Shown here: in pieces, positions 1 to 64,000 of the stretch | How the letters are laid out: the number at the start of each line of letters is the position of its first letter | How positions within the stretch are numbered: the stretch's first letter is position 1 | NCBI RefSeq assembly: GCF_024128855.1 | Contig: NZ_JAMYDV010000007.1 | Coordinates: 62,001-126,000, forward strand | From: Rhodovulum tesquicola | GTDB lineage: Bacteria; Pseudomonadota; Alphaproteobacteria; Rhodobacterales; Rhodobacteraceae | DNA length: 64,000 bases | Direction: 5' to 3' | The notes under the pieces: model-generated | What the model saw: only the letters and a program-made list of their open reading frames with translations | The model's database searches: none | Told to the model about the DNA's origin: nothing | Program-made: the position numbers and the translations under genes

Positions 1-1290
1 GGCGGGCCGTTCCTCGTCGGGATGGTGCAGGATGAAGACATGCTCATACGCCTCTTCGTTCTTGCGGGCGGCGTATTCGGTCGTCATCCAGCCACCGAAG
101 CGGCGGGGGTCGAGCGCGCCCATGTCGATCTCGGCCTCGCCCTCGATCATCAGTTGCGCAAGGTAATGCCCCGCCCCACCGGCCGCGGTGATGCCGAAGC
201 TGAAGCCTTCGGCCAGCCACATGTTGCGCAGGCCCGGCGCGGGGCCGAGCAGCGGGTTGCCATCGGGCGTGTAACAGATCGGGCCGTTGAAATCGTCCTT
301 CAGCCCGACATGCTCGGAGGACGGGATCCGGTGGATCATCGACATGTATTCCGCCTCGATCCGTTCCAGATCCAGCGGGAACAGGTCGGCGCGGAAGCTG
401 TCGGGGCAGCCATATTCGAACCGCGCAGGCGCGCCGCGTTCATAGGGGCCGAGAATCCAGCCGCCGCGCTCCTCGCGTACATACCATTTCGCATCGGCAT
501 CGCGCAGGACCGGGTGCTGGGGATTGCCCGCCTCGCGCCAGGCGACCAGCGCGGGGTCGGGCTCGGTCACGATGAACTGATGCTCGACCGGGATCGCGGG
601 CGTCTTGATGCCCAGAAGCCGGGCGGTGCGCTGGGCATGGTTGCCGGTGGCGGTGACGACATGCTCGGCACTGATGACCGCCTGTTCGTCGGTCGCGACA
701 AGGTTCCCGCCCTTCTCGGCCATCCGCGTGACGGTGACCCGCCATTCCGAGCCGGTCCATACATAGCCGTCCACCTGCCACTTGCGCTCGATCACGGCGC
801 CGAACTGGCGCGCGCCCTTGGCCATGGCCTGCGTGACATCGGCGGGGTTGATGTAGCCGTCCGTGGGATGGAACAGCGCGCCCACCAGATCGTCCGTGCG
901 CACCAGCGGCCAGCGCGCCTTGATCTGATCGGGTGTCAGCCATTCATAGGGCACGCCGCAGGTTTCGGCGGTGGTGGCGTAGAGCATGTATTCGTCCATG
1001 CGCGCGTCGGTCTGCGCCATGCGCAAATTGCCCACCACGAAGAAACCCGGGTTCAGGCCCGTCTCGGCCTCGAGTCCCTTGTAGAACCGGATCGAGTAGT
1101 CGTGGATATGGGTCGTGGCATAGGACATGTTGAAATAGGGCAGAAGGCCCGCCGCATGCCAGGTGCTGCCCGAGGTCAACTCGTCGCGTTCCAGCAGCAT
1201 CGTGTCCCAGCCCGCCCGGGCCAGATGATAGGCGACCGAGGCACCGACGGCACCGCCGCCGACGACAAGGGCTTTGACATGGGTCGTCAT
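1..1290 (-). CDS. Dimethylglycine/sarcosine dehydrogenase-family FAD oxidoreductase (3' end outside window)
   Basis: Flavoprotein that oxidatively demethylates N-methylated glycines; the family usually carries a C-terminal GcvT-like folate domain, which would lie beyond base 1. Seen: 430 codons from an ATG at 1290, with an N-terminal Rossmann FAD motif (VVGGGAVGASVAYHL, residues 9-23) followed by GSTWHAAG, where His45 matches the histidine that covalently holds FAD in mammalian DMGDH/SarDH. GITAAGGAGHYLAQLM near residue 380 is the usual late FAD-domain loop. DMGDH cannot be separated from sarcosine dehydrogenase without the C-terminus. The 273 bases upstream hold no other gene and no convincing promoter that I could find. 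Confidence 0.85.
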   Translation of the reverse strand, partial: MTTHVKALVVGGGAVGASVAYHLARAGWDTMLLERDELTSGSTWHAAGLLPYFNMSYATTHIHDYSIRFYKGLEAETGLNPGFFVVGNLRMAQTDARMDEYMLYATTAETCGVPYEWLTPDQIKARWPLVRTDDLVGALFHPTDGYINPADVTQAMAKGARQFGAVIERKWQVDGYVWTGSEWRVTVTRMAEKGGNLVATDEQAVISAEHVVTATGNHAQRTARLLGIKTPAIPVEHQFIVTEPDPALVAWREAGNPQHPVLRDADAKWYVREERGGWILGPYERGAPARFEYGCPDSFRADLFPLDLERIEAEYMSMIHRIPSSEHVGLKDDFNGPICYTPDGNPLLGPAPGLRNMWLAEGFSFGITAAGGAGHYLAQLMIEGEAEIDMGALDPRRFGGWMTTEYAARKNEEAYEHVFILHHPDEERPA

Positions 1291-1563
1291 GGGCCGCGAC
1301 TCCGCTTGCAGCATCCGCATTGCGCCCAGTTACGCAAAATCCCAGACCTGCGGCGAGGTTCATCCGACTTCATGGGGCGCGAAAGCGACGTTGCACCGCA
1401 AGGTTCCGCCGAGCGTTCGTCGCGCCGGAGGTCACGACGACGCTCAGGCAAGGGCCGCGGTCAGCCCCCGGGACGCTATCCCTGGCTTTGGATTGGCAAC
1501 GGGCTCCGACCTGCCGGTGGCAGGAAACAGGAGAACAACAGAACGGGTTCTTTTTTTGAACGG

Positions 1564-3063
1564 TCAAGGGGTCTTCACGACAGGCGGGGTCTGGACCAGT
1601 ACGAATCGGATCGGCAGGAGGTCGTCCGAACTGCGATAAGGCAGTTCGAGTGAGCCTTGGGCCTGGATCTGCTGATCCATATTGGCAGGCCACCCCGCAA
1701 GTGCCAACCCCGCCTCCAGGCTCGGCGGCACATTCTCGCGCATCAGGAACAGGACCGTCTCGCCACCGAACTGCTGCGACGCATGGCCCAGATAGGGTGC
1801 GATACGCCAATCGGGCCGGGCCCGCGCGAGATTTCCGGCGGTGTAGAACTCGGCGACGATGGGCGTTCCGGGCATCGGCGCGATCGTGGCGATCATCTCC
1901 GGCAAGGCCGCGAAATCGACATCGCGCCGGGCGCCGGGCTTGAACCGATCAAAGACAAGGCCGGTGAAGACCAGCGCCGCGATCAGGCCCAGCACAATGT
2001 AGACGCGCCCGATCGCGCGCATGCTGACCCGCCCGAAGAGCCAGACGAACAGCCCCGGAACCGCGAGGAACGCCATCGGCAGCAACCAGCGGCCGGTGAC
2101 ATGGCCCATTCCGGATGCCCAGACACCGGCGAACATTGCGAGCGCGACAAAGAACGCCGCGCGCAGCAGCAGGGCGACCAAGGGGCGCCCATTCGCCTCG
2201 ACCTTGTCGCGGCCGCGGCCGCGGCCGAAGACCAGCAGCAGCGCAGCCACAAGCAAGGGCAATGCCAGGATCGTCGCCATCGCCACGGCCAGAAGCGGCA
2301 CGCCTTCCGGCAGGCCGGACGTGACCGGTGGCAACTCGTCAAGCTGCAACTTGCGCACGGAAGAAAAGGCAAGGTCCGGATTTCGCAGCATCCACGCATA
2401 GGGCGCCGCGACGACAGCCGCGGCAAGGGCCGGCACGATCAGGGCGCGGGCGCTGACGATCCGCGCGCGCATCGGCGCAATCGTCAGTCCCGCCGCGAAA
2501 AGTCCCAATGGCACCAGCCAGTAATTGTACTTGGCCAGTCCGCCAAGCCCCACCGCGAGACCCAGCGCGATCCAGGCCGCCCAGCCGCCGCTTCGCACCG
2601 CCCAGAGGAAGGCCGCCAGCGTCGCCGCCGAGGTGGCAAGCAGCATGTTGGAATGCGTGGTGGCGCGCTGCGCCTCCCAGGCAATGTCGGGAAGCAGAAA
2701 AAGCGACAGCGCCCCGAATGCCGCGGCACCTGCGGGCACCCAGAGGCGAAGCCCCAGGAAGACAAGAAGGAAGGACAGGAAAAGCAGGCCGTTCTTGAGA
2801 ATCGACAGCGCCAGAAGCGACCGTCCGAAAAGTTCGAAAAGCCCGATCTGCAGCCAGTTGTAGAGCGGCAGTTGCGGCCCGTAGCCGAGCCGGAGATCGG
2901 GTGTCATCACCATCATCTCGGCCTCGTCCGTCTCGAACGCGCCACCGAGCAGGAGCCTGAGCGCCACATGGGCCGCGAAAAAGCTGCCCAGCGCAAGCAG
3001 GAACCACAGCGTCGCCCGCGATGCGCGCTGCAGGCCGTCTTCGGTCATGTCGGTCATGGTCAC
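1564..3063 (-). CDS. Polytopic membrane glycosyltransferase, GT39/ArnT-like (PMT_2 family)
   Basis: 499-residue integral membrane protein with about ten hydrophobic segments. An acidic pair in the first periplasmic loop (TDEAEMM, about residues 45-51) sits where GT39/ArnT enzymes keep their catalytic Asp/Glu, and LPLYNWLQ follows. Such enzymes transfer sugars from polyprenyl-phosphate carriers to lipid or protein acceptors; the substrate here is unknown. It starts 9 bases after the stop of the upstream dehydrogenase gene, so the two are probably co-transcribed. The first of three clustered Met codons is chosen because GAAGGTG lies 10 bases upstream. Confidence 0.7.
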   Translation of the reverse strand: MTMTDMTEDGLQRASRATLWFLLALGSFFAAHVALRLLLGGAFETDEAEMMVMTPDLRLGYGPQLPLYNWLQIGLFELFGRSLLALSILKNGLLFLSFLLVFLGLRLWVPAGAAAFGALSLFLLPDIAWEAQRATTHSNMLLATSAATLAAFLWAVRSGGWAAWIALGLAVGLGGLAKYNYWLVPLGLFAAGLTIAPMRARIVSARALIVPALAAAVVAAPYAWMLRNPDLAFSSVRKLQLDELPPVTSGLPEGVPLLAVAMATILALPLLVAALLLVFGRGRGRDKVEANGRPLVALLLRAAFFVALAMFAGVWASGMGHVTGRWLLPMAFLAVPGLFVWLFGRVSMRAIGRVYIVLGLIAALVFTGLVFDRFKPGARRDVDFAALPEMIATIAPMPGTPIVAEFYTAGNLARARPDWRIAPYLGHASQQFGGETVLFLMRENVPPSLEAGLALAGWPANMDQQIQAQGSLELPYRSSDDLLPIRFVLVQTPPVVKTP

Positions 3064-3072
3064 GCAGCACCT

Positions 3073-4059
3073 TCACATCATCGACGGCAACACAAGATCG
3101 GGCGGGCGGTGGCCGTCGGCGAAGGTCCTGATGTTGATGATGACCTTCTCGCCCATCTCGATCCGCCCCTCGACGGTCGCGGATCCCATATGCGGCAGGA
3201 GCACGACGTTCGGCAACTCGCGCAGGCGCGGGTTGATCTCGTGGCCATGCTCGAACACGTCGAGCCCCGCGCCGCCCAGATCGCCCGTGCGCAGCATCCG
3301 CGTCAGCGCGTTCTCGTCGATCACCTCGCCGCGCGAGGTGTTCACGATCACCGCATCCTTCTTCATCAGCTTGAGCCGCCGGGCGTTCAGCAGATGAAAG
3401 GTCGAGGGCGTGTGCGGGCAGTTGATCGACAGCACGTCGACCCGGCTGACCATCTGGTCGAGGCTGTCCCACCAGGTTGCTTCCAGCTCGTCCTCGATCT
3501 CGGGGCGCAGCCGCTTGCGGTTGTGATAATGGACCTGCATCCCGAAGGCGCGCGCGCGTCGCGCCACCGCCTGCCCGATCCGGCCCATCCCCAGGATCCC
3601 CAGCCGCCGCCCGCCGATCCGCCCGCCCATGAAGGCGGTCGGCGCCCAGCCTTGCCACGCACCGGCCTGCATCACCGCCAGCCCCTCGGGGATGCGCCGG
3701 GCGACCGCCAACATCAGCGCGATGGTCATGTCGGCGGTGTCCTCGGTCACCACATCGGGCGTGTTCGACACGAGGATTCCCCGCTGCCGCGCGGTCTGGA
3801 TGTCCAGATGGTCGATTCCCGCCCCGTAATTCGCGATCAGCTTCAGCCGGTCGCCCGCTGCGGCCAGCATCGCCTGGTCGATCCGGTCGGTCACGCAGGG
3901 CACCAGCACATCGGCGCGTCGCATCGCCTCGACCAGCTCGTCACGGGACATCCTGGCATCGGTCTCGTTCAGCGTGACGTCGAACAATTCCTTCATCCGG
4001 GTCTCGACCGGCGCGGGCAGGCGTCGCGTCACGACAACACTCAGGCGCTGAGCGGGCAT
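3073..4059 (-). CDS. D-2-hydroxyacid dehydrogenase (glyoxylate/hydroxypyruvate reductase-like)
   Basis: NAD(P)-dependent 2-hydroxyacid dehydrogenase of 328 residues. Seen: catalytic Arg region NYGAGIDHLD, Rossmann loop LGILGMGRIGQAVARRARAF, NTSRGEVIDE, the Glu segment GLDVFEHGHEINPRL, and the catalytic-His motif LLPHMGSAT. These fit the GyaR/D-glycerate dehydrogenase branch, which reduces glyoxylate or hydroxypyruvate; exact substrate is inferred only. The ATG at 4059 is preferred over an in-frame start 117 bases upstream because AGGAGG lies just ahead of it and homologous proteins begin near this point. The gene is divergent from the SH3 protein gene at 4161. Confidence 0.85.
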   Translation of the reverse strand: MPAQRLSVVVTRRLPAPVETRMKELFDVTLNETDARMSRDELVEAMRRADVLVPCVTDRIDQAMLAAAGDRLKLIANYGAGIDHLDIQTARQRGILVSNTPDVVTEDTADMTIALMLAVARRIPEGLAVMQAGAWQGWAPTAFMGGRIGGRRLGILGMGRIGQAVARRARAFGMQVHYHNRKRLRPEIEDELEATWWDSLDQMVSRVDVLSINCPHTPSTFHLLNARRLKLMKKDAVIVNTSRGEVIDENALTRMLRTGDLGGAGLDVFEHGHEINPRLRELPNVVLLPHMGSATVEGRIEMGEKVIINIRTFADGHRPPDLVLPSMM

Positions 4060-4160
4060 CCCCGGGGTTCCTCCTGCTTTCCAAGCCGCGGCGTCAGTGG
4101 CAAACTGTCCGAGTTCGGGGCGCGGCACAAGACCCCGGGGCAGGAACGGACAGGACAGAC

Positions 4161-4679
4161 ATGGCGCAGCGCGCAACCGGGCGGATCGCGGGATCGGCCC
4201 TCGTTATATTGTTTTGCATGATGGCTCTCGTGGCCCCCGTCCATGGCGCCGAGCGTGGGCCGGTCACCAACCTGCCGCTGCCACGCTATGTCTCGCTCAA
4301 GGCCGGCGAAAGCAATGTCCGGCGCGGACCCAGCCTCAGCCACCGGGTCGACTGGGTCTACAAACGGCGCGGCATGCCATTGCAGATCACCGCCGAATAC
4401 GGCCATTGGCGTCGGGTGCAGGACCGCGACGGGGCGGGCGGCTGGATGCATTATTCGCTGTTGTCGGGCGTGCGCACCGTCCTGGTCGACGAGGACATGG
4501 TGCCGATGCGCCGGACCCCGCAGGCGGACGCCCCGGTACTGGCCCAGGCCGAACGCGGCGTCATCGCGCGGCTGGGCGCCTGTCGGCCCGACTGGTGCCG
4601 GATCTCGGCCGAGGGCAGGTCGGGCTGGGTGCCCAAGAGCACGCTCTGGGGCGTCGAGACGGACGAGATCCGCGACTAG
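4161..4679 (+). CDS. Exported SH3-domain protein
   Basis: 172-residue protein with an N-terminal signal peptide (hydrophobic core ALVILFCMMALVAP, probable cleavage after VHGA) followed by two bacterial SH3-like repeats. The segment LKAGESNVRRGPSLSHRVDW is the typical first repeat; VPMRRTPQADAPVLAQAERG begins the second. Such SH3_4 proteins are periplasmic and are thought to contact peptidoglycan or proteins; no enzyme motif is visible. The 101-base divergent region with the dehydrogenase gene must hold both promoters. Confidence 0.85.
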   Translation: MAQRATGRIAGSALVILFCMMALVAPVHGAERGPVTNLPLPRYVSLKAGESNVRRGPSLSHRVDWVYKRRGMPLQITAEYGHWRRVQDRDGAGGWMHYSLLSGVRTVLVDEDMVPMRRTPQADAPVLAQAERGVIARLGACRPDWCRISAEGRSGWVPKSTLWGVETDEIRD

Positions 4680-4740
4680 GCTTGCGGCCCCGTGGGCAAG
4701 CTTGCTAGCAGGGGCTGAGCCCGCGCCACGGACACCGCCG

Positions 4741-5625
4741 ATGCCGACAGCTGCCCGCCTGAACCTGTCCGCCGGGATCGCCTCGGTGATCACCGCGCTT
4801 GCGCTTGTCGCGATCAAGCTCTGGGCGCTGGGGGCGACGCAGTCGCTCTCGGTCGCTGCCTCGCTCGCGGACAGCGCGCTGGACCTGATGATGTCGCTGG
4901 GCGCACTGGCCGCGATCCTCTATGCAGCGCGCCCGCCCGACGAGGACCACGCCTTCGGCCATTCCTCGGCCGAGGATCTGGCCGCCCTTGGCCAGGCGGT
5001 GTTCATCCTCGCCTCGGCCGGTGTGATCGCCTTCGCCGCCATCGGCCGCCTGATCGCGCCCGTGCCGGTGTCGCTGAGTTCGGAAACCCGAGGCATCGTC
5101 GCGATGGTCGTCTCGATCGTGCTGACGCTGGCGCTGGTGCTCTGGCAGCGCCGGGTCGCCGCGCGCACCGGCAACCGGGTGGTCAAGGCCGACTCGCTGC
5201 ATTACCTGGGCGATCTTCTGCCCAATATCGGGGCGATCCTCGCGCTCTGGGCCTCGGCCCAGTTCGGCTTCGTGCGCCTGGATGCGGCCATCGCGCTGGC
5301 CGCCGCCGCCATGCTGGCCGTGGGCGCGCTGGGCATCGGCAAGGGGGCATGGGACGCGCTGATGGACCGCGCCGCCGATCCTCACGTGATCGCCCGGATC
5401 GAGACCCTGGCCCGCACCCAGCCCGGCGTGCACGGATTTCACGATCTCAAGACCCGCCGCGCGGGCTCGCGGCTCTTCGTCAACCTGCATCTGGAACTCG
5501 ATGGCGACCAGAGCCTGAACGCCGCCCATTCGATAGGCGCCGCCCTGAAACACGCCATCCTCGCCGAGTTTCCCGGCACCGATATCATCATCCATTTCGA
5601 CCCGGCCCGGAAAACCGCGCCCTGA
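4741..5625 (+). CDS. Cation diffusion facilitator (CDF) divalent metal exporter
   Basis: 294-residue CDF transporter, probably exporting Fe(II)/Zn(II) in exchange for protons at the inner membrane. Six membrane segments are followed by a cytoplasmic ferredoxin-like domain (from about residue 210). The metal-site residues of YiiP/FieF are conserved: DSALD in TM2 (DxxxD) and HYLGD in TM5 (HxxxD), plus HAFGHSSAEDLAALGQ between TM2 and TM3. ATG 4741 is the only start after an upstream in-frame stop, although the Shine-Dalgarno match is weak. Metal specificity cannot be read with certainty. Confidence 0.9.
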   Translation: MPTAARLNLSAGIASVITALALVAIKLWALGATQSLSVAASLADSALDLMMSLGALAAILYAARPPDEDHAFGHSSAEDLAALGQAVFILASAGVIAFAAIGRLIAPVPVSLSSETRGIVAMVVSIVLTLALVLWQRRVAARTGNRVVKADSLHYLGDLLPNIGAILALWASAQFGFVRLDAAIALAAAAMLAVGALGIGKGAWDALMDRAADPHVIARIETLARTQPGVHGFHDLKTRRAGSRLFVNLHLELDGDQSLNAAHSIGAALKHAILAEFPGTDIIIHFDPARKTAP

Positions 5626-5627
5626 GC

Positions 5628-5660
5628 CTTCTTCTGGCCGGAAATATCCCCGCCGGAGGC
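5628..5660 (-). repeat. Dispersed intergenic repeat, copy A (3' block only)
   Basis: Between the convergent CDF and moeB genes. Read on the minus strand it shows the core GCCTCCGGCGGGGATATTT followed by a GGCCAGAAGAAG-like tail, shared with copies at 25997-26107, 52401-52530 and 56675-56795. Only the terminal block is present here; the upstream blocks and variable hairpins of the longer copies are missing. Confidence 0.8.
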
Positions 5661-5668
5661 ATCCGCCG

Positions 5669-6712
5669 TCAGGCGGACCCGCCGCCGCAGACCGCGCAGC
5701 CCGGTCGCCGCTTCAACGCGATGATCCGCGTCTCGCCCTGAAGCGCGTCATAGATCAGCATCCGCCCGCGCAGCCCCTCGCCCGCGCCGGTCAGCGCCTT
5801 GACCGCCTCCAGCGCCATCATCGCCCCCATCACGCCCGGCAAGGGCCCCAGAACCCCCGCCTCGGCGCACGAAGGCGCCAGCCCCGGCGCGGGCGCCTGC
5901 GGAAAGACACAGGCATAGCAGGGCGTGCCGCGCGCCGGATCGTAAAGGCTGATCTGGCCCTCCCACTGGCTCATCGCCGCGGCGATCAGCGGCTTGCCCA
6001 GCTCTGCCGCGACACGGTTCACCAGATAGCGCGTCTCGAAATTGTCCGACCCGTCCAGAATCAGGTCATGTTCGGCAAACAGCGCCCGCGCCGTCTGCTC
6101 GTCCAGCCGCCGGTTATAGGGCCTCAGCGTGACAAAGGGGTTCTGAGCGGCGATCGCCTCGGCGGCGGAAAAGACCTTGGGCATCCCGATCCGGCCATCG
6201 GTATGGATCACCTGCCGCTGAAGGTTCGAGTTCGACACGATGTCGTCGTCGATCACCCCCAGATTGCCCACCCCCGCCGCGCCCAGATACAGAAGCGCGG
6301 GCGAGCCAAGCCCCCCTGCCCCGATCACCAGAACGCGCGCCTGTTTCAGCCGCTTCTGCCCCGGCCCGCCGATCTCGCGCAACACGATATGGCGGGCATA
6401 GCGGTCCAGTTCGGCGGGGCGGAACGTCCCCGGCTGGCTCGGCTCGGGCGCGGGCCGCCGCGCCCTGCGGCGCAGCGCGCCAAGCCCCGCGCGATAGGCC
6501 AGCACCACCGCCACCGCAACGCCCAGCGCGGCCCAGCCCTGCGGCGTGCCGCCCAGCGCCGCGCGCAGCGGATGCGCGGGGGGCATCGCCACCTGCACCG
6601 CCAGCACGCCCACATAAAGCGCCGCGATCATCCCCCAGCGCGCCCGGGTCGAGACCTTCATCAGCGCGCCCAGCCCCCAGAGCACCGCCGCCAGCCCGAG
6701 GACCAGCCCCAT
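5669..6712 (-). CDS. moeB: HesA/MoeB/ThiF adenylyltransferase with N-terminal membrane segments
   Basis: E1-like enzyme that adenylates the C-terminal glycine of a sulfur-carrier protein (MoaD or ThiS). Seen: nucleotide loop VLVIGAGGLGSPALLYL (about residues 127-143), the D-N-LQRQ segment NSNLQRQVIH, LDGSDNFETRYLVN, and two zinc-binding pairs CYAC and CAVC. The first ~90 residues hold two or three hydrophobic segments and an Arg/Pro-rich linker, unlike the soluble 249-residue E. coli MoeB; I recall this layout in other Rhodobacterales. It begins inside the dut stop codon (TGATG), making a coaBC-dut-moeB operon. ThiF activity is an alternative. Confidence 0.85.
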   Translation of the reverse strand: MGLVLGLAAVLWGLGALMKVSTRARWGMIAALYVGVLAVQVAMPPAHPLRAALGGTPQGWAALGVAVAVVLAYRAGLGALRRRARRPAPEPSQPGTFRPAELDRYARHIVLREIGGPGQKRLKQARVLVIGAGGLGSPALLYLGAAGVGNLGVIDDDIVSNSNLQRQVIHTDGRIGMPKVFSAAEAIAAQNPFVTLRPYNRRLDEQTARALFAEHDLILDGSDNFETRYLVNRVAAELGKPLIAAAMSQWEGQISLYDPARGTPCYACVFPQAPAPGLAPSCAEAGVLGPLPGVMGAMMALEAVKALTGAGEGLRGRMLIYDALQGETRIIALKRRPGCAVCGGGSA

Positions 6713-7179
6713 CAGCCCCGCCCCGTCGAGCCGAAGCCGCCCTCGCCCCGCGCGGTCCCGTCCAGATCGGTGACCACCGCGAACGCGGCCTGCACCACGG
6801 GGGCCACGATCATCTGCGCGATCCGGTCACCATGATGGATCGTGTAGGGCGCATCGCCGAGGTTCACCAGCAGCACGCCCAGCGGCCCGCGATAGTCGCT
6901 GTCGATGGTGCCGGGCGTGTTCGGCAGCGTGATCCCGTGCTTCAGCGCAAGGCCGGAGCGCGGGCGGATCTGCACCTCGAACCCCGGCGGAAAGGCCATG
7001 CGAAAGCCGGTGGGCGCGATCCGGCGCTCCATCGGTTGCAGGGTGACCCCCTCGGCCCGGATGTCGGGCGGCAGGTTGGCGCGGATATCGGCGCCGGCCG
7101 CGCCCGCGGTCTCATAGGAGGGCAAGGGCAGGTCGCGGTCGGCCCAGTCCTCCCACAGGATGCGCAGGGTGGGAATCAT
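6712..7179 (-). CDS. dut: Deoxyuridine 5'-triphosphate nucleotidohydrolase (dUTPase)
   Basis: Trimeric dUTPase of 155 residues that hydrolyses dUTP to dUMP and pyrophosphate, keeping uracil out of DNA. All five family motifs are visible in order: [41 protein letters not shown], and the C-terminal phosphate-binding arm [10 protein letters not shown]. Its ATG overlaps the coaBC stop (ATGA) and its stop overlaps the moeB start, so all three are translationally coupled. Confidence 0.97.
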
Positions 7180-8372
7180 GCCAGCGCCTCGGCGATCCGC
7201 TGCGCGAGACGCTGGGCAACCTCGTCCTTGGCCAGCCGCGGCCAGGTCTCGGCGCCCTCGGGCGTGATCAGCGTCACCTCGTTCTCGGCGCCCCCCATGA
7301 TGCCCGTGGCGGGGGAAACATCGTTGGCCACGATCCAGTCGCAGCCCTTGCGCGCGCGCTTGGCGCGGGCATGGGCCTCGACATCATGGGTTTCGGCGGC
7401 GAAGCCCACGACAAGCCGCGGCCGCCCCTGCCCCATGCCCGCGACATTGGCCAGGATGTCGGGGTTTTCCGAGAATTCCAGCGCGGGCGGGCGGCCCGAC
7501 CCGTCCTTCTTCATCTTCTGCGGGGCCGCGTTCGTCACCCGCCAGTCGGCCACGGCCGCGGCGAAGATCGCCGCATCGGCGGGCAGCGCGGCCTGAACGG
7601 CGACCAGCATCTCGGCGGCGGTCTCGACGCGGATCACCTCGACCCCCGCGGGGGGCGGCACGGATGCAGGACCGGTGACGAACACGACCTCGGCCCCCAG
7701 CCCCGCCAGCGCGCGCGCCAGCGCCGTCCCCTGCGCGCCGGACGAGCGGTTGGCGATGTAGCGCACCGGGTCAATCGGCTCATGCGTCGGCCCCGAGGTC
7801 ACGACGATGCGCCGCCCCCTGAGCGGCCCATCGGCCAGCGCGCTCTCGATGGCGGCGATGATCTCGGGCACCTCGGCCATCCGGCCCGGCCCGTATTCGC
7901 CGCAGGCCATGTCGCCCTCGTTCGGCCCGACAAGGCGCACACCATCGCTGCGCAGCGTTTCCACATTGCGCCGGGTCGCCGGGTGCTGCCACATCCGCAC
8001 GTTCATCGCGGGCGCGACCAGAACCGGCGTATCGGTCGCCAGCAAGAGCGTGGACGCAAGGTCGTCCGCATGCCCCCCCGCCATCTTCGCCATCAGGTTG
8101 GCGGTGGCAGGCGCCACCACCACCAGATCGGCCGAGCGCGAAAGCTGGATATGGCCCATCTCGGCCTCGTCGGTCAGGTCGAACAGTTCGCGGTAGACGC
8201 GCGCGCCCGCCAGCGCCGACAGCGACAGGGGGGTGACGAATTCGGCCGCCGCCCGCGTCATCACCGGGCTGACCGCGATGCCGCGCTCGCGCAAGCGGCG
8301 GACCAGATCCAGCACCTTGTAGGCGGCGATCCCGCCCGAGACGATCAGAAGAATGCGTTTGTCCGCCAGCAT
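7176..8372 (-). CDS. coaBC: Bifunctional phosphopantothenoylcysteine decarboxylase / phosphopantothenate-cysteine ligase
   Basis: Performs two consecutive steps of coenzyme A synthesis. The N-terminal CoaC flavin decarboxylase domain (about residues 1-185) shows [11 protein letters not shown], the His-bearing [25 protein letters not shown] and the active-site Cys in [11 protein letters not shown]. The C-terminal CoaB ligase domain (about 190-398) shows [20 protein letters not shown] and AAAVADWR. At 398 residues it is a standard full-length fusion. It is the first gene of the coaBC-dut-moeB run; 63 bases separate it from the stop of the upstream gene. Confidence 0.97.
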
Positions 8373-8435
8373 GGACCCCGACCCCGGTTTCGCGCCTGCC
8401 CGAATGTCTAGGCCGCACCCCGGGCCGAGACAAGC

Positions 8436-9254
8436 TTACTCGCTGCGGAACACGGCGCAGGGGTCGGGCCGCTCGGCCGGCGGGGTGACCAGCCACAGGT
8501 CGAAGGGCGGGGCCTCTGCGGGCGGGGATTCGAACTGGCCGATGGCGATCACATGGGCTTCGGGGGCCACACGGGCCAGCGCCCGGCCCATGCCCCAATC
8601 GGTGCGCGCATGCCCGTTGCCGGTGATGACCGCGACCGGGCCCCCGGTCTCGGACAGCGCCTGTTGCGTGGCCCGGGCCAAAACGGCATCGCGCAGGCGC
8701 TGCGCCTCGACCATGCCGCCCATCATCTCGGCGGGCATGGCGTTGCAATGGGCCTCCATCTGCCCGGCCTCGCGGATGGCCTGCTCGTCCGCGGGCAGGG
8801 GCTCGGCCAGGCCATAGGCCGCGGCCTCGTCGCCAAAGACCGGCGCCGCGCCTTCGCCGACCGCGCGGCGCACCTCGTCGCGGGGAAGCGCGGCACCATA
8901 AATGGCGGCCTCGGGGGCGGCGGTGAAGATCGGGTGATACATCGCGAAATCGGGCCAGCCCGATTCGGCCCAACCCAGCACCGCCCCCAATGCCGCCGCA
9001 TCGCCGCGCAGGTCGGGAACGACGCGCGCAGCCTGGTCGGGGGTCAGCATCTCGAAGACCAGCGCGGCGGGCTGAATTGCGGCCACGGCCACGGTCTGGT
9101 TGGCGTGGTGCCACGGATTGTCATGGGTCTCGCCCAGGATGACCACATCGGCGGACGGCAAAGACACCAACGCCTCCGGCGGGATTTCCCCGGCCCCGGC
9201 GGCGGTGGCGATGGCAAGGGCGGTCAGGGCGCCAGAAAGGAAAAGCTGTCTCAC
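8436..9254 (-). CDS. ChaN-like heme/iron-associated exported protein
   Basis: 272-residue protein of the ChaN (Cofac_haem_bdg) family. Signal peptide at residues 1-22 (LFLSGALTALAIATAAGAG) without an obvious lipobox Cys. Family marks are VVILGETHDNPWHH (about residues 37-50), FEMLTPDQ, and the late GPVAVITGNGHARTDWG. ChaN of Campylobacter binds heme in a dimer; the role here is unproven. The start overlaps the rpoH stop (ATGA), so the gene is translationally coupled to a stress sigma factor. Confidence 0.8.
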   Translation of the reverse strand: MRQLFLSGALTALAIATAAGAGEIPPEALVSLPSADVVILGETHDNPWHHANQTVAVAAIQPAALVFEMLTPDQAARVVPDLRGDAAALGAVLGWAESGWPDFAMYHPIFTAAPEAAIYGAALPRDEVRRAVGEGAAPVFGDEAAAYGLAEPLPADEQAIREAGQMEAHCNAMPAEMMGGMVEAQRLRDAVLARATQQALSETGGPVAVITGNGHARTDWGMGRALARVAPEAHVIAIGQFESPPAEAPPFDLWLVTPPAERPDPCAVFRSE

Positions 9255-10129
9255 GAGAGGAAGTGATGCACCTCTGTGGATTGCGCTTCAAGGCTCTTGC
9301 GCATCTTGCCGAAGGCCGCGGCCTCGAGCTGGCGCACGCGTTCCTTGGAAAGACCCAGTTCGTTGCCGAGGCTTTCCAGCGTTCGTGGTTCCTCGCGCAG
9401 CTTGCGCTCCTGCACGATGAACCGCTCGCGTTCGTTCAGTTCCGACAGGGCGGTGACCAGCCAGTCGCGCAGCTGCGCGCGGTCGCGCCCGGCCTCGACG
9501 ATGTCGGAGGCCTGTGCCGCGTCGTCCTCGATCGTCTCGATCCACTCGCGGCCGTCCTCATCGGTCGACTGCGTTGCGTTCAGCGAGAAATCCGAGCCCG
9601 ACAGCCGCCCCTCCATCATCTCGACATCGGCCAGCGGAACGCCCACCTCGGTCGCGATCATCTGGCGCAACTGGTGGCGGTCGAGGAACTCGCCCCGGGC
9701 ACTGGCCTCGCGTTCCAGCCGCGCCTGAACGCGGCGCATGTTGAAGAACAACGATTTCTGGCTGGAGGTCGAGCCGGTGCGCACCATCGACCAGTTGCGC
9801 ATGACGTAATCCTGGATCGACGCCTTGATCCACCAGACCGCATAGGTCGAAAAGCGCACGCCGCGGTCGGGGTCGAACTTGTCCGCCGCCTTCATCAGCC
9901 CAAGGCTGGCCTCCTGGATCAGGTCGTTCATCGGCGCGCCATAGCGACGGAACTTGGACGCCATCGAGATCGCAAGCCGCATATAGGCCGTGATCAGGCG
10001 ATGCAGCGCCGCCTCGTCGCGCTGGTCGCGCCAGGCATAGGCAAGCTGCAACTCGGTCTCGGCATCCAGCAGTTCGGCCTTCATCGCCCGGCGCGACAAG
10101 GCGGTCGCGTCATATCCATCCAGAGCCAT
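9251..10129 (-). CDS. rpoH: RNA polymerase sigma-32 factor, RpoH (RpoHII-like)
   Basis: 292-residue group 3 sigma factor directing heat-shock or oxidative-stress transcription. Region 2 is intact (DLIQEASLGLMKAADKFDP, FSTYAVWWIKASIQDYVMRN), the RpoH box appears as SQKSLFFNMRR (a variant of the classical QRKLFFNLR), and region 4 ends in LGLSKERVRQLEAAAFGKMR. The variant box and the ECF-type promoter upstream suggest the singlet-oxygen-responsive RpoHII rather than RpoHI; this is inference. The start MALDGYDAT is chosen because upstream frame residues look like leader sequence. Confidence 0.9.
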   Translation of the reverse strand: MALDGYDATALSRRAMKAELLDAETELQLAYAWRDQRDEAALHRLITAYMRLAISMASKFRRYGAPMNDLIQEASLGLMKAADKFDPDRGVRFSTYAVWWIKASIQDYVMRNWSMVRTGSTSSQKSLFFNMRRVQARLEREASARGEFLDRHQLRQMIATEVGVPLADVEMMEGRLSGSDFSLNATQSTDEDGREWIETIEDDAAQASDIVEAGRDRAQLRDWLVTALSELNERERFIVQERKLREEPRTLESLGNELGLSKERVRQLEAAAFGKMRKSLEAQSTEVHHFLS

Positions 10130-10189
10130 CCGTAACCCCCCGGTTCTTGACGTTGCGTTTTTCCGGTTCCCAAAGCTTCTTTTTGATTT

Positions 10190-10218
10190 CTTTACGATGC
10201 TTGTCGGTGATTGGATCA
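10190..10218 (-). promoter_or_regulatory. Candidate ECF sigma (RpoE/ChrR-type) promoter for rpoH
   Basis: On the minus strand TGATCC (10218-10213) is followed after 18 bases by TAAAG (10194-10190), giving a predicted start near 10183 and a leader of about 54 bases to the rpoH ATG. From memory, the Rhodobacter sphaeroides RpoE consensus is TGATC with about 18 bases to a TAAGA-like -10, and rpoHII is a known direct RpoE target. Match read by eye. Confidence 0.65.
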
Positions 10219-10396
10219 CATGCAATCTCGAATGGCTCAAAGCTGACACGCAAAAATTGTGTGCAGACGCACACACGATTGCGTGAGGTCGTGTCGTGCG
10301 GACCGAAACGCACAAGGCTTGGGCAGCCAGCGCCAGGTCCGGTCCGTCCGCGGCAAAACGGCCGACAGGATGATTTCTTGCGCGCGGCGGCCTGTG

Positions 10397-10434
10397 TTAA
10401 CCCTTCGGTAACCAAGCGGGCGTAGCCGTTAACC
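10397..10434 (+). promoter_or_regulatory. CtrA-like binding sites upstream of comM
   Basis: TTAACCCTTCGGTAACC (10397-10413) matches the CtrA pattern TTAA-N7-TTAA with one mismatch (GTAA); a further half-site TTAACC lies at 10429-10434. The first box ends about 45 bases before the comM ATG, compatible with activation from a -35-overlapping site. In Rhodobacter capsulatus competence-type genes needed for GTA uptake are CtrA-dependent, which makes this placement plausible. Confidence 0.45.
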
Positions 10435-10457
10435 ATTCCTGAGCGCGGGAGCACAGA

Positions 10458-11969
10458 ATGGTTGCGCGGGCCTTCACCGTGGCCTTCGAGGGCGTCGAGG
10501 CCCGGATCGTCGAGGTTCAATGCGCGGTCGCGCCCGGCCTGCCGGCCTTCTCCGTCGTCGGACTGCCCGACAAGGCGGTGAGCGAGGCGCGCGACCGGTT
10601 GCGCGCGGCCCTCGTGGCGATGGGGGTGGCGCTGCCCTCGAAACGGATCACGGTGAACCTTTCGCCCGCCGACCTGCCCAAGGAAGGCTCGCATTTCGAC
10701 CTGCCGATCGCGGTGGCGCTGCTGGCCGCGCTTGACGTGATCCCGCGCGATGCGGCCGAGGGCTGCGTCGCGCTGGGCGAGTTGTCGCTGGACGGGCGGC
10801 TGGTGCCGGTCGTGGGCGCGCTGCCCGCGGCGATGGCCGCCGCCGAGGAGGACCGCGCGCTGCTTTGCCCGCGCGCCTGCGGGGCCGAGGCCGCCTGGGT
10901 CGGCGGCACGCAGGTTCTGGCCGCGCCCGATCTGGCCGCGGTGGTGCGCCATTTCACCGGGCAGGCGCCGCTGGCCCCGGCCGAACCGGGCGAGGTGGTC
11001 GAGACGGCCCTGTTCCGCGACCTTTCGGACGTCAAGGGACAGGAGCGGGCAAAGCGCGCCCTCGAAATCGCCGCGGCCGGGCGGCACCACATGCTGATGG
11101 TCGGCTCGCCCGGGTCGGGCAAGTCGATGCTGGCCGCGCGGATGCCCGGCATCCTGCCCCCGCTGTCGCCGGTCGAGGCGCTGGAAACCTCGATGATCCA
11201 TTCGCTTGCGGGGCTGCTGGACGAGGGCGGCATCTCGCGCCACCGTCCGTTCCGCGAGCCGCATCACACCGCGTCGATGGCCGCCATCGTCGGCGGCGGG
11301 CGCGGCGCCAAGCCGGGAGAGATCAGCCTGGCCCATAACGGCGTGCTGTTCATGGACGAGTTCCCCGAATTTCCCCGCGCCGTGCTGGAAACCCTGCGCC
11401 AGCCGATCGAGACCGGCGAGGTGGTGGTGGCGCGGGCCAATGCCCATATGCGCTATCCCTGCCGCTTCCTGCTGGTGGCAGCTGCGAATCCCTGCAAATG
11501 CGGCTACCTGGCGGATCCCGCGCGCGCCTGCGCCCGCGTGCCCCAATGCGGCGAGGATTACCTCGGCCGTATCTCGGGGCCGCTGATGGACCGGTTCGAC
11601 CTGCGCGTCGAGGTGCCGCCCGTGGCCTATGCCGATCTCGACCTGCCGGCGACCGGCGAACGCTCGGCCGCGGTCGCCGCCCGCGTCGCCGCCGCCCGCG
11701 GCCGGCAGACCGCGCGGTTCGACGGCCATCCCAGCGTCCGCGTCAATTCCGAGGCCGAGGGCGCCCTGCTCGAGGAAATCGCTACCCCCGACCCCGAAGG
11801 CCGGGAACTGCTGGCGAAGGTGGCCGAACGCTTCGGGCTGTCGGCGCGGGGCTATCACCGGGTGATCCGCGTCGCGCGCACCATCGCCGATCTCGACGGC
11901 GCCGAGACGGTGGGCCGAAACCACGTGGCCGAGGCGGTCAGCTTCCGGCTTTCGGTGGGGGAGACGTGA
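10458..11969 (+). CDS. comM: YifB/ComM-family AAA+ Mg-chelatase-like helicase
   Basis: 503-residue protein of the ComM family, a hexameric AAA+ branch-migration helicase that extends single-strand integration during transformation. Seen: N-terminal ChlI-type domain (GLPAFSVVGLPDKAVSEARD, about residues 27-46), Walker A GSPGSGKS near 217, Walker B-like NGVLFMDEFPEF near 293, CKCGYL with nearby Cys residues, and a C-terminal Mg_chelatase_C helical domain. The start is ATG 10458 with GGGAG upstream. In a GTA-bearing Rhodobacterales it may serve uptake of GTA DNA; that is inference. Confidence 0.93.
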   Translation: MVARAFTVAFEGVEARIVEVQCAVAPGLPAFSVVGLPDKAVSEARDRLRAALVAMGVALPSKRITVNLSPADLPKEGSHFDLPIAVALLAALDVIPRDAAEGCVALGELSLDGRLVPVVGALPAAMAAAEEDRALLCPRACGAEAAWVGGTQVLAAPDLAAVVRHFTGQAPLAPAEPGEVVETALFRDLSDVKGQERAKRALEIAAAGRHHMLMVGSPGSGKSMLAARMPGILPPLSPVEALETSMIHSLAGLLDEGGISRHRPFREPHHTASMAAIVGGGRGAKPGEISLAHNGVLFMDEFPEFPRAVLETLRQPIETGEVVVARANAHMRYPCRFLLVAAANPCKCGYLADPARACARVPQCGEDYLGRISGPLMDRFDLRVEVPPVAYADLDLPATGERSAAVAARVAAARGRQTARFDGHPSVRVNSEAEGALLEEIATPDPEGRELLAKVAERFGLSARGYHRVIRVARTIADLDGAETVGRNHVAEAVSFRLSVGET

Positions 11970-12075
11970 AGCCCGGGCCTTGGGCCTGCCGGCATCGCAA
12001 ACAATCGCCCCGAAAACGGCCTATTGGTGCCACGAACGCGGGTCAGCGGGGTGGGGTCTTCGAAAGCCGGACCGG

Positions 12076-12603
12076 ATGCCTCAACATACAGACGATATTC
12101 GACCGCGCCGCTGGCGGAGACTCATCGGAGTCGTCCTGCTGCTCTGCATCGCCAATTATGTGATGCGGCTCTTCTCGCTGTCGTTTCTGGACCATTCGGC
12201 GCTCCTGCCGGACGGAGGTGCGGGGCTCTCGGCAGAGGAGGCGGCATGGTTCGAATATGCTTGGACCACTCTGGCCCAGATCGCCCTCTCGCTGATCCTC
12301 TACGCGGTGGTGGCGTTACGCAAGGTCATGCGGCTGACCCGGTTCGGAACAGGCGGCCTGAGGCTGTCCTTCTTCAGCCACGCGGTGCTGCTGTTCGTGC
12401 CCCTCGCCGCTTGAGGTGGCATCCTGATGGTTCTGTCGGACCCAGCCTCGCTCGAGGGAACACGCGTCGCGGGGTCGGTCGCCTGGACCTGGCTGATGTT
12501 CGGACTCGCGGCGATGGCGGCGCTGCTTGGAAACCTGGGGGGCGTGATCGATCCCGAGCGCGGAGAACGCGGGTTGCGGCAGGGACGCAGAGACCAAGCC
12601 TGA
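12076..12603 (+). pseudogene. Small membrane protein gene interrupted by an in-frame TGA
   Basis: ATG 12076 opens a 112-residue frame with two clear membrane segments (LIGVVLLLCIANYVMRLF; TLAQIALSLILYAVVAL) and a third that is cut short at HAVLLFVPLAA by TGA at 12412-12414. The same frame continues without a break as GGILMVLSDPASL and a further membrane segment (AWTWLMFGLAAMAALLGNL) to TGA 12603. Reading through gives a coherent four-helix protein of about 175 residues, so the stop looks like a TGG (Trp) or similar codon turned to TGA, or a sequence error. A separate 58-residue ORF from ATG 12427 is a weaker alternative. I do not recognise the family. Confidence 0.55.
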
Positions 12604-12643
12604 GGGCCGCGAGCGCGTGGTCTATCGGCCCGGCTTCGCAGCC

Positions 12644-13585
12644 TCAGCCGCGCTTTGTCTCGATCGCCTCCCAGATCCCCGCGGCGAGGTTCCTTTCGTC
12701 GAACCGCTCAAGCTCTTGCAGCCCGGTCGGCGAGGTGACGTTGATCTCGGTCAGCCAGTCGCCGATCACGTCGATGCCGACGAACATCTGGCCATGGTCG
12801 CGCAGCGTCGGCCCGATGGCGGCACAGATCTCCAGATCGCGCGCCGACAGCGCCGCCCGCTCGGCCCGGCCGCCGACATGCAGGTTCGACCGCGTCTCGC
12901 CCTCGGCGGGCACGCGGTTGATCGCGCCGATGGGCTCGCCGTCGACCAGGATCACCCGCTTGTCGCCCTTCTCGACCGCGGGAAGGAATTTCTGTGCGAT
13001 CAGCGGCTCGCGGCTCATGCCGGTGAACAGCTCGTGCAGCGAGGCGAGGTTGCGGTCGCCATGCTCCAGCCGGAACACGCCTGCGCCACCATTGCCGTAA
13101 AGCGGTTTCAGGATGATGTCGCCATGTTCGGCCTTGAAAGCGCGCAAGGTGGCCAGGTCGCGGGCGATGATCGTGGGCGGGATCAGCGCGGGGAATTTCA
13201 GCACCAGCAGCTTTTCGGGGAAGTTGCGCACCCAGAACGGGTCGTTCAGCACCAGCGTTTTCGGCGTCAGATGTTCCAGCAGATGCGTGGTGGTGATGTA
13301 GCCCATGTCGAAGGGCGGATCCTGGCGCAGCCAGACCACGTCATACGCGCCCAGATCGACATCCTGTTCCGGCCCCAGCGTGTGGTGATCGCCCACCACC
13401 CGGCGCAGTTCCAGCGGCCAGCCGCGCGCCATCACGCGGCCATCGTTCCAGTAAAGCCGGTCCGGGGTGTAGTAGAACAGGCTGTGGCCGCGGGCCTGCG
13501 CCTCTTCGCCGATCCGGAAGGTGGTGTCTGCGGCGATGTCGATGGCCCCGATCGGGTCCATCTGGATGGCGACCTTGAGCGGCAT
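12644..13585 (-). CDS. gshB: Glutathione synthetase
   Basis: ATP-grasp enzyme joining gamma-glutamylcysteine and glycine, the last step of glutathione synthesis. 313 residues, normal for bacterial GshB. Seen: N-terminal [38 protein letters not shown], the ATP-grasp loop [35 protein letters not shown], and the metal/phosphate site [20 protein letters not shown]. The ATG at 13585 is preferred over an in-frame start 51 bases upstream because AAAGGGAGGG precedes it. It lies 57 bases after the yraN stop on the same strand. Confidence 0.97.
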
Positions 13586-13642
13586 GGATACCCTCCCTTT
13601 TCGGCCCTTCATGGCCGAGCGGAACGGGCTTTGCAACGCCGC

Positions 13643-13996
13643 TCAGGCGGCGAAGGCGTTCTCGAGGATCTCGACCCGGCCCATGCCGTCCACCAGGGCC
13701 ACGTCGAACCGGATATCGGTCAGCTGGCCGCGGGGTTCGCCGTCAAGGAATTCCTGCGCGGCGGCCATGATCCGCGCCGCCTGGCGAGGCGTGATCCGCT
13801 CGGCCGCGCGGGCGAATCTGCGGCTTTGCTTGACCTCGACAAAGATCACCTCGGCCCCTTCGCGGGCAATCAGGTCGATCTCGCCCGCCCGGCCGCGCCA
13901 GCGGCGGGCGGCGATCGCCAGCCCGCGCCGTTCGTAACCGCGGGCAACGCTGTCCTCGGCTGAAAGCCCCGCGTGAAATCCGACAATACCGCTCAT
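13643..13996 (-). CDS. yraN: YraN/UPF0102 nuclease-fold protein
   Basis: 117-residue protein of the UPF0102 family, a small restriction-endonuclease-like fold. The conserved core is present: RWRGRAGEIDLIAREG followed by VIFVEVKQSRR, giving the E-x-D ... ExK pattern of the fold. Molecular function is not established. Its ATG overlaps the rsmI stop (ATGA). The rsmI / lpoA / yraN association is conserved in many proteobacteria, here with yraN on the rsmI side. Confidence 0.9.
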   Translation of the reverse strand: MSGIVGFHAGLSAEDSVARGYERRGLAIAARRWRGRAGEIDLIAREGAEVIFVEVKQSRRFARAAERITPRQAARIMAAAQEFLDGEPRGQLTDIRFDVALVDGMGRVEILENAFAA

Positions 13997-14853
13997 TCCT
14001 TGCCCTCGAGCTTCAGCGCCGCGCGATAGACCTCGCGGCGCGGCAGTTCCAGCGCGGCCGCCACCTCTGCGACCGCATCCTTGACAGATCCGCGCGCCAG
14101 TGCCGCCCGCAACGCCGCCTCCATGACCTCGGGTGCCGCTGCCGCGCGCATGCCCCGGCCCACGACCACCACGATCTCGCCCTTGACCTCGCGCCCTTCG
14201 AAGGCCGCGGCCAGTTCGCCCAGCGTGCCGCGCGTCACTTCCTCGAAACGTTTGGTCAGTTCCCGGCACACCGCTGCCGGGCGCATCTCTCCCAGAGCAT
14301 CTGCAAGTTCCCCTAATGTTCTGCTAACACGCCGGGGCGATTCGTAAAATACCAGTGTCGCCGCGATCCCGCCGATCTCGTCCAGCATCGCGCGCCGCGC
14401 GGCGGCCTGGGGCGGCGGAAAGCCGACAAACAGCACCCTGTCGCTGGGCAGCCCGGCCACCGTCAGCGCCGCAAGCATTGCCGACGGCCCCGGCGCGGTA
14501 TGGAGCGGTATGCCTGCCGCGATGGCGTCGCGGGCCAGCGGATAGCCCGGGTCTGCCACCATGGGCGTGCCCGCCTCGCTGACGCAGGCGATCGACCTGC
14601 CCGCGGCCGCCATGGCGATCAGGCGCTCGCGCACGCCCGGGCCGGAATGGTCGTGATAGGCGATCAGCGGCCGGTCGCCCAGCGCGATGCCGTGGATCTG
14701 CATCAGGTGCCGCGCGGTGCGGGTGTCCTCGGCCGCGATGACATCGGCCGAGGCCAGGATGTCGAGCGCCCGCAAGGTGATGTCGCGCGCGGCCCCGATC
14801 GGCGTCGCGACGAAATGGATGCCGGGGGGCAGGGATATGCGCTGGATTTCCAG
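13993..14853 (-). CDS. rsmI: 16S rRNA (cytidine-1402-2'-O)-methyltransferase RsmI, with non-standard start
   Basis: SAM-dependent tetrapyrrole-methylase-fold enzyme that 2'-O-methylates C1402 of 16S rRNA. Conserved blocks: HFVATPIG, IAAEDTRTARHLM, YHDHSGPGVRE, VSEAGTPMVADPGYPL, LFVGFPP, LVFYESPRRV, CRELTKRFEEV. The conserved N-terminus is coded upstream of any ATG, GTG or TTG: the frame is closed by TAA at 14881-14883. The best candidate is CTG 14853, preceded at 6 bases by GGAGG; ACG 14880 would give MSDK-like residues but has no Shine-Dalgarno. About 286 residues from CTG. Confidence 0.9.
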   Translation of the reverse strand: MEIQRISLPPGIHFVATPIGAARDITLRALDILASADVIAAEDTRTARHLMQIHGIALGDRPLIAYHDHSGPGVRERLIAMAAAGRSIACVSEAGTPMVADPGYPLARDAIAAGIPLHTAPGPSAMLAALTVAGLPSDRVLFVGFPPPQAAARRAMLDEIGGIAATLVFYESPRRVSRTLGELADALGEMRPAAVCRELTKRFEEVTRGTLGELAAAFEGREVKGEIVVVVGRGMRAAAAPEVMEAALRAALARGSVKDAVAEVAAALELPRREVYRAALKLEGKE

Positions 14854-14942
14854 GCCGGGCCTCCGGGTTTTGTCTGACGTTTACTTGGGAGGCCGATCCG
14901 CATAGGCTCGGCCCGACCGAAGGGACGACGCGAGGAGTGCCC

Positions 14943-16112
14943 ATGTTCGCCGTTTTCCGCGCCGCAAGCAAGCGGCTGGCCCTGCTGATCGCCGTGATGA
15001 CACTGGTGGCTGCCTGCCAACCCGGGAGCGTCGTGGCTACCGGCCCCTCCGTGGACACCCGGAAGGCGGTTCCAGTGGCGCTTCTGGTGCCACGCGGTTC
15101 GGCCTCGGCAGGCGATCAGGTGATCGCGCGCAATCTGGAGAATGCCGCGCGGCTGGCCATCGCGGATCTGCAAGGCGTGGCGATCGATCTGCGGGTCTAT
15201 CCCACAGCGGGGCGGCCCGACCAGGCCGCCGCCTCGGCGCGCAAGGCGGTCGAGGACGGCGCGAAGATCATCCTCGGCCCGCTTTATGCCGAATCCGCCA
15301 ATGCCGCGGGTCTTGCGGTGGCGCCGCGGGGGATCAGCGTGCTGAGTTTCTCGAACAACACCCAGATAGCGGGCGGCAATGTCTTCGTGCTGGGCCCGAC
15401 CTTCGAGAACAGCGCGAACCGGCTGGCCAGCCATGCCGTGGCCCAGGGTCGGCGCAATTTCATGGTGGTCCACGATCCCGATCTGGCGGGCCAGTCCGGT
15501 CGGTCGGCCATCGAGCGCGCCGTGGCCCGCAGCGGCGGCCGGATCGCCGGAACCGGCACCTACGAACTGTCGCAGAACGGCGTCGTCCAGGCGATTCCGG
15601 GCCTTGCCGAACGCACCCGCAGTTCGGGGGCGGACGCGGTGTTCTTCACCGCCCCGACCGCGGGCGCGCTGCCGCTGCTGGCGCAGTTGCTGCCCGAGAA
15701 CCGGGTCGATCCGGCCAGCGTCAAGTTCATCGGCCTGACCCGCTGGGACATCCCGCCCTCGACGCTAGCGCTGCCGGGGTTGCAGGGGGGCTGGTTCGCC
15801 CTGCCCGACCCCGATCTGGCCCGGCGCTTCGAGGGCCGCTACATGGCCGCCTATGGCGAACCCGCCCATCCGACCGCCAGTCTGGCCTATGACGGCATCG
15901 CCGCGATCGGTGCGCTGCTGCGTCAGGGCAGTTCCGATGCGCTGACGGTTCGGGCGCTGACCCAGCCCTCTGGATTTGCCGGGGTGAACGGTGTATTCCG
16001 CCTGCGACCCGATGGCACCAACGAGCGTGGGCTGGCGGTCGCCGAAATCCGGAACAACCAGGTGATCGTGATTGACCCCGCCCCCAGAAGCTTTGCCGGT
16101 CCCGGTTCATAG
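14943..16112 (+). CDS. LpoA-like lipoprotein (penicillin-binding-protein activator)
   Basis: 389-residue outer-membrane lipoprotein: signal peptide with lipobox LVAAC (Cys at about residue 25), then a periplasmic-binding-protein-like fold (Peripla_BP_6 type) seen in LLVPRGSASAGDQVIARNLE, ILGPLYAESANAAGL and VLGPTFENSANRLASHA. LpoA activates PBP1A in E. coli, where it is also divergent from rsmI. The ATG at 14943 fits GAGGAG with a 5-base gap; a GTG 6 bases upstream is the alternative. Its 3' end overlaps the glnD start by 41 bases. Confidence 0.85.
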   Translation: MFAVFRAASKRLALLIAVMTLVAACQPGSVVATGPSVDTRKAVPVALLVPRGSASAGDQVIARNLENAARLAIADLQGVAIDLRVYPTAGRPDQAAASARKAVEDGAKIILGPLYAESANAAGLAVAPRGISVLSFSNNTQIAGGNVFVLGPTFENSANRLASHAVAQGRRNFMVVHDPDLAGQSGRSAIERAVARSGGRIAGTGTYELSQNGVVQAIPGLAERTRSSGADAVFFTAPTAGALPLLAQLLPENRVDPASVKFIGLTRWDIPPSTLALPGLQGGWFALPDPDLARRFEGRYMAAYGEPAHPTASLAYDGIAAIGALLRQGSSDALTVRALTQPSGFAGVNGVFRLRPDGTNERGLAVAEIRNNQVIVIDPAPRSFAGPGS

Positions 16113-18903
16113 CCGCGCCGCATCGTACCCGATTTCCACCCACCCCGACGACACGACACCGGATGGCCTGATCTGCCCGGCGCAGGAGATCTTCGACCGC
16201 GCTGGCTTTGCGGCGGAACTGGCCAGACTGGCCGCCGAGGGGGCCGAGCCGCGGGCCTTGCGCGACCAGATGGTGCGCCACCTGCGCGAGGCCCGGACCC
16301 GTGGCCGCGCCGCCATCTCCACGGCCTTTGCCGAACGCCCCTTCGATGCGGGACCCACGGTGCGGGCCTATACGTGGCTGACCGATTGCCTGGTGCACGG
16401 CACGCTGGGAATCGCCCGCACCCACCTGCACCCCCGCCCCAACCCGACCGAGGGCGAGCGGCTGGCCGTCTTCGCCGTGGGCGGCTATGGCCGGGGCGAG
16501 ATGGCGGCCCATTCCGACGTCGATCTGCTGTTCCTGACGCCGTGGAAGATCACGCCCTGGGCCGAGAGCGTCATCGAATCGATGCTCTACATGCTGTGGG
16601 ATCTGCACTTCAAGGTCGGCCATTCCTCACGCACGGTGAAGGATTGCCTGCGGCTGGGCCGCGAGGATTACACGATCCGCACCGCCCTGCTGGAAAACCG
16701 CTTCCTGGCCGGCCACGAGCCGCTGGACCGCGAGTTGAACGCCGCGCTGCGCGATGATCTCTTCGACGGCACCGAGGGCGATTTCATCGAGGCGAAGCTT
16801 GCCGAGCGGTCCGAACGCCACCGCAAGCAGGGCGGCCAGCGCTATGTGCTGGAACCCAATGTCAAGGAGGGCAAGGGCGGTCTTCGCGACCTGCAATCGC
16901 TCTACTGGATCGCGAAATACATCTACCGCGTGGACCGTGCCTCGCACCTGGTCAGGCTGGGCGTGTTCACCGAGGAGGAGTTCAAGGGCTTCCTGAACGC
17001 CGAACGTTTCCTGTGGGCCGTGCGCTGCCACCTGCACCTGATCACCGACAGGGCGATGGATCAATTGACCTTCGATCTGCAGGTCGAGGTGGCGGCGCGG
17101 ATGGGCTATACCGACCATGGCGGGCGCCGTGCGGTCGAGCATTTCATGCAGCACTACTTTCGCCACGCGACCACGGTGGGCGATCTGACGCGCATCTTCC
17201 TGACCAAGCTGGAAGCCGCCCATGTGAAAAGCGAGCCGCGGCTGCTGGGGCTGTTCCGGCGCCGCCGCAAGATGCCCGAGGGCTACGAGATCGCCCAGAA
17301 CCGCATGAACGTGGCCGATCCGGCGGCATTCCTGGCCGACAAGGTGAACCTGCTGCGCATCTTCGAAGAGGCGCTGAAGGCGGGCACGCTGCTGCATCCG
17401 GACGCGATGCGGCTGGTCGCGGCGAACCTGCGGCTGATCGACGACAGCGTGCGCGCCGATCCCGAGGCGCAGCGCATCTTTCTCGACCTGATGCTGAAGC
17501 ACGGCAATCCCGAGCGCGCGCTGCGTCGGATGAACGAACTGGGCGCGCTGTCGGCCTTCATCCCGGAATTCGAGCCCATCGTGGCGATGATGCAGTTCAA
17601 CGTCTATCACCACTACACGGTGGACGAGCACACGATCCAATGTGTCTCGACGCTGGCCCGGATCGAGCGGGGCGAACTGGTCGAGGAACTGCCCATCGCC
17701 AGCCGGATCCTCAAGGAGGGGGTCAATCGACGCGTGCTTTACGTCGCGCTGTTGCTGCACGATATCGGCAAGGGCCGTCCCGAGGACCATTCGGTGCTGG
17801 GCGCGCAGATCGCGCGCAAGGTGGCGCCGCGGCTGGGGCTGAAACCCGACGAGTGCGAAACCGTCGAATGGCTGGTGCGCTATCACCTGCTGATGTCCGA
17901 CATGGCGCAGAAACGCGACCTGTCCGACCCGCGCACGGTGCGCGACTTCGCCAAGGCGGTGCAGAACAAGAAGCGGCTGGATCTCCTGACGGTGCTGACG
18001 GTCTGCGACATCATCGGGGTCGGCCCCGGCACCTGGAACAACTGGAAGGCGCAACTGATCCGCCAGCTTTACCGCGAAACCGCGACCGCGCTGGAAAAGG
18101 GGCTGGAGGCCGTCAACCGCCGCACCCGCGAGGATCAGGCCAAGCGCGCGCTTCGCGAGGCGCTGGCCGACTGGGACAAGAAGGATCTGCGCGCCGAGAC
18201 CGCCCGCCACTACCCGCCCTACTGGACCGGCCTGCCGGGCGGGACGCATGCGGTCTTTGCCCGGCTGCTGCGCGATCTGGGGGATGACGAGATCCGCATC
18301 GACCTGGCCGAGGATGCCGATCACGATGCCACCCGCGTCTGTTTCGCGCTGGCTGACCATCCGGGCATCTTCTCGCGGCTGGCGGGCGCGCTGGCGCTGG
18401 TCGGCGCGAACGTGGTGGACGCGCGCACATATACCACCAAGGACGGCTATGCGACCGCCGTCTTCTGGGTGCAGGATTCCGACGGCACCCCCTACGAGGG
18501 CGCGCGCCTTCCCCGCCTGCGCCAGATGATCGACAAGACGCTGGCGGGCGAGATCCGGCCGCGCGAAAAGCTTGCCGACCGCGACAAGCTGAAGAAGCGC
18601 GAAAAGGGCTTCCGCTTCCCCACCTCGATCACCTTCGACAACGAGGGATCGGAAATCTACACCATCATCGAGGTCGACACCCGCGACCGCCCGGGCCTGC
18701 TCTACGATCTGGCGCGCGTGCTGGCCGACAGCAATGTCTATATCGCCTCGGCCGTGATCGCGACCTATGGCGCGCAGGTCGTGGACAGCTTCTATGTCAA
18801 GGACAGCTTCGGGCTGAAGCTGCATTCCCGCTCTCGCCAGGAGTCGCTGGAGAAGAAACTGCGCGCCGCCATCGAGCGGGGCGCGGAACGGGCGGGCGGG
18901 TGA
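16072..18903 (+). CDS. glnD: [Protein-PII] uridylyltransferase / uridylyl-removing enzyme
   Basis: Bifunctional nitrogen sensor that uridylylates PII proteins when glutamine is low and deuridylylates them when it is high. Order: nucleotidyltransferase domain (VGGYGRGEMAAHSDVDLLFL near residues 136-155), PII-UTase helical region (GKGGLRDLQSLYWI), HD hydrolase (LLHDIGKGRPEDHS near 560), and two C-terminal ACT domains (DHPGIFSRLAGAL; DRPGLLYDLARVL). 943 residues from a TTG at 16072, inside the preceding gene; no in-frame ATG precedes the conserved region, and a second TTG at 16093 is possible. murJ follows with a TGATG overlap. Confidence 0.95.
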   Translation: MTPPPEALPVPVHSRAASYPISTHPDDTTPDGLICPAQEIFDRAGFAAELARLAAEGAEPRALRDQMVRHLREARTRGRAAISTAFAERPFDAGPTVRAYTWLTDCLVHGTLGIARTHLHPRPNPTEGERLAVFAVGGYGRGEMAAHSDVDLLFLTPWKITPWAESVIESMLYMLWDLHFKVGHSSRTVKDCLRLGREDYTIRTALLENRFLAGHEPLDRELNAALRDDLFDGTEGDFIEAKLAERSERHRKQGGQRYVLEPNVKEGKGGLRDLQSLYWIAKYIYRVDRASHLVRLGVFTEEEFKGFLNAERFLWAVRCHLHLITDRAMDQLTFDLQVEVAARMGYTDHGGRRAVEHFMQHYFRHATTVGDLTRIFLTKLEAAHVKSEPRLLGLFRRRRKMPEGYEIAQNRMNVADPAAFLADKVNLLRIFEEALKAGTLLHPDAMRLVAANLRLIDDSVRADPEAQRIFLDLMLKHGNPERALRRMNELGALSAFIPEFEPIVAMMQFNVYHHYTVDEHTIQCVSTLARIERGELVEELPIASRILKEGVNRRVLYVALLLHDIGKGRPEDHSVLGAQIARKVAPRLGLKPDECETVEWLVRYHLLMSDMAQKRDLSDPRTVRDFAKAVQNKKRLDLLTVLTVCDIIGVGPGTWNNWKAQLIRQLYRETATALEKGLEAVNRRTREDQAKRALREALADWDKKDLRAETARHYPPYWTGLPGGTHAVFARLLRDLGDDEIRIDLAEDADHDATRVCFALADHPGIFSRLAGALALVGANVVDARTYTTKDGYATAVFWVQDSDGTPYEGARLPRLRQMIDKTLAGEIRPREKLADRDKLKKREKGFRFPTSITFDNEGSEIYTIIEVDTRDRPGLLYDLARVLADSNVYIASAVIATYGAQVVDSFYVKDSFGLKLHSRSRQESLEKKLRAAIERGAERAGG

Positions 18904-20447
18904 TGCAGCCGATCCGCCTGGTCGCGGGCTTCGTGACGGTCGGCGTCTGGACCTTTGTCAGCCGCATCATGGGATTCGTGCGCGACATCCTGATCGCGGC
19001 CTATCTGGGCGCGGGGCCGGTGGCCGAGGCGTTCCTGATCGCCTTTTCGCTGCCCAACATGTTCCGCCGCTTCTTTGCCGAGGGCGCGTTCAACATGGCC
19101 TTCGTGCCGATGTTCGCGAAAAAGCTCGAAGGTGGCGACGACGCGCTGGGATTCGCGCGCGATGCCTTTACCGGGCTGGCGACGATCCTGATCGTCTTTA
19201 CCCTGCTCGCGCAGGTGGCGATGCCGTTCCTCGTGCTGGCCATGGCCGGGGGCTTCGCTGCGGACGAACGGTTCGACCTTGCGGTGGATTACGGCCGGGT
19301 CGCCTTTCCCTACATCCTGTTCATCTCGCTGGCCGCGCTGTTGTCCGGCGTGCTGAACGCGACGGGGCGCTTTGTCGCCGCCGCCGCCGCGCCGGTGCTG
19401 CTGAACCTCCTGTTCGTCGTGGCGATGGTGGTGGCGGCCCGGATGGGCTGGCCTATCGGCGACACGCTGGCCTGGACCGTGCCGGTCGCGGGGATCGCGC
19501 AGCTCGCACTCGTCTGGGTCGCGGCCTCGCGCGCGGGGTTCCGGCTGACCATCCGACTGCCCAGGATGACGCCCGAACTGAGGCGGCTGGCGATCATTGC
19601 CGCCCCTGCCGCGCTGGCGGGCGGCGTGGTGCAGGTGAACCTGCTGATCGGCCGTCAGGTCGCCAGCTTCTTCGAGGGGGCGGTGGCCTGGCTGTCCTAT
19701 GCCGACCGGCTGTACCAGTTGCCGCTGGGCGTTGTCGGCATCGCCATCGGCGTGGTGCTGCTGCCGGACCTGTCGCGGCGGCTGCGGGCCGAGGACACCA
19801 ATGGCGGGCGCGACGCGTTCAACCGCGCGGGCGAGATGGCGCTGGCGCTGACGGTTCCGGCCGCCGTGGCGCTGGCCGTGATCCCCGGCGCGATTGTCGG
19901 CGTGCTGTTCCAGCGCGGCGCCTTCGATGCGTCCGACACCGCGGCCACCGCGCTGGCGGTGGCGGTCTATGGCGCGGGGCTGCCTGCCTTCGTGATGCAG
20001 AAGGTGCTGCAACCGCTGTTCTTCGCGCGCGAGGATACGCGGCGGCCGTTCTACTATGCGCTCTGGGCGCTGGCCGTGAACGCCGCCCTGGCCATCGGGC
20101 TTGCGCCCTTCATCGGCTATATCGCGGCGGCCTGGGGCACCATGCTGGCGGGCTGGGCGATGGTTGCGCTGCTGTGGCGCGGCTCGCGCCGCTATGGCGC
20201 GGCGGCGACGCTGGACGACCGGTTCCGCGCGCGGATCTGGCGTATCCTCGCGGCCTCGGCGCTGATGGGCGCGGTCCTCCTGCTGACGGCCTGGGCGCTG
20301 GCGCCCTGGCTGGAGGCCGGCCGGATCCGCTATGCAGCGCTCGCCGGGCTGGTGGGGATCGGGATGCTCGCCTATTTCGGCGCGGGCCACCTTCTGGGCG
20401 CGTTCCGCCTGTCCGAGTTCCGCCGTGCGCTGCGCCGTCAGCGGTGA
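18903..20447 (+). CDS. murJ: Lipid II flippase MurJ
   Basis: 514-residue MOP-superfamily membrane protein with about 14 helices that flips lipid II across the inner membrane for peptidoglycan synthesis. The N-terminus GVWTFVSRIMGFVRDILIAA and LPNMFRRFFAEGAFNMAFVP are hallmark MurJ/MviN segments; LYQLPLGVVGIAIGVVLLPDLSR is also typical (about residues 275-297). ATG 18903 shares bases with the glnD stop; a GTG one codon upstream is possible. Its last 10 bases overlap the end of the convergent rhomboid gene. Confidence 0.95.
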   Translation: MQPIRLVAGFVTVGVWTFVSRIMGFVRDILIAAYLGAGPVAEAFLIAFSLPNMFRRFFAEGAFNMAFVPMFAKKLEGGDDALGFARDAFTGLATILIVFTLLAQVAMPFLVLAMAGGFAADERFDLAVDYGRVAFPYILFISLAALLSGVLNATGRFVAAAAAPVLLNLLFVVAMVVAARMGWPIGDTLAWTVPVAGIAQLALVWVAASRAGFRLTIRLPRMTPELRRLAIIAAPAALAGGVVQVNLLIGRQVASFFEGAVAWLSYADRLYQLPLGVVGIAIGVVLLPDLSRRLRAEDTNGGRDAFNRAGEMALALTVPAAVALAVIPGAIVGVLFQRGAFDASDTAATALAVAVYGAGLPAFVMQKVLQPLFFAREDTRRPFYYALWALAVNAALAIGLAPFIGYIAAAWGTMLAGWAMVALLWRGSRRYGAAATLDDRFRARIWRILAASALMGAVLLLTAWALAPWLEAGRIRYAALAGLVGIGMLAYFGAGHLLGAFRLSEFRRALRRQR

Positions 20448-21124
20448 CGGATCCGCGCCCGGACCCGGCCCCAGCCGCCCGGGCTGACGACAAAGGACAT
20501 CAGGAAGCCGGTGGCGAAACCCGCGAGGTCCGCCAGCCAATCGTTGTTGCCCCCGAACAGCAGGCCGAAGACCAACTGGATCGCCAGCAGGATGCCGATC
20601 AGCGAGAAGGCGCGATACTGGTTCGTCCCGGTCCCGGCCAGCCGCACCCACAGAAGGAAGGTGAAGGCCCCGATCAGCCCGTAGACCGCCGGGAACCCGC
20701 CCACCAGAGGCGCGGGATCGTTCAGCAACAGGCCATAGGCCACCGCCCCCATGATCGCCGAGCCGAAGAACACCGCCAGAACCGCCCAGGGCCGGAAGAC
20801 CTCGGCCACCATCTTGCCCAGCGCCAGGATGAAGACGACGACAAAGACCGCATGCGTCACGCCGCCATGCACGAAGGGATAGGTCACGAAACGCATCAGG
20901 TGCTGCGGCGGATAGCGCCCCTCGGCCAGCATCCAGTCGAAGACCTGCCCCGAGAAGGCATAGTCCTGAAATGCCTCCAGCCGCCAGCCCACCGCGCCCG
21001 GCCCGCCCAGGATGCCGCGCGCCCCAAGGCTCAGGACCACCTCCATCGCGATGACCGGCAGAACCAGAAGCCAGATCACCGCGGGCAGCGGATTCAGCGG
21101 ATGGGCGTTCGGATCGGGGGACAT
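20438..21124 (-). CDS. Rhomboid-fold membrane protein lacking the Ser-His dyad (probable pseudoprotease)
   Basis: 228-residue protein with about six membrane segments in the rhomboid arrangement. The block [17 protein letters not shown] aligns with the GASGAVFG-type motif that holds the catalytic Ser in active rhomboids, but Phe-Pro replaces Ser-Gly. In the last helix [13 protein letters not shown] aligns with the usual AHLGGFLAG; the catalytic His is replaced by Asp. It is therefore predicted to be proteolytically inactive. Start ATG 21124. It is divergent from trpS and its end overlaps the convergent murJ end. Confidence 0.8.
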
Positions 21125-21140
21125 GCGGCACGGGCCTCGG

Positions 21141-21169
21141 TTGACGGTGTTGCCCCGCATGGGTAAGCG
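21141..21169 (+). promoter_or_regulatory. Candidate sigma-70 promoter for trpS
   Basis: TTGACG (21141-21146) and TAAGCG (21164-21169) are separated by 17 bases, about 35 bases upstream of the trpS ATG. The -35 is good, the -10 weak. Confidence 0.4.
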
Positions 21170-21203
21170 AGCGAGGCAACAAATTCCAGACGGAGATGAC
21201 CCC

Positions 21204-22235
21204 ATGACCGAGGTGGTCCACACACCGCGCGTCTTTTCCGGCATCCAGCCCTCGGGCGGGCTGACGCTGGGCAACTATCTCGGCGCGCTCAAGCGCTTCG
21301 TCGAGACCCAGGAGAGCGGCGGCATCGAGACGGTCTATTGCATCGTCGACATGCACGCGATCACCGTCTGGCAGGATCCCGGGAAGCTGACCCATGCCAC
21401 GCGCGAACTGGCCGCAGGCTTCATCGCCAGCGGGATCGACCCCGCCCGCTCGATCCTGTTCAACCAGTCGCAGGTGCCTGCCCATGCGCAACTGGCCTGG
21501 ATCTTCAACTGCGTCGCGCGGCTGGGCTGGATGCAGCGCATGACCCAGTTCAAGGACAAGGCGGGCAAGAATTCCGAGAACGTGTCGCTGGGCCTGTTCG
21601 CCTATCCCGCGCTGATGGCGGCCGATATCCTTGTCTATCACGCGACCCATGTTCCGGTGGGCGAGGACCAGAAACAGCATGTGGAACTGACCCGTGACAT
21701 CGCGGCCAAGTTCAACAACGATTTCGGGGTGGAGTTCTTCCCGCTACCCGAGCCGGTGATCGAGGGCGCGGCGACGCGGGTGATGTCCTTGCGCGACGGT
21801 ACCAAGAAGATGTCGAAATCCGACCCTTCGGACATGAGCCGCATCAACCTGACCGACGATGCCGACACGATCTCGAAAAAGATCCGCAAGGCCAAGACCG
21901 ACCCAGAGCCCCTGCCCGAGACGCTGGAGGGGCTGGAGGGTCGGCCCGAGGCGCGCAACCTCGTGAACATCTACGCCGCCCTTGCGGAACTGACGCCCGA
22001 GCAGGTGATCGCGGAACATGGCGGCCAGCAATTCGGGACGTTCAAGCCCTCGCTCGCCGATCTGGCGGTGGCGCGGCTGGCGCCGATCACTGCCGAGATG
22101 GGGCGGCTGATGCAGGACCCGGCCGAGATCGACCGCATCCTTGCCGCGGGGGCCGAGCGCGCGAACGAGATCGCCGCGCCGATCCTCAAGCGCAGCTACG
22201 AGATCGTGGGGATGGTGGGCACCGGGGCCGCCTAG
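21204..22235 (+). CDS. trpS: Tryptophanyl-tRNA synthetase
   Basis: Class I aminoacyl-tRNA synthetase charging tRNA-Trp; 343 residues. The HIGH-equivalent region is [18 protein letters not shown] (about residues 13-30) and the KMSKS motif is intact in [12 protein letters not shown] (about 198-209). [20 protein letters not shown] is the family substrate-binding block. ATG 21204 is preceded by GGAGA; the ATG at 21196 runs into a stop within four codons. An uncharacterised membrane-protein gene follows after 4 bases. Confidence 0.97.
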
Positions 22236-22239
22236 ACCC

Positions 22240-23307
22240 ATGCGGCGGGCGGCGCGGGCGATCCTGACGCTGCTGCTCGCGATTTCGCTTGCGCTTTGCC
22301 TCTGGTCGGGCTGGTCGCTGGCGACCGGCTGGCCGGGCAGCATCTTCGTTGACGCCGGGGCCGCACGGATCGAGGCGGAGTTGACCCGGCAATTGGCCCG
22401 CGCCGCCGGTGACGGGCGCATGGTCGCACGGCTCGATGCGCTTCTGGACGAGGCCCCGCGCAACTGGATGGCGATCGACGCCGTGGCCGAGGAACTGGCC
22501 CGACAGAACGTGGCGCTGCCGCCCGAACTGGAGGCCCGGCGCGCAAGCCTGCGCGCCGCCGATACCGGCACGCTGAAAATGGCGGGGGCCTGCTTGCGCT
22601 GCGCCCGCAACGTGGCCGACTGCGATTTGTCCGCCGCGCTGCTCTGCGGGGCGGCGGTCCAGTTGTCGCCCGTGGGCGACGTGCAATCCCTCGCGCGCGA
22701 GGGCCGCGCCTACCTGCGCGGGGATGCGGTTGACCGCGTCGACGTTCTGCTTTCGGCCCTTGGTCTTTCGGCGGTCGTGCTGGTGCCGCTGACCGGCGGC
22801 AGCAGCAGCGCGGTCAAGCTCGGTGCGGGCCTGGCAAAGCTTGCCCACGGCATGGGGCGCCTGCCGACAGGCCTCACGCGCACGCTTGAGGACTCCGCCA
22901 GGAACGGCCTCGACTGGCAGCGCCTGGCCGACGCGCGCAGCGTCGCGGACCTCAAGGCGCTGATGCGTCCCGAGCGGCTTCGGCCGACGATTGACCTGCT
23001 GAAGGATGGCGGGCGCATGAAGACCGCCGTCGGACTCGCTGACACGCTGCACCTGCTCGACGCAGCCGAGGATGCAGGCGACCTGCGCCGCCTTGCGAAC
23101 ATCGCCGAGGCCGCGCCCACACGCAGCATCGCCGGGCTGGAGGTGCTGGGCAAGTCGCGCCTGCTGCGCCTTGCCACGCGACTCTCGGACGCCGCGGCGC
23201 ACCTCCTGGCGGCGCTGGCCGGGTTGCTTGCATCCCTGATCGGGCTCTTCCACCAGGCACTCGTCTCTGCGGTGTTGCGTCGCCTGCGCCGCGCCGCCCA
23301 AGACTGA
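22240..23307 (+). CDS. Uncharacterised membrane-anchored protein
   Basis: 355 residues, not recognised. One N-terminal membrane anchor (ILTLLLAISLALCLWSGWSL), an Ala/Arg-rich probably periplasmic helical region with two nearby Cys in LRCARNVADCD (about residues 115-125) and another in LLCGAA, a second hydrophobic stretch (VLLSALGLSAVVLVPLTGG, about 168-186), and a third near the C-terminus (LLAALAGLLASLIGLFHQAL). It starts 4 bases after trpS and is probably co-transcribed with it. Codon use resembles its neighbours. No enzymatic motif is visible. Confidence 0.75.
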   Translation: MRRAARAILTLLLAISLALCLWSGWSLATGWPGSIFVDAGAARIEAELTRQLARAAGDGRMVARLDALLDEAPRNWMAIDAVAEELARQNVALPPELEARRASLRAADTGTLKMAGACLRCARNVADCDLSAALLCGAAVQLSPVGDVQSLAREGRAYLRGDAVDRVDVLLSALGLSAVVLVPLTGGSSSAVKLGAGLAKLAHGMGRLPTGLTRTLEDSARNGLDWQRLADARSVADLKALMRPERLRPTIDLLKDGGRMKTAVGLADTLHLLDAAEDAGDLRRLANIAEAAPTRSIAGLEVLGKSRLLRLATRLSDAAAHLLAALAGLLASLIGLFHQALVSAVLRRLRRAAQD

Positions 23308-23623
23308 TCCGCGGCGCTGCGCACGGGTCACGGTAGGTGCCCCGTGCAAGTGTGGCCGCATCCGTACCCCCGGGGCGGCCATGAAGCTGCGCTCGACTTC
23401 CTCGGGCGCCCCCGGGACCGAGACCGGGGGCCTCCGCGAAAGCAGCACCTGTGACAAGCTGGCGACGAGCGAGACGAAGGTCGCCTTCGCCGGCGCGACG
23501 GCGGCAAGCGCGCGCGGGTGCCGGCCGCCCGCGATGAACCCCGTTACCAGACCCGCCCATGTGGCCCAGCCGAACGGCCAGTTCTTGGGGATCTGCACGC
23601 CGACCAGGCGCGCTTGGCACGGC
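23308..23623. other. 316-base region without an assignable gene
   Basis: Between the convergent ends of the membrane-protein gene and the sulfotransferase-like gene. A minus-strand frame reads through here (PFGWATWAGLVTGFIAGG, then AKATFVSLVASLSQVLLSR) and looks protein-like for about 90 residues, but has no good start, ribosome site or recognised family. It may be the remnant of a gene lost next to the sulfotransferase-like insertion. No hairpin terminator was found. Confidence 0.4.
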
Positions 23624-24733
23624 TCAGTCGGGCGGCGCGTTCCGCAACCCGGCAAGCCAGTCGCGCCGGGCCCCTCGGCCAGGGAGCCAGCCGAATCCGG
23701 GAGGCGAATTGCCGACCCACGCGCTTCGACCGAGTTCGTCGATCATCCTGCGCTGTTTCTCGCGGTCGATCACTATGATGTCCGTGAGACTGGGCTGTTC
23801 GGGAACGGGCGGCCGTCGCGGCCAGGCGTCTGGGCAAGTGCCGTAGTCATAGCCTGGAAAGACGACTCCGAAAGTCTCGCGCAGCCAGAGCGGGTCATCC
23901 GAGGCGGAATCGAGCCAGACGGACAATTCGGGCCGCAGCCGCGGACGGGTCGGTCCGATCCTGTCCTCGATCTGCCGGATCGCCCGCATCAGCGCAGTCG
24001 TATCGCTGGTAAAGACATCGTCATTGTCATGGTGGAAGTCCTGCCGGTATTGCCGCACAAGGGTCATCGCCTCGCCCGAAAGCGAAATGTTCCCGTCACG
24101 CCCCTCCCTCAGGTCGCTGCGCGAGAGCCCCGACACGCTAAGATAAGCGTTCACGAAATCCGCCACGAGATCGCCCTCGCAAAGGGTCGCTCGATCATAG
24201 GTCCGTATCAGGACGTTCCCGGCCCCGAAAACGTCCATGTAAGGCTCCAGGACCTGTCTGCAATTCAGCGGACCGGGCAGCGGCACCTTCCATGATGCCT
24301 TGATCTTCTGCTGAAGCCCGGACAGGTAGTGGTCGGAAGGCCGCCGCACATAGCCCGCGATCCTGATATGGTCGGCTCCGAGCGACAGGATGTCCTCCCT
24401 CAAGGCCGCGAGGCGGTCCGTGGGCAGGACGCCGAACAGCCCTTCGTTGGAGAGAACCAGGATTTCGGGCGAGGTCTTTCGCAACTGGCGGCCAAGCCGC
24501 GCGAACCAGGCCTTGCGCTGGTCATCGTGCCGCGTCTCGTCCGGAAACCGGCTGGCGCCGTCGCGCCCCAGGCTGCCGATCCCCACGAGAAGAATCCGAT
24601 GCTTGCTCTTGTGCCGCGGGCTGCGCGGATAGGCGATTCCATGGGCGGCAAGGACACGCTCCGACCGGCGGAACGTTTTCTGAAGGATCGTCGTTCCGGT
24701 CTTGGGGGCACCAATATGAAGGATGACCTGCAT
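23624..24733 (-). CDS. Sulfotransferase-like P-loop protein
   Basis: 369 residues. The N-terminus MQVILHIGAPKTGTTILQ carries the 5'-phosphosulfate loop of PAPS-dependent sulfotransferases (K-T-G-T-T). Later RIAGYVRRPSDHYLSGLQQ matches the 3'-phosphate-binding R...S block (about residues 145-163). Acceptor unknown; such solitary genes often act on surface glycans. ATG 24733 is chosen since the motif normally begins within ten residues of the N-terminus. Codon use is slightly less GC-biased than neighbours and it is flanked by two long gene-free stretches, suggesting an inserted gene. Confidence 0.75.
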   Translation of the reverse strand: MQVILHIGAPKTGTTILQKTFRRSERVLAAHGIAYPRSPRHKSKHRILLVGIGSLGRDGASRFPDETRHDDQRKAWFARLGRQLRKTSPEILVLSNEGLFGVLPTDRLAALREDILSLGADHIRIAGYVRRPSDHYLSGLQQKIKASWKVPLPGPLNCRQVLEPYMDVFGAGNVLIRTYDRATLCEGDLVADFVNAYLSVSGLSRSDLREGRDGNISLSGEAMTLVRQYRQDFHHDNDDVFTSDTTALMRAIRQIEDRIGPTRPRLRPELSVWLDSASDDPLWLRETFGVVFPGYDYGTCPDAWPRRPPVPEQPSLTDIIVIDREKQRRMIDELGRSAWVGNSPPGFGWLPGRGARRDWLAGLRNAPPD

Positions 24734-25132
24734 GCCGCGTCGGGCTCCCTGGCTGATGGCGGTGACCCGTTCCCTCCTAAGGCTCCTGCCTCTGCGGCTC
24801 AATTCCCCAATTGCCGCGTCGTCGGCAGGCAGCCTCCGATGGTTTCACGAAACCGATTCCAATCCGACATGGTCCCGACTCATGTTCGGCGAATAACTTG
24901 CATGTCCGGTCGCGCCTGGCCGGTCCCCGGGGTCGTGATTCCCCAAGTCCGGCACAGTCGATCCGCCCTTGCCGCCCCGGGAATTCCGGCGAGCAGCCTT
25001 CGCCCGGCAGGCTCGCCCAACGCCCCCGGCCGCCCCGCCGGGGGCGTTTCCTTTGCGCTCTGGACGCTCCTGCGCCCCGGGTCTAGGGTGCGCCCGTATT
25101 CGCGAAAGGCGGGTCCACGAAAGGGGTCATAC
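24734..25132. other. 399-base region upstream of ilvE with possible leader or small RNA
   Basis: Contains a perfect palindrome GGTTTCACGAAACC (24841-24854) in a locally AT-richer stretch, then a GC-rich structured segment ending in an intrinsic terminator (listed separately) 79 bases before ilvE. No ORF longer than about 90 residues has protein-like composition. The terminator is on the plus strand, yet the nearest upstream plus-strand gene ends 1.7 kb away, so a short transcript probably starts inside this region. Confidence 0.5.
24989..25054 (+). terminator. Stem-loop plus intrinsic terminator upstream of ilvE
   Basis: A first stem GCGAGC/GCTCGC (24989-24994 with 25011-25016) is followed at once by a perfect 12-bp stem, AACGCCCCCGGC (25019-25030) with GCCGGGGGCGTT (25037-25048), a 6-base loop, and the tail TTTCCTTT (25047-25054). 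This is the clearest intrinsic terminator in the window, and it reads towards ilvE. Confidence 0.75.
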
Positions 25133-25996
25133 ATGGCGACAGGCAACAACATCCGCACCTATTTCGAGGGCAGCTGGCACCGCGCGGATCTGGCCGTGAT
25201 GCGCGCGGCCGATCATGGCAGTTGGCTGGGGACGACGGTGTTCGACGGTGCGCGCTATTTCGAGGGGATCGCCCCCGACCTGCTGGCCCATTGCGAGAGG
25301 GTGAACCGCTCGGCCGAGGCGCTGATGATCACGCCGACGGTAACTGCGCAGCAGATGCATGACCTGATCTGGGAGGGGCTGAAGACCTATCCGGAGGATG
25401 CCGCGGTCTATATCCGGCCGATGTACTGGGCGCTTGACGGCGATTTCCTGGGGATCGTGCCGAAGCCGGGCGCGACGGGCTTTGCGATCAGCCTAGAGGA
25501 GATCCCGATGGCCGCGCCGGGCAGCGCCACCACGCTGACCACGACGCGGTTCCGCCGCCCCACGCTGGACTGCGCGGTGGTCAATGCCAAGGCGGGCTGC
25601 CTTTATCCCAACAACGCCCGGATGCTGGCCGAGGCGCGTTCCAAGGGGTTCGGCAATGCGCTGGTGGCGGACGCGCTGGGCAATGTCGCCGAGACCGCCA
25701 CGGCCAACGTGTTCATCGTGAAGGATGGCGAGGTCTTTACCCCGATCCCGAACGGCACCTTCCTGGCGGGCATCACCCGGGCGCGGCATATCGCCAATCT
25801 GCGCGCGGCGGGGATCGCGGTGCATGAGACAGTTCTGGGTTTCGACGACGTGCGCGCGGCCGACGAGGTGTTCCTGTCGGGCAACATGATGAAGGTGACG
25901 CCGGTCAGGGCATTCGATGACGTGCAGTACCAGCCCGGTCCGATGACCCAGAAGGTGCGCGAGCTTTACTGGGACTGGGCGCATTCGGGCGGCTGA
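25133..25996 (+). CDS. ilvE: Branched-chain amino acid aminotransferase (class IV)
   Basis: 287-residue PLP enzyme interconverting branched-chain amino acids and their 2-oxo acids. Seen: GTTVFDGARYFEG (about residues 34-46), YIRPMYWALDG, the PLP-lysine segment NAKAGCLYPNNARML, ADALGNVAETATANVFIV and GTFLAGITRARHI, all class IV marks. ATG 25133 has AAGGGG six bases upstream. A terminator-like structure lies 79 bases before the start, so expression may depend on a promoter after it or on read-through. Confidence 0.92.
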   Translation: MATGNNIRTYFEGSWHRADLAVMRAADHGSWLGTTVFDGARYFEGIAPDLLAHCERVNRSAEALMITPTVTAQQMHDLIWEGLKTYPEDAAVYIRPMYWALDGDFLGIVPKPGATGFAISLEEIPMAAPGSATTLTTTRFRRPTLDCAVVNAKAGCLYPNNARMLAEARSKGFGNALVADALGNVAETATANVFIVKDGEVFTPIPNGTFLAGITRARHIANLRAAGIAVHETVLGFDDVRAADEVFLSGNMMKVTPVRAFDDVQYQPGPMTQKVRELYWDWAHSGG

Positions 25997-26107
25997 GGGG
26001 GCTCTCCCGCCCCCGGCCGGCGCAGGGCTGACGCCCCGCTTGTCCGGGGTTGGGGTCGCGGGGCCTTGCGGCCGCGCGCCTCCGGCGGGGGTATTTGGGC
26101 CAAGAAA
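25997..26107 (+). repeat. Dispersed intergenic repeat, copy B
   Basis: Directly after the ilvE stop. Order: GGGGCTCTCCCGCCCCCGG block, a variable segment, CCGGGGTTGGGG block, a second variable GC-rich segment, then GCCTCCGGCGGGGGTATTT with GGGCCAAGAA. Same strand as the gene it follows. Confidence 0.8.
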
Positions 26108-26208
26108 TCCGGAGTGGTTTTCGGGAGGCAAGCCCGGCGCAGATGCGCGGGATTGCCAGCGCGCCGCGGCTCGGCCATTCTGGGCGGCGTTGCAAAGGGA
26201 GGGCGCGG

Positions 26209-26664
26209 ATGCGCAAGTTCCTCGTGATCCTCGATGACAGCCGCGAATGCCTGAACGCCATGCGCTTTGCCGCGATGCGCGCGGCGCGAACCGGGGGCGG
26301 CGTGCAGATCCTGTCGGTCATTCCGCCGGAGGAATACAATCACTGGATCGGCGTGGGCGAGATCATGCGCGAGGAGGCGCGCGAGCGGATCGAGGCGCAT
26401 TTCGAGGTCTTCGCCAAATGGATGCGTGACCGGCAGGGGGTCGATCCGGAACTGGTGATCCGCGAGGGCGAGCCGGTGCCCGAGATCCTGTCGCAGATCC
26501 GCGACGATCCCGAGATCGGCATTCTGGTGCTGGGCGCAGGCACCGACAAGAAGGGGCCGGGCCCCCTGGTGACGCAACTGACGAAAAGCTCCGGCACGTT
26601 GCCGGTGCCGATGACCATCGTTCCGGGCGGGCTGTCGAAGGAGGGGCTGGAGGCCGTCTGCTGA
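26209..26664 (+). CDS. Universal stress protein (UspA family)
   Basis: 151-residue single-domain Usp. N-terminal KFLVILDDSRECLNAMRFAA with the ATP-loop Asp, and the C-terminal half ILVLGAGTDKKGPGPLVTQL with TLPVPMTIVPGG, a variant of the G-2x-G-9x-G-S/T nucleotide-binding pattern. ATG 26209 follows AAAGGGAGGG. Role in stress response is inferred from the family only. Confidence 0.85.
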   Translation: MRKFLVILDDSRECLNAMRFAAMRAARTGGGVQILSVIPPEEYNHWIGVGEIMREEARERIEAHFEVFAKWMRDRQGVDPELVIREGEPVPEILSQIRDDPEIGILVLGAGTDKKGPGPLVTQLTKSSGTLPVPMTIVPGGLSKEGLEAVC

Positions 26665-26669
26665 CGCTC

Positions 26670-26686
26670 TCTGGAATCGTTCCAAA
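26670..26686. promoter_or_regulatory. Irr (ICE-box)-like palindrome upstream of nfu
   Basis: TCTGGAATCGTTCCAAA contains the perfect palindrome TGGAA-TCG-TTCCA and matches 11 of 14 defined positions of the ICE motif TTTAGAA-N3-TTCTAAA recalled for the iron regulator Irr. It abuts the -35 of the promoter at 26688, a position suited to regulation of a Fe-S biogenesis gene. Confidence 0.4.
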
Positions 26687-26687
26687 C

Positions 26688-26716
26688 TTGACAAGCCGCC
26701 TGCCCGGGCGCATATC
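26688..26716 (+). promoter_or_regulatory. Sigma-70-type promoter for nfu-tsaB-rimI
   Basis: Perfect TTGACA (26688-26693), 17-base spacer, CATATC (26711-26716); predicted start about 20 bases before the nfu ATG. Confidence 0.55.
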
Positions 26717-26741
26717 CCGTTCAAACCCGAGGACCGGACTC

Positions 26742-27311
26742 ATGTTCATCCAGACCGAATCCACCCCGAACCCGGCGACCCTGAAATTCCTGCCCGGACA
26801 GGCGGTGCTGGAGGCGGGCACCGCCGATTTCCCCTCGCCCGGGGCCGAGGGGGCCGACCGGTCGCCGCTGGCGCGTCGCATCTTTGCGGTGGCAGGGGTG
26901 CGCGCGGTGTTCATGGGTCAGGATTTCGTGACCGTGACCAAGGAAGACGGCGTGGAGTGGGACCATATCAAGCCCGCGATCCTTGGCGCGATCATGGAGC
27001 ATGTCCAGTCGGGCCAGCCCGCGATCATCGGCGCAGCCGCGGAGGCGCATGCCGCCCATGACGGGCCGGATGCCGATATCGTGAACCAGATCAAGCAGTT
27101 GCTTGATACCCGCGTGCGTCCGGCGGTGGCCCAGGATGGCGGGGACATCACCTTCCACGGGTTCGAGCGGGGCGTGGTCTATTTGCACATGCAGGGCGCC
27201 TGTGCGGGCTGTCCGTCCTCGACGCTGACGCTGAAGATGGGCATCGAGAACCTGTTGCGCCATTATATCCCCGAGGTCACCGAGGTCCGCCCGGTCACCG
27301 AAGAGGTGTGA
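26742..27311 (+). CDS. NFU1-type iron-sulfur cluster carrier
   Basis: 189-residue Fe-S carrier. N-terminal Nfu_N domain begins MFIQTESTPNPATLKFLPG; the C-terminal NifU domain (about residues 110-185) holds the cluster-binding pair in GACAGCPSSTLTLK (CxxC) after VRPAVAQDGGDI. It would deliver 4Fe-4S clusters to targets such as lipoate synthase. An ICE-like palindrome and promoter precede it; its stop overlaps the tsaB start (TGATG). Confidence 0.93.
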   Translation: MFIQTESTPNPATLKFLPGQAVLEAGTADFPSPGAEGADRSPLARRIFAVAGVRAVFMGQDFVTVTKEDGVEWDHIKPAILGAIMEHVQSGQPAIIGAAAEAHAAHDGPDADIVNQIKQLLDTRVRPAVAQDGGDITFHGFERGVVYLHMQGACAGCPSSTLTLKMGIENLLRHYIPEVTEVRPVTEEV

Positions 27312-27922
27312 TGGACGTCCCCAAGGTCCTGGCCTTCGACACATCGGCCGCGCATTGCGCGGCCGCTTTGTTCTGCGCGGGCCGGATCGTCGCCGAACGG
27401 CATAAGGAGATGGGGCGCGGGCAGGCCGAGCGGCTGATGCCCATTCTGCAAGCGATTCTGGACGAAGCGGGGCTGGGCTGGGAGGCGCTGGACGGCATCG
27501 GGGTCGGCATCGGTCCGGGCAATTTCACCGGCATCCGCATCGCGGTGGCGGCGGCGCGCGGGCTGGCGCTGGGGCTTTCGGTGCCTGCGATCGGGGTTTC
27601 GGGCTTCGAGGCGATGGCCGAAGGCGCGGCGGGGCCGGTTCTGGTGGCGCTGCCGGGGCCGCGCGGCACGGTCTACCTTCAGCCGCTGGCGGATGGCATG
27701 GCGCTGGCCCCGCCCCGGCAAGCCGCGCCCGAGGAGATGGCGGATGCGCTGCCGCCGGGGGCACGGTTGATCGGGCCGGGCGGTTTCGACGGGATCGCGC
27801 CCCGGATCGCGCGGATCGCCGCCACACGGCTGGGCCGCGCGTTGCCCCGGCCCGCGCCGCTTTACCTGCGGCCTGCCGATGCCGCGCCGCCCGCAGACCC
27901 GCCGCCGGTGATCCTTCCGTGA
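27311..27922 (+). CDS. tsaB: tRNA t6A threonylcarbamoyltransferase subunit TsaB
   Basis: 203-residue ASKHA-fold partner of TsaD in making N6-threonylcarbamoyladenosine at position 37 of ANN-decoding tRNAs. Seen: VLAFDTSAAHCAAALF at the N-terminus, GQAERLMPILQAIL, and the typical GIGVGIGPGNFTGIRIAVA (about residues 60-78). ATG 27311 overlaps the nfu stop; a GTG one codon earlier is possible. rimI follows by GTGA overlap. Confidence 0.93.
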   Translation: MDVPKVLAFDTSAAHCAAALFCAGRIVAERHKEMGRGQAERLMPILQAILDEAGLGWEALDGIGVGIGPGNFTGIRIAVAAARGLALGLSVPAIGVSGFEAMAEGAAGPVLVALPGPRGTVYLQPLADGMALAPPRQAAPEEMADALPPGARLIGPGGFDGIAPRIARIAATRLGRALPRPAPLYLRPADAAPPADPPPVILP

Positions 27923-28335
27923 CGCCCGAGGCGCTGGCGGCGCTGCATGCGCTGTGCTTCACCCATCCCCGCCCCTGGTCGGCGGCCGAATTCGCGGCGC
28001 TACTGCCCGGACCCGGCGTCTTTCTGGTGACGCTGGGCGACGGCTTCGCCCTTGGCCGCGCCATCGCGGGCGAGGCGGAATTGCTGACGATTGCTGTTGA
28101 TCCCGACGCCCGGCGCCGGGGCCTTGGCCGCAAGCTGATCGCCCGTTTCGAGGCCGAGGCGCAGGCGCGCGGCGCGAGCCATGCCTTTTTGGAGGTGGCG
28201 CTGGACAATGCGGCCGCGCGCGCCCTGTATCACGCGGCGGGCTATGCCGAGGCGGGCCGCAGGCCAGGCTATTGCACCGCCCCCGATGGCAGCCGCATCG
28301 ACGCGCTGATCCTGACCCGGGCGCTGGGGCGTTGA
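27919..28335 (+). CDS. rimI: GNAT N-acetyltransferase, RimI-like
   Basis: 138-residue GNAT enzyme next to tsaB, the usual place for the ribosomal-protein S18 N-alpha-acetyltransferase RimI. The acetyl-CoA loop is RRRGLGRKLIARF (Q/RxxGxG/A) and FLEVALDNAAARALYHAAGY is the RimI-type block that follows. It starts with GTG 27919 overlapping the tsaB stop by four bases. Slightly short compared with E. coli RimI (148). Acetylation of S18 is inferred. Confidence 0.88.
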   Translation: MTPEALAALHALCFTHPRPWSAAEFAALLPGPGVFLVTLGDGFALGRAIAGEAELLTIAVDPDARRRGLGRKLIARFEAEAQARGASHAFLEVALDNAAARALYHAAGYAEAGRRPGYCTAPDGSRIDALILTRALGR

Positions 28336-28430
28336 GGCCAGAAACCGGTTGACGCCCTGTCGGGGCTCGTCGCTAAATCACGTCAACGCGGCGCCCTGCC
28401 CCATCCGCCAACCAACCGGGAGTGATTTCG

Positions 28431-29420
28431 ATGACGCTGTTGCACAAGGCCCTTGGGGCAACCGCCGCGCTGGCCCTGTCCGCGGGCGCTGCGCTGGCCG
28501 AACCGGCCCTGATCTAAGATCTGGGCGGCAAATTCGACAAGTCCTTCAACGAGGCGGCCTTCAACGGGGCGGAACGCTGGAAGGCCGAGACCGGCGGCAG
28601 CTATCGCGAGATCGAGTTGCAATCCGAGGCCCAGCGCCAGCAGGCGCTGCGCCGCTTTGCCGAGGCGAGGCTGAACCCGATCGTGATGGCAGGCTTTGCC
28701 TTCGGCTCGGTGCTGGAGGAGGTGGCGGCCGACTATCCCGACACCGTGTTCCAGATCATCGACACCCGCGTCGATGCCCCGAATGTGCGCGCCATCGAAT
28801 ATTCCGAACATGAGGGCAGCTATCTGGTGGGCATGATGGCCGCAATGGCCTCGAAAACCGGCACGGTGGGCTTTGTCGGCGGCATGGATATCCCGCTGAT
28901 CCGCAAATTCGCCTGCGGCTATGCCCAGGGGGTCAAGGCGGTGAACCCGGACGCGACCGTGATCCAGAACATGACCGGCACCACGCCCACCGCCTGGGCC
29001 GATCCGGTCAAGGGCGGCGAACTGGCCCGCGCCCAGATCGCGCAGGGGGCCGACGTGATCTATGCCGCCGCGGGCTCGACCGGGGTGGGCGTGCTTCAGA
29101 CCGCGGCCGATCAGGGGATCCTGTCGATCGGCGTGGACAGCGACCAGAACCACCTGCATCCCGGTCAGGTGCTGACCTCGATGATCAAGCGGGTCGATCT
29201 GGCCGTCTACGAGGCGTTCACCGCGGGCGCCAATCTGGAAACCGGCTATGTCGTCCTCGGCCTTGCCGAAGACGGCGTGGGCTATGCGCTGGACGAGCAC
29301 AACAAGGACCTGGTGAGCGCCGAGATGATCGCCGCCATCGAGGAGGCCAAGGCTCGGATCGTCGCGGGCGATCTGGCCGTGCATGACTACATGACCGACA
29401 ACACCTGCCCGGTGAAGTAA
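28431..29420 (+). pseudogene. BMP-family ABC substrate-binding protein gene with premature TAA
   Basis: ATG 28431 opens a signal peptide (LGATAALALSAGAALA) followed by EPALI and then TAA at 28515-28517, codon 29. The same frame continues for 300 codons as a complete BMP/PnrA-like purine-nucleoside binding protein: DLGGKFDKSFNEAAFNGAE, DTRVDAPNVRAIEYSEHEG, GMDIPLIRKFACGYAQGV, GADVIYAAAGSTGVGV, IGVDSDQNHLHPGQVLTS. Family members have Tyr or Phe before DLGGKFDKSF, so a Tyr codon (TAC/TAT) appears changed to TAA. No good internal start restores an exported product. The rest of the transporter operon is intact. A sequencing error must be excluded. Confidence 0.85.
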
Positions 29421-29425
29421 CCGGC

Positions 29426-30976
29426 ATGGCGGGGGCGGCCGGGGGGCAGCGCGTCCCCGCCATCGAGTTGCGCGGCATCTCCAAGGCGTTCGGCCCGGTG
29501 CAGGCGAACCGCGACATCTCGCTGACGGTGATGCCCGGCACGATCCACGGCATCGTCGGCGAAAACGGCGCGGGCAAATCCACGCTGATGTCGATCCTCT
29601 ACGGCTTCTACAAGGCCGATGCGGGCGAGATCCGCATCGCCGGCCGTCCCATCCAGATCCCCGACAGCCAGGCCGCGATCCGCGCCGGGATCGGCATGGT
29701 GTTCCAGCATTTCAAGCTGGTCGAGCCCTTCACCGTTCTGGAAAACGTGATCCTCGGGGTCGAGGACGGGCGGCTCTTGCGCCCCTCGCTCGCCCGGGCG
29801 CGGGGCGAGTTGAAGCGGCTGGCCGCGGATTACGAACTGCATGTGGACCCCGATGCGCGGATCGAGGATCTGGGCGTGGGCATGAAGCAGCGGGTCGAAA
29901 TCCTCAAGGCGCTGTACCGGCAGGCCGATATCCTGATCCTGGACGAGCCGACGGGCGTCCTGACCCCGGCCGAGGCGGATCATCTGTTCCGGATCCTGGA
30001 AAACCTCAGGTCCCAGGGCAAGACCATCATCCTGATCACCCACAAGCTGCGCGAGATCATGGCGATCACCGACACGGTTTCCGTCATGCGCCGCGGGCAG
30101 ATGGTGGCCACTGTTGCGACCGCGCAGACCAGCCCCGGCGAACTTGCGGAACTGATGGTCGGCCGCAAGGTGTTGTTGCATCTCGACAAAAAACCGGCAG
30201 CGCCCGGACGCACGGTTCTGGCGGTCGAGAACCTGCGCGTGACCGATATCGACGGGGTCGAGCGGCTCAGGGGCGTGTCGCTGACGGTGCGGGCGGGCGA
30301 GATCCTTGGCATCGCCGGGGTCGCGGGCAACGGGCAGTCGCAGCTTCTGGGGGTGCTGGGCGGCACCCTGCCCGCCAGCGGCATCGTGCGGATCGAGGGG
30401 CAGGCGATCGACCTGAGCGCGCGCAATGCGGGACAGGCCCGGCGCGCGGCGGGCATCGCCCATGTTCCCGAGGATCGCCAGCGCGAGGGGCTGGTGATGG
30501 AGTTCCTCGCCTGGGAGAACATGATCTTCGGCTATCACCACGACCCGGCCTGCCAGCGCAACCGCGCGCTGATGGACAATGCCGCGATCCGCGCGATGAC
30601 CGCCGAGCGGATGGAACGCTTCGACGTGCGCCCGCCCGATCCCGACCTGCAAGCGCGCAGCTTTTCGGGCGGCAACCAGCAAAAGATCGTCCTGGCCCGC
30701 GAGATCGAGCGCAATCCCGCGCTGCTGATCGTCGGCCAGCCCACCCGCGGCGTCGATATCGGCGCGATCGAGTTCATCCACCAGCGCCTGATCGCGCTGC
30801 GCGACGCGGGCGCCGCGATCCTGCTGGTCAGTGTCGAACTGGACGAGATCCTGTCGCTGTCCGACCGCATCGCGGTGATGTTCGACGGCCGGATCATGGG
30901 CGAGCGGCGGCCGGAGGAGACAGACGAGAAGGATCTCGGCCTGATGATGGCGGGCATGCGGGGAAAGGCGGCCTGA
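29426..30976 (+). CDS. Nucleoside-type ABC transporter ATPase with two nucleotide-binding domains
   Basis: 516-residue double ATPase of the BMP-linked (NupA/YufO-like) importer. First domain: Walker A GENGAGKST (about residues 46-54), VFQHFKLVEPFTV, degenerate signature LGVGMKQRVEI, Walker B ILILDEPT. Second domain: degenerate Walker A GVAGNGQSQ (about 296), HVPEDRQREGLV, signature SFSGGNQQK, LLIVGQPTRGVD. One canonical and one degenerate set is normal for this group. It follows the disrupted binding-protein gene by 5 bases and overlaps the first permease gene (TGATG). Confidence 0.93.
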   Translation: MAGAAGGQRVPAIELRGISKAFGPVQANRDISLTVMPGTIHGIVGENGAGKSTLMSILYGFYKADAGEIRIAGRPIQIPDSQAAIRAGIGMVFQHFKLVEPFTVLENVILGVEDGRLLRPSLARARGELKRLAADYELHVDPDARIEDLGVGMKQRVEILKALYRQADILILDEPTGVLTPAEADHLFRILENLRSQGKTIILITHKLREIMAITDTVSVMRRGQMVATVATAQTSPGELAELMVGRKVLLHLDKKPAAPGRTVLAVENLRVTDIDGVERLRGVSLTVRAGEILGIAGVAGNGQSQLLGVLGGTLPASGIVRIEGQAIDLSARNAGQARRAAGIAHVPEDRQREGLVMEFLAWENMIFGYHHDPACQRNRALMDNAAIRAMTAERMERFDVRPPDPDLQARSFSGGNQQKIVLAREIERNPALLIVGQPTRGVDIGAIEFIHQRLIALRDAGAAILLVSVELDEILSLSDRIAVMFDGRIMGERRPEETDEKDLGLMMAGMRGKAA

Positions 30977-32073
30977 TGCGGGAGGCGATGCCGAAATGGG
31001 CCGATCTGGTGCTGATCCCGCTGGCCAGCCTGGTGCTGGCCTTTGCGCTGTCGGCGCTTGTGATCCTGGCCATCGGCGAAGACCCTGTGGCGGCGGTGCG
31101 GATGATGGTCTCGGGCGCACTGGGCTCGACCTATGCTTGGGGCTACACGCTTTATTACGCGACGAATTTCATCTTTACCGGGCTGGCCGTCGCCGTCGCG
31201 TTCCAGGCGCGGCTGTTCAATATCGGGGGCGAGGGGCAGGCGATGCTGGGCGGGCTTGGCGTCGCGCTGATCTGCCTGTCCCTGCCCTGGCCGCATTGGG
31301 CGCTGGCACTGCCCGCCGCGGCGCTGGGCGCGGCGCTGTTCGGCGCGGCCTGGGCGGCGATTCCGGCCTGGCTTCAGGCCACGCGCGGCAGCCATATCGT
31401 CATCACCACCATCATGTTCAATTTCATCGCCGCGGCGGTGCTGAACTACCTGCTGGTGAACGTGATGCGGCCCATCGGCGCGATGGACCCGGCGACCGCG
31501 AAATTCCCGCCGGGCACGCATCTGCCCAGCCTGCATGACCTGCTGGCACCCTTCGGCATCGCGTTCTCGCGCGCGGCACCGGCCAATATCACCTTCCTGA
31601 TCGCCATTGCGGCCTGCGTTCTGGTCTGGCTGATCCTCTGGCGCACGCGGCTGGGCTACGAGATCCGCGCCTATGGCCAGTCGGAACCCGCCGCGCTCTA
31701 TGCCGGGATACGGCCCGTGCGCATCGTCATGGCGGCGATGCTGATCTCGGGCGCGCTGGCGGGCCTGATGGCCGTGAACAACGTGATGGGCGAGGCGGAG
31801 CGCCTGGTGCTGAACGCGGTCGAGGGGGCGGGCTTCATCGGCATCGCCGTCGCGCTGATGGGGCGCAGCCACCCGTTCGGCGTGTTCCTGGCTGCGCTTC
31901 TGTTCGGTTTTCTCTATCAGGGCGGGGCGGAACTGGCGCTCTGGACCGATATCCCGCGCGAGATGATCGTGGTGATCCAGGCGCTGGTGATCCTGTTCAC
32001 CGGCGCGCTGGACAACATGGTGCGGATGCCGCTGGAACGGCTGTTCCTTGCGTTGCGCCGGGGGCGGCCGTGA
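30976..32073 (+). CDS. ABC transporter permease 1 (nucleoside importer)
   Basis: 365-residue BPD_transp_2-type permease with about ten membrane helices. NIGGEGQAMLGGLGVAL (about residues 79-95) and RTRLGYEIRAYGQSEPAALYAG (split here: LGYEIRAYGQ, then EPAALYAG) are the family cytoplasmic-loop signatures. It overlaps the ATPase gene by one base and the second permease start by one base, so the three are coupled. Purine-nucleoside specificity is inferred from the BMP partner. Confidence 0.92.
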   Translation: MREAMPKWADLVLIPLASLVLAFALSALVILAIGEDPVAAVRMMVSGALGSTYAWGYTLYYATNFIFTGLAVAVAFQARLFNIGGEGQAMLGGLGVALICLSLPWPHWALALPAAALGAALFGAAWAAIPAWLQATRGSHIVITTIMFNFIAAAVLNYLLVNVMRPIGAMDPATAKFPPGTHLPSLHDLLAPFGIAFSRAAPANITFLIAIAACVLVWLILWRTRLGYEIRAYGQSEPAALYAGIRPVRIVMAAMLISGALAGLMAVNNVMGEAERLVLNAVEGAGFIGIAVALMGRSHPFGVFLAALLFGFLYQGGAELALWTDIPREMIVVIQALVILFTGALDNMVRMPLERLFLALRRGRP

Positions 32074-33038
32074 TGGATTTCGCCACCGCCCTGCAAATCC
32101 TCGACTCGACCGTGCGGCTGGCCACGCCGCTTCTGCTCGCCTGTCTTGCGGGGCTGTTCAGCGAACGCGCGGGCATCTTCGATATCGGGCTCGAAGGCAA
32201 GATGCTGGCCTCGGCCTTCTTCTCGGCGGCGGTGGCGGCGGTGACGGGCTCGGTCTGGCTGGGGCTTTCGGCAGGCATTGCCGCCTCGCTGGTGATGGCC
32301 GCGATCCATGGCGCGGCCTCGATCAGTTTCCGCGGCAACCAGTTGATTTCGGGCGTCGCGATCAATTTCCTGGCCGCCGGGCTGACCGTGGTCATCGCCC
32401 AGACATGGTTCTCGCAGGGCGGGCGCACGCCCTCGCTGATCGGCGCCGCGCGGTTCGAGCCGATCACCCTGCCGCTGGCCGAAACCCTGCACCCCGTCCC
32501 GATCCTCGGCCCCATCTATCACGAGCTGATCTCGGGCCACACGCTGCCGGTCTATCTGGCCTTCGCGCTGGTCCCGCTGAGCTGGTGGGTGCTGAACCGC
32601 ACTCGGTTCGGCCTGCGCCTGCGCGCCGTGGGCGAGAACCCCGAGGCGCTGGATACCGCGGGCGTGTCGGTGGCCGCGACGCGCTATGCCGCCGTCGCGA
32701 TCTGCGGCGTGCTGTGCGGCATCGCGGGCGCCTATCTCGCGACCGCGTTGCAGGCGGGATTCGTCAAGGACATGACCGCGGGGCGCGGCTTCATCGCGCT
32801 GGCTGCGCTGATCTTTGCCAAATGGCGGCCCTGGCAGGCGATGGGCGCGACACTCCTGTTCGGCTTCCTTCAGGCGATCGCGCTGCGCTACCAGAACATC
32901 GACCTTGGCGGGGTGGTGCTGCCGGTGCAGGTGATGGACGCGCTGCCCTATGTGCTGACCGTCGTCATCCTTGCAGGTTTCGTCGGCCGCGCGATCCCGC
33001 CCCGCGCCGGGGGCACGCCCTATATGAAGGAACGCTGA
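32073..33038 (+). CDS. ABC transporter permease 2 (nucleoside importer)
   Basis: 321-residue second permease of the same importer. FSERAGIFDIGLEGKMLASA (about residues 30-49) and RTRFGLRLRAVGENPEALDT (about 180-200) are the paired family motifs; about nine helices. ATG 32073 overlaps the previous stop; a GTG one codon upstream is an alternative. Last gene of the importer operon; the next gene starts 51 bases later, probably from its own promoter. Confidence 0.92.
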   Translation: MDFATALQILDSTVRLATPLLLACLAGLFSERAGIFDIGLEGKMLASAFFSAAVAAVTGSVWLGLSAGIAASLVMAAIHGAASISFRGNQLISGVAINFLAAGLTVVIAQTWFSQGGRTPSLIGAARFEPITLPLAETLHPVPILGPIYHELISGHTLPVYLAFALVPLSWWVLNRTRFGLRLRAVGENPEALDTAGVSVAATRYAAVAICGVLCGIAGAYLATALQAGFVKDMTAGRGFIALAALIFAKWRPWQAMGATLLFGFLQAIALRYQNIDLGGVVLPVQVMDALPYVLTVVILAGFVGRAIPPRAGGTPYMKER

Positions 33039-33089
33039 CGGCAAGCGAGAACCTTGCCATGCCGGGGTGGCAGGCTTTAGGGACGTTAC

Positions 33090-34004
33090 ATGCAGATCTA
33101 CCTGCCCATCGCCGAGGTTTCCGTGAACGCCTTCCTGCTGCTGGGAATGGGCGGGCTGGTCGGCGTGCTGTCAGGGATGTTCGGCATCGGCGGCGGCTTC
33201 CTGATGACGCCGCTTCTGTTCTTCATCGGCATCCCGCCCGCGGTGGCCGTCGCGACCGAAGCCGCGCAGATCGTCGCCTCGTCCTTTTCGGGCGTGCTGG
33301 CCCATCTCAGGCGCAAGACCGTCGATATCCGGATGGGCACGGTGCTGATGATCGGCGGGCTCGTCGGCGCCGGGATCGGCATCGCGATCTTCAACATGCT
33401 GCGCCAGATGGGTCAGGTCGATCTGCTGGTCAAGCTGTGCTATGTGGTCTTTCTCGGGATCATCGGCGCGCTGATGTTCATGGAAAGCCTGCGCGCGATC
33501 CGGCGCTCGCGCAGCGGCAAGACCGCGCCGCGCCGCCGCCAGCGGACATGGATCCACGCCCTGCCCTTCAAGATGAAGTTCCGCACCTCGGGGCTATACA
33601 TCTCGGTCATCCCGCCGCTTGCGGTGGGGGCGCTGGTCGGCATCCTGGCCGCGATCATGGGGGTGGGCGGCGGGTTCATCATGGTGCCCGCGATGATCTA
33701 CCTGCTGGGCATGCCCACCAAGGTCGTGGTCGGCACATCGCTCTTCCAGATCATCTTCGTCACAGCCTTTGCCACGCTTCTGCATGCGACGACGAATTTC
33801 ACCGTCGATCTGGGTCTGGCGGTGCTGCTGCTGATCGGGGGCGTGATCGGGGCGCAGATCGGCGCGCGGATCGGCGTCGCGATGAAGGCCGAACAGTTGC
33901 GCATCCTGCTGTCGCTGCTGGTGCTGGTGGTCTGCGGCAAGCTTGCGCTCGACCTGCTGCTGCAACCGGCCGAGATCTACTCGCTTTCGGCGGGGAAGTT
34001 CTGA
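33090..34004 (+). CDS. TSUP-family (TauE/SafE-like) anion exporter
   Basis: 304-residue membrane protein of the TSUP family, which exports sulfite, sulfoacetate or related organosulfur anions. Two repeats begin with GMFGIGGGFLMTPLLFFIGI (about residues 29-48) and IMGVGGGFIMVPAMIYLLGM (about 189-208), the paired Gly-rich motifs of TSUP. A basic cytoplasmic loop (RRSRSGKTAPRRRQR) separates the halves. It overlaps by one base (TGATG) with a gene for an exported protein that is its usual partner. Substrate unknown. Confidence 0.88.
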   Translation: MQIYLPIAEVSVNAFLLLGMGGLVGVLSGMFGIGGGFLMTPLLFFIGIPPAVAVATEAAQIVASSFSGVLAHLRRKTVDIRMGTVLMIGGLVGAGIGIAIFNMLRQMGQVDLLVKLCYVVFLGIIGALMFMESLRAIRRSRSGKTAPRRRQRTWIHALPFKMKFRTSGLYISVIPPLAVGALVGILAAIMGVGGGFIMVPAMIYLLGMPTKVVVGTSLFQIIFVTAFATLLHATTNFTVDLGLAVLLLIGGVIGAQIGARIGVAMKAEQLRILLSLLVLVVCGKLALDLLLQPAEIYSLSAGKF

Positions 34005-34759
34005 TGCGGCTGCTGCTGGTCCTTCTCTGCCTCATGGCCGCGCTGCCCGCGCGGGCCGAACGGGTGGTCGCGGGTCTCAGCCAGACACAGGTCGCGATCA
34101 ATACCAGCTTTTCGGGATCCGAGATCCTGATCTTCGGCGCGGTGCGGCGCGAGGCGCCGCTGCCCGAGGGCGCGCTGCATGTCGTGGTCACCGTCGCCGG
34201 CCCCTCCGGCCCCGTCACCGTCCGGCGCAAGGCAAGGCGCTTCGGGATCTGGGTCAATACCGAGGCCGTGGTGATCGACGCGGCGCCCAGCTTTTACGCG
34301 GTGGCCAGCACCGTACCGCTTGCCCAGGCGCTGTCGCAGGATGAGGACATGCGCCACAAGGTCTCGATCCCCCGGGCGATCCGCGCCACAGGCACCGCCG
34401 CCCAGGCCGCCGATTCCGAGAATTTCATCGAGGCGCTGGTCCGCATCCGCAGCCGCGTCGGGCTTTACCAGGTGCTGCCGGGCGAGGTCGCATTGACCGA
34501 GGACACGCTGTTTCGCACCTCGATCGCGTTGCCCGCCAACCTGACCGAGGGCGATTACCGCACGCGCATCTTCCTGACACGGGACGGCGCGGTGATCGAC
34601 GCCTTCGAGACCGCGATCGCGGTGCGCAAGGTGGGGCTGGAACGCTGGACCTACATGCTGGCCCATGAACGACCCCTTGTCTACGGCCTGCTGTCGCTTG
34701 CCATCGCCGTCGCGGCAGGATGGGGCGCGTCGGCCGCCTTCCGGCTGATTCGGGGCTGA
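34004..34759 (+). CDS. Exported, membrane-anchored protein of the TIGR02186 type
   Basis: 251 residues: signal peptide (LLLVLLCLMAALPARA), an extracytoplasmic beta-rich domain (QTQVAINTSFSGSEILIFGA; RRKARRFGIWVNTEAV) and one C-terminal membrane helix (LLSLAIAVAAGWGASAAF). I recognise it as the alphaproteobacterial TIGR02186 family, which sits beside TSUP exporters. Function not established. Its end lies 2 bases from the end of the convergent helicase gene. Confidence 0.8.
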   Translation: MRLLLVLLCLMAALPARAERVVAGLSQTQVAINTSFSGSEILIFGAVRREAPLPEGALHVVVTVAGPSGPVTVRRKARRFGIWVNTEAVVIDAAPSFYAVASTVPLAQALSQDEDMRHKVSIPRAIRATGTAAQAADSENFIEALVRIRSRVGLYQVLPGEVALTEDTLFRTSIALPANLTEGDYRTRIFLTRDGAVIDAFETAIAVRKVGLERWTYMLAHERPLVYGLLSLAIAVAAGWGASAAFRLIRG

Positions 34760-34761
34760 CG

Positions 34762-36294
34762 CTAGTCCGCCTCGATCCCGGAGGACAGGGTCAGTGGCGC
34801 CGCCACCGTCCCCAGATCGTCGGTCGCCAGCGGCCGGGCGGGTCGGGCAAGGCGATAGCGCGTGACCCAGATCAGCCGCGTCTCGGCGCGGGTGATCGCG
34901 ACATAGGCCAGCCGTTTCCACAGGGGCTGGCCCGCCTCGCTGCGCCCCGCCCGCGCGGCGGCGTAAAGGTCGGGGCCAAAGACCTGCACCGTGTCCCACT
35001 GGGAGCCCTGCGCCTTGTGGATCGTCACCGCCGCCCCGTGCAGGAAGGCCGCGCCCATGTTCGCCGCATAGGGGATGAAGGGTTCCTCCTCCTCGGGCAG
35101 TTCGATCTTGACGATCGAGGCGGCCGAGATCTGCGGCTCCTCGGCCCCGATCACATGCAGCCGCGAAAAGCCGGGCTTGCGGCCCGGGCCCAGATAGATC
35201 ACCTGCGCTCCCTTGATCAGCCCCCGCGCCTCGAGGTCGAGCCGCTTCTTGCGGTGCTTGAGCGGCAGTTCGATCCCGTCGCAGATCAGCGGCTCGCCCG
35301 GCAACAGCGCATCGGCGGGCGCGCCATGGGCCTGGCGGAAGGCATGGATCAGCCGGATCCGCGTCGCGTTGCGCCAGACCAGCACGGGCGAGCGCGCCAT
35401 CAGGTCGGCATCGACCCGCGGGGCGACCACGACGCGCGAGTCGCGCGCCGCGGCGCGTTCAACCATCCGCTCGAACGCCTCGAAGTCCAGCGAGGGATCG
35501 GACAGCGCATGGGCCAGATCGAGGATCGGGTTGTCGTCCTGCTGCCGGTGGACCCGGTGCAGTTCCAGCTTCTGGTGCACGGGCAGCGCGTCGAAGACCA
35601 TCTGGCCCGACTGGTTGACCGGGGCCAGCTGCGCAGGATCGCCAAAGAGGACCAGCGCGGGAAACAGCTCCTTCAGATCGTCGAACTGGCGTTCGTCCAG
35701 CATCGAGGCCTCGTCGACGAAGCCGATATCCAGCGGCTCCTCGCGCCGCTTCCAGCCGCGTATGAAGTCGCTGCCGCGAAGCCCCGCAGTCGCCAGCGCG
35801 CCGGGAACCGATTTGACGCTTTGATAGAACGCGAAGGCACGGTCCAGCGCGGCATCGGTCAACCCCTCGACCGCGGGCCGCTCGCCCTCGCCGGACAGCC
35901 ATTGGGCGATCTTCTCGTATTCGGGGTCATAGACCGGCGTATAGATGATCCGGTGAATGGTCGTGGCGGGGACGCCACGGGTGCGCAGCACGCTTGCCGC
36001 CTTGTTGGTCGGAGCAAGGATCGCAAGCGTCCGGCGGTCGCGTCGCCGCCGTCCCTCGTAATCCCCCGAGACGATCTCCACCCCGGCTTCCGCCAGCGCC
36101 GCGACAAGGCGCGCCAGCAGCATCGTCTTGCCCGATCCCGCCTTGCCGGTGACCGCCAGAAGCGCCGCTTGATCCTCGACCCGCGGGCTCAGCGCCCCGG
36201 CGTCGATATCCACGCCCATGCCGCGCAGCATCACGGCCACGCGGTCATGGGCCTCGGCCTGGTCTTCGGAAAAGGTAAGGGAGGCAAGGGTCAT
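34762..36294 (-). CDS. RecD-like superfamily 1 DNA helicase
   Basis: 510-residue SF1 helicase. Walker A VTGKAGSGKTMLL (about residues 48-60), motif Ia APTNKAASVLRTRG, Walker B/II FVDEASMLDE, motif III LFGDPAQLAPV, and C-terminal motifs TIHKAQGSQWDTV and AYVAITRAETRLIWV of the UvrD_C_2 type. It lacks the N-terminal extension of RecD2, so it is a short stand-alone RecD-like helicase probably acting in repair or recombination. Transcribed in the same direction as luxI, 41 bases downstream of it. Confidence 0.9.
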   Translation of the reverse strand: MTLASLTFSEDQAEAHDRVAVMLRGMGVDIDAGALSPRVEDQAALLAVTGKAGSGKTMLLARLVAALAEAGVEIVSGDYEGRRRRDRRTLAILAPTNKAASVLRTRGVPATTIHRIIYTPVYDPEYEKIAQWLSGEGERPAVEGLTDAALDRAFAFYQSVKSVPGALATAGLRGSDFIRGWKRREEPLDIGFVDEASMLDERQFDDLKELFPALVLFGDPAQLAPVNQSGQMVFDALPVHQKLELHRVHRQQDDNPILDLAHALSDPSLDFEAFERMVERAAARDSRVVVAPRVDADLMARSPVLVWRNATRIRLIHAFRQAHGAPADALLPGEPLICDGIELPLKHRKKRLDLEARGLIKGAQVIYLGPGRKPGFSRLHVIGAEEPQISAASIVKIELPEEEEPFIPYAANMGAAFLHGAAVTIHKAQGSQWDTVQVFGPDLYAAARAGRSEAGQPLWKRLAYVAITRAETRLIWVTRYRLARPARPLATDDLGTVAAPLTLSSGIEAD

Positions 36295-36335
36295 GGGCGG
36301 AGCCTACAGGCGCCGCCCGCGGGGTGCCAGCGCGA

Positions 36336-36980
36336 TCAGGCCGCCTCGAGGATCCGCTTTTTTGTCGGCGGGATGGCCGAAAAGGACTGCCGGAACCAGT
36401 CGAGCGAGGTCTCGCGTTCGATCCCCAGCCGATTCAGCGTGCGCGGCCAGAACGCATCGTCCCAACCCCACAGCCCGACCGCAAGCACGTCCGTCCCCTC
36501 GCCGACCTGGCCGATCACTTCGGGCGCCATGCCGAGCATCCGGTAGATGCGGATCATGCGCGCGTCGAACACGCCGACGAAATGCTCGACCGCGAAATTG
36601 GCCATGATCTCGGCCCCGCCCAGCGCCAGTGCGGCCGACACCTCGCGCCCCGCATCGGGCGCTAGGCAAAAGCGCGTGCATTCCCAGATCAGCGGGCTTT
36701 CGATGCGGACGCCCGCGGTCACATGCAGGAAATGCTCGTTCACCATGGTCCGGCCGGTGGTGGGCAGGAAGCGCATGGATCCGCCATGCCGCCCGTCGGG
36801 CTGTTCCCAGATGACATAAAGCGGGTTGAGCACGTCGTACTGGTCGTGCTCCTCGCCCTTCTCGTCCACCGAGACGTCCCAACCCAGACGTTCGTGGAAC
36901 TGGATCGCCCGGTCGCGGAACATCGTGTCACGCAGAAGGGGATGCTTGTGCAGGTCGACGCCGTAGATATAACGCAGCAT
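36336..36980 (-). CDS. luxI: Acyl-homoserine-lactone synthase (LuxI family)
   Basis: 214-residue autoinducer synthase making an N-acyl-homoserine lactone from SAM and acyl-ACP (or acyl-CoA). The invariant LuxI residues are in place: Arg24, Phe28 and Trp34 in RDRAIQFHERLGWDV, Asp46 and Asp49 in HDQYD, Arg70 in GGSMRFLPTTG, and Glu in LIWECTRFCL. ATG 36980 fits the conserved N-terminal length; AAAGGG lies 9 bases upstream. The luxR gene is 130 bases upstream on the same strand. Acyl chain length cannot be predicted. Confidence 0.95.
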   Translation of the reverse strand: MLRYIYGVDLHKHPLLRDTMFRDRAIQFHERLGWDVSVDEKGEEHDQYDVLNPLYVIWEQPDGRHGGSMRFLPTTGRTMVNEHFLHVTAGVRIESPLIWECTRFCLAPDAGREVSAALALGGAEIMANFAVEHFVGVFDARMIRIYRMLGMAPEVIGQVGEGTDVLAVGLWGWDDAFWPRTLNRLGIERETSLDWFRQSFSAIPPTKKRILEAA

Positions 36981-37110
36981 GTTGAGTAGCCCTTTGCCAG
37001 CCGATGACAGGGCAGAAGCTACGAAGGGGACGGTTACCAACGGCCTAAACCATCGCACGCGCTGGAACAAAACGTGAAAAAGTTGCAGATTGTTGCCCTG
37101 ACCGTTGCAA

Positions 37111-37824
37111 TCAGAGCACGATCAGCCCCGCATTGAGCGCCCGGGCCACGGCATGGGTGGTGTTGAGCGCGCCCAGCTTGTGCCGCGCGGCCTCGATATA
37201 GACCCGCAGCGTATGTTCCGAAATGTCGAGTTGATCGGCCGCCTGCGCCCTGCTCAGCCCCTTGGCCAGAAGCGTGAGAGCGCTGGTTTCCCGCGGCGAA
37301 AGTGTCGTCGACGGTGCAAGGTCGCGCTTGCCCTCGAATTCCAGGGCCTTCTTGTTGAAGTCATGCGCAATGATGATGAGATCGCGCATGTTCCCCTGAA
37401 CGAAGCGCGCCCATTCCACGTCGCTGCAACTGTGGTTGGCCGTGAAGACCGCGAACTGGCCGTTGGGCCCGCGAATCGGAATGCTGAACCCCTGATTGCC
37501 GACCCCGTGCGCCAGAGCGTCGGCCAGAAGTTCCCGGGCCACGCGCCCGGACCAGTCGAGTTGCTTCCAATCGACCGGATGAAAGCGGTGAAGGCAGCCC
37601 TGAACGACGGGGTCCACCCTCACATAGCCGCGCTCCAGGTAGCGGTCGACCCATTCGGTGCTGTAGGTGCCAGCCCCGTACTGCTCTCCGACGCTGCTGA
37701 CCCAGTGATAGACCACATGGGTTATGGCGAAATGGTCCCGAAGATCCTCGGTGGATTGCTGCAGATGCTCAAGCGTCGTTGCCTGTTGCAAGCGATCGAG
37801 GAACGATTCTAAGACGTCTTTCAT
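37111..37824 (-). CDS. luxR: LuxR-family autoinducer-binding regulator
   Basis: 237 residues. N-terminal autoinducer-binding domain with the hallmark Trp, Tyr, Asp-Pro and Trp residues in EWVDRYLERGYVRVDP and HPVDWKQL (about residues 58-88), and a C-terminal GerE helix-turn-helix LSPRETSALTLLAKGLSRAQ with DQLDISEHTLRVYI (about 172-212). Partner of the downstream luxI. Its start lies inside the 3' end of a small upstream ORF and has a weak ribosome site, suggesting translational coupling. Confidence 0.95.
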   Translation of the reverse strand: MKDVLESFLDRLQQATTLEHLQQSTEDLRDHFAITHVVYHWVSSVGEQYGAGTYSTEWVDRYLERGYVRVDPVVQGCLHRFHPVDWKQLDWSGRVARELLADALAHGVGNQGFSIPIRGPNGQFAVFTANHSCSDVEWARFVQGNMRDLIIIAHDFNKKALEFEGKRDLAPSTTLSPRETSALTLLAKGLSRAQAADQLDISEHTLRVYIEAARHKLGALNTTHAVARALNAGLIVL

Positions 37825-38026
37825 CGCCAGATCTTACACCCAACGGCACCCTGCAGGCCCCGCTTCCCCCGACTTCCGCCCGCATGGGCTGAGCTTCCAG
37901 CGAAGAAATCTCGACCGCTGCCAGCGCCTGGCAGGTCGCAAGCTCCTCCGACAGAGCGGCCAACCCGTTCTTCCGGGCATAGTTCCTCAGATCCCCAAGA
38001 ATGTCGATCAGCCACTCATGTTTCAT
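37769..38026 (-). CDS. Small protein upstream of luxR
   Basis: 85-residue ORF beginning MKHEWLIDILGDLRNYARKN then GLAALSEELATCQALAAVEI. GGGGAAG precedes ATG 38026. I recall similar short proteins beside luxR genes in other Rhodobacterales (N-terminal KHEW...D.L.DL...A.KNGL), but cannot check this. The last ~25 residues look less constrained and the frame runs 56 bases into luxR. A CtrA-type box lies 20 bases upstream. Function unknown; the conserved-looking helical N-terminus suggests a protein partner. Confidence 0.6.
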   Translation of the reverse strand: MKHEWLIDILGDLRNYARKNGLAALSEELATCQALAAVEISSLEAQPMRAEVGGSGACRVPLGVRSGDERRLRIVPRSLATGNDA

Positions 38027-38045
38027 GGTTTTCTTCCCCAAGTGG

Positions 38046-38061
38046 TTAATGAACCGTTAAC
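38046..38061. promoter_or_regulatory. Full CtrA-type binding site upstream of the luxR operon
   Basis: TTAATGAACCGTTAAC is an exact TTAA-N7-TTAAC match in an AT-rich stretch; a further GTTAAC lies at 38077-38082. It is 20 bases upstream of the small-ORF start and about 220 bases upstream of luxR. This is very close to the ATG for a classical activating position, so repression, or service of a promoter further down, is as likely. Confidence 0.6.
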
Positions 38062-38199
38062 ACAAGGATAGCACGAGTTAACTTTCCACGATATTCGCGG
38101 TTTTTTTCTCCCCATAAGTAGCGAGGGGGCGCAGGGCAAGCCTTTGGTTTCGCTTGCAGCGGCCTCGTCAGCCGCCGGATGCACACCAGCAACGGCCCT

Positions 38200-38226
38200 G
38201 CCCGGGCCGGCAAGACCGGTCCGGGC
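38200..38226 (-). terminator. Hairpin downstream of ccr
   Basis: GCCCGG...CCGGGC with inner CCGG/CCGG pairing around a 5-base loop, about 40-65 bases past the ccr stop on the minus strand. No T-tract follows, so it is only a terminator candidate. The rest of 38062-38199 holds the AT-rich luxR upstream region and nothing else recognisable. Confidence 0.35.
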
Positions 38227-38266
38227 CGAGTCGGTTTGTCCGAACGCGTTTACGTTCCGGTGTGCC

Positions 38267-39559
38267 TCAGGCGCTCTTGCCGGCCTCCAGCACGTCCTCG
38301 AAGGTCCGCAGACCGGTCCGCGGCGCCTGCACCAGCACCGCCATGTTGCCGGGCTTGTGCTCGTTGCGATACATCTTCATGTGCGCGGCCGGGATCTCGG
38401 CCCAGGGGAAGACCTCGGACATGCAGGGGTCAAGCCGACGCTGGCACATCAGCCGGTTCGCCGCCGCGGCCTGTTTCAGGTGGGCAAAGTGGCTGCCCTG
38501 GATGCGCTTCTGATGCATCCAGACATAGCGCGCGTCCATCGTCAGGTTGAACCCGGTGGTGCCTGCACAGATCACCACCATGCCGCCCCGCTTGACCACG
38601 AAGGTCGAGATCGGGAAGGTCGACTCGCCCGGGTGCTCGAACACCATGTCGACATTCACGCCCTTGCCGGTGATGTCCCAGATCGCCTTGCCGAACTTGC
38701 GCGCCTCGGAGAACCACTCCTTGTATTCCGGCGTGTTCACCTTGGGCAGTTGCCCCCAGCACTTGAAGTCCTTGCGGTTGATCACGCCCTTGGCGCCGAG
38801 ATTCATCACGAAGTCGCGCTTCGACTCCTCCGAGATCACGGCGATGGCGTTTGCGCCCGCGGTGTTGATCAGCTGGATCGCATAGGAGCCCAGCCCGCCC
38901 GAGGCCCCCCAGACCAGCACGTTCTGACCCGGCTTCAGTTCATGCGGGTGGTGGCCGAACAGCATCCGATAGGCAGTGGCCAGCGTCAGCGTGTAACAGG
39001 CCGACTCCTCCCAGGTCAGGTGCCTGGGCCGGGGCAGCAATTGCTGCGCCTGCACGCGGGTGAACTGGCTGAACGACCCGTCCGGGGTTTCATAGCCCCA
39101 GATCCGCTGGGTCGGCGAGAACATCGGATCGCCGCCATTGCACTCCTCGTCGTCGCCGTCATCCTGGTTGCAGTGGATCACGACCTCGTCGCCCACCTTC
39201 CAGTTCTTCACCTTGTCGCCCACCGCCCAGACGATGCCCGAGGCATCCGAACCGGCGATGTGATAGGGCGCACCGTGACCGTCGAAGGGCGAGATCGGAA
39301 CGCCGAGGCCCGCCCAGATCCCGTTGTAGTTCACGCCCGCGGCCATCACGAGCACCAGCACCTCGTGGCTGTCGATCGCGGGCGTCTCCACCACCTCGAC
39401 CTGGAACGACTTGTCGGGCTCGCCATGGCGCTCGCGCCGGATCGCCCAGGCATACATCTTCGGCGGAACGTATCCGAGCGGCGGCATCTCGCCGATCTCG
39501 TAAAGCTCTTTCTCGGGCGCCTCGTAGGGCGTGATCGACGGGTTCGTGTCCAGAGCCAT
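38267..39559 (-). CDS. ccr: Crotonyl-CoA carboxylase/reductase
   Basis: 430-residue NADPH-dependent MDR-fold enzyme that reductively carboxylates crotonyl-CoA to ethylmalonyl-CoA, the defining step of the ethylmalonyl-CoA pathway of acetate assimilation. Seen: N-terminal KELYEIGEMPPLGYVP, AGVNYNGIWAGLG, GSDASGIVWAVGDKVKNW, the acidic insertion NQDDGDDEECNGGDP, the cofactor loop VLVWGASGGLGSYAIQL, and the CO2-pocket region FEHPGESTFPIS. ATG 39559 follows AAGGAGG. Divergent from ecm across 232 bases. Confidence 0.97.
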   Translation of the reverse strand: MALDTNPSITPYEAPEKELYEIGEMPPLGYVPPKMYAWAIRRERHGEPDKSFQVEVVETPAIDSHEVLVLVMAAGVNYNGIWAGLGVPISPFDGHGAPYHIAGSDASGIVWAVGDKVKNWKVGDEVVIHCNQDDGDDEECNGGDPMFSPTQRIWGYETPDGSFSQFTRVQAQQLLPRPRHLTWEESACYTLTLATAYRMLFGHHPHELKPGQNVLVWGASGGLGSYAIQLINTAGANAIAVISEESKRDFVMNLGAKGVINRKDFKCWGQLPKVNTPEYKEWFSEARKFGKAIWDITGKGVNVDMVFEHPGESTFPISTFVVKRGGMVVICAGTTGFNLTMDARYVWMHQKRIQGSHFAHLKQAAAANRLMCQRRLDPCMSEVFPWAEIPAAHMKMYRNEHKPGNMAVLVQAPRTGLRTFEDVLEAGKSA

Positions 39560-39622
39560 CGGGGCCTCCTTGATCGGTGAAAGGTTCTCGCCGCGCCGCA
39601 GAATCGCCGCGGACTGTCTGGT

Positions 39623-39651
39623 CTGATAGAAAGCGTCACGCAACATTGCAA
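39623..39651 (-). promoter_or_regulatory. Candidate sigma-70 promoter for ccr
   Basis: On the minus strand TTGCAA (39651-39646), 17 bases, TATCAG (39628-39623); predicted start about 55 bases before the ccr ATG. Confidence 0.45.
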
Positions 39652-39717
39652 CGAAAATCCGGGCGGTATCGGTAATTTTATGTCGTCGCCGCGAGCGGCT
39701 TGCCGCGACGCAGCGAA

Positions 39718-39746
39718 TTGACATCGCCAGATCCTTACCCTTATCT
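39718..39746 (+). promoter_or_regulatory. Sigma-70-type promoter for ecm
   Basis: Perfect TTGACA (39718-39723), 17-base spacer, TTATCT (39741-39746); predicted start near 39753, about 40 bases before the ecm ATG. Confidence 0.65.
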
Positions 39747-39791
39747 CGGCGGAAGCGAAATTTTCTTGCCAACCTGACTCCGAGGCGCGCC

Positions 39792-41759
39792 ATGACCGAG
39801 ACGATGAAAGACCGCCCCTGGCTGTTCCGCACCTATGCGGGCCACTCCACCGCCAAGGCATCGAACGCGCTTTACCGCAGCAACCTCGCCAAGGGCCAGA
39901 CCGGTCTTTCGGTCGCCTTCGACCTGCCCACCCAGACCGGCTATGACAGCGATCACGAGCTTTCCCGCGGCGAGGTCGGCAAGGTCGGCGTGCCGGTGGC
40001 ACATCTGGGCGACATGCGCACGCTGTTCGACGGCATCCCGCTGGAACAGATGAACACCTCGATGACGATCAACGCGCCCGCGCCCTGGCTGCTCGCGCTT
40101 TACATCGCGGTGGCCGAGGAACAGGGCGCCGACATCTCGAAACTGCAGGGCACCGTCCAGAACGACATCATCAAGGAATACCTTTCGCGTGGCACCTATA
40201 TCTGCCCGCCGAAGCCGTCGCTGCGGATGATCACCGATGTCGCGGCCTATACCCGCGAGCACCTGCCCAAATGGAACCCGATGAACGTGTGTTCCTATCA
40301 CCTGCAAGAGGCGGGCGCGACGCCGGAACAGGAACTGGCCTTCGCGCTGGCCACCGCGACCGCGGTGCTGGACGATCTTCGGACCAAGGTCGCGCCAGAG
40401 CATTTCCCCGACATGGTGGGCCGCATCTCGTTCTTCGTGAATGCCGGCATCCGCTTCGTCACCGAGATGTGCAAGATGCGCGCCTTCGTCGAACTCTGGG
40501 ACGAGATCTGCCGCGACCGCTACGGCGTCGAGGACGAGAAATACCGTCGCTTCCGCTATGGCGTGCAGGTCAACAGCCTCGGGCTGACCGAACAGCAGCC
40601 GGAAAACAACGTCTATCGCATCCTGATCGAGGCGCTGGCGGTCACCCTGTCGAAAAAGGCCCGTGCCCGCGCCGTGCAACTGCCCGCCTGGAACGAGGCG
40701 CTGGGCCTGCCGCGGCCCTGGGACCAGCAATGGTCGCTCAGGATGCAGCAGATCCTGGCCTATGAAACCGACCTTCTGGAATACGAGGACCTGTTCGACG
40801 GCAACCCCGCGGTGAGCGCGCGGGTCGAGGATCTCAAGGCCAATGCGCGCGCGGAACTGGCCCAGATCGACGCGCTGGGCGGCGCGGTGGCGGCCATCGA
40901 CTACATGAAGTCGCGCCTTGTCGACAGCAATTCCGACCGCATCGCCCGGGTCGAGACCGGCGAGACGGTCGTGATCGGGGTCAACCGCTGGACCCAGGGC
41001 GAACCCTCGCCGCTGACCGCGGGCGAGGACGCGATCATGGTGGTCGATCCGGCGGTCGAGGCCGACCAGATCGCGCGCCTGAACGCCTGGCGGGCCGAGC
41101 GTGACGCGGATGCCGTTGCCCATGCGCTCAAGGCGCTGCGCGAGGCCGCGTCGACGGGCGCCAACATCATGCCGCCCTCGATCGCGGCGGCGAAGGCGGG
41201 GGTGACCACCGGCGAATGGGGCGACGTGATGCGCAGCGTCTTCGGCCAGTATCGCGGCCCGACGGGTGTTTCCAAGAACCCCTCGAACCGCACCGAAGGT
41301 CTTGATGACATCCGCGCCGCGGTGGACGCGGTGGCCGCCCGGCTGGGGCGGCGGCCGAAATTCCTGGTCGGCAAGCCCGGCCTCGACGGCCATTCGAACG
41401 GCGCCGAACAGATCGCAGCCCGCGCCCGCGATTGCGGCATGGACATCCATTACGAGGGCATCCGCCTGACCCCGGCCGAGATCGTCGCCGCCGCCCGCGA
41501 GGGTAATGTGGATATCGTCGGCCTCTCGATCCTGTCGGGCAGCCATATCCCGCTGGTGGATAGCCTGATGAAGCTGATGCGCGAAAACGACCTGACGCAT
41601 ATCCCGGTCGTCGTCGGCGGCATCATCCCCGAGGACGACGCCCGCCGCCTGCGAGCGATGGGCGTGGCCAAGGTCTACACGCCGAAGGATTTCGAACTGA
41701 ACCGCATCATGTTCGACATTGTCGGCCTGATCGGCCCCGAGCCCGTCGCGGCGGAATAG
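39792..41759 (+). CDS. ecm: Ethylmalonyl-CoA mutase (coenzyme B12-dependent)
   Basis: 655-residue mutase converting (2R)-ethylmalonyl-CoA to methylsuccinyl-CoA. N-terminal acyl-CoA mutase barrel begins LFRTYAGHSTAKASNALYRS with GLSVAFDLPTQTGYDSD; C-terminal B12 domain (about residues 520-655) carries GLDGHSNGAEQIAARARDCG, containing DxHxxG, then SGSHIPLV and VVVGGIIPEDDA. Its place divergent from ccr and the one-polypeptide architecture (residue length shorter than MCM large subunits) support Ecm over methylmalonyl-CoA mutase. Confidence 0.94.
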   Translation: MTETMKDRPWLFRTYAGHSTAKASNALYRSNLAKGQTGLSVAFDLPTQTGYDSDHELSRGEVGKVGVPVAHLGDMRTLFDGIPLEQMNTSMTINAPAPWLLALYIAVAEEQGADISKLQGTVQNDIIKEYLSRGTYICPPKPSLRMITDVAAYTREHLPKWNPMNVCSYHLQEAGATPEQELAFALATATAVLDDLRTKVAPEHFPDMVGRISFFVNAGIRFVTEMCKMRAFVELWDEICRDRYGVEDEKYRRFRYGVQVNSLGLTEQQPENNVYRILIEALAVTLSKKARARAVQLPAWNEALGLPRPWDQQWSLRMQQILAYETDLLEYEDLFDGNPAVSARVEDLKANARAELAQIDALGGAVAAIDYMKSRLVDSNSDRIARVETGETVVIGVNRWTQGEPSPLTAGEDAIMVVDPAVEADQIARLNAWRAERDADAVAHALKALREAASTGANIMPPSIAAAKAGVTTGEWGDVMRSVFGQYRGPTGVSKNPSNRTEGLDDIRAAVDAVAARLGRRPKFLVGKPGLDGHSNGAEQIAARARDCGMDIHYEGIRLTPAEIVAAAREGNVDIVGLSILSGSHIPLVDSLMKLMRENDLTHIPVVVGGIIPEDDARRLRAMGVAKVYTPKDFELNRIMFDIVGLIGPEPVAAE

Positions 41760-41766
41760 CCCCGGC

Positions 41767-41788
41767 CCGCGGCCCGGAACGGCCGCGG
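41767..41788. terminator. Hairpin between convergent ecm and HPF-like genes
   Basis: CCGCGGCC (41767-41774) and GGCCGCGG (41781-41788) form a perfect 8-bp stem with a 6-base loop, placed symmetrically between the two gene ends. No T-tract; possible bidirectional terminator. Confidence 0.45.
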
Positions 41789-41803
41789 AGCGGGGCGTCG
41801 GGC

Positions 41804-42121
41804 TCAGCGTCGCGGGTCGAGCTTGCCGAACTCGCTTTCGAGATGCGCCCGCATCTTGCGCGCGCCGCCGCGCAGGGCGGCCTCGACATTGGCGTCACTA
41901 TGGGTGACCGTGTGCGGCCGCAACCCCTCGGGGCGCGCCTCGATGGTGCAGCGGATGTCGTCGGGACCGCCCTTGGCGCCGTTGGTATCGACCAGATGCA
42001 CCTCGACCCGCGTCAAGCGGCCCGTCAGATGCCCCAGACCGGACGTCACCATCTGTTCGGCCACCTCGGCCAACCGCTCGTCGCCATGGATGTTGGAATC
42101 GGTGTTCAGTTGGAACTGCAT
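41804..42121 (-). CDS. HPF/RaiA-like ribosome-associated protein
   Basis: 105-residue protein with the beta-alpha-beta-beta-beta-alpha pattern of hibernation factors: MQFQLNTDSNIHGDERLAEV, GRLTRVEVHLVDTNGAKGGP, DDIRCTIEARPEG, then a helix (ANVEAALRGGARKMRAHLES). This resembles the RaiA/HPF family that binds the ribosome in stationary phase, but it lacks the C-terminal dimerisation domain of long HPF. Assignment is moderate. Confidence 0.7.
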   Translation of the reverse strand: MQFQLNTDSNIHGDERLAEVAEQMVTSGLGHLTGRLTRVEVHLVDTNGAKGGPDDIRCTIEARPEGLRPHTVTHSDANVEAALRGGARKMRAHLESEFGKLDPRR

Positions 42122-42207
42122 GTCGTCTGGCCTCCTTCAGCTGAGCCTCTCTTGTCACCTAGGCATGCCCAGGCCGGATCGCCAGCCCCCCACACGGCTG
42201 CGACCGC

Positions 42208-43428
42208 CTAGACGAATTCCGCCGCATCCGCCGCGACCGCCGACAGCATGTCCGACATCAGGTCGGGATCGGCCGCATGCACCCTGTTCCATGTCGGGAT
42301 GAAGGGCGTCTCGGCGGGGTTTTCCAGGTAGACATTGCCCGCCTCGACGATGTTGCGGGCAAACAGCTCGATGATGTTCTCCTCGCCATGCCGGTCGAGG
42401 CTGAGCCCGTTCATCCGCGCATCGTTGTAGTAGCAATCCAGCAAATCCAGCGCCGAGCGGTAATAGGTCGCCTTGAGCGTGCGGAACACCTCTTCGGAGA
42501 ACACCGTTCCGTCGGCCGCCAGCTTGCGGAAGATCGACTTGCAGATATCGACCGACATCCGCGACAGTCCCGCACTGGCATCCTCGGCCGAGACCGGCTG
42601 GTGCTTGTGGTCATAGCTGTCGGCGATCTCGACCTGGCAGACGGATCCCGGCGCAAGGTTGCGCCAGGCCTCGGACAGCACGCCGATTTCCAGACCCCAG
42701 TCGGACGGGATGCGCAGATCGGGCAGGGGCGCGGTGCGCATCGCGAATTCGCCCGACAGCGGGTAGCGGAACGAACGCAGGTAATCGAGATAGTCGCGGT
42801 CCCCGATCGTCTTTTTCAGCGCGATCAGGATCGGGCTGACCAGCAGGCGGCTGACCCGCCCGTTCAGCTTGCCCTCGCCGATCCTTGGGTAGAAGCCCTT
42901 GGCCAGTTGATAGGGAAAGTTCGGGTTCGCCACCGGATAGACCAGCCGGGCCAGCATCTCGCGACTGTAGGTCAGGATATCGCAATCATGCAGCGCCATC
43001 ACCGCGCTGTCCTTGCAGGCCATCAGATAGCCCATGCAGAACCACACGTTGCGCCCCTTGCCCGGCTCGCCAGGATGCAGGTTCAGCGCGTCCAGCCGGG
43101 CATGGATCGCCTTCATCCGCGGGCTGTCCTGCCAGATCACGACATGGTTCTGCGGCAAGCGACCGAAGAAATTCACGGCATGGGCGAACTGGGCGGCATC
43201 GGCCTGGTCCAGCCCGATCACGATACGGTGCAGATAGGGCACCTCGGCCAGTTCATCGAGGATGGCGGGAAGGGCGTCGCCCTGAAGTTCCGAGAACAGC
43301 GAGGGCAGGATCAGGCTGATCTTGCGGGTCTGGGCAAAGCTCGTCAGTTCGTGGATCAGCAGATCCGGCGCGGCGAACCGCAGGTTGTGCAAGGTCGCCA
43401 CATTGCCGTTCTGGTGAAAATCCGCCAA
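42208..43428 (-). CDS. Glucosyl-/mannosyl-3-phosphoglycerate synthase-like glycosyltransferase
   Basis: 406 residues. GT-A-type features: KISLILPSLFSELQGDALPA, VIGLDQADAAQF, metal-binding MALHDCDILTYSREML (DxD-like) and FAMRTAPLPDLRIPSDWGLE (about residues 228-247). I place it with GT81/MPGS-like enzymes that put glucose or mannose on 3-phosphoglycerate, because the next upstream gene on the strand (18 bases away) encodes the matching HAD phosphatase. The pair would make glucosyl- or mannosylglycerate, a compatible solute. Sugar specificity is not readable. Confidence 0.75.
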   Translation of the reverse strand: MADFHQNGNVATLHNLRFAAPDLLIHELTSFAQTRKISLILPSLFSELQGDALPAILDELAEVPYLHRIVIGLDQADAAQFAHAVNFFGRLPQNHVVIWQDSPRMKAIHARLDALNLHPGEPGKGRNVWFCMGYLMACKDSAVMALHDCDILTYSREMLARLVYPVANPNFPYQLAKGFYPRIGEGKLNGRVSRLLVSPILIALKKTIGDRDYLDYLRSFRYPLSGEFAMRTAPLPDLRIPSDWGLEIGVLSEAWRNLAPGSVCQVEIADSYDHKHQPVSAEDASAGLSRMSVDICKSIFRKLAADGTVFSEEVFRTLKATYYRSALDLLDCYYNDARMNGLSLDRHGEENIIELFARNIVEAGNVYLENPAETPFIPTWNRVHAADPDLMSDMLSAVAADAAEFV

Positions 43429-43446
43429 GCGCCCGATCCTCCTGCC

Positions 43447-44226
43447 TCAGATGCCGCGCTCCTTGATAACCCGTTCCATCGCCGCGTTCCAACCTTTCGG
43501 TCCTTCTGCGTCGATCCGCAGAATCCGCCCCCCGGCCTCGCCCGAAAGCGGCGGCAGGGACGGGCGGTGCGGATTGGCGATGACAAACCCCAGATCGGCG
43601 GCTTCCAGCATCTCGACATCATTGGGCGCATCGCCCAGCGCGACCGTGAAGGGGCGGCCATAGCGGGCGGCGATCTCGGCCATGCGGCTGGCCTTGGTCC
43701 CGCCGAAGGACAGTGTCAGGAAGCGCCCGCCCTCGCGCGCCTGCAGGCCTTGCGTGGCCAGCGCGCCGAGGAACGCCGCCTTCTGCGCCTCCGATCCACG
43801 CCAGAGTCCCGGCTCGGAAAACCGCCGCCGCGCGGCAAGCTCGGCCTCGGCCAGCGGCAGGCCGGTGCGCCGGGCGATCATCGGCACGTCCCAGTCACCA
43901 AAGCCCCGGAACGCCGCCCGCAGCGAGGCGGGCAGCCGATCCAGCGCGGCACGCAATTCGTGATAGCGCCCGCGGTCCTCGGGCGCCTCGGCGCCGGGTT
44001 CCAGAACGCCCGCGCCGTTCTCGACGATGGCGGGGTGATCCGCCAGCCCCAGGTCCGCGCGCAACGGCGCGATCTCGCCCGCCGTCTTGGACGAGGCCAG
44101 GATCACCGGCACCCCCGCCGCCCGCAAGCGTGCAAGCGCAGGATCGGCCGGGTCATGGGAATAATCCTCGTGATCCAGAAGCGTGCCGTCCAGATCGGTG
44201 AAGACAAGAAAGGGGGGACTGGGCAT
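43447..44226 (-). CDS. Mannosyl-3-phosphoglycerate phosphatase-like HAD-IIB hydrolase
   Basis: 259-residue HAD phosphatase: motif [17 protein letters not shown] (nucleophile Asp near residue 10), motif [14 protein letters not shown], Lys in FGGTKASRM, and motif [15 protein letters not shown]. The SSKT variant of motif II and ENGAGVLEP are typical of mannosyl-3-phosphoglycerate phosphatases. It would dephosphorylate the product of the adjacent glycosyltransferase. ATG 44226 is taken because upstream residues have no family similarity. First gene of the pair, divergent from the ABC exporter at 44348. Confidence 0.85.
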
Positions 44227-44347
44227 CGGAGGGATCCGGGCTTGTTCGCGCAGGTGGCATCCTAGCCCGGGGACAGGGCGCAAGCCACCCCGCCGCCCCT
44301 TGAAAGACGGGGCAAGGACTGTCTTATTGACCAGCGAGGGGGCGATC

Positions 44348-45055
44348 ATGGACCGTCCGATCTTTCGCACAAAGGCCCTGAGCAAGGTCTACGACACCGG
44401 GGGCGCCAAGGTTCATGCGCTGGCCGGTGTCGATCTTGAACTCTTCGCCGGAGAGCTTGCGGTTCTGCTCGGCCCCTCGGGCAGCGGGAAATCGACGCTT
44501 CTCAACATCCTGGGCGGGCTGGACCACGCCAGCGCGGGCAAGGTGTGGTTCAAGGACATCGAGCTGACCGCGCTGCGCGAGCGGGGGCTGACGCGCTATC
44601 GGCGCGACCATGTGGGCTTTGTCTTCCAGTTCTACAATCTCGTACCGTCCCTCAGCGCGCGCGAGAATGTCCAGCTTGTGACCGATGTCGCGCGCGACCC
44701 GATGGATCCGGCCGAGGCGCTGGGGCTGGTGGGTCTGTCGAACCGGCTGGACCATTTCCCGGCCGAGATGTCGGGCGGCGAACAGCAGCGCGTCGCCATC
44801 GCGCGCGCCATCGCCAAGCGGCCCGAGGTCCTGCTTTGCGACGAGCCCACCGGCGCGCTGGACAGCAAGACCGGCGTGCAGGTTCTCGAGGCGCTGAAGG
44901 ACATCAACGAACGCTTCGGCACCACCACCATCGTCATCACCCATAACGCCGCGATCCGGCGGATGGCGCATCGGATCGTGCGGTTCCAGGACGGGCGCAT
45001 CGTCTCGGTCGAGACCAACGAGACCCGCCTTGCCCCCCACGATATCGACTGGTGA
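44348..45055 (+). CDS. MacB/LolD-type ABC transporter ATPase
   Basis: 235-residue ATPase: Walker [10 protein letters not shown] (about residues 40-48), Q-loop [17 protein letters not shown], signature [14 protein letters not shown], Walker [17 protein letters not shown]-loop ITHNA. Belongs to the mechanotransmission (MacB/LolD/FtsE) group and is coupled to an FtsX-like permease gene that begins 6 bases after its stop. Likely powers export of a small molecule or envelope extraction. Confidence 0.92.
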
Positions 45056-45060
45056 GCGGC

Positions 45061-47424
45061 ATGCAGGCGCTGGACATCAAGCTCTTGCGCGACTTCCGCC
45101 GGCTCTGGGCGCAGGCGCTGGCGATCGCGCTGGTGCTGGGCTGCGGGGTCGCGATCTTCCTGACCTCATTCGGGATGTATAACGCGCTCGAAGACACCCG
45201 CGCCGCCTATTACGAGCGCAACCGTTTCGCCGATGTCTTTTCCGAAACCCGCCGCGCGCCCGCGCCGCTGGAAGCCGAGATCGCGGCGATCCCGGGCGTG
45301 GCGACCGTCGAGACCCGCGTCGTCGGCTCGGTCATCCTGGACATTCCCGGCCGGACGCAGACCGCGGTGGGCCGGGTGATCTCGCTGCCGAACGGGGGGA
45401 TGCCGCAGCTCAACATCCCGCTTCTGCGCGCGGGCCGCCTACCCGCCCCCGAGGCAACCGACGAGGTTGCCGTGAACGAGCCATTCGCACGGGCCAACGG
45501 CTTCGTGCCCGGCGACAGCTTTCACGCCAACCTGAACGGGCAGAAGCGGCAGTTGACGATCACCGGCACGATGCTGTCGCCGGAATTCATCTACACGATC
45601 GGGCCGGGCCAGATGATGCCCGACAACGCCGCCTTCGGCATCCTGTGGATGCCCGAACGCGCCGCGGCCGCCGCCTTCGACATGACCGGCGCGTTCAACT
45701 CGGTCGCGCTGAGCCTGACGCGCGACGCGCAGACGGCCGAGGTGATCGACCGGCTGGACGACCTGCTGGACCCCTATGGCGGCTTCGGCGCCTATGGGCA
45801 GGAAACGCAACTGTCCAACAGCTTCATCGACGCCGAGATCATGCAGCTCAGGACGCTGGCAATGGTGCTGCCTCCCGTCTTCTTCGGCATCTCGGCCTTT
45901 CTTGTGAACATGGTGCTGGCCCGCATCATCGCGCTGGAACGCAGCGAGATCGGGCTGCTCAAGGCCGTGGGCTATTCCGATGCCGAGGTATGCCAGCATT
46001 ACCTGATGCTGGCCGGGCTGGTGGCGCTGTCGGGCATCGTGCTGGGCTTTGGCGCGGGCAGCTGGCTGGCGCATGCGCTGGCCCGGCTTTACGCGGATTT
46101 CTTCGACTTCCCCTATCTGATCTTCCGCGTCTCCTATGACGCCTACGCGATTTCGGCCGCCATCGCGCTGGGCGCGGCGGGTCTGGGTGCGCTGCGCTCG
46201 GCGCTGGCCGCGGCCCGGCTGTCGCCCGCCATCGCGATGCAGCCGCCCGCCCCGCCGCGCTACAGCCGCGGCCTGTTCGACCGGGCGCTTGGGGCGCTGC
46301 GGCTGTCGCAACCCGCGATGATGGTCTTTCGCTCGATCCTGCGCTGGCCGGTGCGGGCGGGGCTGACCACGCTGGGCCTTGCGCTGGCGGTCGCGGTGAT
46401 GGTCGCCGCCACCTTCACCGACGACGCGCTGGACGAGATCCTGGACGTCGCCTTTTCCCAGTCGAACCGGCAGGACACGATGCTGCTGTTCGCCGAGGAT
46501 CGGCCGGTTTCCGTGCTCGAGGAGGTCCGCCGCCTGCCCGGCGTGCTGGTGGTCGAGGGCCATCTCTACCTTGCCGCGGAACTGCGTCACGGCCCCCGGT
46601 CCAAGCAGGTCGCCATCGAGGCCCGCCCGCCCGAAAGCGATCTGTCGCGCGTGATCGACGGCACGGGCCGCGTGGTCGCGCCGCCGCCCGGCACGATCCT
46701 GCTGGCCGACCGGCTGGCCGCGCAACTGAACGTCCAGCCCGGCGACGTGATCGAGGTGGAGTTCCTGACCAACCGGCGCGAGACGTTCCAACTGCCGGTC
46801 GCTGGGCTGGTGACGCAGTATTTCGGCCTTGGCGCCTATATGGATTTCGATACGGTCAACACCCTGTTCCGGCAGGCGCCACGGGTCTCGACCGCAAGCC
46901 TGCTGATCGACGAGGGACACGAGGACGCGCTGCATGCGCGGCTGAAGGAGATGCCGGGGCTGGCGGGCACCATCATGCTGACCGAAAGCCGCCGGGCCTT
47001 CGAGGACACCATTGCCGAGAACGTCGTGATCATGACGACGATCTACGCGACCATCGCCATCCTGATCACCGTGGGCGTGGCCTATAACGGTGCGCGGGTG
47101 CAATTGTCCGAACGCGCGCGGGAACTGGCCAGCCTGCGCATCCTGGGCTTCAGCCGGGGCGAGGTTTCGGCGATCCTGATGGGCGAAACACTGGTGCTGG
47201 CGCTTGCGGCGCAGCCGCTGGGCTGGGTGCTGGGCTGGGCCATCGCCTGGTCGATGACCGAGGGCTTCACCTCGGATCTCTACGCGATACCGCTGGTGCT
47301 GAAACCCGCGACCTTCGCGCAGGCCAGCCTTGTGGTGCTGGTCGCCTGCGTCGTCGCGGTGCTGGTGGTGCGGCGGCGGCTGGACAATCTGGATCTTGTG
47401 GCGGTGATGAAGACGCGGGAGTGA
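45061..47424 (+). CDS. FtsX-like ABC permease, long two-domain form
   Basis: 787 residues. Two FtsX units: N-terminal helix and periplasmic domain, three helices around residues 265-385 (LAMVLPPVFFGISAFLVNMV), a short linker, then a repeat with its own periplasmic domain and three C-terminal helices ending VVLVACVVAVLVVRRRLDNL. This 8-helix organisation resembles LolC/E-like or YbbP-type permeases rather than the 4-helix MacB. ATG 45061 has GGTGAG 5 bases upstream; GTG 45052 overlapping the ATPase stop is the alternative. Confidence 0.9.
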   Translation: MQALDIKLLRDFRRLWAQALAIALVLGCGVAIFLTSFGMYNALEDTRAAYYERNRFADVFSETRRAPAPLEAEIAAIPGVATVETRVVGSVILDIPGRTQTAVGRVISLPNGGMPQLNIPLLRAGRLPAPEATDEVAVNEPFARANGFVPGDSFHANLNGQKRQLTITGTMLSPEFIYTIGPGQMMPDNAAFGILWMPERAAAAAFDMTGAFNSVALSLTRDAQTAEVIDRLDDLLDPYGGFGAYGQETQLSNSFIDAEIMQLRTLAMVLPPVFFGISAFLVNMVLARIIALERSEIGLLKAVGYSDAEVCQHYLMLAGLVALSGIVLGFGAGSWLAHALARLYADFFDFPYLIFRVSYDAYAISAAIALGAAGLGALRSALAAARLSPAIAMQPPAPPRYSRGLFDRALGALRLSQPAMMVFRSILRWPVRAGLTTLGLALAVAVMVAATFTDDALDEILDVAFSQSNRQDTMLLFAEDRPVSVLEEVRRLPGVLVVEGHLYLAAELRHGPRSKQVAIEARPPESDLSRVIDGTGRVVAPPPGTILLADRLAAQLNVQPGDVIEVEFLTNRRETFQLPVAGLVTQYFGLGAYMDFDTVNTLFRQAPRVSTASLLIDEGHEDALHARLKEMPGLAGTIMLTESRRAFEDTIAENVVIMTTIYATIAILITVGVAYNGARVQLSERARELASLRILGFSRGEVSAILMGETLVLALAAQPLGWVLGWAIAWSMTEGFTSDLYAIPLVLKPATFAQASLVVLVACVVAVLVVRRRLDNLDLVAVMKTRE

Positions 47425-47427
47425 GGC

Positions 47428-48648
47428 ATGAAGGTTCCGGCACGCAACATCATCCTGATCGGGCTTGGCGCGGCGCTGGCGGGCGGGTTGATCTATACCG
47501 CCTTCCGCACCGAACCGGTGCCGGTCGATCTGCACATCGTCACAAGCGGGCCGATGCAGGTCACCGTGAATGCCGATGGAAAGACCCGCATCCGCGACAT
47601 CTACGAGGTCGCCGCGCCCCTGACCGGCACCGCGCTGCGCTCGCCCGTCGAGGTGGGCGAGCGGGTGGTCCGCGGCGAAACCGTGGTCGCCATCGTCGAG
47701 CCGACTGCGCCCAGCCTGCTGGACACCCGCTCGCGCGTGCAGGCCGAGGCCGCCGTGCGCGAGGCGCAGGCCGCGCGCGCACAGGCCGAGAGCGGGCTGC
47801 GGAAGGCCGACGAGGACCTGAACTATGCCGAAACGCAGTTCGAGCGGGCGCAGACGCTGGTCGAACGCGGCGTGGCCACCTTTACCCGGCTCGAGGACGC
47901 GACCCAGCAGCTTGCCATCGCCCGGGCGGCCCGCGATGCCGCCGCCTCGGGGCTGGCCATGGCGGATGGCGCGCTGGAACGCGCCCGCGCCGCGCTGATC
48001 GCGCCCGCGGTGGACGGACCGGGCGCTCCGGCGGGTGAATGCTGCGTGCAGATTCACGCCCCCATCGACGGCATGGTGCTGGAAATCGACGTGATCTCGG
48101 AACGGCCGGTCACAATCGGCACGCGGCTTCTGTCGGTCGGGCGGCCCGACGACCTGGAAATCGTGGCGGACCTTCTGTCCTCGGACGCGGTGCGGCTGCA
48201 ACCCAGCGCGCGGGCAATGGTCGAACGCTGGGGCGGCGGCGCGACGCTGGAGGCCCGGCTGCGCAAGGTCGAGCCCGTGGCCCGCACCAAGGTCTCGGCG
48301 CTGGGGATCGAGGAACAGCGGGTCGATGCCCGCTTCGACATCCTGACCGCGGCCGAGGACCGCGCCGGACTGGGCGAAGGCTTCGCCGTGTTCCTGCGCA
48401 TCGTCGAATGGCAGGCCGAGGACGCGCTTCAGGTGCCGCTTTCGGCGCTGTTCCGCCGCGATGGCGGCTGGGCGGTGTTTGCCGTCGAAAACGCCACCGC
48501 GAAGTTGACCCCGGTCGAGATCGGCCGCCGGGGCGAAACCACGGCCGAGGTCCTGGACGGGCTCGAACCGGGGCTTGCGGTCGTCACCCACCCCTCTGAC
48601 CGGATCGGCGAGGGAACGGCGGTCGTGGACCGCGCCACGCTTGAATGA
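47428..48648 (+). CDS. HlyD/RND-type periplasmic adaptor
   Basis: 406-residue membrane-fusion protein: N-terminal anchor (IILIGLGAALAGGLIYTAF), barrel-sandwich halves (RIRDIYEVAAPLTGTALRSP; IHAPIDGMVLEIDVISERP), a helical hairpin between them (about residues 105-190, Ala/Glu/Arg-rich), and a C-terminal beta-barrel. It starts 3 bases after the permease stop, completing an ATPase-permease-adaptor exporter. No TolC-like outer-membrane gene is nearby. Confidence 0.9.
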   Translation: MKVPARNIILIGLGAALAGGLIYTAFRTEPVPVDLHIVTSGPMQVTVNADGKTRIRDIYEVAAPLTGTALRSPVEVGERVVRGETVVAIVEPTAPSLLDTRSRVQAEAAVREAQAARAQAESGLRKADEDLNYAETQFERAQTLVERGVATFTRLEDATQQLAIARAARDAAASGLAMADGALERARAALIAPAVDGPGAPAGECCVQIHAPIDGMVLEIDVISERPVTIGTRLLSVGRPDDLEIVADLLSSDAVRLQPSARAMVERWGGGATLEARLRKVEPVARTKVSALGIEEQRVDARFDILTAAEDRAGLGEGFAVFLRIVEWQAEDALQVPLSALFRRDGGWAVFAVENATAKLTPVEIGRRGETTAEVLDGLEPGLAVVTHPSDRIGEGTAVVDRATLE

Positions 48649-48808
48649 CCGCCGATATGTGATTCGATGACAGCCCGGTGACAACAGGCAGCGGGCGATT
48701 GCCGCGCGGCTTTCGGACCCGGATCGCGGCTGTTTCGGGCGCCGCGGCGCTCTGCTATAGGGCGTCGCGGGGGCGCGGCATGCGCCCGGACCGGCGAGGT
48801 GTCACGCG

Positions 48809-49552
48809 ATGATGAACTGGCCCGCGGGCGGGTCCGATCCGCTGCTCGAAGCATTGCAATCCGACCATCTGCCCGATCTGGGCCATGTCGACATGGCGGG
48901 ATTGCTGGGCGACCCGCGGCTTGGGCGCAGGGCGCTGGTCTCGTCCTTCGGGGCGGAAAGTGCCGCTCTTCTGCATTTCGTCGCGCAGCTTTTCCCCGAC
49001 ATGCCGGTGCTGTTCATCGACACCGGCCGACACTTTGCCGAAACGCTGAGCTATCGCGACCTGCTGGCCGAACGGCTGGGACTGAACCTCGTGAACATCC
49101 GGCCCGATCCCGCGACACTGGCCGGCGAGGATCCGGACGGGCGGCTTCACGCGCGCGATCCGAACATGTGCTGCACCCTGCGCAAGACCTTTCCGCTGGC
49201 CGATGCGCTGGAAGGGTTCGACACCTGGATCTCGGGGCGCAAGCGCTACCAGGGCGCGACAAGGGCCGCCCTGCCCGTGATCGAGCGCGACGGCAGCCAT
49301 CTCAAGGTGAACCCGCTGGCCCTCTGGACCGAGGCCGATCTGGCGGCCTATTTCGCGGCGCATGACCTGCCCCGCCACCCGCTGGTGGATCGCGGCTATG
49401 CCTCGATCGGTTGCGCCCCCTGTACGCGGCCCGTGCGCAATGGCGAGGCGCTGCGCGCCGGCCGCTGGGCCGACAATCCCGACAAGACCGAATGCGGCAT
49501 CCATCTGGGCCCCGATGGCCGTTTCGTGCGCGGGCGTCCCGGGCGGGGCTGA
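48809..49552 (+). CDS. cysH: Assimilatory adenylyl-sulfate (APS) reductase, CysH family
   Basis: 247-residue reductase giving sulfite from activated sulfate. N-terminal SSFGAESAALLHFVAQLFPD with the PP-loop-like site and FIDTGRHFAETLSYRD; the 4Fe-4S cysteines are present as CC in NMCCTLRK and CxxC in IGCAPCTRPV, and the catalytic Cys in KTECGIHLG. The cluster cysteines point to APS rather than PAPS as substrate. Upstream 48649-48808 includes a possible extended -10 (TGCTATAGG) near 48752. A sulfide:quinone oxidoreductase gene follows with its own promoter. Confidence 0.93.
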   Translation: MMNWPAGGSDPLLEALQSDHLPDLGHVDMAGLLGDPRLGRRALVSSFGAESAALLHFVAQLFPDMPVLFIDTGRHFAETLSYRDLLAERLGLNLVNIRPDPATLAGEDPDGRLHARDPNMCCTLRKTFPLADALEGFDTWISGRKRYQGATRAALPVIERDGSHLKVNPLALWTEADLAAYFAAHDLPRHPLVDRGYASIGCAPCTRPVRNGEALRAGRWADNPDKTECGIHLGPDGRFVRGRPGRG

Positions 49553-49620
49553 GAGCCCAGCACGGCGCAGGGCAACCCCGAAAGCGGGCGCAAAAACCTG
49601 ACCGCGGCAAATATGAATCT

Positions 49621-49650
49621 TTGACATAGCTCCGCCTTGTTGCGTATACA
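49621..49650 (+). promoter_or_regulatory. Sigma-70-type promoter for the sqr operon
   Basis: Perfect TTGACA (49621-49626), 18-base spacer, TATACA (49645-49650). Direct repeats of ATACAC follow (49647-49652 and 49657-49662), a possible operator overlapping the -10. Predicted leader about 35 bases. Confidence 0.6.
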
Positions 49651-49694
49651 CGCGCATACACATGCAAGAATGCGAATGTCATAGGAGGAGACCG

Positions 49695-51014
49695 ATGGAC
49701 CACCCGGATCGAATCGCCCTGTCGCGGCGCGGGTTTCTCGGTATGGCGGCCGGGGGGATGGCACTGGCCGGAACGGGGGCGCCCGCGCGGGCGCAAAAGA
49801 TCCCCACCTCGGCGCGGATCGTGATCCTGGGCGCGGGCGCGGCCGGGACCACCATGGCACGCCGCCTTGTCGAGCGGCTGGACGGCGCAACGATCACCAT
49901 CGTCGATGCACGCAAGCGTCACCTCTACCAGCCCGGCTTCACGCTGATCGCGGCGGGGCTGAAACCGGCAAACTACGCGGTGTCCTCAACGGCGGAATGG
50001 CTGCCCAAAGGCGTCGAATGGATCGAGGAGGCCGCGGCCGAAATCGACCCCGAGGCGAACCGGATCGTCACCGCGGGCGGCAAGACCGTCGCCTATGACT
50101 TCCTGATCCTCGCCACGGGGCTGAAACTCGACTGGGACGCGGTCGAGGGCTTCGACATGAACCTCGTCGGCACCAACGGGATCGGCGCGGTCTATGCCGG
50201 ACCGGAACAGGCCGCCGCGACTTGGGGCGCGATGAACCGCTTCACCGACGAGGGCGGAAAGGCCGTGTTCTTCCGCCCCGCGACCGAGATGAAATGCGCG
50301 GGCGCACCGCTGAAATACACCTTCCTCACCGACGATTATGCGCGCCGCAAGGGCAGCCGCGGGCGGGTGGAAGTCCACTACCACGCCCATGCGGGGGCGC
50401 TGTTCTCGGTGCCGATCGTGAACGAGAAGGTGCGGATGCTGTTCGACGACCGGGGCGTGAAGACCCAATACAACCACGTCATCAAGGCGATCGACCCGGG
50501 GAAGAAGATACTCACCTTCGCCACCCCCGAGGGCGATATCGAGACCGATTACGACTTCACCAACGTGATCCCGCCGATGGTGGCCCCCGACGTGCTGCGC
50601 AACTCGCCCCTGCCCTGGCAGGGTGGCCCCTGGATCAACGAGGGCTGGGCCGAGGTGAACCAGGAGACGATGCGCCATGTCCGCTATCCGAACGTCTTCG
50701 CGGTCGGCGATTGCGCGGGCGTGCCCAAGGGCAAGACCGCGGCCTCGGTCAAATGGCAGGTGCCGGTCGCCGAGGATCACCTGATCGCCGATATCGAGGA
50801 CAGGCTGAGCCCGGCCACCTATAACGGCTATACCTCCTGCCCGATGATCACCCGGGTCGGCCGCGCGATGCTGATCGAGTTCGACTACAAGAACAACCTG
50901 GTCGAATCCTTCCCCGGGGTGATCGCGCCGCTGGAGGAATTGTGGATTTCCTGGCTAATGAAGGAGGTGGCGCTGAAGGCCACCTACAACGCGATGCTGC
51001 GCGGCAAGGCTTGA
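49695..51014 (+). CDS. Tat-exported sulfide:quinone oxidoreductase-like flavoprotein
   Basis: 439 residues. Twin-arginine signal LSRRGFLGMAAGGMALAG (RR at 11-12). FAD loop IVILGAGAAGTTMARRL (about 42-58), second site VFAVGDCAGVPKGKTAASVK. The two redox cysteines expected of SQR are present: Cys201 in EMKCAGAPLKYTFL and Cys382 in YTSCPMITRVG. It would oxidise sulfide and pass electrons to the quinone pool. Export by Tat is unusual for classical SQR but known among SQR/FCSD relatives. AGGAGG precedes ATG 49695. Confidence 0.88.
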   Translation: MDHPDRIALSRRGFLGMAAGGMALAGTGAPARAQKIPTSARIVILGAGAAGTTMARRLVERLDGATITIVDARKRHLYQPGFTLIAAGLKPANYAVSSTAEWLPKGVEWIEEAAAEIDPEANRIVTAGGKTVAYDFLILATGLKLDWDAVEGFDMNLVGTNGIGAVYAGPEQAAATWGAMNRFTDEGGKAVFFRPATEMKCAGAPLKYTFLTDDYARRKGSRGRVEVHYHAHAGALFSVPIVNEKVRMLFDDRGVKTQYNHVIKAIDPGKKILTFATPEGDIETDYDFTNVIPPMVAPDVLRNSPLPWQGGPWINEGWAEVNQETMRHVRYPNVFAVGDCAGVPKGKTAASVKWQVPVAEDHLIADIEDRLSPATYNGYTSCPMITRVGRAMLIEFDYKNNLVESFPGVIAPLEELWISWLMKEVALKATYNAMLRGKA

Positions 51015-51026
51015 GGAGGACGGATC

Positions 51027-51386
51027 ATGAAGGAACTGACTTTCGGAACGTTGATCGCCGTGTTCGAGGAAATGTATGGCCCCTGGCTGTTCTGGGCCAT
51101 GGTGCTCGTCGCTGCAATGATTACTCTGGCATTCATCTTTGTCCTGATTCGGGACCGCAGCATCGAGGGCCGCTATCTGGCGCGGGCCGAGCTGACGGCA
51201 CCGATCGGGGCAATCGCCGCGATCCTGTTCGTGCAATACATCACGAATTCGGGCTTTGCCGATATCGGCGGACCGATCGACGTGATCGTCGTGCTGATGA
51301 TCGGGGTCGCGGGGGCGGGCGGCCTGACCTTCCTGGCCTATGTGGCGCAGGCATTCATGAGGCAGCCCGGGAACAACCGGAACTGA
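51027..51386 (+). CDS. Small three-helix membrane protein (DUF5368-like)
   Basis: 119 residues with three membrane segments (LFWAMVLVAAMITLAFIFVL; PIGAIAAILFVQYI; VIVVLMIGVAGAGGLTFLAY). I recognise the N-terminus KELTFGTLIAVFEEMYGPWL as DUF5368-like, from memory. Function unknown. Lies 12 bases after the SQR gene and before a TDT channel gene, so probably part of sulfide handling. Confidence 0.75.
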   Translation: MKELTFGTLIAVFEEMYGPWLFWAMVLVAAMITLAFIFVLIRDRSIEGRYLARAELTAPIGAIAAILFVQYITNSGFADIGGPIDVIVVLMIGVAGAGGLTFLAYVAQAFMRQPGNNRN

Positions 51387-51407
51387 TTGCAAGGGATCGC
51401 CACCGCG

Positions 51408-52391
51408 ATGAACGCATCCGTCGAAACCGGGACGGGCCAGCCCGAAAGCCGCCTGGCCCATTTCCCGATCACCTTCTTCGCCACCGTCATGGGGATGCTG
51501 GGGCTGACGCTCGCGCTCCATGCCGGGGAACGGGCCTTCGGGCTGAGCGGGCTGTTTTCCAACACGGCGCTGATCGCCTCGGTGGCGCTGCTGGTGACGG
51601 TTGCCGCGCTTTACGGGCTGAAGCTGCTCACGCAGTTCCGGATGGCGGCCGCGGAATGGCACCATCCGGTGCGGCTGGCCTTCTTTCCCACGGTCTCGAT
51701 CTCGCTGATCCTGCTGGCAACCGCGCTGGTGGGCGCGCACCCTGCGCTGGCCGAACCGATCTGGATCGTCGGCACCGTCCTTCAGGGCGGGCTGGCGCTT
51801 CTGGTGATCTCGGACTGGATCGGGCATCGCGACTTCAAGCCCGGACAGATGAACGCCGCCTGGTTCATCCCGGCGGTCGGCAACATCCTGGTGCCGATTG
51901 CCGGGGCGCCGCTGGGCTATCTGGAAATCTCGTGGCTGTTCTTCTCGGGCGGCCTGCTGTTCTGGGTGGTGCTGCTGACTCTGGTGATGAACCGGCTGAC
52001 CTTTCACGAACCGCTGCCGAGCCGTCTGCAGCCGACGCTGGTGATCCTGATCGCGCCGCCTGCGGTGGGCTTCATCGCCTGGATGCGGCTGAATGGCGCG
52101 ATGGACCAACTGGCGATGTTCCTGATCCATGCGGCCTATGTCTTTGCGCTGATCGTGGCCACGCAATTGCCGAAGATCCTGCGGCTGCCCTTTGCGCTGT
52201 CGTTCTGGGCGCTCAGCTTTCCGCTGGCCGCGCTGACCGTGGCGACCTTCGTCTATGCCGAGGAGATGGGATCGGCATTCCACAAGGGGCTGGGCGCGGG
52301 TCTGCTGGCACTGCTGCTCGTGGTGATCGCGGTTCTGGTCGGGCGCACCGGCGTGGCGATCGCGCGCGGGGAAATCTGTCGGCCGGAATAG
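51408..52391 (+). CDS. TDT/SLAC1-family anion transporter (TehA-like)
   Basis: 327-residue membrane protein with ten helices. HFPITFFATVMGMLGLTLAL at the N-terminus and WFIPAVGNILVPIAGAPLGY mid-protein are TDT/SLAC1 marks. Members conduct or export anions such as sulfite, malate or tellurite-related species. Its position after sqr and the DUF5368-like gene suggests export of a sulfur oxyanion, an inference. ATG 51408 is used; an upstream TTG lacks a ribosome site. Confidence 0.85.
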   Translation: MNASVETGTGQPESRLAHFPITFFATVMGMLGLTLALHAGERAFGLSGLFSNTALIASVALLVTVAALYGLKLLTQFRMAAAEWHHPVRLAFFPTVSISLILLATALVGAHPALAEPIWIVGTVLQGGLALLVISDWIGHRDFKPGQMNAAWFIPAVGNILVPIAGAPLGYLEISWLFFSGGLLFWVVLLTLVMNRLTFHEPLPSRLQPTLVILIAPPAVGFIAWMRLNGAMDQLAMFLIHAAYVFALIVATQLPKILRLPFALSFWALSFPLAALTVATFVYAEEMGSAFHKGLGAGLLALLLVVIAVLVGRTGVAIARGEICRPE

Positions 52392-52400
52392 GTCTGGACC

Positions 52401-52530
52401 GGCCCGGGGGACACTCCCGCCCCCGGGGCGAAGCGGCGCCTGCGCGCCGCGTCGCCCCGGGGTTGGGCGTGGCGCGCCCGGCTGACGCCGGGCGCGTGCC
52501 TCCGGCGGGGATATTTCGGGCCAGAAGAAG
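52401..52530 (+). repeat. Dispersed intergenic repeat, copy C
   Basis: After the TDT gene stop and before the convergent znuB end. Blocks: ACTCCCGCCCCCGGGG; a long perfect-looking hairpin (GGGGCGA-AGCGGCGC / GCGCCGC-GTCGCCCC around 52426-52460); GGTTGGGCGTGGC; a second short hairpin (GCGCCCGGC/GCCGGGCGC); then GCCTCCGGCGGGGATATTT and GGCCAGAAGAAG. Same strand as the gene it follows. Confidence 0.85.
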
Positions 52531-52538
52531 GGGCCGGG

Positions 52539-53324
52539 TCAGGCCCGGCGCGGCGCGAGGCGGCTGAGCGCGAAGAGCGCGGTCGCGGCGACCACGATGC
52601 TTGGGCCTGCGGGGGTGTCGAAGGTCAGTGAGCCCCAGAGACCGCCCAGCGCGGACAGCGCGGCCAGGGCGGTCGCCAGAAGCGCCATTTCCTCGGGCGA
52701 GCGGGCCAGCGGGCGCGCCGCGGCCGCCGGGATGATCAGCATCGCCACGATCAGAAGCGCGCCGACAACCTGCAGCGCCACGGCCACGACAAGGGCAAGC
52801 GCCACGGTCAGAACCAGACGCTCGCGCTCGGGGTCGAGGCCCGAGGCCTTGGCGAGATCCTCGCTGACGGTCACCGTCAACAGCGCGCTCCAGCGCCAGA
52901 GCAGCAGCGCCAGAACGCAAAGCGCTCCCGCCCAGATTGACGCCAACTGGCCCCGGCCCACGGCAAGGATATCGCCGAAGAGATAGGCCGAGAGGTCGAC
53001 CCGCACGGATGGCAGGAAGGACACCGCGACCAGCCCGATGGCCAGCGCGCCATGGGCCAGCACGCCAAGCGCGGTGTCGATCGCAAGGCCGCGCCCCGCC
53101 AGCGCGGTGACGGTCAGAGCCATGGCCAGCGCCGTTGCAAGCGTGCCCGCGAAGAGCGAGATCTGGAAACCCAGCGCCAGCGCCACGCCGAGGATCGCGG
53201 CATGCGCCGTCGCCTCGCCGAAATAGGCCATCCGACGCCAGACAACGAAGCTGCCCAAGGGGCCGGCCGCGATGGCCACAGCCAGACCGGCCAGGGCGGC
53301 GCGCACCAGGAAATCATCCAGCAT
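52539..53324 (-). CDS. znuB: Zinc ABC transporter permease ZnuB
   Basis: 261-residue ABC-3-family permease with eight or nine helices. FVVWRRMAYFGEATAHAAIL (about residues 27-46) and SAYLFGDILAVGRGQL (about 133-148) are ABC-3 signatures; LIVAMLIIPAAAARPLA is the late conserved helix. ATG 53324 lies inside the 3' end of znuC (11-base overlap). Third gene of the zur-znuC-znuB unit. Confidence 0.94.
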   Translation of the reverse strand: MLDDFLVRAALAGLAVAIAAGPLGSFVVWRRMAYFGEATAHAAILGVALALGFQISLFAGTLATALAMALTVTALAGRGLAIDTALGVLAHGALAIGLVAVSFLPSVRVDLSAYLFGDILAVGRGQLASIWAGALCVLALLLWRWSALLTVTVSEDLAKASGLDPERERLVLTVALALVVAVALQVVGALLIVAMLIIPAAAARPLARSPEEMALLATALAALSALGGLWGSLTFDTPAGPSIVVAATALFALSRLAPRRA

Positions 53325-54090
53325 GGGCCGGTTCCTTGTGCGCGACGTGGCCGTCGTCATGGTCGTGGTCATGCGCGCAGGCATCGTGATCGTGGTCATG
53401 CGCATGCTGGTAAAGCGCCATCGTGCCCTGGGTGCCAAGTCCGAACAGTGCCCGGTATTCCGGCGCGGCGGTCACCACATGGGGCTGGCCCTGGCAGCAG
53501 ATATGACCGTTCAGGCAGATCACCCGGTCAGAGGCGGCCATCACCACATGCAGGTCATGGCTGACCATCAGGATGCCCGCGCCGGTCTCGCGCCGGACAT
53601 CCTCGACCAGCTGGTAGAAGGACGCGGTGCCGGGCTGGTCGAGGCCCTGCGTCGCCTCGTCCAGGATCAGCAGTTCGGGCTCGGCCAGCAAGGCGCGCGC
53701 CAGCAGCACCCGCTGGAACTGCCCGCCCGACAGCGCGGTCATCTGGCGGCCCTCGAGCCCCGGCACCCCGACATGGGCCAGCATCGCCGCGATCTCGGCC
53801 CGACCGCGGCGGTCGGGCAGCGACAGGAAGCGCGCGACACTCAGCGGCATCCGGTCATCCACCGCCAGCCGCTGCGGCACATAGCCGATACGCAGCCCGG
53901 CGCGGCGCGTCACCTGCCCCTCGGACGGCCGGATCACCCCCAACAGCGCGCGCACCAGCGAGGACTTGCCCGACCCGTTCGGGCCGACAAGTGTCACGAT
54001 CTCGCCGGGCTCGATCGAGAAGGCGACATCGCGCAGCGCGACCATCGCGCCATAGCGCACCCCGAGCCCGCGCGCAGCGATCAGCGTCAT
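53314..54090 (-). CDS. znuC: Zinc ABC transporter ATPase ZnuC with His-rich tail
   Basis: 258-residue ATPase: Walker A GPNGSGKSS (about residues 36-44), Q-loop YVPQRLAVDD, signature LSGGQFQRVLLARA, Walker B LLILDEATQGLD, H-loop MVSHDLH. The C-terminus is a metal-ligand tail (HAHDHDHDACAHDHDHDDGH, about residues 229-248), probably sensing or buffering cytosolic zinc. ATG 54090 overlaps the zur stop (ATGA). An ATG 6 codons upstream is not favoured. Confidence 0.95.
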   Translation of the reverse strand: MTLIAARGLGVRYGAMVALRDVAFSIEPGEIVTLVGPNGSGKSSLVRALLGVIRPSEGQVTRRAGLRIGYVPQRLAVDDRMPLSVARFLSLPDRRGRAEIAAMLAHVGVPGLEGRQMTALSGGQFQRVLLARALLAEPELLILDEATQGLDQPGTASFYQLVEDVRRETGAGILMVSHDLHVVMAASDRVICLNGHICCQGQPHVVTAAPEYRALFGLGTQGTMALYQHAHDHDHDACAHDHDHDDGHVAHKEPAHAG

Positions 54091-54575
54091 TCGTCGCCCT
54101 CCTGGCAAGCGGGGCAGAGGCCGACCGCCTCGATGCTCATCCGCTCGACCCGGAAGCCGAGCGGCCCGGCCGATTGCCGAAGGGCCGTGGCCACCGCCGC
54201 CCCCGGCGCCTCGGCCAGCCCGTTGCAGGCCGAGCAGATCAGGAAGACCGGCACATGCGCCTCGCCCGGGTGCATGCAGGCGGCAAAGGCGTTCAGCCGC
54301 CGGATGCGATGGGCAAACCCATGCTCGACCAGGAATTCCAGCGCGCGATAGGCCACGGGCGGCTGGCGGCCGAACCCCTCTTCGGCCAGCCGGTCGAGCA
54401 CATCATAGGCGCCCAGCGCCTGATGCGACTCGAGCAGGATTTCCAGCGCGCGGCGCCGCACGGGGGTCAGGCGCAGGCCCTTTGCCTCGGCCACGGCTTC
54501 GGCATGGGCCATCGCCCCGTCGCGGCAGGCGGCGTGGTCATGGCTGGCAAAGGCCAGCGTGCCGTCGGGGTCCAT
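54087..54575 (-). CDS. zur: Zinc-uptake regulator Zur (Fur family)
   Basis: 162-residue Fur-family repressor. Winged helix around LRLTPVRRRALEILLESHQA and YDVLDRLAEEG (about residues 34-70); structural zinc cysteines in FLICSACNG and GLCPACQ (two CxxC); His/Cys sensing residues in CMHPGEAHVP. First gene of zur-znuC-znuB, divergent from znuA across an 80-base region containing a Zur box. Confidence 0.93.
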   Translation of the reverse strand: MDPDGTLAFASHDHAACRDGAMAHAEAVAEAKGLRLTPVRRRALEILLESHQALGAYDVLDRLAEEGFGRQPPVAYRALEFLVEHGFAHRIRRLNAFAACMHPGEAHVPVFLICSACNGLAEAPGAAVATALRQSAGPLGFRVERMSIEAVGLCPACQEGDE

Positions 54576-54593
54576 CCGATTCCCTCTTGACTA

Positions 54594-54606
54594 GTTATCT
54601 TATAAC
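54594..54606. promoter_or_regulatory. Zur box between zur and znuA
   Basis: GTTATCTTATAAC: perfect GTTAT/ATAAC arms around a 3-base centre, in the middle of the divergent zur/znuA region and the only AT-rich palindrome there. Matches the alphaproteobacterial Zur pattern TGTTATNNTATAACA in its core. Confidence 0.8.
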
Positions 54607-54655
54607 ATATTCCTTGCCTGCCGAGCCGCACAACCCCGAAACGAAGGAGCCGCCC

Positions 54656-55603
54656 ATGCGTTCGCTGACCGCCCTTGCCCTTGTCCTGACCGCCGCCCCG
54701 GCACTGGCCGAGCCGCCCAGAGTAATGACGGATATCCCTGCCGTCCATGCGCTGACCGCCGCTGTCATGGGGGATCTTGGTACGCCCGACATCCTGCTCG
54801 ACAAGGGGGCTGACCCGCATCATTTCCAGCTGCGCCCGTCCCAGGCCAAGGCGCTGTCCGAGGCCGATCTGGTGCTCTGGATCGGGCCGCGCTTGACGCC
54901 CTGGCTGGAACGCGCCATCGCCGGCGTCGGGCTTTCGGGCGAAAGCGTTGCGCTGCTCGATCTGCCGGGCACGTTCCGGCGCGATTTCGGCGACACGGAC
55001 GGGCATGATCACGACCATGACCACGATCACGGCCATGACCACGCGCATGAGACGGCCGAGACACATGACCATACCGGGCTCGATCCCCATGCCTGGCTCG
55101 ACCCCGAGAACGGGCGCGTCTGGACGCGGGCCATCGCCGATCGGCTTGCCGCGCTCGACCCCGACAACGCCGCCACCTATGCCGCCAATGCCGAAGCGAC
55201 GCTCGCCGCCATCGACGCGGCCGAGGCCGAGACACGCGACCTGCTGGCCCCGGTGGGCGATGCGCCGATCATGGTCTTCCACGATGCCTATGGCTATTTC
55301 GCCGATCATTTCGGGATCACGGTCGCCGGGTCCATCGCGCTCGGCGATGCCGCCTCGCCGGGCGCCGGGCGGCTGACAGAGCTGCGCGGCCAGCTTCGCG
55401 ACGGCGCGGTGGTCTGCATCTTCCCCGAGGCCCAGCACGATCCGGCCTATGTCACCGCCATCGTCGAGGACACCGGAACGCGCATCGGCGGGCTGCTGGA
55501 CCCGTCGGGCAGCACCATGGAATTCGGCCCCGGCCTTTACCCTGCCCTCCTGACCGGCCTTGCCCGGACCATCGCGGACTGCGTCACGGGCGAAACCGGC
55601 TGA
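54656..55603 (+). CDS. znuA: Zinc ABC transporter binding protein ZnuA
   Basis: 315-residue periplasmic cluster A-I binding protein. Signal peptide LTALALVLTAAPALA; metal ligands His in KGADPHHFQLRPSQ (about residue 60), in GLDPHAWLDPENG (about 145) and in MVFHDAYGYFADHFG (about 206). A His/Asp-rich loop HDHDHDHDHGHDHAHE (about 121-136) is the usual ZnuA zinc-collecting loop. Expression should be repressed by Zur at the box 50 bases upstream. Confidence 0.96.
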   Translation: MRSLTALALVLTAAPALAEPPRVMTDIPAVHALTAAVMGDLGTPDILLDKGADPHHFQLRPSQAKALSEADLVLWIGPRLTPWLERAIAGVGLSGESVALLDLPGTFRRDFGDTDGHDHDHDHDHGHDHAHETAETHDHTGLDPHAWLDPENGRVWTRAIADRLAALDPDNAATYAANAEATLAAIDAAEAETRDLLAPVGDAPIMVFHDAYGYFADHFGITVAGSIALGDAASPGAGRLTELRGQLRDGAVVCIFPEAQHDPAYVTAIVEDTGTRIGGLLDPSGSTMEFGPGLYPALLTGLARTIADCVTGETG

Positions 55604-55614
55604 CGCAGGGGAAT

Positions 55615-55641
55615 GCCCCGACCCGGTTGCCGGGCCGGGGC
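55615..55641. terminator. Hairpin between convergent znuA and bhcD
   Basis: GCCCCG-CCCGG (55615-55626) pairs with CCGGG-CGGGGC (55630-55641): 11 pairs, one mismatch, 3-base loop. Placed midway between the two stop codons; no T-tract. Confidence 0.6.
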
Positions 55642-55651
55642 CCCCACCGCT

Positions 55652-56617
55652 TCAGAAGTCGATCTCGACCGCCACGCCGCGGGCCCGCGCGATTTCCACC
55701 GCCTTCGCCGCGACCGCCAGATCCTGCAAGCCCACGCCGGTCCCGTCGAACAGCGTGATCTCGTCCGCCGATTGCCTTCCCGGCTCCATACCGGCGATCA
55801 CCGCGCCGATCTGGGTGATGTCACTCTCGGCGATCAGCCCCGCCGCCACCGCATGCTGCGCCTCGCCGATGCTGACCGATTGCGCCACCTCGTCGGTGAA
55901 CACCCGCGCGCGGCCCAGGATCGCCGGGTCCACCTCCTGCTTGCCCTTGGTATCGGTCCCCATGCAGGCCAGATGCGTGCCGGGCCGCACATGGGCATCC
56001 AGCAACTGCGGCTCGAAGCTCGACGTGATCGTGACGATCACATCCGCCTGCGCGCCCAACTCCGCCAGCGATGCCGCCTCGAAGGGCAGGCCCAGCTCCT
56101 CGGCGGTCTCCGCGAGCCGCGGCAGCATTTCGGGGTGATAGTTCCAGCCCACCACCTTCTCGAAATCCCGCTCGCGCACCGCCGCCCGCATCTGGAAGGC
56201 CGACTGGTGCCCCGCGCCCATCATGCCCAAGACCTTCGCATCCTCCCGAGCCAGATGCCGGATCGACACCGCGCTCGCGGCGGCCGTCCTCAGCGCCGTC
56301 AGCAGGTTGCCCCCCACAAGCGCCCTGGCCTGCCCCGTATCGGCGTCGAACAGCACGACCGTCGACTGGTGATTGGTCAGCCCCCGGGCCATGTTGCCCG
56401 GCCAGTAGCCGCCCGATTTCAGCCCCAGCACCAGCCCCGCCCGGTCGAACCCCGACTTGAACCCGTAAAGCGCATCCGCATGGCCGATCGCCTCGCGGAT
56501 CACCGGGAAATTATAGGCATCCCCCCGGGCCATCGCTGCAAAGACCGCCTCGACCGCCTCGAAACACTCCTCGGCCGAGATCAGCCCTGCGATCTCTCTC
56601 TCGGGAACGATGATCAT
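55652..56617 (-). CDS. bhcD: Iminosuccinate reductase (ornithine cyclodeaminase/mu-crystallin family)
   Basis: 321 residues of the ornithine cyclodeaminase family. NAD-binding loop GMMGAGHQSAFQMRAA (about 131-146), substrate segment KSGGYWPGNMARGLTNHQST (about 67-86), TSSFEPQLLDAHVRPGTHLA, and DEITLFDGTGVGLQD near the end. In the beta-hydroxyaspartate cycle BhcD reduces iminosuccinate to L-aspartate; the assignment here rests on being fourth in a bhcA-B-C-D order. AGGAGG precedes ATG 56617. Separated from bhcC by a copy of the dispersed repeat. Confidence 0.88.
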   Translation of the reverse strand: MIIVPEREIAGLISAEECFEAVEAVFAAMARGDAYNFPVIREAIGHADALYGFKSGFDRAGLVLGLKSGGYWPGNMARGLTNHQSTVVLFDADTGQARALVGGNLLTALRTAAASAVSIRHLAREDAKVLGMMGAGHQSAFQMRAAVRERDFEKVVGWNYHPEMLPRLAETAEELGLPFEAASLAELGAQADVIVTITSSFEPQLLDAHVRPGTHLACMGTDTKGKQEVDPAILGRARVFTDEVAQSVSIGEAQHAVAAGLIAESDITQIGAVIAGMEPGRQSADEITLFDGTGVGLQDLAVAAKAVEIARARGVAVEIDF

Positions 56618-56674
56618 CCCTGCCCCTCCTTTTCCCTCATTCAAAGGGGCGCCGACACAGCGCCCCTCCCCTCG

Positions 56675-56795
56675 CTTCTTCTTGGCCGAAATACCCCCGC
56701 CGGAGGCGCCGCGCGCGTCCGCGCGCGGCCACGCCCAACCCCGGACAAGCGGGGGCGCGCAAAGCGCCCCGCGCCGGCCCGGGGGCGGGAGAGCC
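56675..56795 (-). repeat. Dispersed intergenic repeat, copy D, inside the bhc operon
   Basis: Lies between bhcC and bhcD. On the minus strand: GGGGCTCTCCCGCCCCCGGG, variable hairpin (GGGGCGC/GCGCCCC), CCGGGGTTGGGCGTGG, variable hairpin (CCGCGCGCGG/ACGCGCGCGG-like), GCCTCCGGCGGGGGTATTT and GGCCAAGAAGAAG. Its presence may lower bhcD expression relative to bhcABC. Confidence 0.85.
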
Positions 56796-56798
56796 CCG

Positions 56799-57962
56799 TC
56801 AATACGCCTTGCCGCGCGCCGAGACCGGCCAGACAACCTCGACCTTGCCGCCTCTGACGCCCACATACCAGTCATGCACGTTGCAGGTCGGGTCGCAGTG
56901 TCCGGGCACCAGCTTCAGCTTCTCGCCGACCTTCAGCACGCCCTTGGGATCGGCAATCACCCCGTGCTCGTCCGAGCACTTGACGTATTCCACATCGTCG
57001 CGGCCAAAGATGAAGGGCAACCCGCTATCGACCGATTGCGCCTTCAGCCCCGCATCGCAGATCGCCTTGTCGGCCTTCGCATGGCTCATCACGCTGGTCA
57101 GGATGAACAGCGCGTTCTCCCATTCGCCTTGGTCGATCCGCTTGCCGTCCTTGTCGAGGATCCGCCCGTAATCGGCATCCATGAAGGCGTAGGAGCCGCA
57201 TTGCAGCTCGTTATAGACCCCCGAATTGCCCTCGAAGTAATAGGATCCGGTGCCGCCGCCGCCGACGATGTCACATTCCAGCCCCTCGGCCTTCAGCCCC
57301 TCGACCGCATCGCGCACCATCGCCACCGCGATATCGATCTTGGCCTTGCGGTCCTCGTAGAGATCCATGTGCTGCATCGCGCCCTGATAGGCCTGGATAC
57401 CGGCGAATTTCAGCCCCGGTGCCGCGTCGATGGCCTTGGCGATCTCGACCACGGCGGGCGTGGTCGTCACCCCGCAGCGCCCCGCGCCGCAGTCGATTTC
57501 CACAAGGCATTCGATCTGGGTGCCATGTTTCACCGCCGCCGCCGACAGGTCGGCCACGTTGGCCACGTCATCGACGCAGACGATGGCGCGCGCGCCCAGT
57601 TTCGGGATGCGCGCCAGCCGGTCGATCTTGGCGGGGTCGCGCACCTGGTTCGAGACCAGCACGTCCTTGATCCCGCCGCGGGCAAAGACCTCGGCCTCGC
57701 TCACCTTCTGGCAGCACACGCCGCAGGACCCGCCCAGGCGCTCCTGCAACAGTGCCACATCCACCGACTTGTGCATCTTGCCATGCACCCGGTGGCGCAT
57801 GCCGTGTTCCTTGCACCAGTCGCCCATCTTCCTGATGTTGCGCTCCAGCGCGTCGAGATCCAGCACCAGGCAGGGCGTCTGGATATCGGCCTCGTCCATC
57901 CCTGGAACGGCGGGGATGTCATAGCCAACCTCGAGCCCCTGGAAATCGGTCACGTCCTTCAT
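56799..57962 (-). CDS. bhcC: Beta-hydroxyaspartate aldolase (D-threonine-aldolase-like, PLP)
   Basis: 387-residue fold-type III PLP enzyme. PLP Lys62 in HRVHGKMHKS, LVEIDCGAGRCGV, FAGIQAYQGAMQHM, GGGGTGSYYFEGNSGVYNEL, and the C-terminal metal ligands in PGHCDPTCNVHDW. BhcC condenses glycine and glyoxylate to (2R,3S)-beta-hydroxyaspartate. Identity rests on this family plus order bhcA-B-C. Starts 15 bases after bhcB. Confidence 0.93.
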   Translation of the reverse strand: MKDVTDFQGLEVGYDIPAVPGMDEADIQTPCLVLDLDALERNIRKMGDWCKEHGMRHRVHGKMHKSVDVALLQERLGGSCGVCCQKVSEAEVFARGGIKDVLVSNQVRDPAKIDRLARIPKLGARAIVCVDDVANVADLSAAAVKHGTQIECLVEIDCGAGRCGVTTTPAVVEIAKAIDAAPGLKFAGIQAYQGAMQHMDLYEDRKAKIDIAVAMVRDAVEGLKAEGLECDIVGGGGTGSYYFEGNSGVYNELQCGSYAFMDADYGRILDKDGKRIDQGEWENALFILTSVMSHAKADKAICDAGLKAQSVDSGLPFIFGRDDVEYVKCSDEHGVIADPKGVLKVGEKLKLVPGHCDPTCNVHDWYVGVRGGKVEVVWPVSARGKAY

Positions 57963-57977
57963 CTGCGTTCTCCCTGT

Positions 57978-58949
57978 TCAGCCCTTGGTCCAGGGCAGCT
58001 TGTCCAGATCGACATTGCCGCCGGTGATGATGACACCCACGCGCTTGCCCGCGAAGACCTCACGGTTCTTCAGGATGGTGGCCAGCGGCACGGCGCAGCT
58101 TGCCTCCATCACGATCTTCATCCGCTGCCATGTCAGCTTCATGGCGTCGATGATCTCCTGCTCGCTGGCGGTCAGGATGTCGGTCACGTGGTTCGACACG
58201 AAATGCCATGTGAGTTCCTTGAGCGGCACCTTCAAGCCGTCGGCCACCGTCTCGGGCGCGTCGTCGGCGATGATGTGACCGGCCTTGAAGCTGCGATAGG
58301 CATCGTCCGCCTGCTCGGGTTCGGCGGCGTAGATCTCGATCCCCGGCGCGATGTTGGACAGCGTCAGGCAGGTGCCCGACACCATCCCGCCGCCGCCGAT
58401 CGGCGCGATCACCGCGTCCAGCCCCGGCACCTGTTCGTTCAGCTCGCGCGAGCAGGTCCCCTGCCCCGCGATCACCCGCCAATCGTTGTAGGGGTGGACG
58501 AACTCGGCCCCCGTGCGGGCCTGCACCTCGGCAAAGACCGCCTCGCGGCTGGACGTGGACGGTTCGCATTCGGTGATCGACCCGCCATAGCCGCGCACGG
58601 CGTCCTTCTTGGCCTGCGGCGCGGTCCGCGGCATCACCACATGACAGGGAATACCCCGCCGCCCGGCCGCGTAGGACAGCGACAGCGCGTGGTTGCCCGA
58701 GGAATGCGTCGCCACACCCTTCTTCGCCGTCTCGTCGTCCAGCCCGAACACCGCGTTGCAGGCGCCGCGCACCTTGAACGCGCCCGCCTTCTGGAAATTC
58801 TCGCATTTGAAGAACAGCTCGGCCCCGGTCAACTCGTTGAAATAGCTCGAGGTCAGGACCGGCGTGCGATGGATGTAGGGCGCGATCCGTTCATGCGCCG
58901 CCACCACGTCATCATAGGTCGGGATGTACATCTGCTTGTCGTCCTTCAT
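57978..58949 (-). CDS. bhcB: Beta-hydroxyaspartate dehydratase (Thr/Ser dehydratase-like, PLP)
   Basis: 323-residue fold-type II PLP enzyme. PLP Lys59 in AGAFKVRGACNA, SSGNHALSLSYAAG, phosphate loop IGGGGMVSG, and C-terminal GVIITGGNVDLD. BhcB dehydrates beta-hydroxyaspartate to iminosuccinate. Without context it would be called a threonine/serine dehydratase; position between bhcA (7 bases) and bhcC decides the call. Confidence 0.92.
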   Translation of the reverse strand: MKDDKQMYIPTYDDVVAAHERIAPYIHRTPVLTSSYFNELTGAELFFKCENFQKAGAFKVRGACNAVFGLDDETAKKGVATHSSGNHALSLSYAAGRRGIPCHVVMPRTAPQAKKDAVRGYGGSITECEPSTSSREAVFAEVQARTGAEFVHPYNDWRVIAGQGTCSRELNEQVPGLDAVIAPIGGGGMVSGTCLTLSNIAPGIEIYAAEPEQADDAYRSFKAGHIIADDAPETVADGLKVPLKELTWHFVSNHVTDILTASEQEIIDAMKLTWQRMKIVMEASCAVPLATILKNREVFAGKRVGVIITGGNVDLDKLPWTKG

Positions 58950-58956
58950 CGCAGCC

Positions 58957-60135
58957 TCACGCTGCCGCCTTCACCGGGGCGGCCTTGTTCGTCCGGTAAT
59001 AGTCCTGCGCCGCGGCGACACCGCTGCCCAGCGTGACCGGAGCGCCCATATCCGCCATCGCCATCTCGGCCGCAGCGATCCCCGACAGCGCCAGAACGTC
59101 GGTCAGCATCCCCAGATGGCCGATGCGGAACACCTTGCCCGCGACCTCGCCCAGCCCCGCGCCAAAAGCGACGCCATAGGCATCGGCCGCATGACGGCAC
59201 AGCGCATTGCCGTCGATCCCCTCGGGCAGCACGATCGCCGTCACGGAATTAGAGTAGAGCGCAGGCGCCACCGCGCAAGGCCGCAGCCCCCAGCCGGCGA
59301 CCGCCTTGCGCACCCCTTCGGCGATGCGGTGATGGCGGGCAAAGACATTGTCCAACCCCTCGGCCAGCAGCATGTCACAGGCCGCGCCCAGCCCGTTCAT
59401 CAGCCCCACCGCGGGCGTGTAGGGCGTGCCCAGCTTCAGCATGTCGCGGAAATCGAAGAAACAGCGCGACAGCCTGGCCCCCTCCATCGCCGCCAGCGCC
59501 TTGGGGCTGACCCCGACGATGGCCAGGCCCACCGGCAGCATGAAGCCCTTCTGCGACCCGGTCACCGCCAGATCGACGCCCCATTCGGTCATCCGGAAAT
59601 CCATCGAGCCGATGGAACTGACGCCATCGACCATCAGCAGTGCAGGGTGCCCCGCCGCGTCCAGCGCCCGGCGCACACCGGCCACGTCGGAAACGACGCC
59701 CGTTGCGGTCTCGTTATGGGTGACCAGAACCGCCTTGATCTCATGCGCGGTATCCGCGGCCAGGATCTCGGCGAAGCGTTCGACCGGGGCACCCTCGCCC
59801 CAGGGGCAGGTCACGACCTCGACAATCAGACCGTGACGCTGGCAAAGGTCGATCCATTTCATCGAGAACATGCCATGCCGCGCGGCCAGCACCTTGTCGC
59901 CGGGGCTCAGCGTGTTGGTGACCGCGGCCTCCCAACCGCCGGTGCCCGAGGCCGGGAACAGGATCACCTCGCCCTCGTCCATCTTCAGCACGCGCTTCAC
60001 GCCCGATTTCGCACGCTCGAAGAGCGGCGGGAAGGCGGCCGAGCGGTGATCCATCGTGGGAATGTCGCAGGCCCGGCGCAGCGCCTCGGGGATATTGGTC
60101 GGGCCGGGAATGAAGACGGGGTTCTGACTGGACAT
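58957..60135 (-). CDS. bhcA: Aspartate-glyoxylate aminotransferase
   Basis: 392-residue class V aminotransferase. FIPGPTNIPEALRRA at the N-terminus, PASGTGGWEAAVTNTLSPGD, VTHNETATGVVSDV, and PLP Lys196 in VTGSQKGFMLPVG. BhcA transfers the amino group of aspartate to glyoxylate, giving oxaloacetate and glycine. GGGAGG precedes ATG 60135. First gene of bhcABCD, divergent from bhcR. A serine-glyoxylate aminotransferase would look similar; the full cluster supports BhcA. Confidence 0.94.
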   Translation of the reverse strand: MSSQNPVFIPGPTNIPEALRRACDIPTMDHRSAAFPPLFERAKSGVKRVLKMDEGEVILFPASGTGGWEAAVTNTLSPGDKVLAARHGMFSMKWIDLCQRHGLIVEVVTCPWGEGAPVERFAEILAADTAHEIKAVLVTHNETATGVVSDVAGVRRALDAAGHPALLMVDGVSSIGSMDFRMTEWGVDLAVTGSQKGFMLPVGLAIVGVSPKALAAMEGARLSRCFFDFRDMLKLGTPYTPAVGLMNGLGAACDMLLAEGLDNVFARHHRIAEGVRKAVAGWGLRPCAVAPALYSNSVTAIVLPEGIDGNALCRHAADAYGVAFGAGLGEVAGKVFRIGHLGMLTDVLALSGIAAAEMAMADMGAPVTLGSGVAAAQDYYRTNKAAPVKAAA

Positions 60136-60192
60136 GCGGACGATCCTCCCTGTGTCGCGCCCCGTGGATAGCGCGACATAGTCGGCGCAGGC

Positions 60193-60287
60193 AATTTTTT
60201 TGAAAAATTCCACCGCCTGACGAAAAAACATCCGACCTGCATGAATTCATGTAATTTTCTGGCTTCCCAGAAATGAAAAATCATTTC
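60193..60287. promoter_or_regulatory. Three palindromes in the bhcA/bhcR divergent region
   Basis: AT-rich stretch with AATTTTT-TTG-AAAAATT (60193-60209), CATGAATTCATG (60240-60251) and GAAATGA-AAAA-TCATTTC (60270-60287), all perfect. These are the candidate operators of BhcR. The third abuts the bhcR leader, the first faces bhcA. Confidence 0.6.
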
Positions 60288-60322
60288 ATTTTTCAGCGCA
60301 GCACGCCAGAGGACCGATTCGC

Positions 60323-61138
60323 ATGACCCAGCCCCGGCCCCGCGGCCGCCCGCGCGCCTTCCATGACAAGACCGACCAGAACACCATCCAGTCGCTCGAC
60401 CGGGCGATGTCGCTCTTGCGTGCGCTGGCCAGGACGAACGGCCTGACGCTGAGCGAACTGGCCGAGCGCAGCGGGCAAAGCGCCGCCACGGTCTACCGCG
60501 TTCTGGTCACGCTTCAGGGCCACGAGATCGTCGAGTTCGAGGAAGGCGCCCAGCGCTGGCATGTCGGCGCGGGCGCGTTCCGCATCGGCTCGGGCTTCCT
60601 GCGGCGGGCCAATGTCGCCGAACGCTCGCGCGCGGCGATGCAGATGCTGATGCGCGCCACCGGCGAGACGGCCAATCTGGGGATCGAGACCCGCGACGAG
60701 GTGCTGTTCCTGACCCAGGTCGAGACGCATGAGGCAATCCGCGCCTTCTTTCCGCCCGGCACCCGCAGCCCGATGCATGTCTCCGGCATCGGCAAGGCGC
60801 TGCTGGCCTATTACCCCGAGGCGCGGGTGGCGGCGATCGTCGCGGAAAAGGGGCTGCCCGGCTTCACCTCGCTGTCGATCACGTCCGAGGCCAGCCTCGC
60901 CCGCGACCTGGCCCGCACCCGCGAACGCGGCTTCGCCATCGACGACCAGGAACGCGCCGAGGGCATGCGCTGCGTCGCCGCCCCGATCTTCAACGCCCAT
61001 GGCGAACCGGTCGCGGGGCTGTCGGTGTCGGGGCCGGCCTTTCGCATGACCCTGTCCGAGGCCACCCGCATGGGCCAACAGGTGCGCCGCGCCGCCGACA
61101 GCGTGACCGCGGCCATCGGGGGCAGCACGCCGGCCTAG
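60323..61138 (+). CDS. bhcR: IclR-family regulator of the beta-hydroxyaspartate cycle
   Basis: 271 residues: N-terminal winged helix (SLDRAMSLLRALARTNGLTL; LAERSGQSAATVYRVLVTL) and C-terminal IclR effector domain (HVSGIGKALLAYYPEARV; GMRCVAAPIFNAHGEPVAGL). In Paracoccus denitrificans BhcR controls bhcABCD and responds to glyoxylate. Divergent from bhcA across 187 bases. Its TAG stop overlaps the antisense TAG of the hydantoinase gene within one CTAG. Confidence 0.9.
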   Translation: MTQPRPRGRPRAFHDKTDQNTIQSLDRAMSLLRALARTNGLTLSELAERSGQSAATVYRVLVTLQGHEIVEFEEGAQRWHVGAGAFRIGSGFLRRANVAERSRAAMQMLMRATGETANLGIETRDEVLFLTQVETHEAIRAFFPPGTRSPMHVSGIGKALLAYYPEARVAAIVAEKGLPGFTSLSITSEASLARDLARTRERGFAIDDQERAEGMRCVAAPIFNAHGEPVAGLSVSGPAFRMTLSEATRMGQQVRRAADSVTAAIGGSTPA

Positions 61139-64000
61139 CGCGTGCCCCAGCCCCCGCCGCCCGGCGTGCGCAGCTTGAACAGCGCGCCCGCGGGCAGCGC
61201 GATCTCGTCATTGCCCTTCAGCCGTTGCCGCCGGCCGTCGGGCCATTCCGCCCAGTTCTCGCCCACCGCGCCCGGCGCCCCGCCATCGACGCCGAAGGGC
61301 GGGATTTCCCGGTGCGAACACAGCGTCGTCACCGTCACGTCGTCCAGGAACCGCAGCCGCCGGATCACCCCGTTGCCGCCATGCCAGCGCCCCGCGCCAC
61401 CGGACCCCGCCCGGATGCCGAACGCCTCCAGCCGCACGGGGAAGCGTTTCTCCAGCACTTCCGGATCGGTCATCCGCGTGTTGGTCATGTGGCTTTGCAC
61501 CGCGTCGCAGCCGTTGAACCCGGGCCCCGCCCCGGTGCCGCCCGCGATGGTCTCGTAGTTCTGGAACCGGTCGTTGCCCCAGACGAAATTGTTCATCGTC
61601 GCCTGGCTGCCCGCGATCACCCCCAGCGCGCCATAAAGCGCGTTGCACGCCGCCTGGCTGACCTCGGTATTGCCCGCGATCACCGCGGCCGGATAGGCCG
61701 GGTTCAGCATGCAGCCCTCGGGCGCGATGATCTTCAGCGGCTTCAGGCAACCCTCGTTCAGGGGAATATCCGCCCCGACCATCGTGCGGAACACGTACAG
61801 AACCACCGCCCGGCAGACCGCGAAGGGCGCGTTGTAATTGCCCGCGTGCTGGGCGCTCGTGCCGGTGAAGTCGATCACCGCCTCGCGCGCCGCGCGGTCC
61901 ACCCGCACCGCCACCCTGATGACCGCGCCGTGGTCCATCGGGTAGGTGAAGCTACCATCGGACAGCCGCCCGATCACCCGGCGCACGCTTTCCTCGGCAT
62001 TGTCCTGCACGTGGCCTGTATAGGCAACGACCACGTCGCGGCCGTACTGTTCCACCACCTTCAACAGCTCGCGCCGCCCGGTCTCGTTGGCGGCCACCTG
62101 CGCCTTGAGGTCGGCCATGTTGTGCGCGACGTTGCGGCAGGGATAGCGGCCCGAACGCAGCACCGCCTCTGCCTCGTCCTCCAAGAGCCGCCCCCGGTCG
62201 ACCAGTCGCACGTTGTCGATCAGCACGCCCTCTTCCTCGATATGGCTGGAGTCGGGCGGCGAAGACCCCGGCGTGCGCCCGCCGATATCGGCATGGTGCC
62301 CGCGCGAGCCCAGCCAGAACAGCACCTCGTCGCCCACGAAGACCGGCGTCACAACCGTCACGTCGGGCAGGTGCGTGCCGCCATTGTAGGGCGAGTTCAG
62401 CATGAAGGCGTCGCCCGGCCGGATCGCCCCCGCATTCTCGCGCATCACCGTCTTGATCGAGTCGGACATGGACCCGAGATGCACCGGCACATGGGGGGCG
62501 TTCGCAACCAGGTCACCGTTCGCATCGAAGATCGCGCAGGAAAAATCCAGCCGTTCCTTGATGTTGACCGACCACGAGGTATTGGCCAGCGTCGCGCCCA
62601 TCTGGTCGGCGACCGACATGAACAGGTTCGACATCACCTCCAGCAGCACCGGGTCCGCCTCGGTGCCCAGCGCGCGGGGCCGCGCCTTGGCCGCAATGCG
62701 GGTCAGGATCAGGTTGCCGCGCGAATCGACCTCGGCCGCCCAGCCCGGTTCCACCATGTTGGTGCCGGTGGGTTCGGTGATGATCGCGGGGCCGTCGATC
62801 CGGGCGCCTGCGCCCAAGGTCGCGCGGTCGTAAAGCGGCACCTCGACCGTTTCGCCCTCAAGGTAGACCGGCACGCGGGCCTTGACCTGCGCGCGGGCCT
62901 CGGGCGCCATCGCGGCAGGCGCCTCGCCGGTCTCGCCGATCGCCTCGACGTCCAGCATGTCGAAGAACAGCGCCCGTTCCGGCGAGGTGAAGCCGAAGCG
63001 CGCCAGGTGCGTTTCCTCGAACGCCGCCTGCATCTCGTCCGCGTTGCCGAACGGCACCTCCAGCGTCTGGTGCGAGCCCTCGTAACGCAGATGGGCGCGG
63101 GCCACGCAGCGGATGGCATCCTCGGGCACGCCCTGCCCGGCCACCTCGGCCACCGCCCTTTGGCGCAACCCGTCCAGCGCCGCCTGGGCCTGCGCGATAT
63201 CCGCCAGCGGCGCGTCCAGCTGGCATTCCTCCATCGCCCGGATCTCGGCCAGCCCCATGCCATAGGCCGACAGAACGCCCGCAAACGGGTGCAAGAACAC
63301 CCGCGTCATGCCCAGCGCATCGGCCACCAGGCAGGCATGCTGCCCGCCCGCGCCGCCGAAACATTGCAAGGTATAGCCGGTGACGTCATGGCCCCGCTGG
63401 ACGCTGATCTTCTTGATCGCGTTCGCCATGTTGTCGACCGCGATCTTCAGGAAACCCTCGGCCACCTCCTCGGGGCTGCGCGGCGCCTCGCCGGTCTCGG
63501 CGGCGATCTCCTCGGCCAGCGCGGCGAACCCCGCGCGCACCGCTTGAACGTCCAGCGGCTGATCCCCGTTCGGCCCGAACACCGCCGGGAAATGGTCGGG
63601 GTTCAGCTTGCCCAGCATCGCGTTGCAATCGGTCACGGTCAGCGGCCCGCCGCGCCGGTAGCACGCGGGCCCCGGGTCCGCCCCTGCGCTTTCCGGCCCC
63701 ACCTGGAACCGGCCCGAGGCGAACTTGCAGATCGACCCGCCGCCCGCCGCGACCGTGTGAATGTCCATCATCGGCGCGCGCATCCGCACGCCCGCGACCT
63801 CGGTTTCGAAGCTGCGCTCATAGGCGCCCGCGTAGTGGCTGACATCGGTCGAGGTGCCGCCCATGTCGAACCCGATCAGCCGGTCGAACCCCGCCGCCTC
63901 GGCGGTCTTGACCATGCCCACGATGCCCCCCGCTGGCCCCGACAGGATCGCGTCCTTGCCCTGGAACAACGCCGCATCGGTCAGCCCGCCATTCGACTGC
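61135..64000 (-). CDS. Fused hydantoinase A/B (5-oxoprolinase-like), 5' end outside window
   Basis: ATP-dependent amide hydrolase fusing HyuA and HyuB. Visible: 955 codons, beginning within HyuA at SNGGLTDAALFQGKDAILSG, then GFDMGGTSTDVSHYAGAYE; the HyuB half starts near ADPVLLEVMSNLFMSVADQM and includes NSPYNGGTHLPDVTVVTPVF and the Gly-rich GSGGAGRWHGGNGV. A single-chain form of about 1200 residues resembles 5-oxoprolinase. Substrate (5-oxoproline, N-methylhydantoin or other) cannot be read. Convergent with bhcR. Confidence 0.93.
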   Translation of the reverse strand, partial: QSNGGLTDAALFQGKDAILSGPAGGIVGMVKTAEAAGFDRLIGFDMGGTSTDVSHYAGAYERSFETEVAGVRMRAPMMDIHTVAAGGGSICKFASGRFQVGPESAGADPGPACYRRGGPLTVTDCNAMLGKLNPDHFPAVFGPNGDQPLDVQAVRAGFAALAEEIAAETGEAPRSPEEVAEGFLKIAVDNMANAIKKISVQRGHDVTGYTLQCFGGAGGQHACLVADALGMTRVFLHPFAGVLSAYGMGLAEIRAMEECQLDAPLADIAQAQAALDGLRQRAVAEVAGQGVPEDAIRCVARAHLRYEGSHQTLEVPFGNADEMQAAFEETHLARFGFTSPERALFFDMLDVEAIGETGEAPAAMAPEARAQVKARVPVYLEGETVEVPLYDRATLGAGARIDGPAIITEPTGTNMVEPGWAAEVDSRGNLILTRIAAKARPRALGTEADPVLLEVMSNLFMSVADQMGATLANTSWSVNIKERLDFSCAIFDANGDLVANAPHVPVHLGSMSDSIKTVMRENAGAIRPGDAFMLNSPYNGGTHLPDVTVVTPVFVGDEVLFWLGSRGHHADIGGRTPGSSPPDSSHIEEEGVLIDNVRLVDRGRLLEDEAEAVLRSGRYPCRNVAHNMADLKAQVAANETGRRELLKVVEQYGRDVVVAYTGHVQDNAEESVRRVIGRLSDGSFTYPMDHGAVIRVAVRVDRAAREAVIDFTGTSAQHAGNYNAPFAVCRAVVLYVFRTMVGADIPLNEGCLKPLKIIAPEGCMLNPAYPAAVIAGNTEVSQAACNALYGALGVIAGSQATMNNFVWGNDRFQNYETIAGGTGAGPGFNGCDAVQSHMTNTRMTDPEVLEKRFPVRLEAFGIRAGSGGAGRWHGGNGVIRRLRFLDDVTVTTLCSHREIPPFGVDGGAPGAVGENWAEWPDGRRQRLKGNDEIALPAGALFKLRTPGGGGWGTR

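Follow-up and report, generated by a model that had tools for sequence, protein, structure and literature searches.

The locus between positions 24734 and 25132 raises the question of what a strong hairpin with a T-rich tail does in front of ilvE. The window (the whole 64 000-nucleotide stretch of DNA analysed here) belongs to a Rhodovulum genome; among titled relatives, the ilvE sequences of R. steppense (98% identical) and R. strictum (97%) come closest. The initial annotation had offered two readings of the hairpin, an unannotated small RNA or a leader with termination control of ilvE, and had noted that no plus-strand gene ends within 1.7 kb. The latter point was borne out. The plus-strand ORF 22141–23307, the tested part of which had no NCBIfam match, ends 1.7 kb upstream of the region, and the nearer plus-strand ORFs (23381–24295 and shorter ones) are antisense to the minus-strand ORF 23624–24733 and were taken for chance frames. 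This minus-strand ORF (start MQVILHIGAPKTGTT) had no match in Pfam or NCBIfam; it may encode a sulfotransferase-like P-loop protein. In the other genus members examined, the sequence to the left of the unit is different, and the ORF may be a recent insertion. A plus-strand frame without stops (24329–25996) crosses the intergenic region and runs in frame into ilvE. It looks like a high-GC accident, because the RNA block has indels between species.

The feature is real and conserved, and the description that suits it best is that of a new candidate small RNA gene; what sets it apart is the GANTC promoter. The features on which this reading is built are listed below.

24734–25132: region studied, between the minus-strand ORF 23624–24733 and ilvE (25133–25996)
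24846–24859, plus strand: box 1, CACGAAACCGATTC, with GANTC at 24855–24859, intact in 7 of 11 Rhodovulum sequences
24868–24881, plus strand: box 2, CATGGTCCCGACTC, with GANTC at 24877–24881, positioned 22 bp after box 1; this GANTC is intact in all 11 Rhodovulum sequences
24892–24897, plus strand: −10-like hexamer AATAAC, exactly 10 nt past box 2
24904–25054, plus strand: proposed small RNA of about 150 nt, a conserved block matched by a covariance model
24906–24923, plus strand: putative helix I, CCGGTC/GGCCGG, all cells paired, with UG, UA or CG at one pair
24940–24947, plus strand: UCCCCAAG, proposed pairing region, invariant in the RNA body of 11 of 11 Rhodovulum sequences
24951–24973, plus strand: putative helix III, a hairpin with a C-rich loop, one pair GC changed to AU in 2 of 6 sequences
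24988–25017, plus strand: putative helix IV, a hairpin in the minimum-energy fold that varies between species
25019–25054, plus strand: predicted intrinsic terminator, with a 12-bp stem at 25019–25048 and the tail TCCTTT
25061–25089, plus strand: putative separate ilvE promoter, TGGACG-N17-TAGGGT, sigma-70-like, after the terminator
25133–25996, plus strand: ilvE, branched-chain amino acid aminotransferase (NF009896, E 1.7e-137; PF01063)

The perfect 12-bp stem described in the initial annotation was found as stated: AACGCCCCCGGC (25019–25030) pairs with GCCGGGGGCGTT (25037–25048) across a loop of 6, and TCCTTT follows. The hairpin said to precede it, at 24989–25016, was recovered by the minimum-energy fold with one more base on either side. 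The 12-bp stem is the sole perfect stem of at least 12 bp with a loop of 3–10 in the 64-kb window. A mean of 0.53 stems of at least 12 bp was obtained in 15 dinucleotide shuffles, and by count alone the single stem is only mildly above chance. The folding energy of 24940–25070 is weak evidence (z −1.65; 12 of 200 shuffles equally good). A generic terminator scan, which found 7 sites in 20 kb where 9.7 were expected, adds nothing for or against the hairpin. The hairpin stands above chance because it is conserved. A strict hairpin-plus-T test, applied within 200 nt of the promoter, was passed by 23 of 34 loci (two genomes counted twice and one chance match, L221, included) and by 22 of 1756 random windows.

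Upstream of the hairpin lie the two boxes, each ending in GANTC, the CcrM methylation site. No other two GANTC sites in the window have the 22-bp spacing of those at 24855 and 24877. GANTC as such is depleted in the window, with 74 sites against about 190 expected from base composition (about 40%). Box 2 was compared in 22 aligned loci, whose non-Rhodovulum rows were picked partly by the pattern GANTC-N10-NANNNT and partly by eye; in these, G was kept in 22, A in 21, T in 21 and C in 22, with A12, T6, C3 and G1 at the N. The whole GANTC was intact in 20 of the 22 (exceptions L022 and L038). NANNNT stood exactly 10 nt after box 2 in 21 (A in 22, T in 21), the exception being the window itself, where AATAAC has a C at position 6. 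The initial C and A of box 2 were each kept in 21 of the 22 loci, and the remaining columns varied more. The pattern matched 20 of the 87 ilvE loci examined; L093, where the match lies 432 bases upstream, was left out. Because the other rows were chosen partly by the pattern, only the 11 Rhodovulum rows give an unbiased count. In these, all four bases occur at the N of box 2, and NANNNT is present in 10 of the 11 sequences with the RNA. Across genera, the promoter block is the best conserved part of the unit. A consensus scan for E. coli-type sigma-70 promoters found no site in 20 kb and is uninformative here.

A sigma-70-type promoter is proposed, in which exactly 10 nt separate one GANTC from the −10 hexamer and another GANTC lies 22 bp upstream of the first. 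Transcription would begin near 24904, a start inferred from the position of the −10 hexamer, and the terminator would set its end at the 12-bp hairpin, near 25049–25054, so that the RNA would measure about 150 nt. We consider it quite likely that a discrete short transcript exists.

Along the unit, the order is two boxes, −10 hexamer, helix I or a counterpart, a G+C-rich run, TCCCCAAG, a C-rich hairpin and the terminator; in part of the 11 Rhodovulum genomes an extra hairpin stands between the last two. The TCCCCAAG stretch of the RNA body is invariant within Rhodovulum, and UCCCCAAG is also present in L041, L073 and L082. The mean unpaired probability of CCCC exceeded 0.5 in 10 of 14 folds. 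In the window the value was about 0.4; L026 and L028 gave about 0.3, and L073 a value close to zero. Without its terminator, the RNA body gave folding z values from +1.5 to −4.5 over 14 sequences and folded no better than shuffles in several species. In an alignment of six sequences, 97.1% of cells were paired, against 94.3% in shuffles (1 of 500 shuffles as high), and the covariation score was likewise reached by 1 of 500, with four pairs changed on both sides. Two of the five covariation measures were not above shuffles (pair types, 293 of 500; pairs with double changes, 71 of 500). The support that the six sequences lend to a structure is modest. ATG or GTG ORFs of at least 8 codons in 14 sequences, compared by eye, showed no corresponding reading frame. 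The window had no Rfam match at gathering score (best permissive match, E 4.3), and no match was returned by a tRNA/tmRNA search. An exact second copy of TCCCCAAGTCCGGCG occurs in the window's own genome (L114, 1501–1515) without the rest of the unit around it, and was treated as a chance occurrence.

When the ilvE upstream regions of 15 other Rhodovulum genomes were inspected, the RNA block and promoter were found at ilvE in 11 of 16 genomes, the window counted. The other five lack an intact unit: it has decayed in R. adriaticum (L022) and G010 (L025), is reduced to a weak box at most in G002, and was not seen at ilvE in G003 and G009. A covariance model (R1) built from six Rhodovulum sequences also matched 11 of the 16 at E up to 0.01, a count in which G011 figures by its terminator only and G001 is absent, with one copy in the window's own genome. 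Three weak off-locus matches within the genus (L150–L152, in G005, G006 and G014) were rejected as further copies, as by eye they were only terminator-like hairpins. Over 198 family genomes, R1 gave 12 matches in 11 genomes, all weak except in the own genome; of the ten inspected among the eleven other loci, those that could be interpreted by eye reflected a shared GC-rich terminator shape or coding sequence and are not counted. The RNA body was hardly recognizable beyond Rhodovulum and Actibacterium-type genomes, and the unit was not found in most genera searched. On a tree of 88 IlvE sequences, inspected without a statistical test, the unit is scattered. This distribution was read as that of an old element that would have been lost repeatedly; the simplest cases of the unit may have arisen by convergence.

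The promoter layout could be used as a search query by itself. The pattern TCACAAARYSGANTC-N10-NANNNT gave nine matches in 394 family genomes (393 genera), and a reversed-pattern control gave three. At eight of the nine, ilvE lies 0.2 to 0.9 kb downstream, and three of these eight loci also show trpS upstream (within 1.5 kb). L217 and L220, two of the eight, have the sequences of L066 and L087, which had helped to define the pattern; the remaining six loci are new. By eye, a hairpin and a T-rich stretch follow the pattern at each of the eight, and five pass the strict test. The ninth match (L221) lies in coding-like sequence with neither ilvE nor trpS. A model of the promoter block (R2), run over the same 394 genomes, gave 42 matches in 38 genomes with E no higher than 0.05. 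Four of them, with E below 3e-9, are sequences from which R2 was built (G000, G004, L185, which is L073, and L187, which is L082) and are therefore not independent evidence. A further match at ilvE was found in G258 (E 0.0017). The other matches were weak; ilvE was present at 3 of the 19 loci that were checked. In a search of 289 genomes from the class, R2 matched twice, in the own genome and weakly in G520, at a locus with no ilvE, trpS or glyoxalase match. Across the 16 Rhodovulum genomes, exact box copies at a place other than ilvE were limited to L161 and L176. Neither showed such a unit, and both were dismissed as further units.

The genes around the unit change. In five loci (L060, L046 and L050, from Litoreibacter, and L215 and L218) a glyoxalase-family gene lies between the unit and ilvE, in the order trpS, unit, glyoxalase gene, ilvE; in L060 this arrangement is seen at 2150–2480, and in L215 about 1.1 kb separates the unit from trpS. 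Unit and glyoxalase gene have swapped places in L073, where the gene comes first. The left neighbours at five loci tested were glyoxalase, trpS-like, DUF1489 and tRNA-synt_2 proteins, and in the window a minus-strand ORF. A promoter-like sequence close to ilvE (TGGACN-15..18-TANNNT, within 110 nt) was found in 18 of 22 loci that have the unit, in 32 of 65 that were scored as not having it immediately before ilvE and in 16 of 1740 random windows, Litoreibacter being scored among the 65 since its unit precedes the glyoxalase gene. Promoters of the form CTGGAC-N15..18-TANNNT are common before ilvE across the family, whether or not the RNA unit is present. A leader peptide shared between species and rich in Ile, Leu and Val codons was not found in 14 sequences inspected by eye.

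These observations bear on the second reading of the initial annotation, in which the hairpin belongs to an ilvE leader with regulated termination, so that transcription from upstream would pass it under some condition and add to that from the proximal promoter. The unit does lie mostly directly upstream of ilvE and in the same direction while its left neighbours change, as such a leader would. The proximal ilvE promoter, however, lies past the terminator, a glyoxalase gene intervenes in the five loci named above, the shared peptide expected of an attenuator was not seen and no Rfam family matched at gathering score. An attenuator or leader peptide of ilvE was rejected on these grounds, and we consider regulated termination improbable. 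A terminator of the upstream trpS or glyoxalase gene, the RNA being its 3′ UTR or a piece cut from it, would fit the placement directly after trpS in Litoreibacter and L218 and after glyoxalase in L073. In the window, the left ORF runs in the opposite direction, yet boxes, hexamer and RNA are kept, and across genera it is the promoter block that is best conserved; this explanation is highly improbable. The act of GANTC-controlled transcription might also matter in place of the RNA, shielding or tuning the nearby ilvE, glyoxalase or trpS region. Such a role would account for a promoter and terminator more widely conserved than the RNA body, and for the unit near ilvE in eight of the nine pattern matches. 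We hold it to be quite improbable, because the invariant TCCCCAAG and the few compensatory changes in the Rhodovulum RNA would be needless for mere transcription.

A rival on control, compatible with an RNA gene, takes the boxes as the operator of a transcription factor (a direct repeat of CACRAAACSGANTC, 22 bp apart), with GANTC incidental. Box 1 is conserved outside GANTC too, the CA that starts box 2 is kept, and a repeat spaced by two helical turns suits a dimeric regulator. Against it, the box 2 site varies freely at its middle base but hardly at all in GA and TC, and with just two exact box copies found elsewhere than at ilvE in 16 genomes, no wider regulon is visible. An operator of this kind is possible, and we doubt it. 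The unannotated small RNA of the initial annotation is the reading that is retained, on the strength of a conserved promoter-like block, an RNA with few compensatory changes, a terminator and a unit found beside different left genes. The promoter layout with its conservation, the terminator, the RNA block with its limited covariation and the apparent independence from ilvE are seen in the sequence. From them, an independent plus-strand small RNA gene, with its own sigma-70 promoter probably tuned by CcrM/GcrA, its own terminator and a probable action in trans, appears likely.

Transcription as such, its start site, methylation dependence, trans action and targets belong to the part that we infer. 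The genome encodes a CcrM-like methylase (N6_N4_Mtase and RAMA) and a GcrA-like protein (PF07750, a profile of imperfect specificity whose control also matches in Sulfolobus). As GANTC is the site of CcrM and both proteins are present, the promoter is probably tuned by GcrA through the methylation state of GANTC, and hence by passage of the replication fork. Whether methylation matters for the RNA gene is, in our estimate, evenly balanced. The C-rich stretch (UCCCCAAG in this lineage) suggests action in trans, as for CcnA, and the RNA, probably trans-acting, would pair through it with G-rich ribosome-binding sites; pairing by this stretch is put forward tentatively, with somewhat more doubt than confidence. 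In a crude pairing test (a single genome, with 40 nt before and 20 nt after each start, against a background of ORF starts that may not all belong to genes), energies with the gcrA, ccrM, ilvE and trpS starts were unremarkable, ranking 64 to 106 of 111 (gcrA, 64 and 70). These four genes are unsupported as targets.

If the candidate is real, an unannotated RNA gene occupies a conserved locus in several Rhodobacteraceae genera, and its promoter layout is enough to find it. A hairpin before ilvE is naturally taken for an amino-acid attenuator, an assumption that this case corrects, and the gene would offer a simple test of CcrM methylation control of regulatory RNAs outside Caulobacter. A more speculative and rather unlikely extension is a methylation-gated Rhodobacteraceae small RNA, in which fork passage would pulse the RNA and reset the translation of mRNAs with G-rich leaders. 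Were this true, such an RNA would tie post-transcriptional control to the replication of the chromosome in Rhodobacteraceae, a link that the literature examined, mainly titles and the starts of abstracts, does not establish.

That literature, which included few subscription journals, named no RNA at this locus. StsR, UpsM and a Paracoccus set are, like the proposed RNA, small RNAs of the same bacterial family (PMC8307010, PMC5089854, PMC5107571). StsR is ruled out as this RNA by its reported length (72 nt against about 150 nt; PMC8307010), UpsM is described as preceding the dcw cluster (PMC5089854), and the main texts of the Paracoccus set (PMC5107571) and of the Ruegeria small RNA literature do not mention ilvE. 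EcpR1 and GspR of Sinorhizobium meliloti are described as trans-acting RNAs, EcpR1 using a conserved GC-rich loop, and they resemble the RNA proposed here in being alphaproteobacterial and trans-acting (PMC4414408, PMC5928217). They differ in belonging to the Rhizobiales and in lying at another locus, EcpR1 being placed downstream of divK-pleD with the promoter ATTGAT-N17-CAATGC, and GANTC is mentioned in neither main text (PMC4414408, PMC5928217). Promoters of non-coding RNAs in Caulobacter have been scanned for CcrM sites, and some were reported (PMC5988900). Promoters of sigma-70 dependent on GcrA and CcrM, such as ctrA P1, carry GANTC beside the −35 region (PMC3667746, PMC7987155). The present putative promoter likewise has GANTC near its −35/−10 elements in a genome encoding GcrA and CcrM; its second box at 22 bp and fixed 10-nt spacing are absent from the descriptions of the ctrA P1 type (PMC3667746, PMC7987155). 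CcnA of Caulobacter crescentus is proposed to act through a looped CCCC that contacts GGGG in the leader of ctrA (PMC8959179). Unlike the RNA proposed here, CcnA is reported from the replication origin region under CtrA control (PMC8959179), the two being likened by description, and pairing with gcrA of the CcnA or EcpR1 type was unsupported here by the crude energy test. The likeness to CcnA lies in a noncoding RNA of an alphaproteobacterium with GcrA and CcrM, whose CCCC is, in the present case, mostly unpaired in the majority of the folds.
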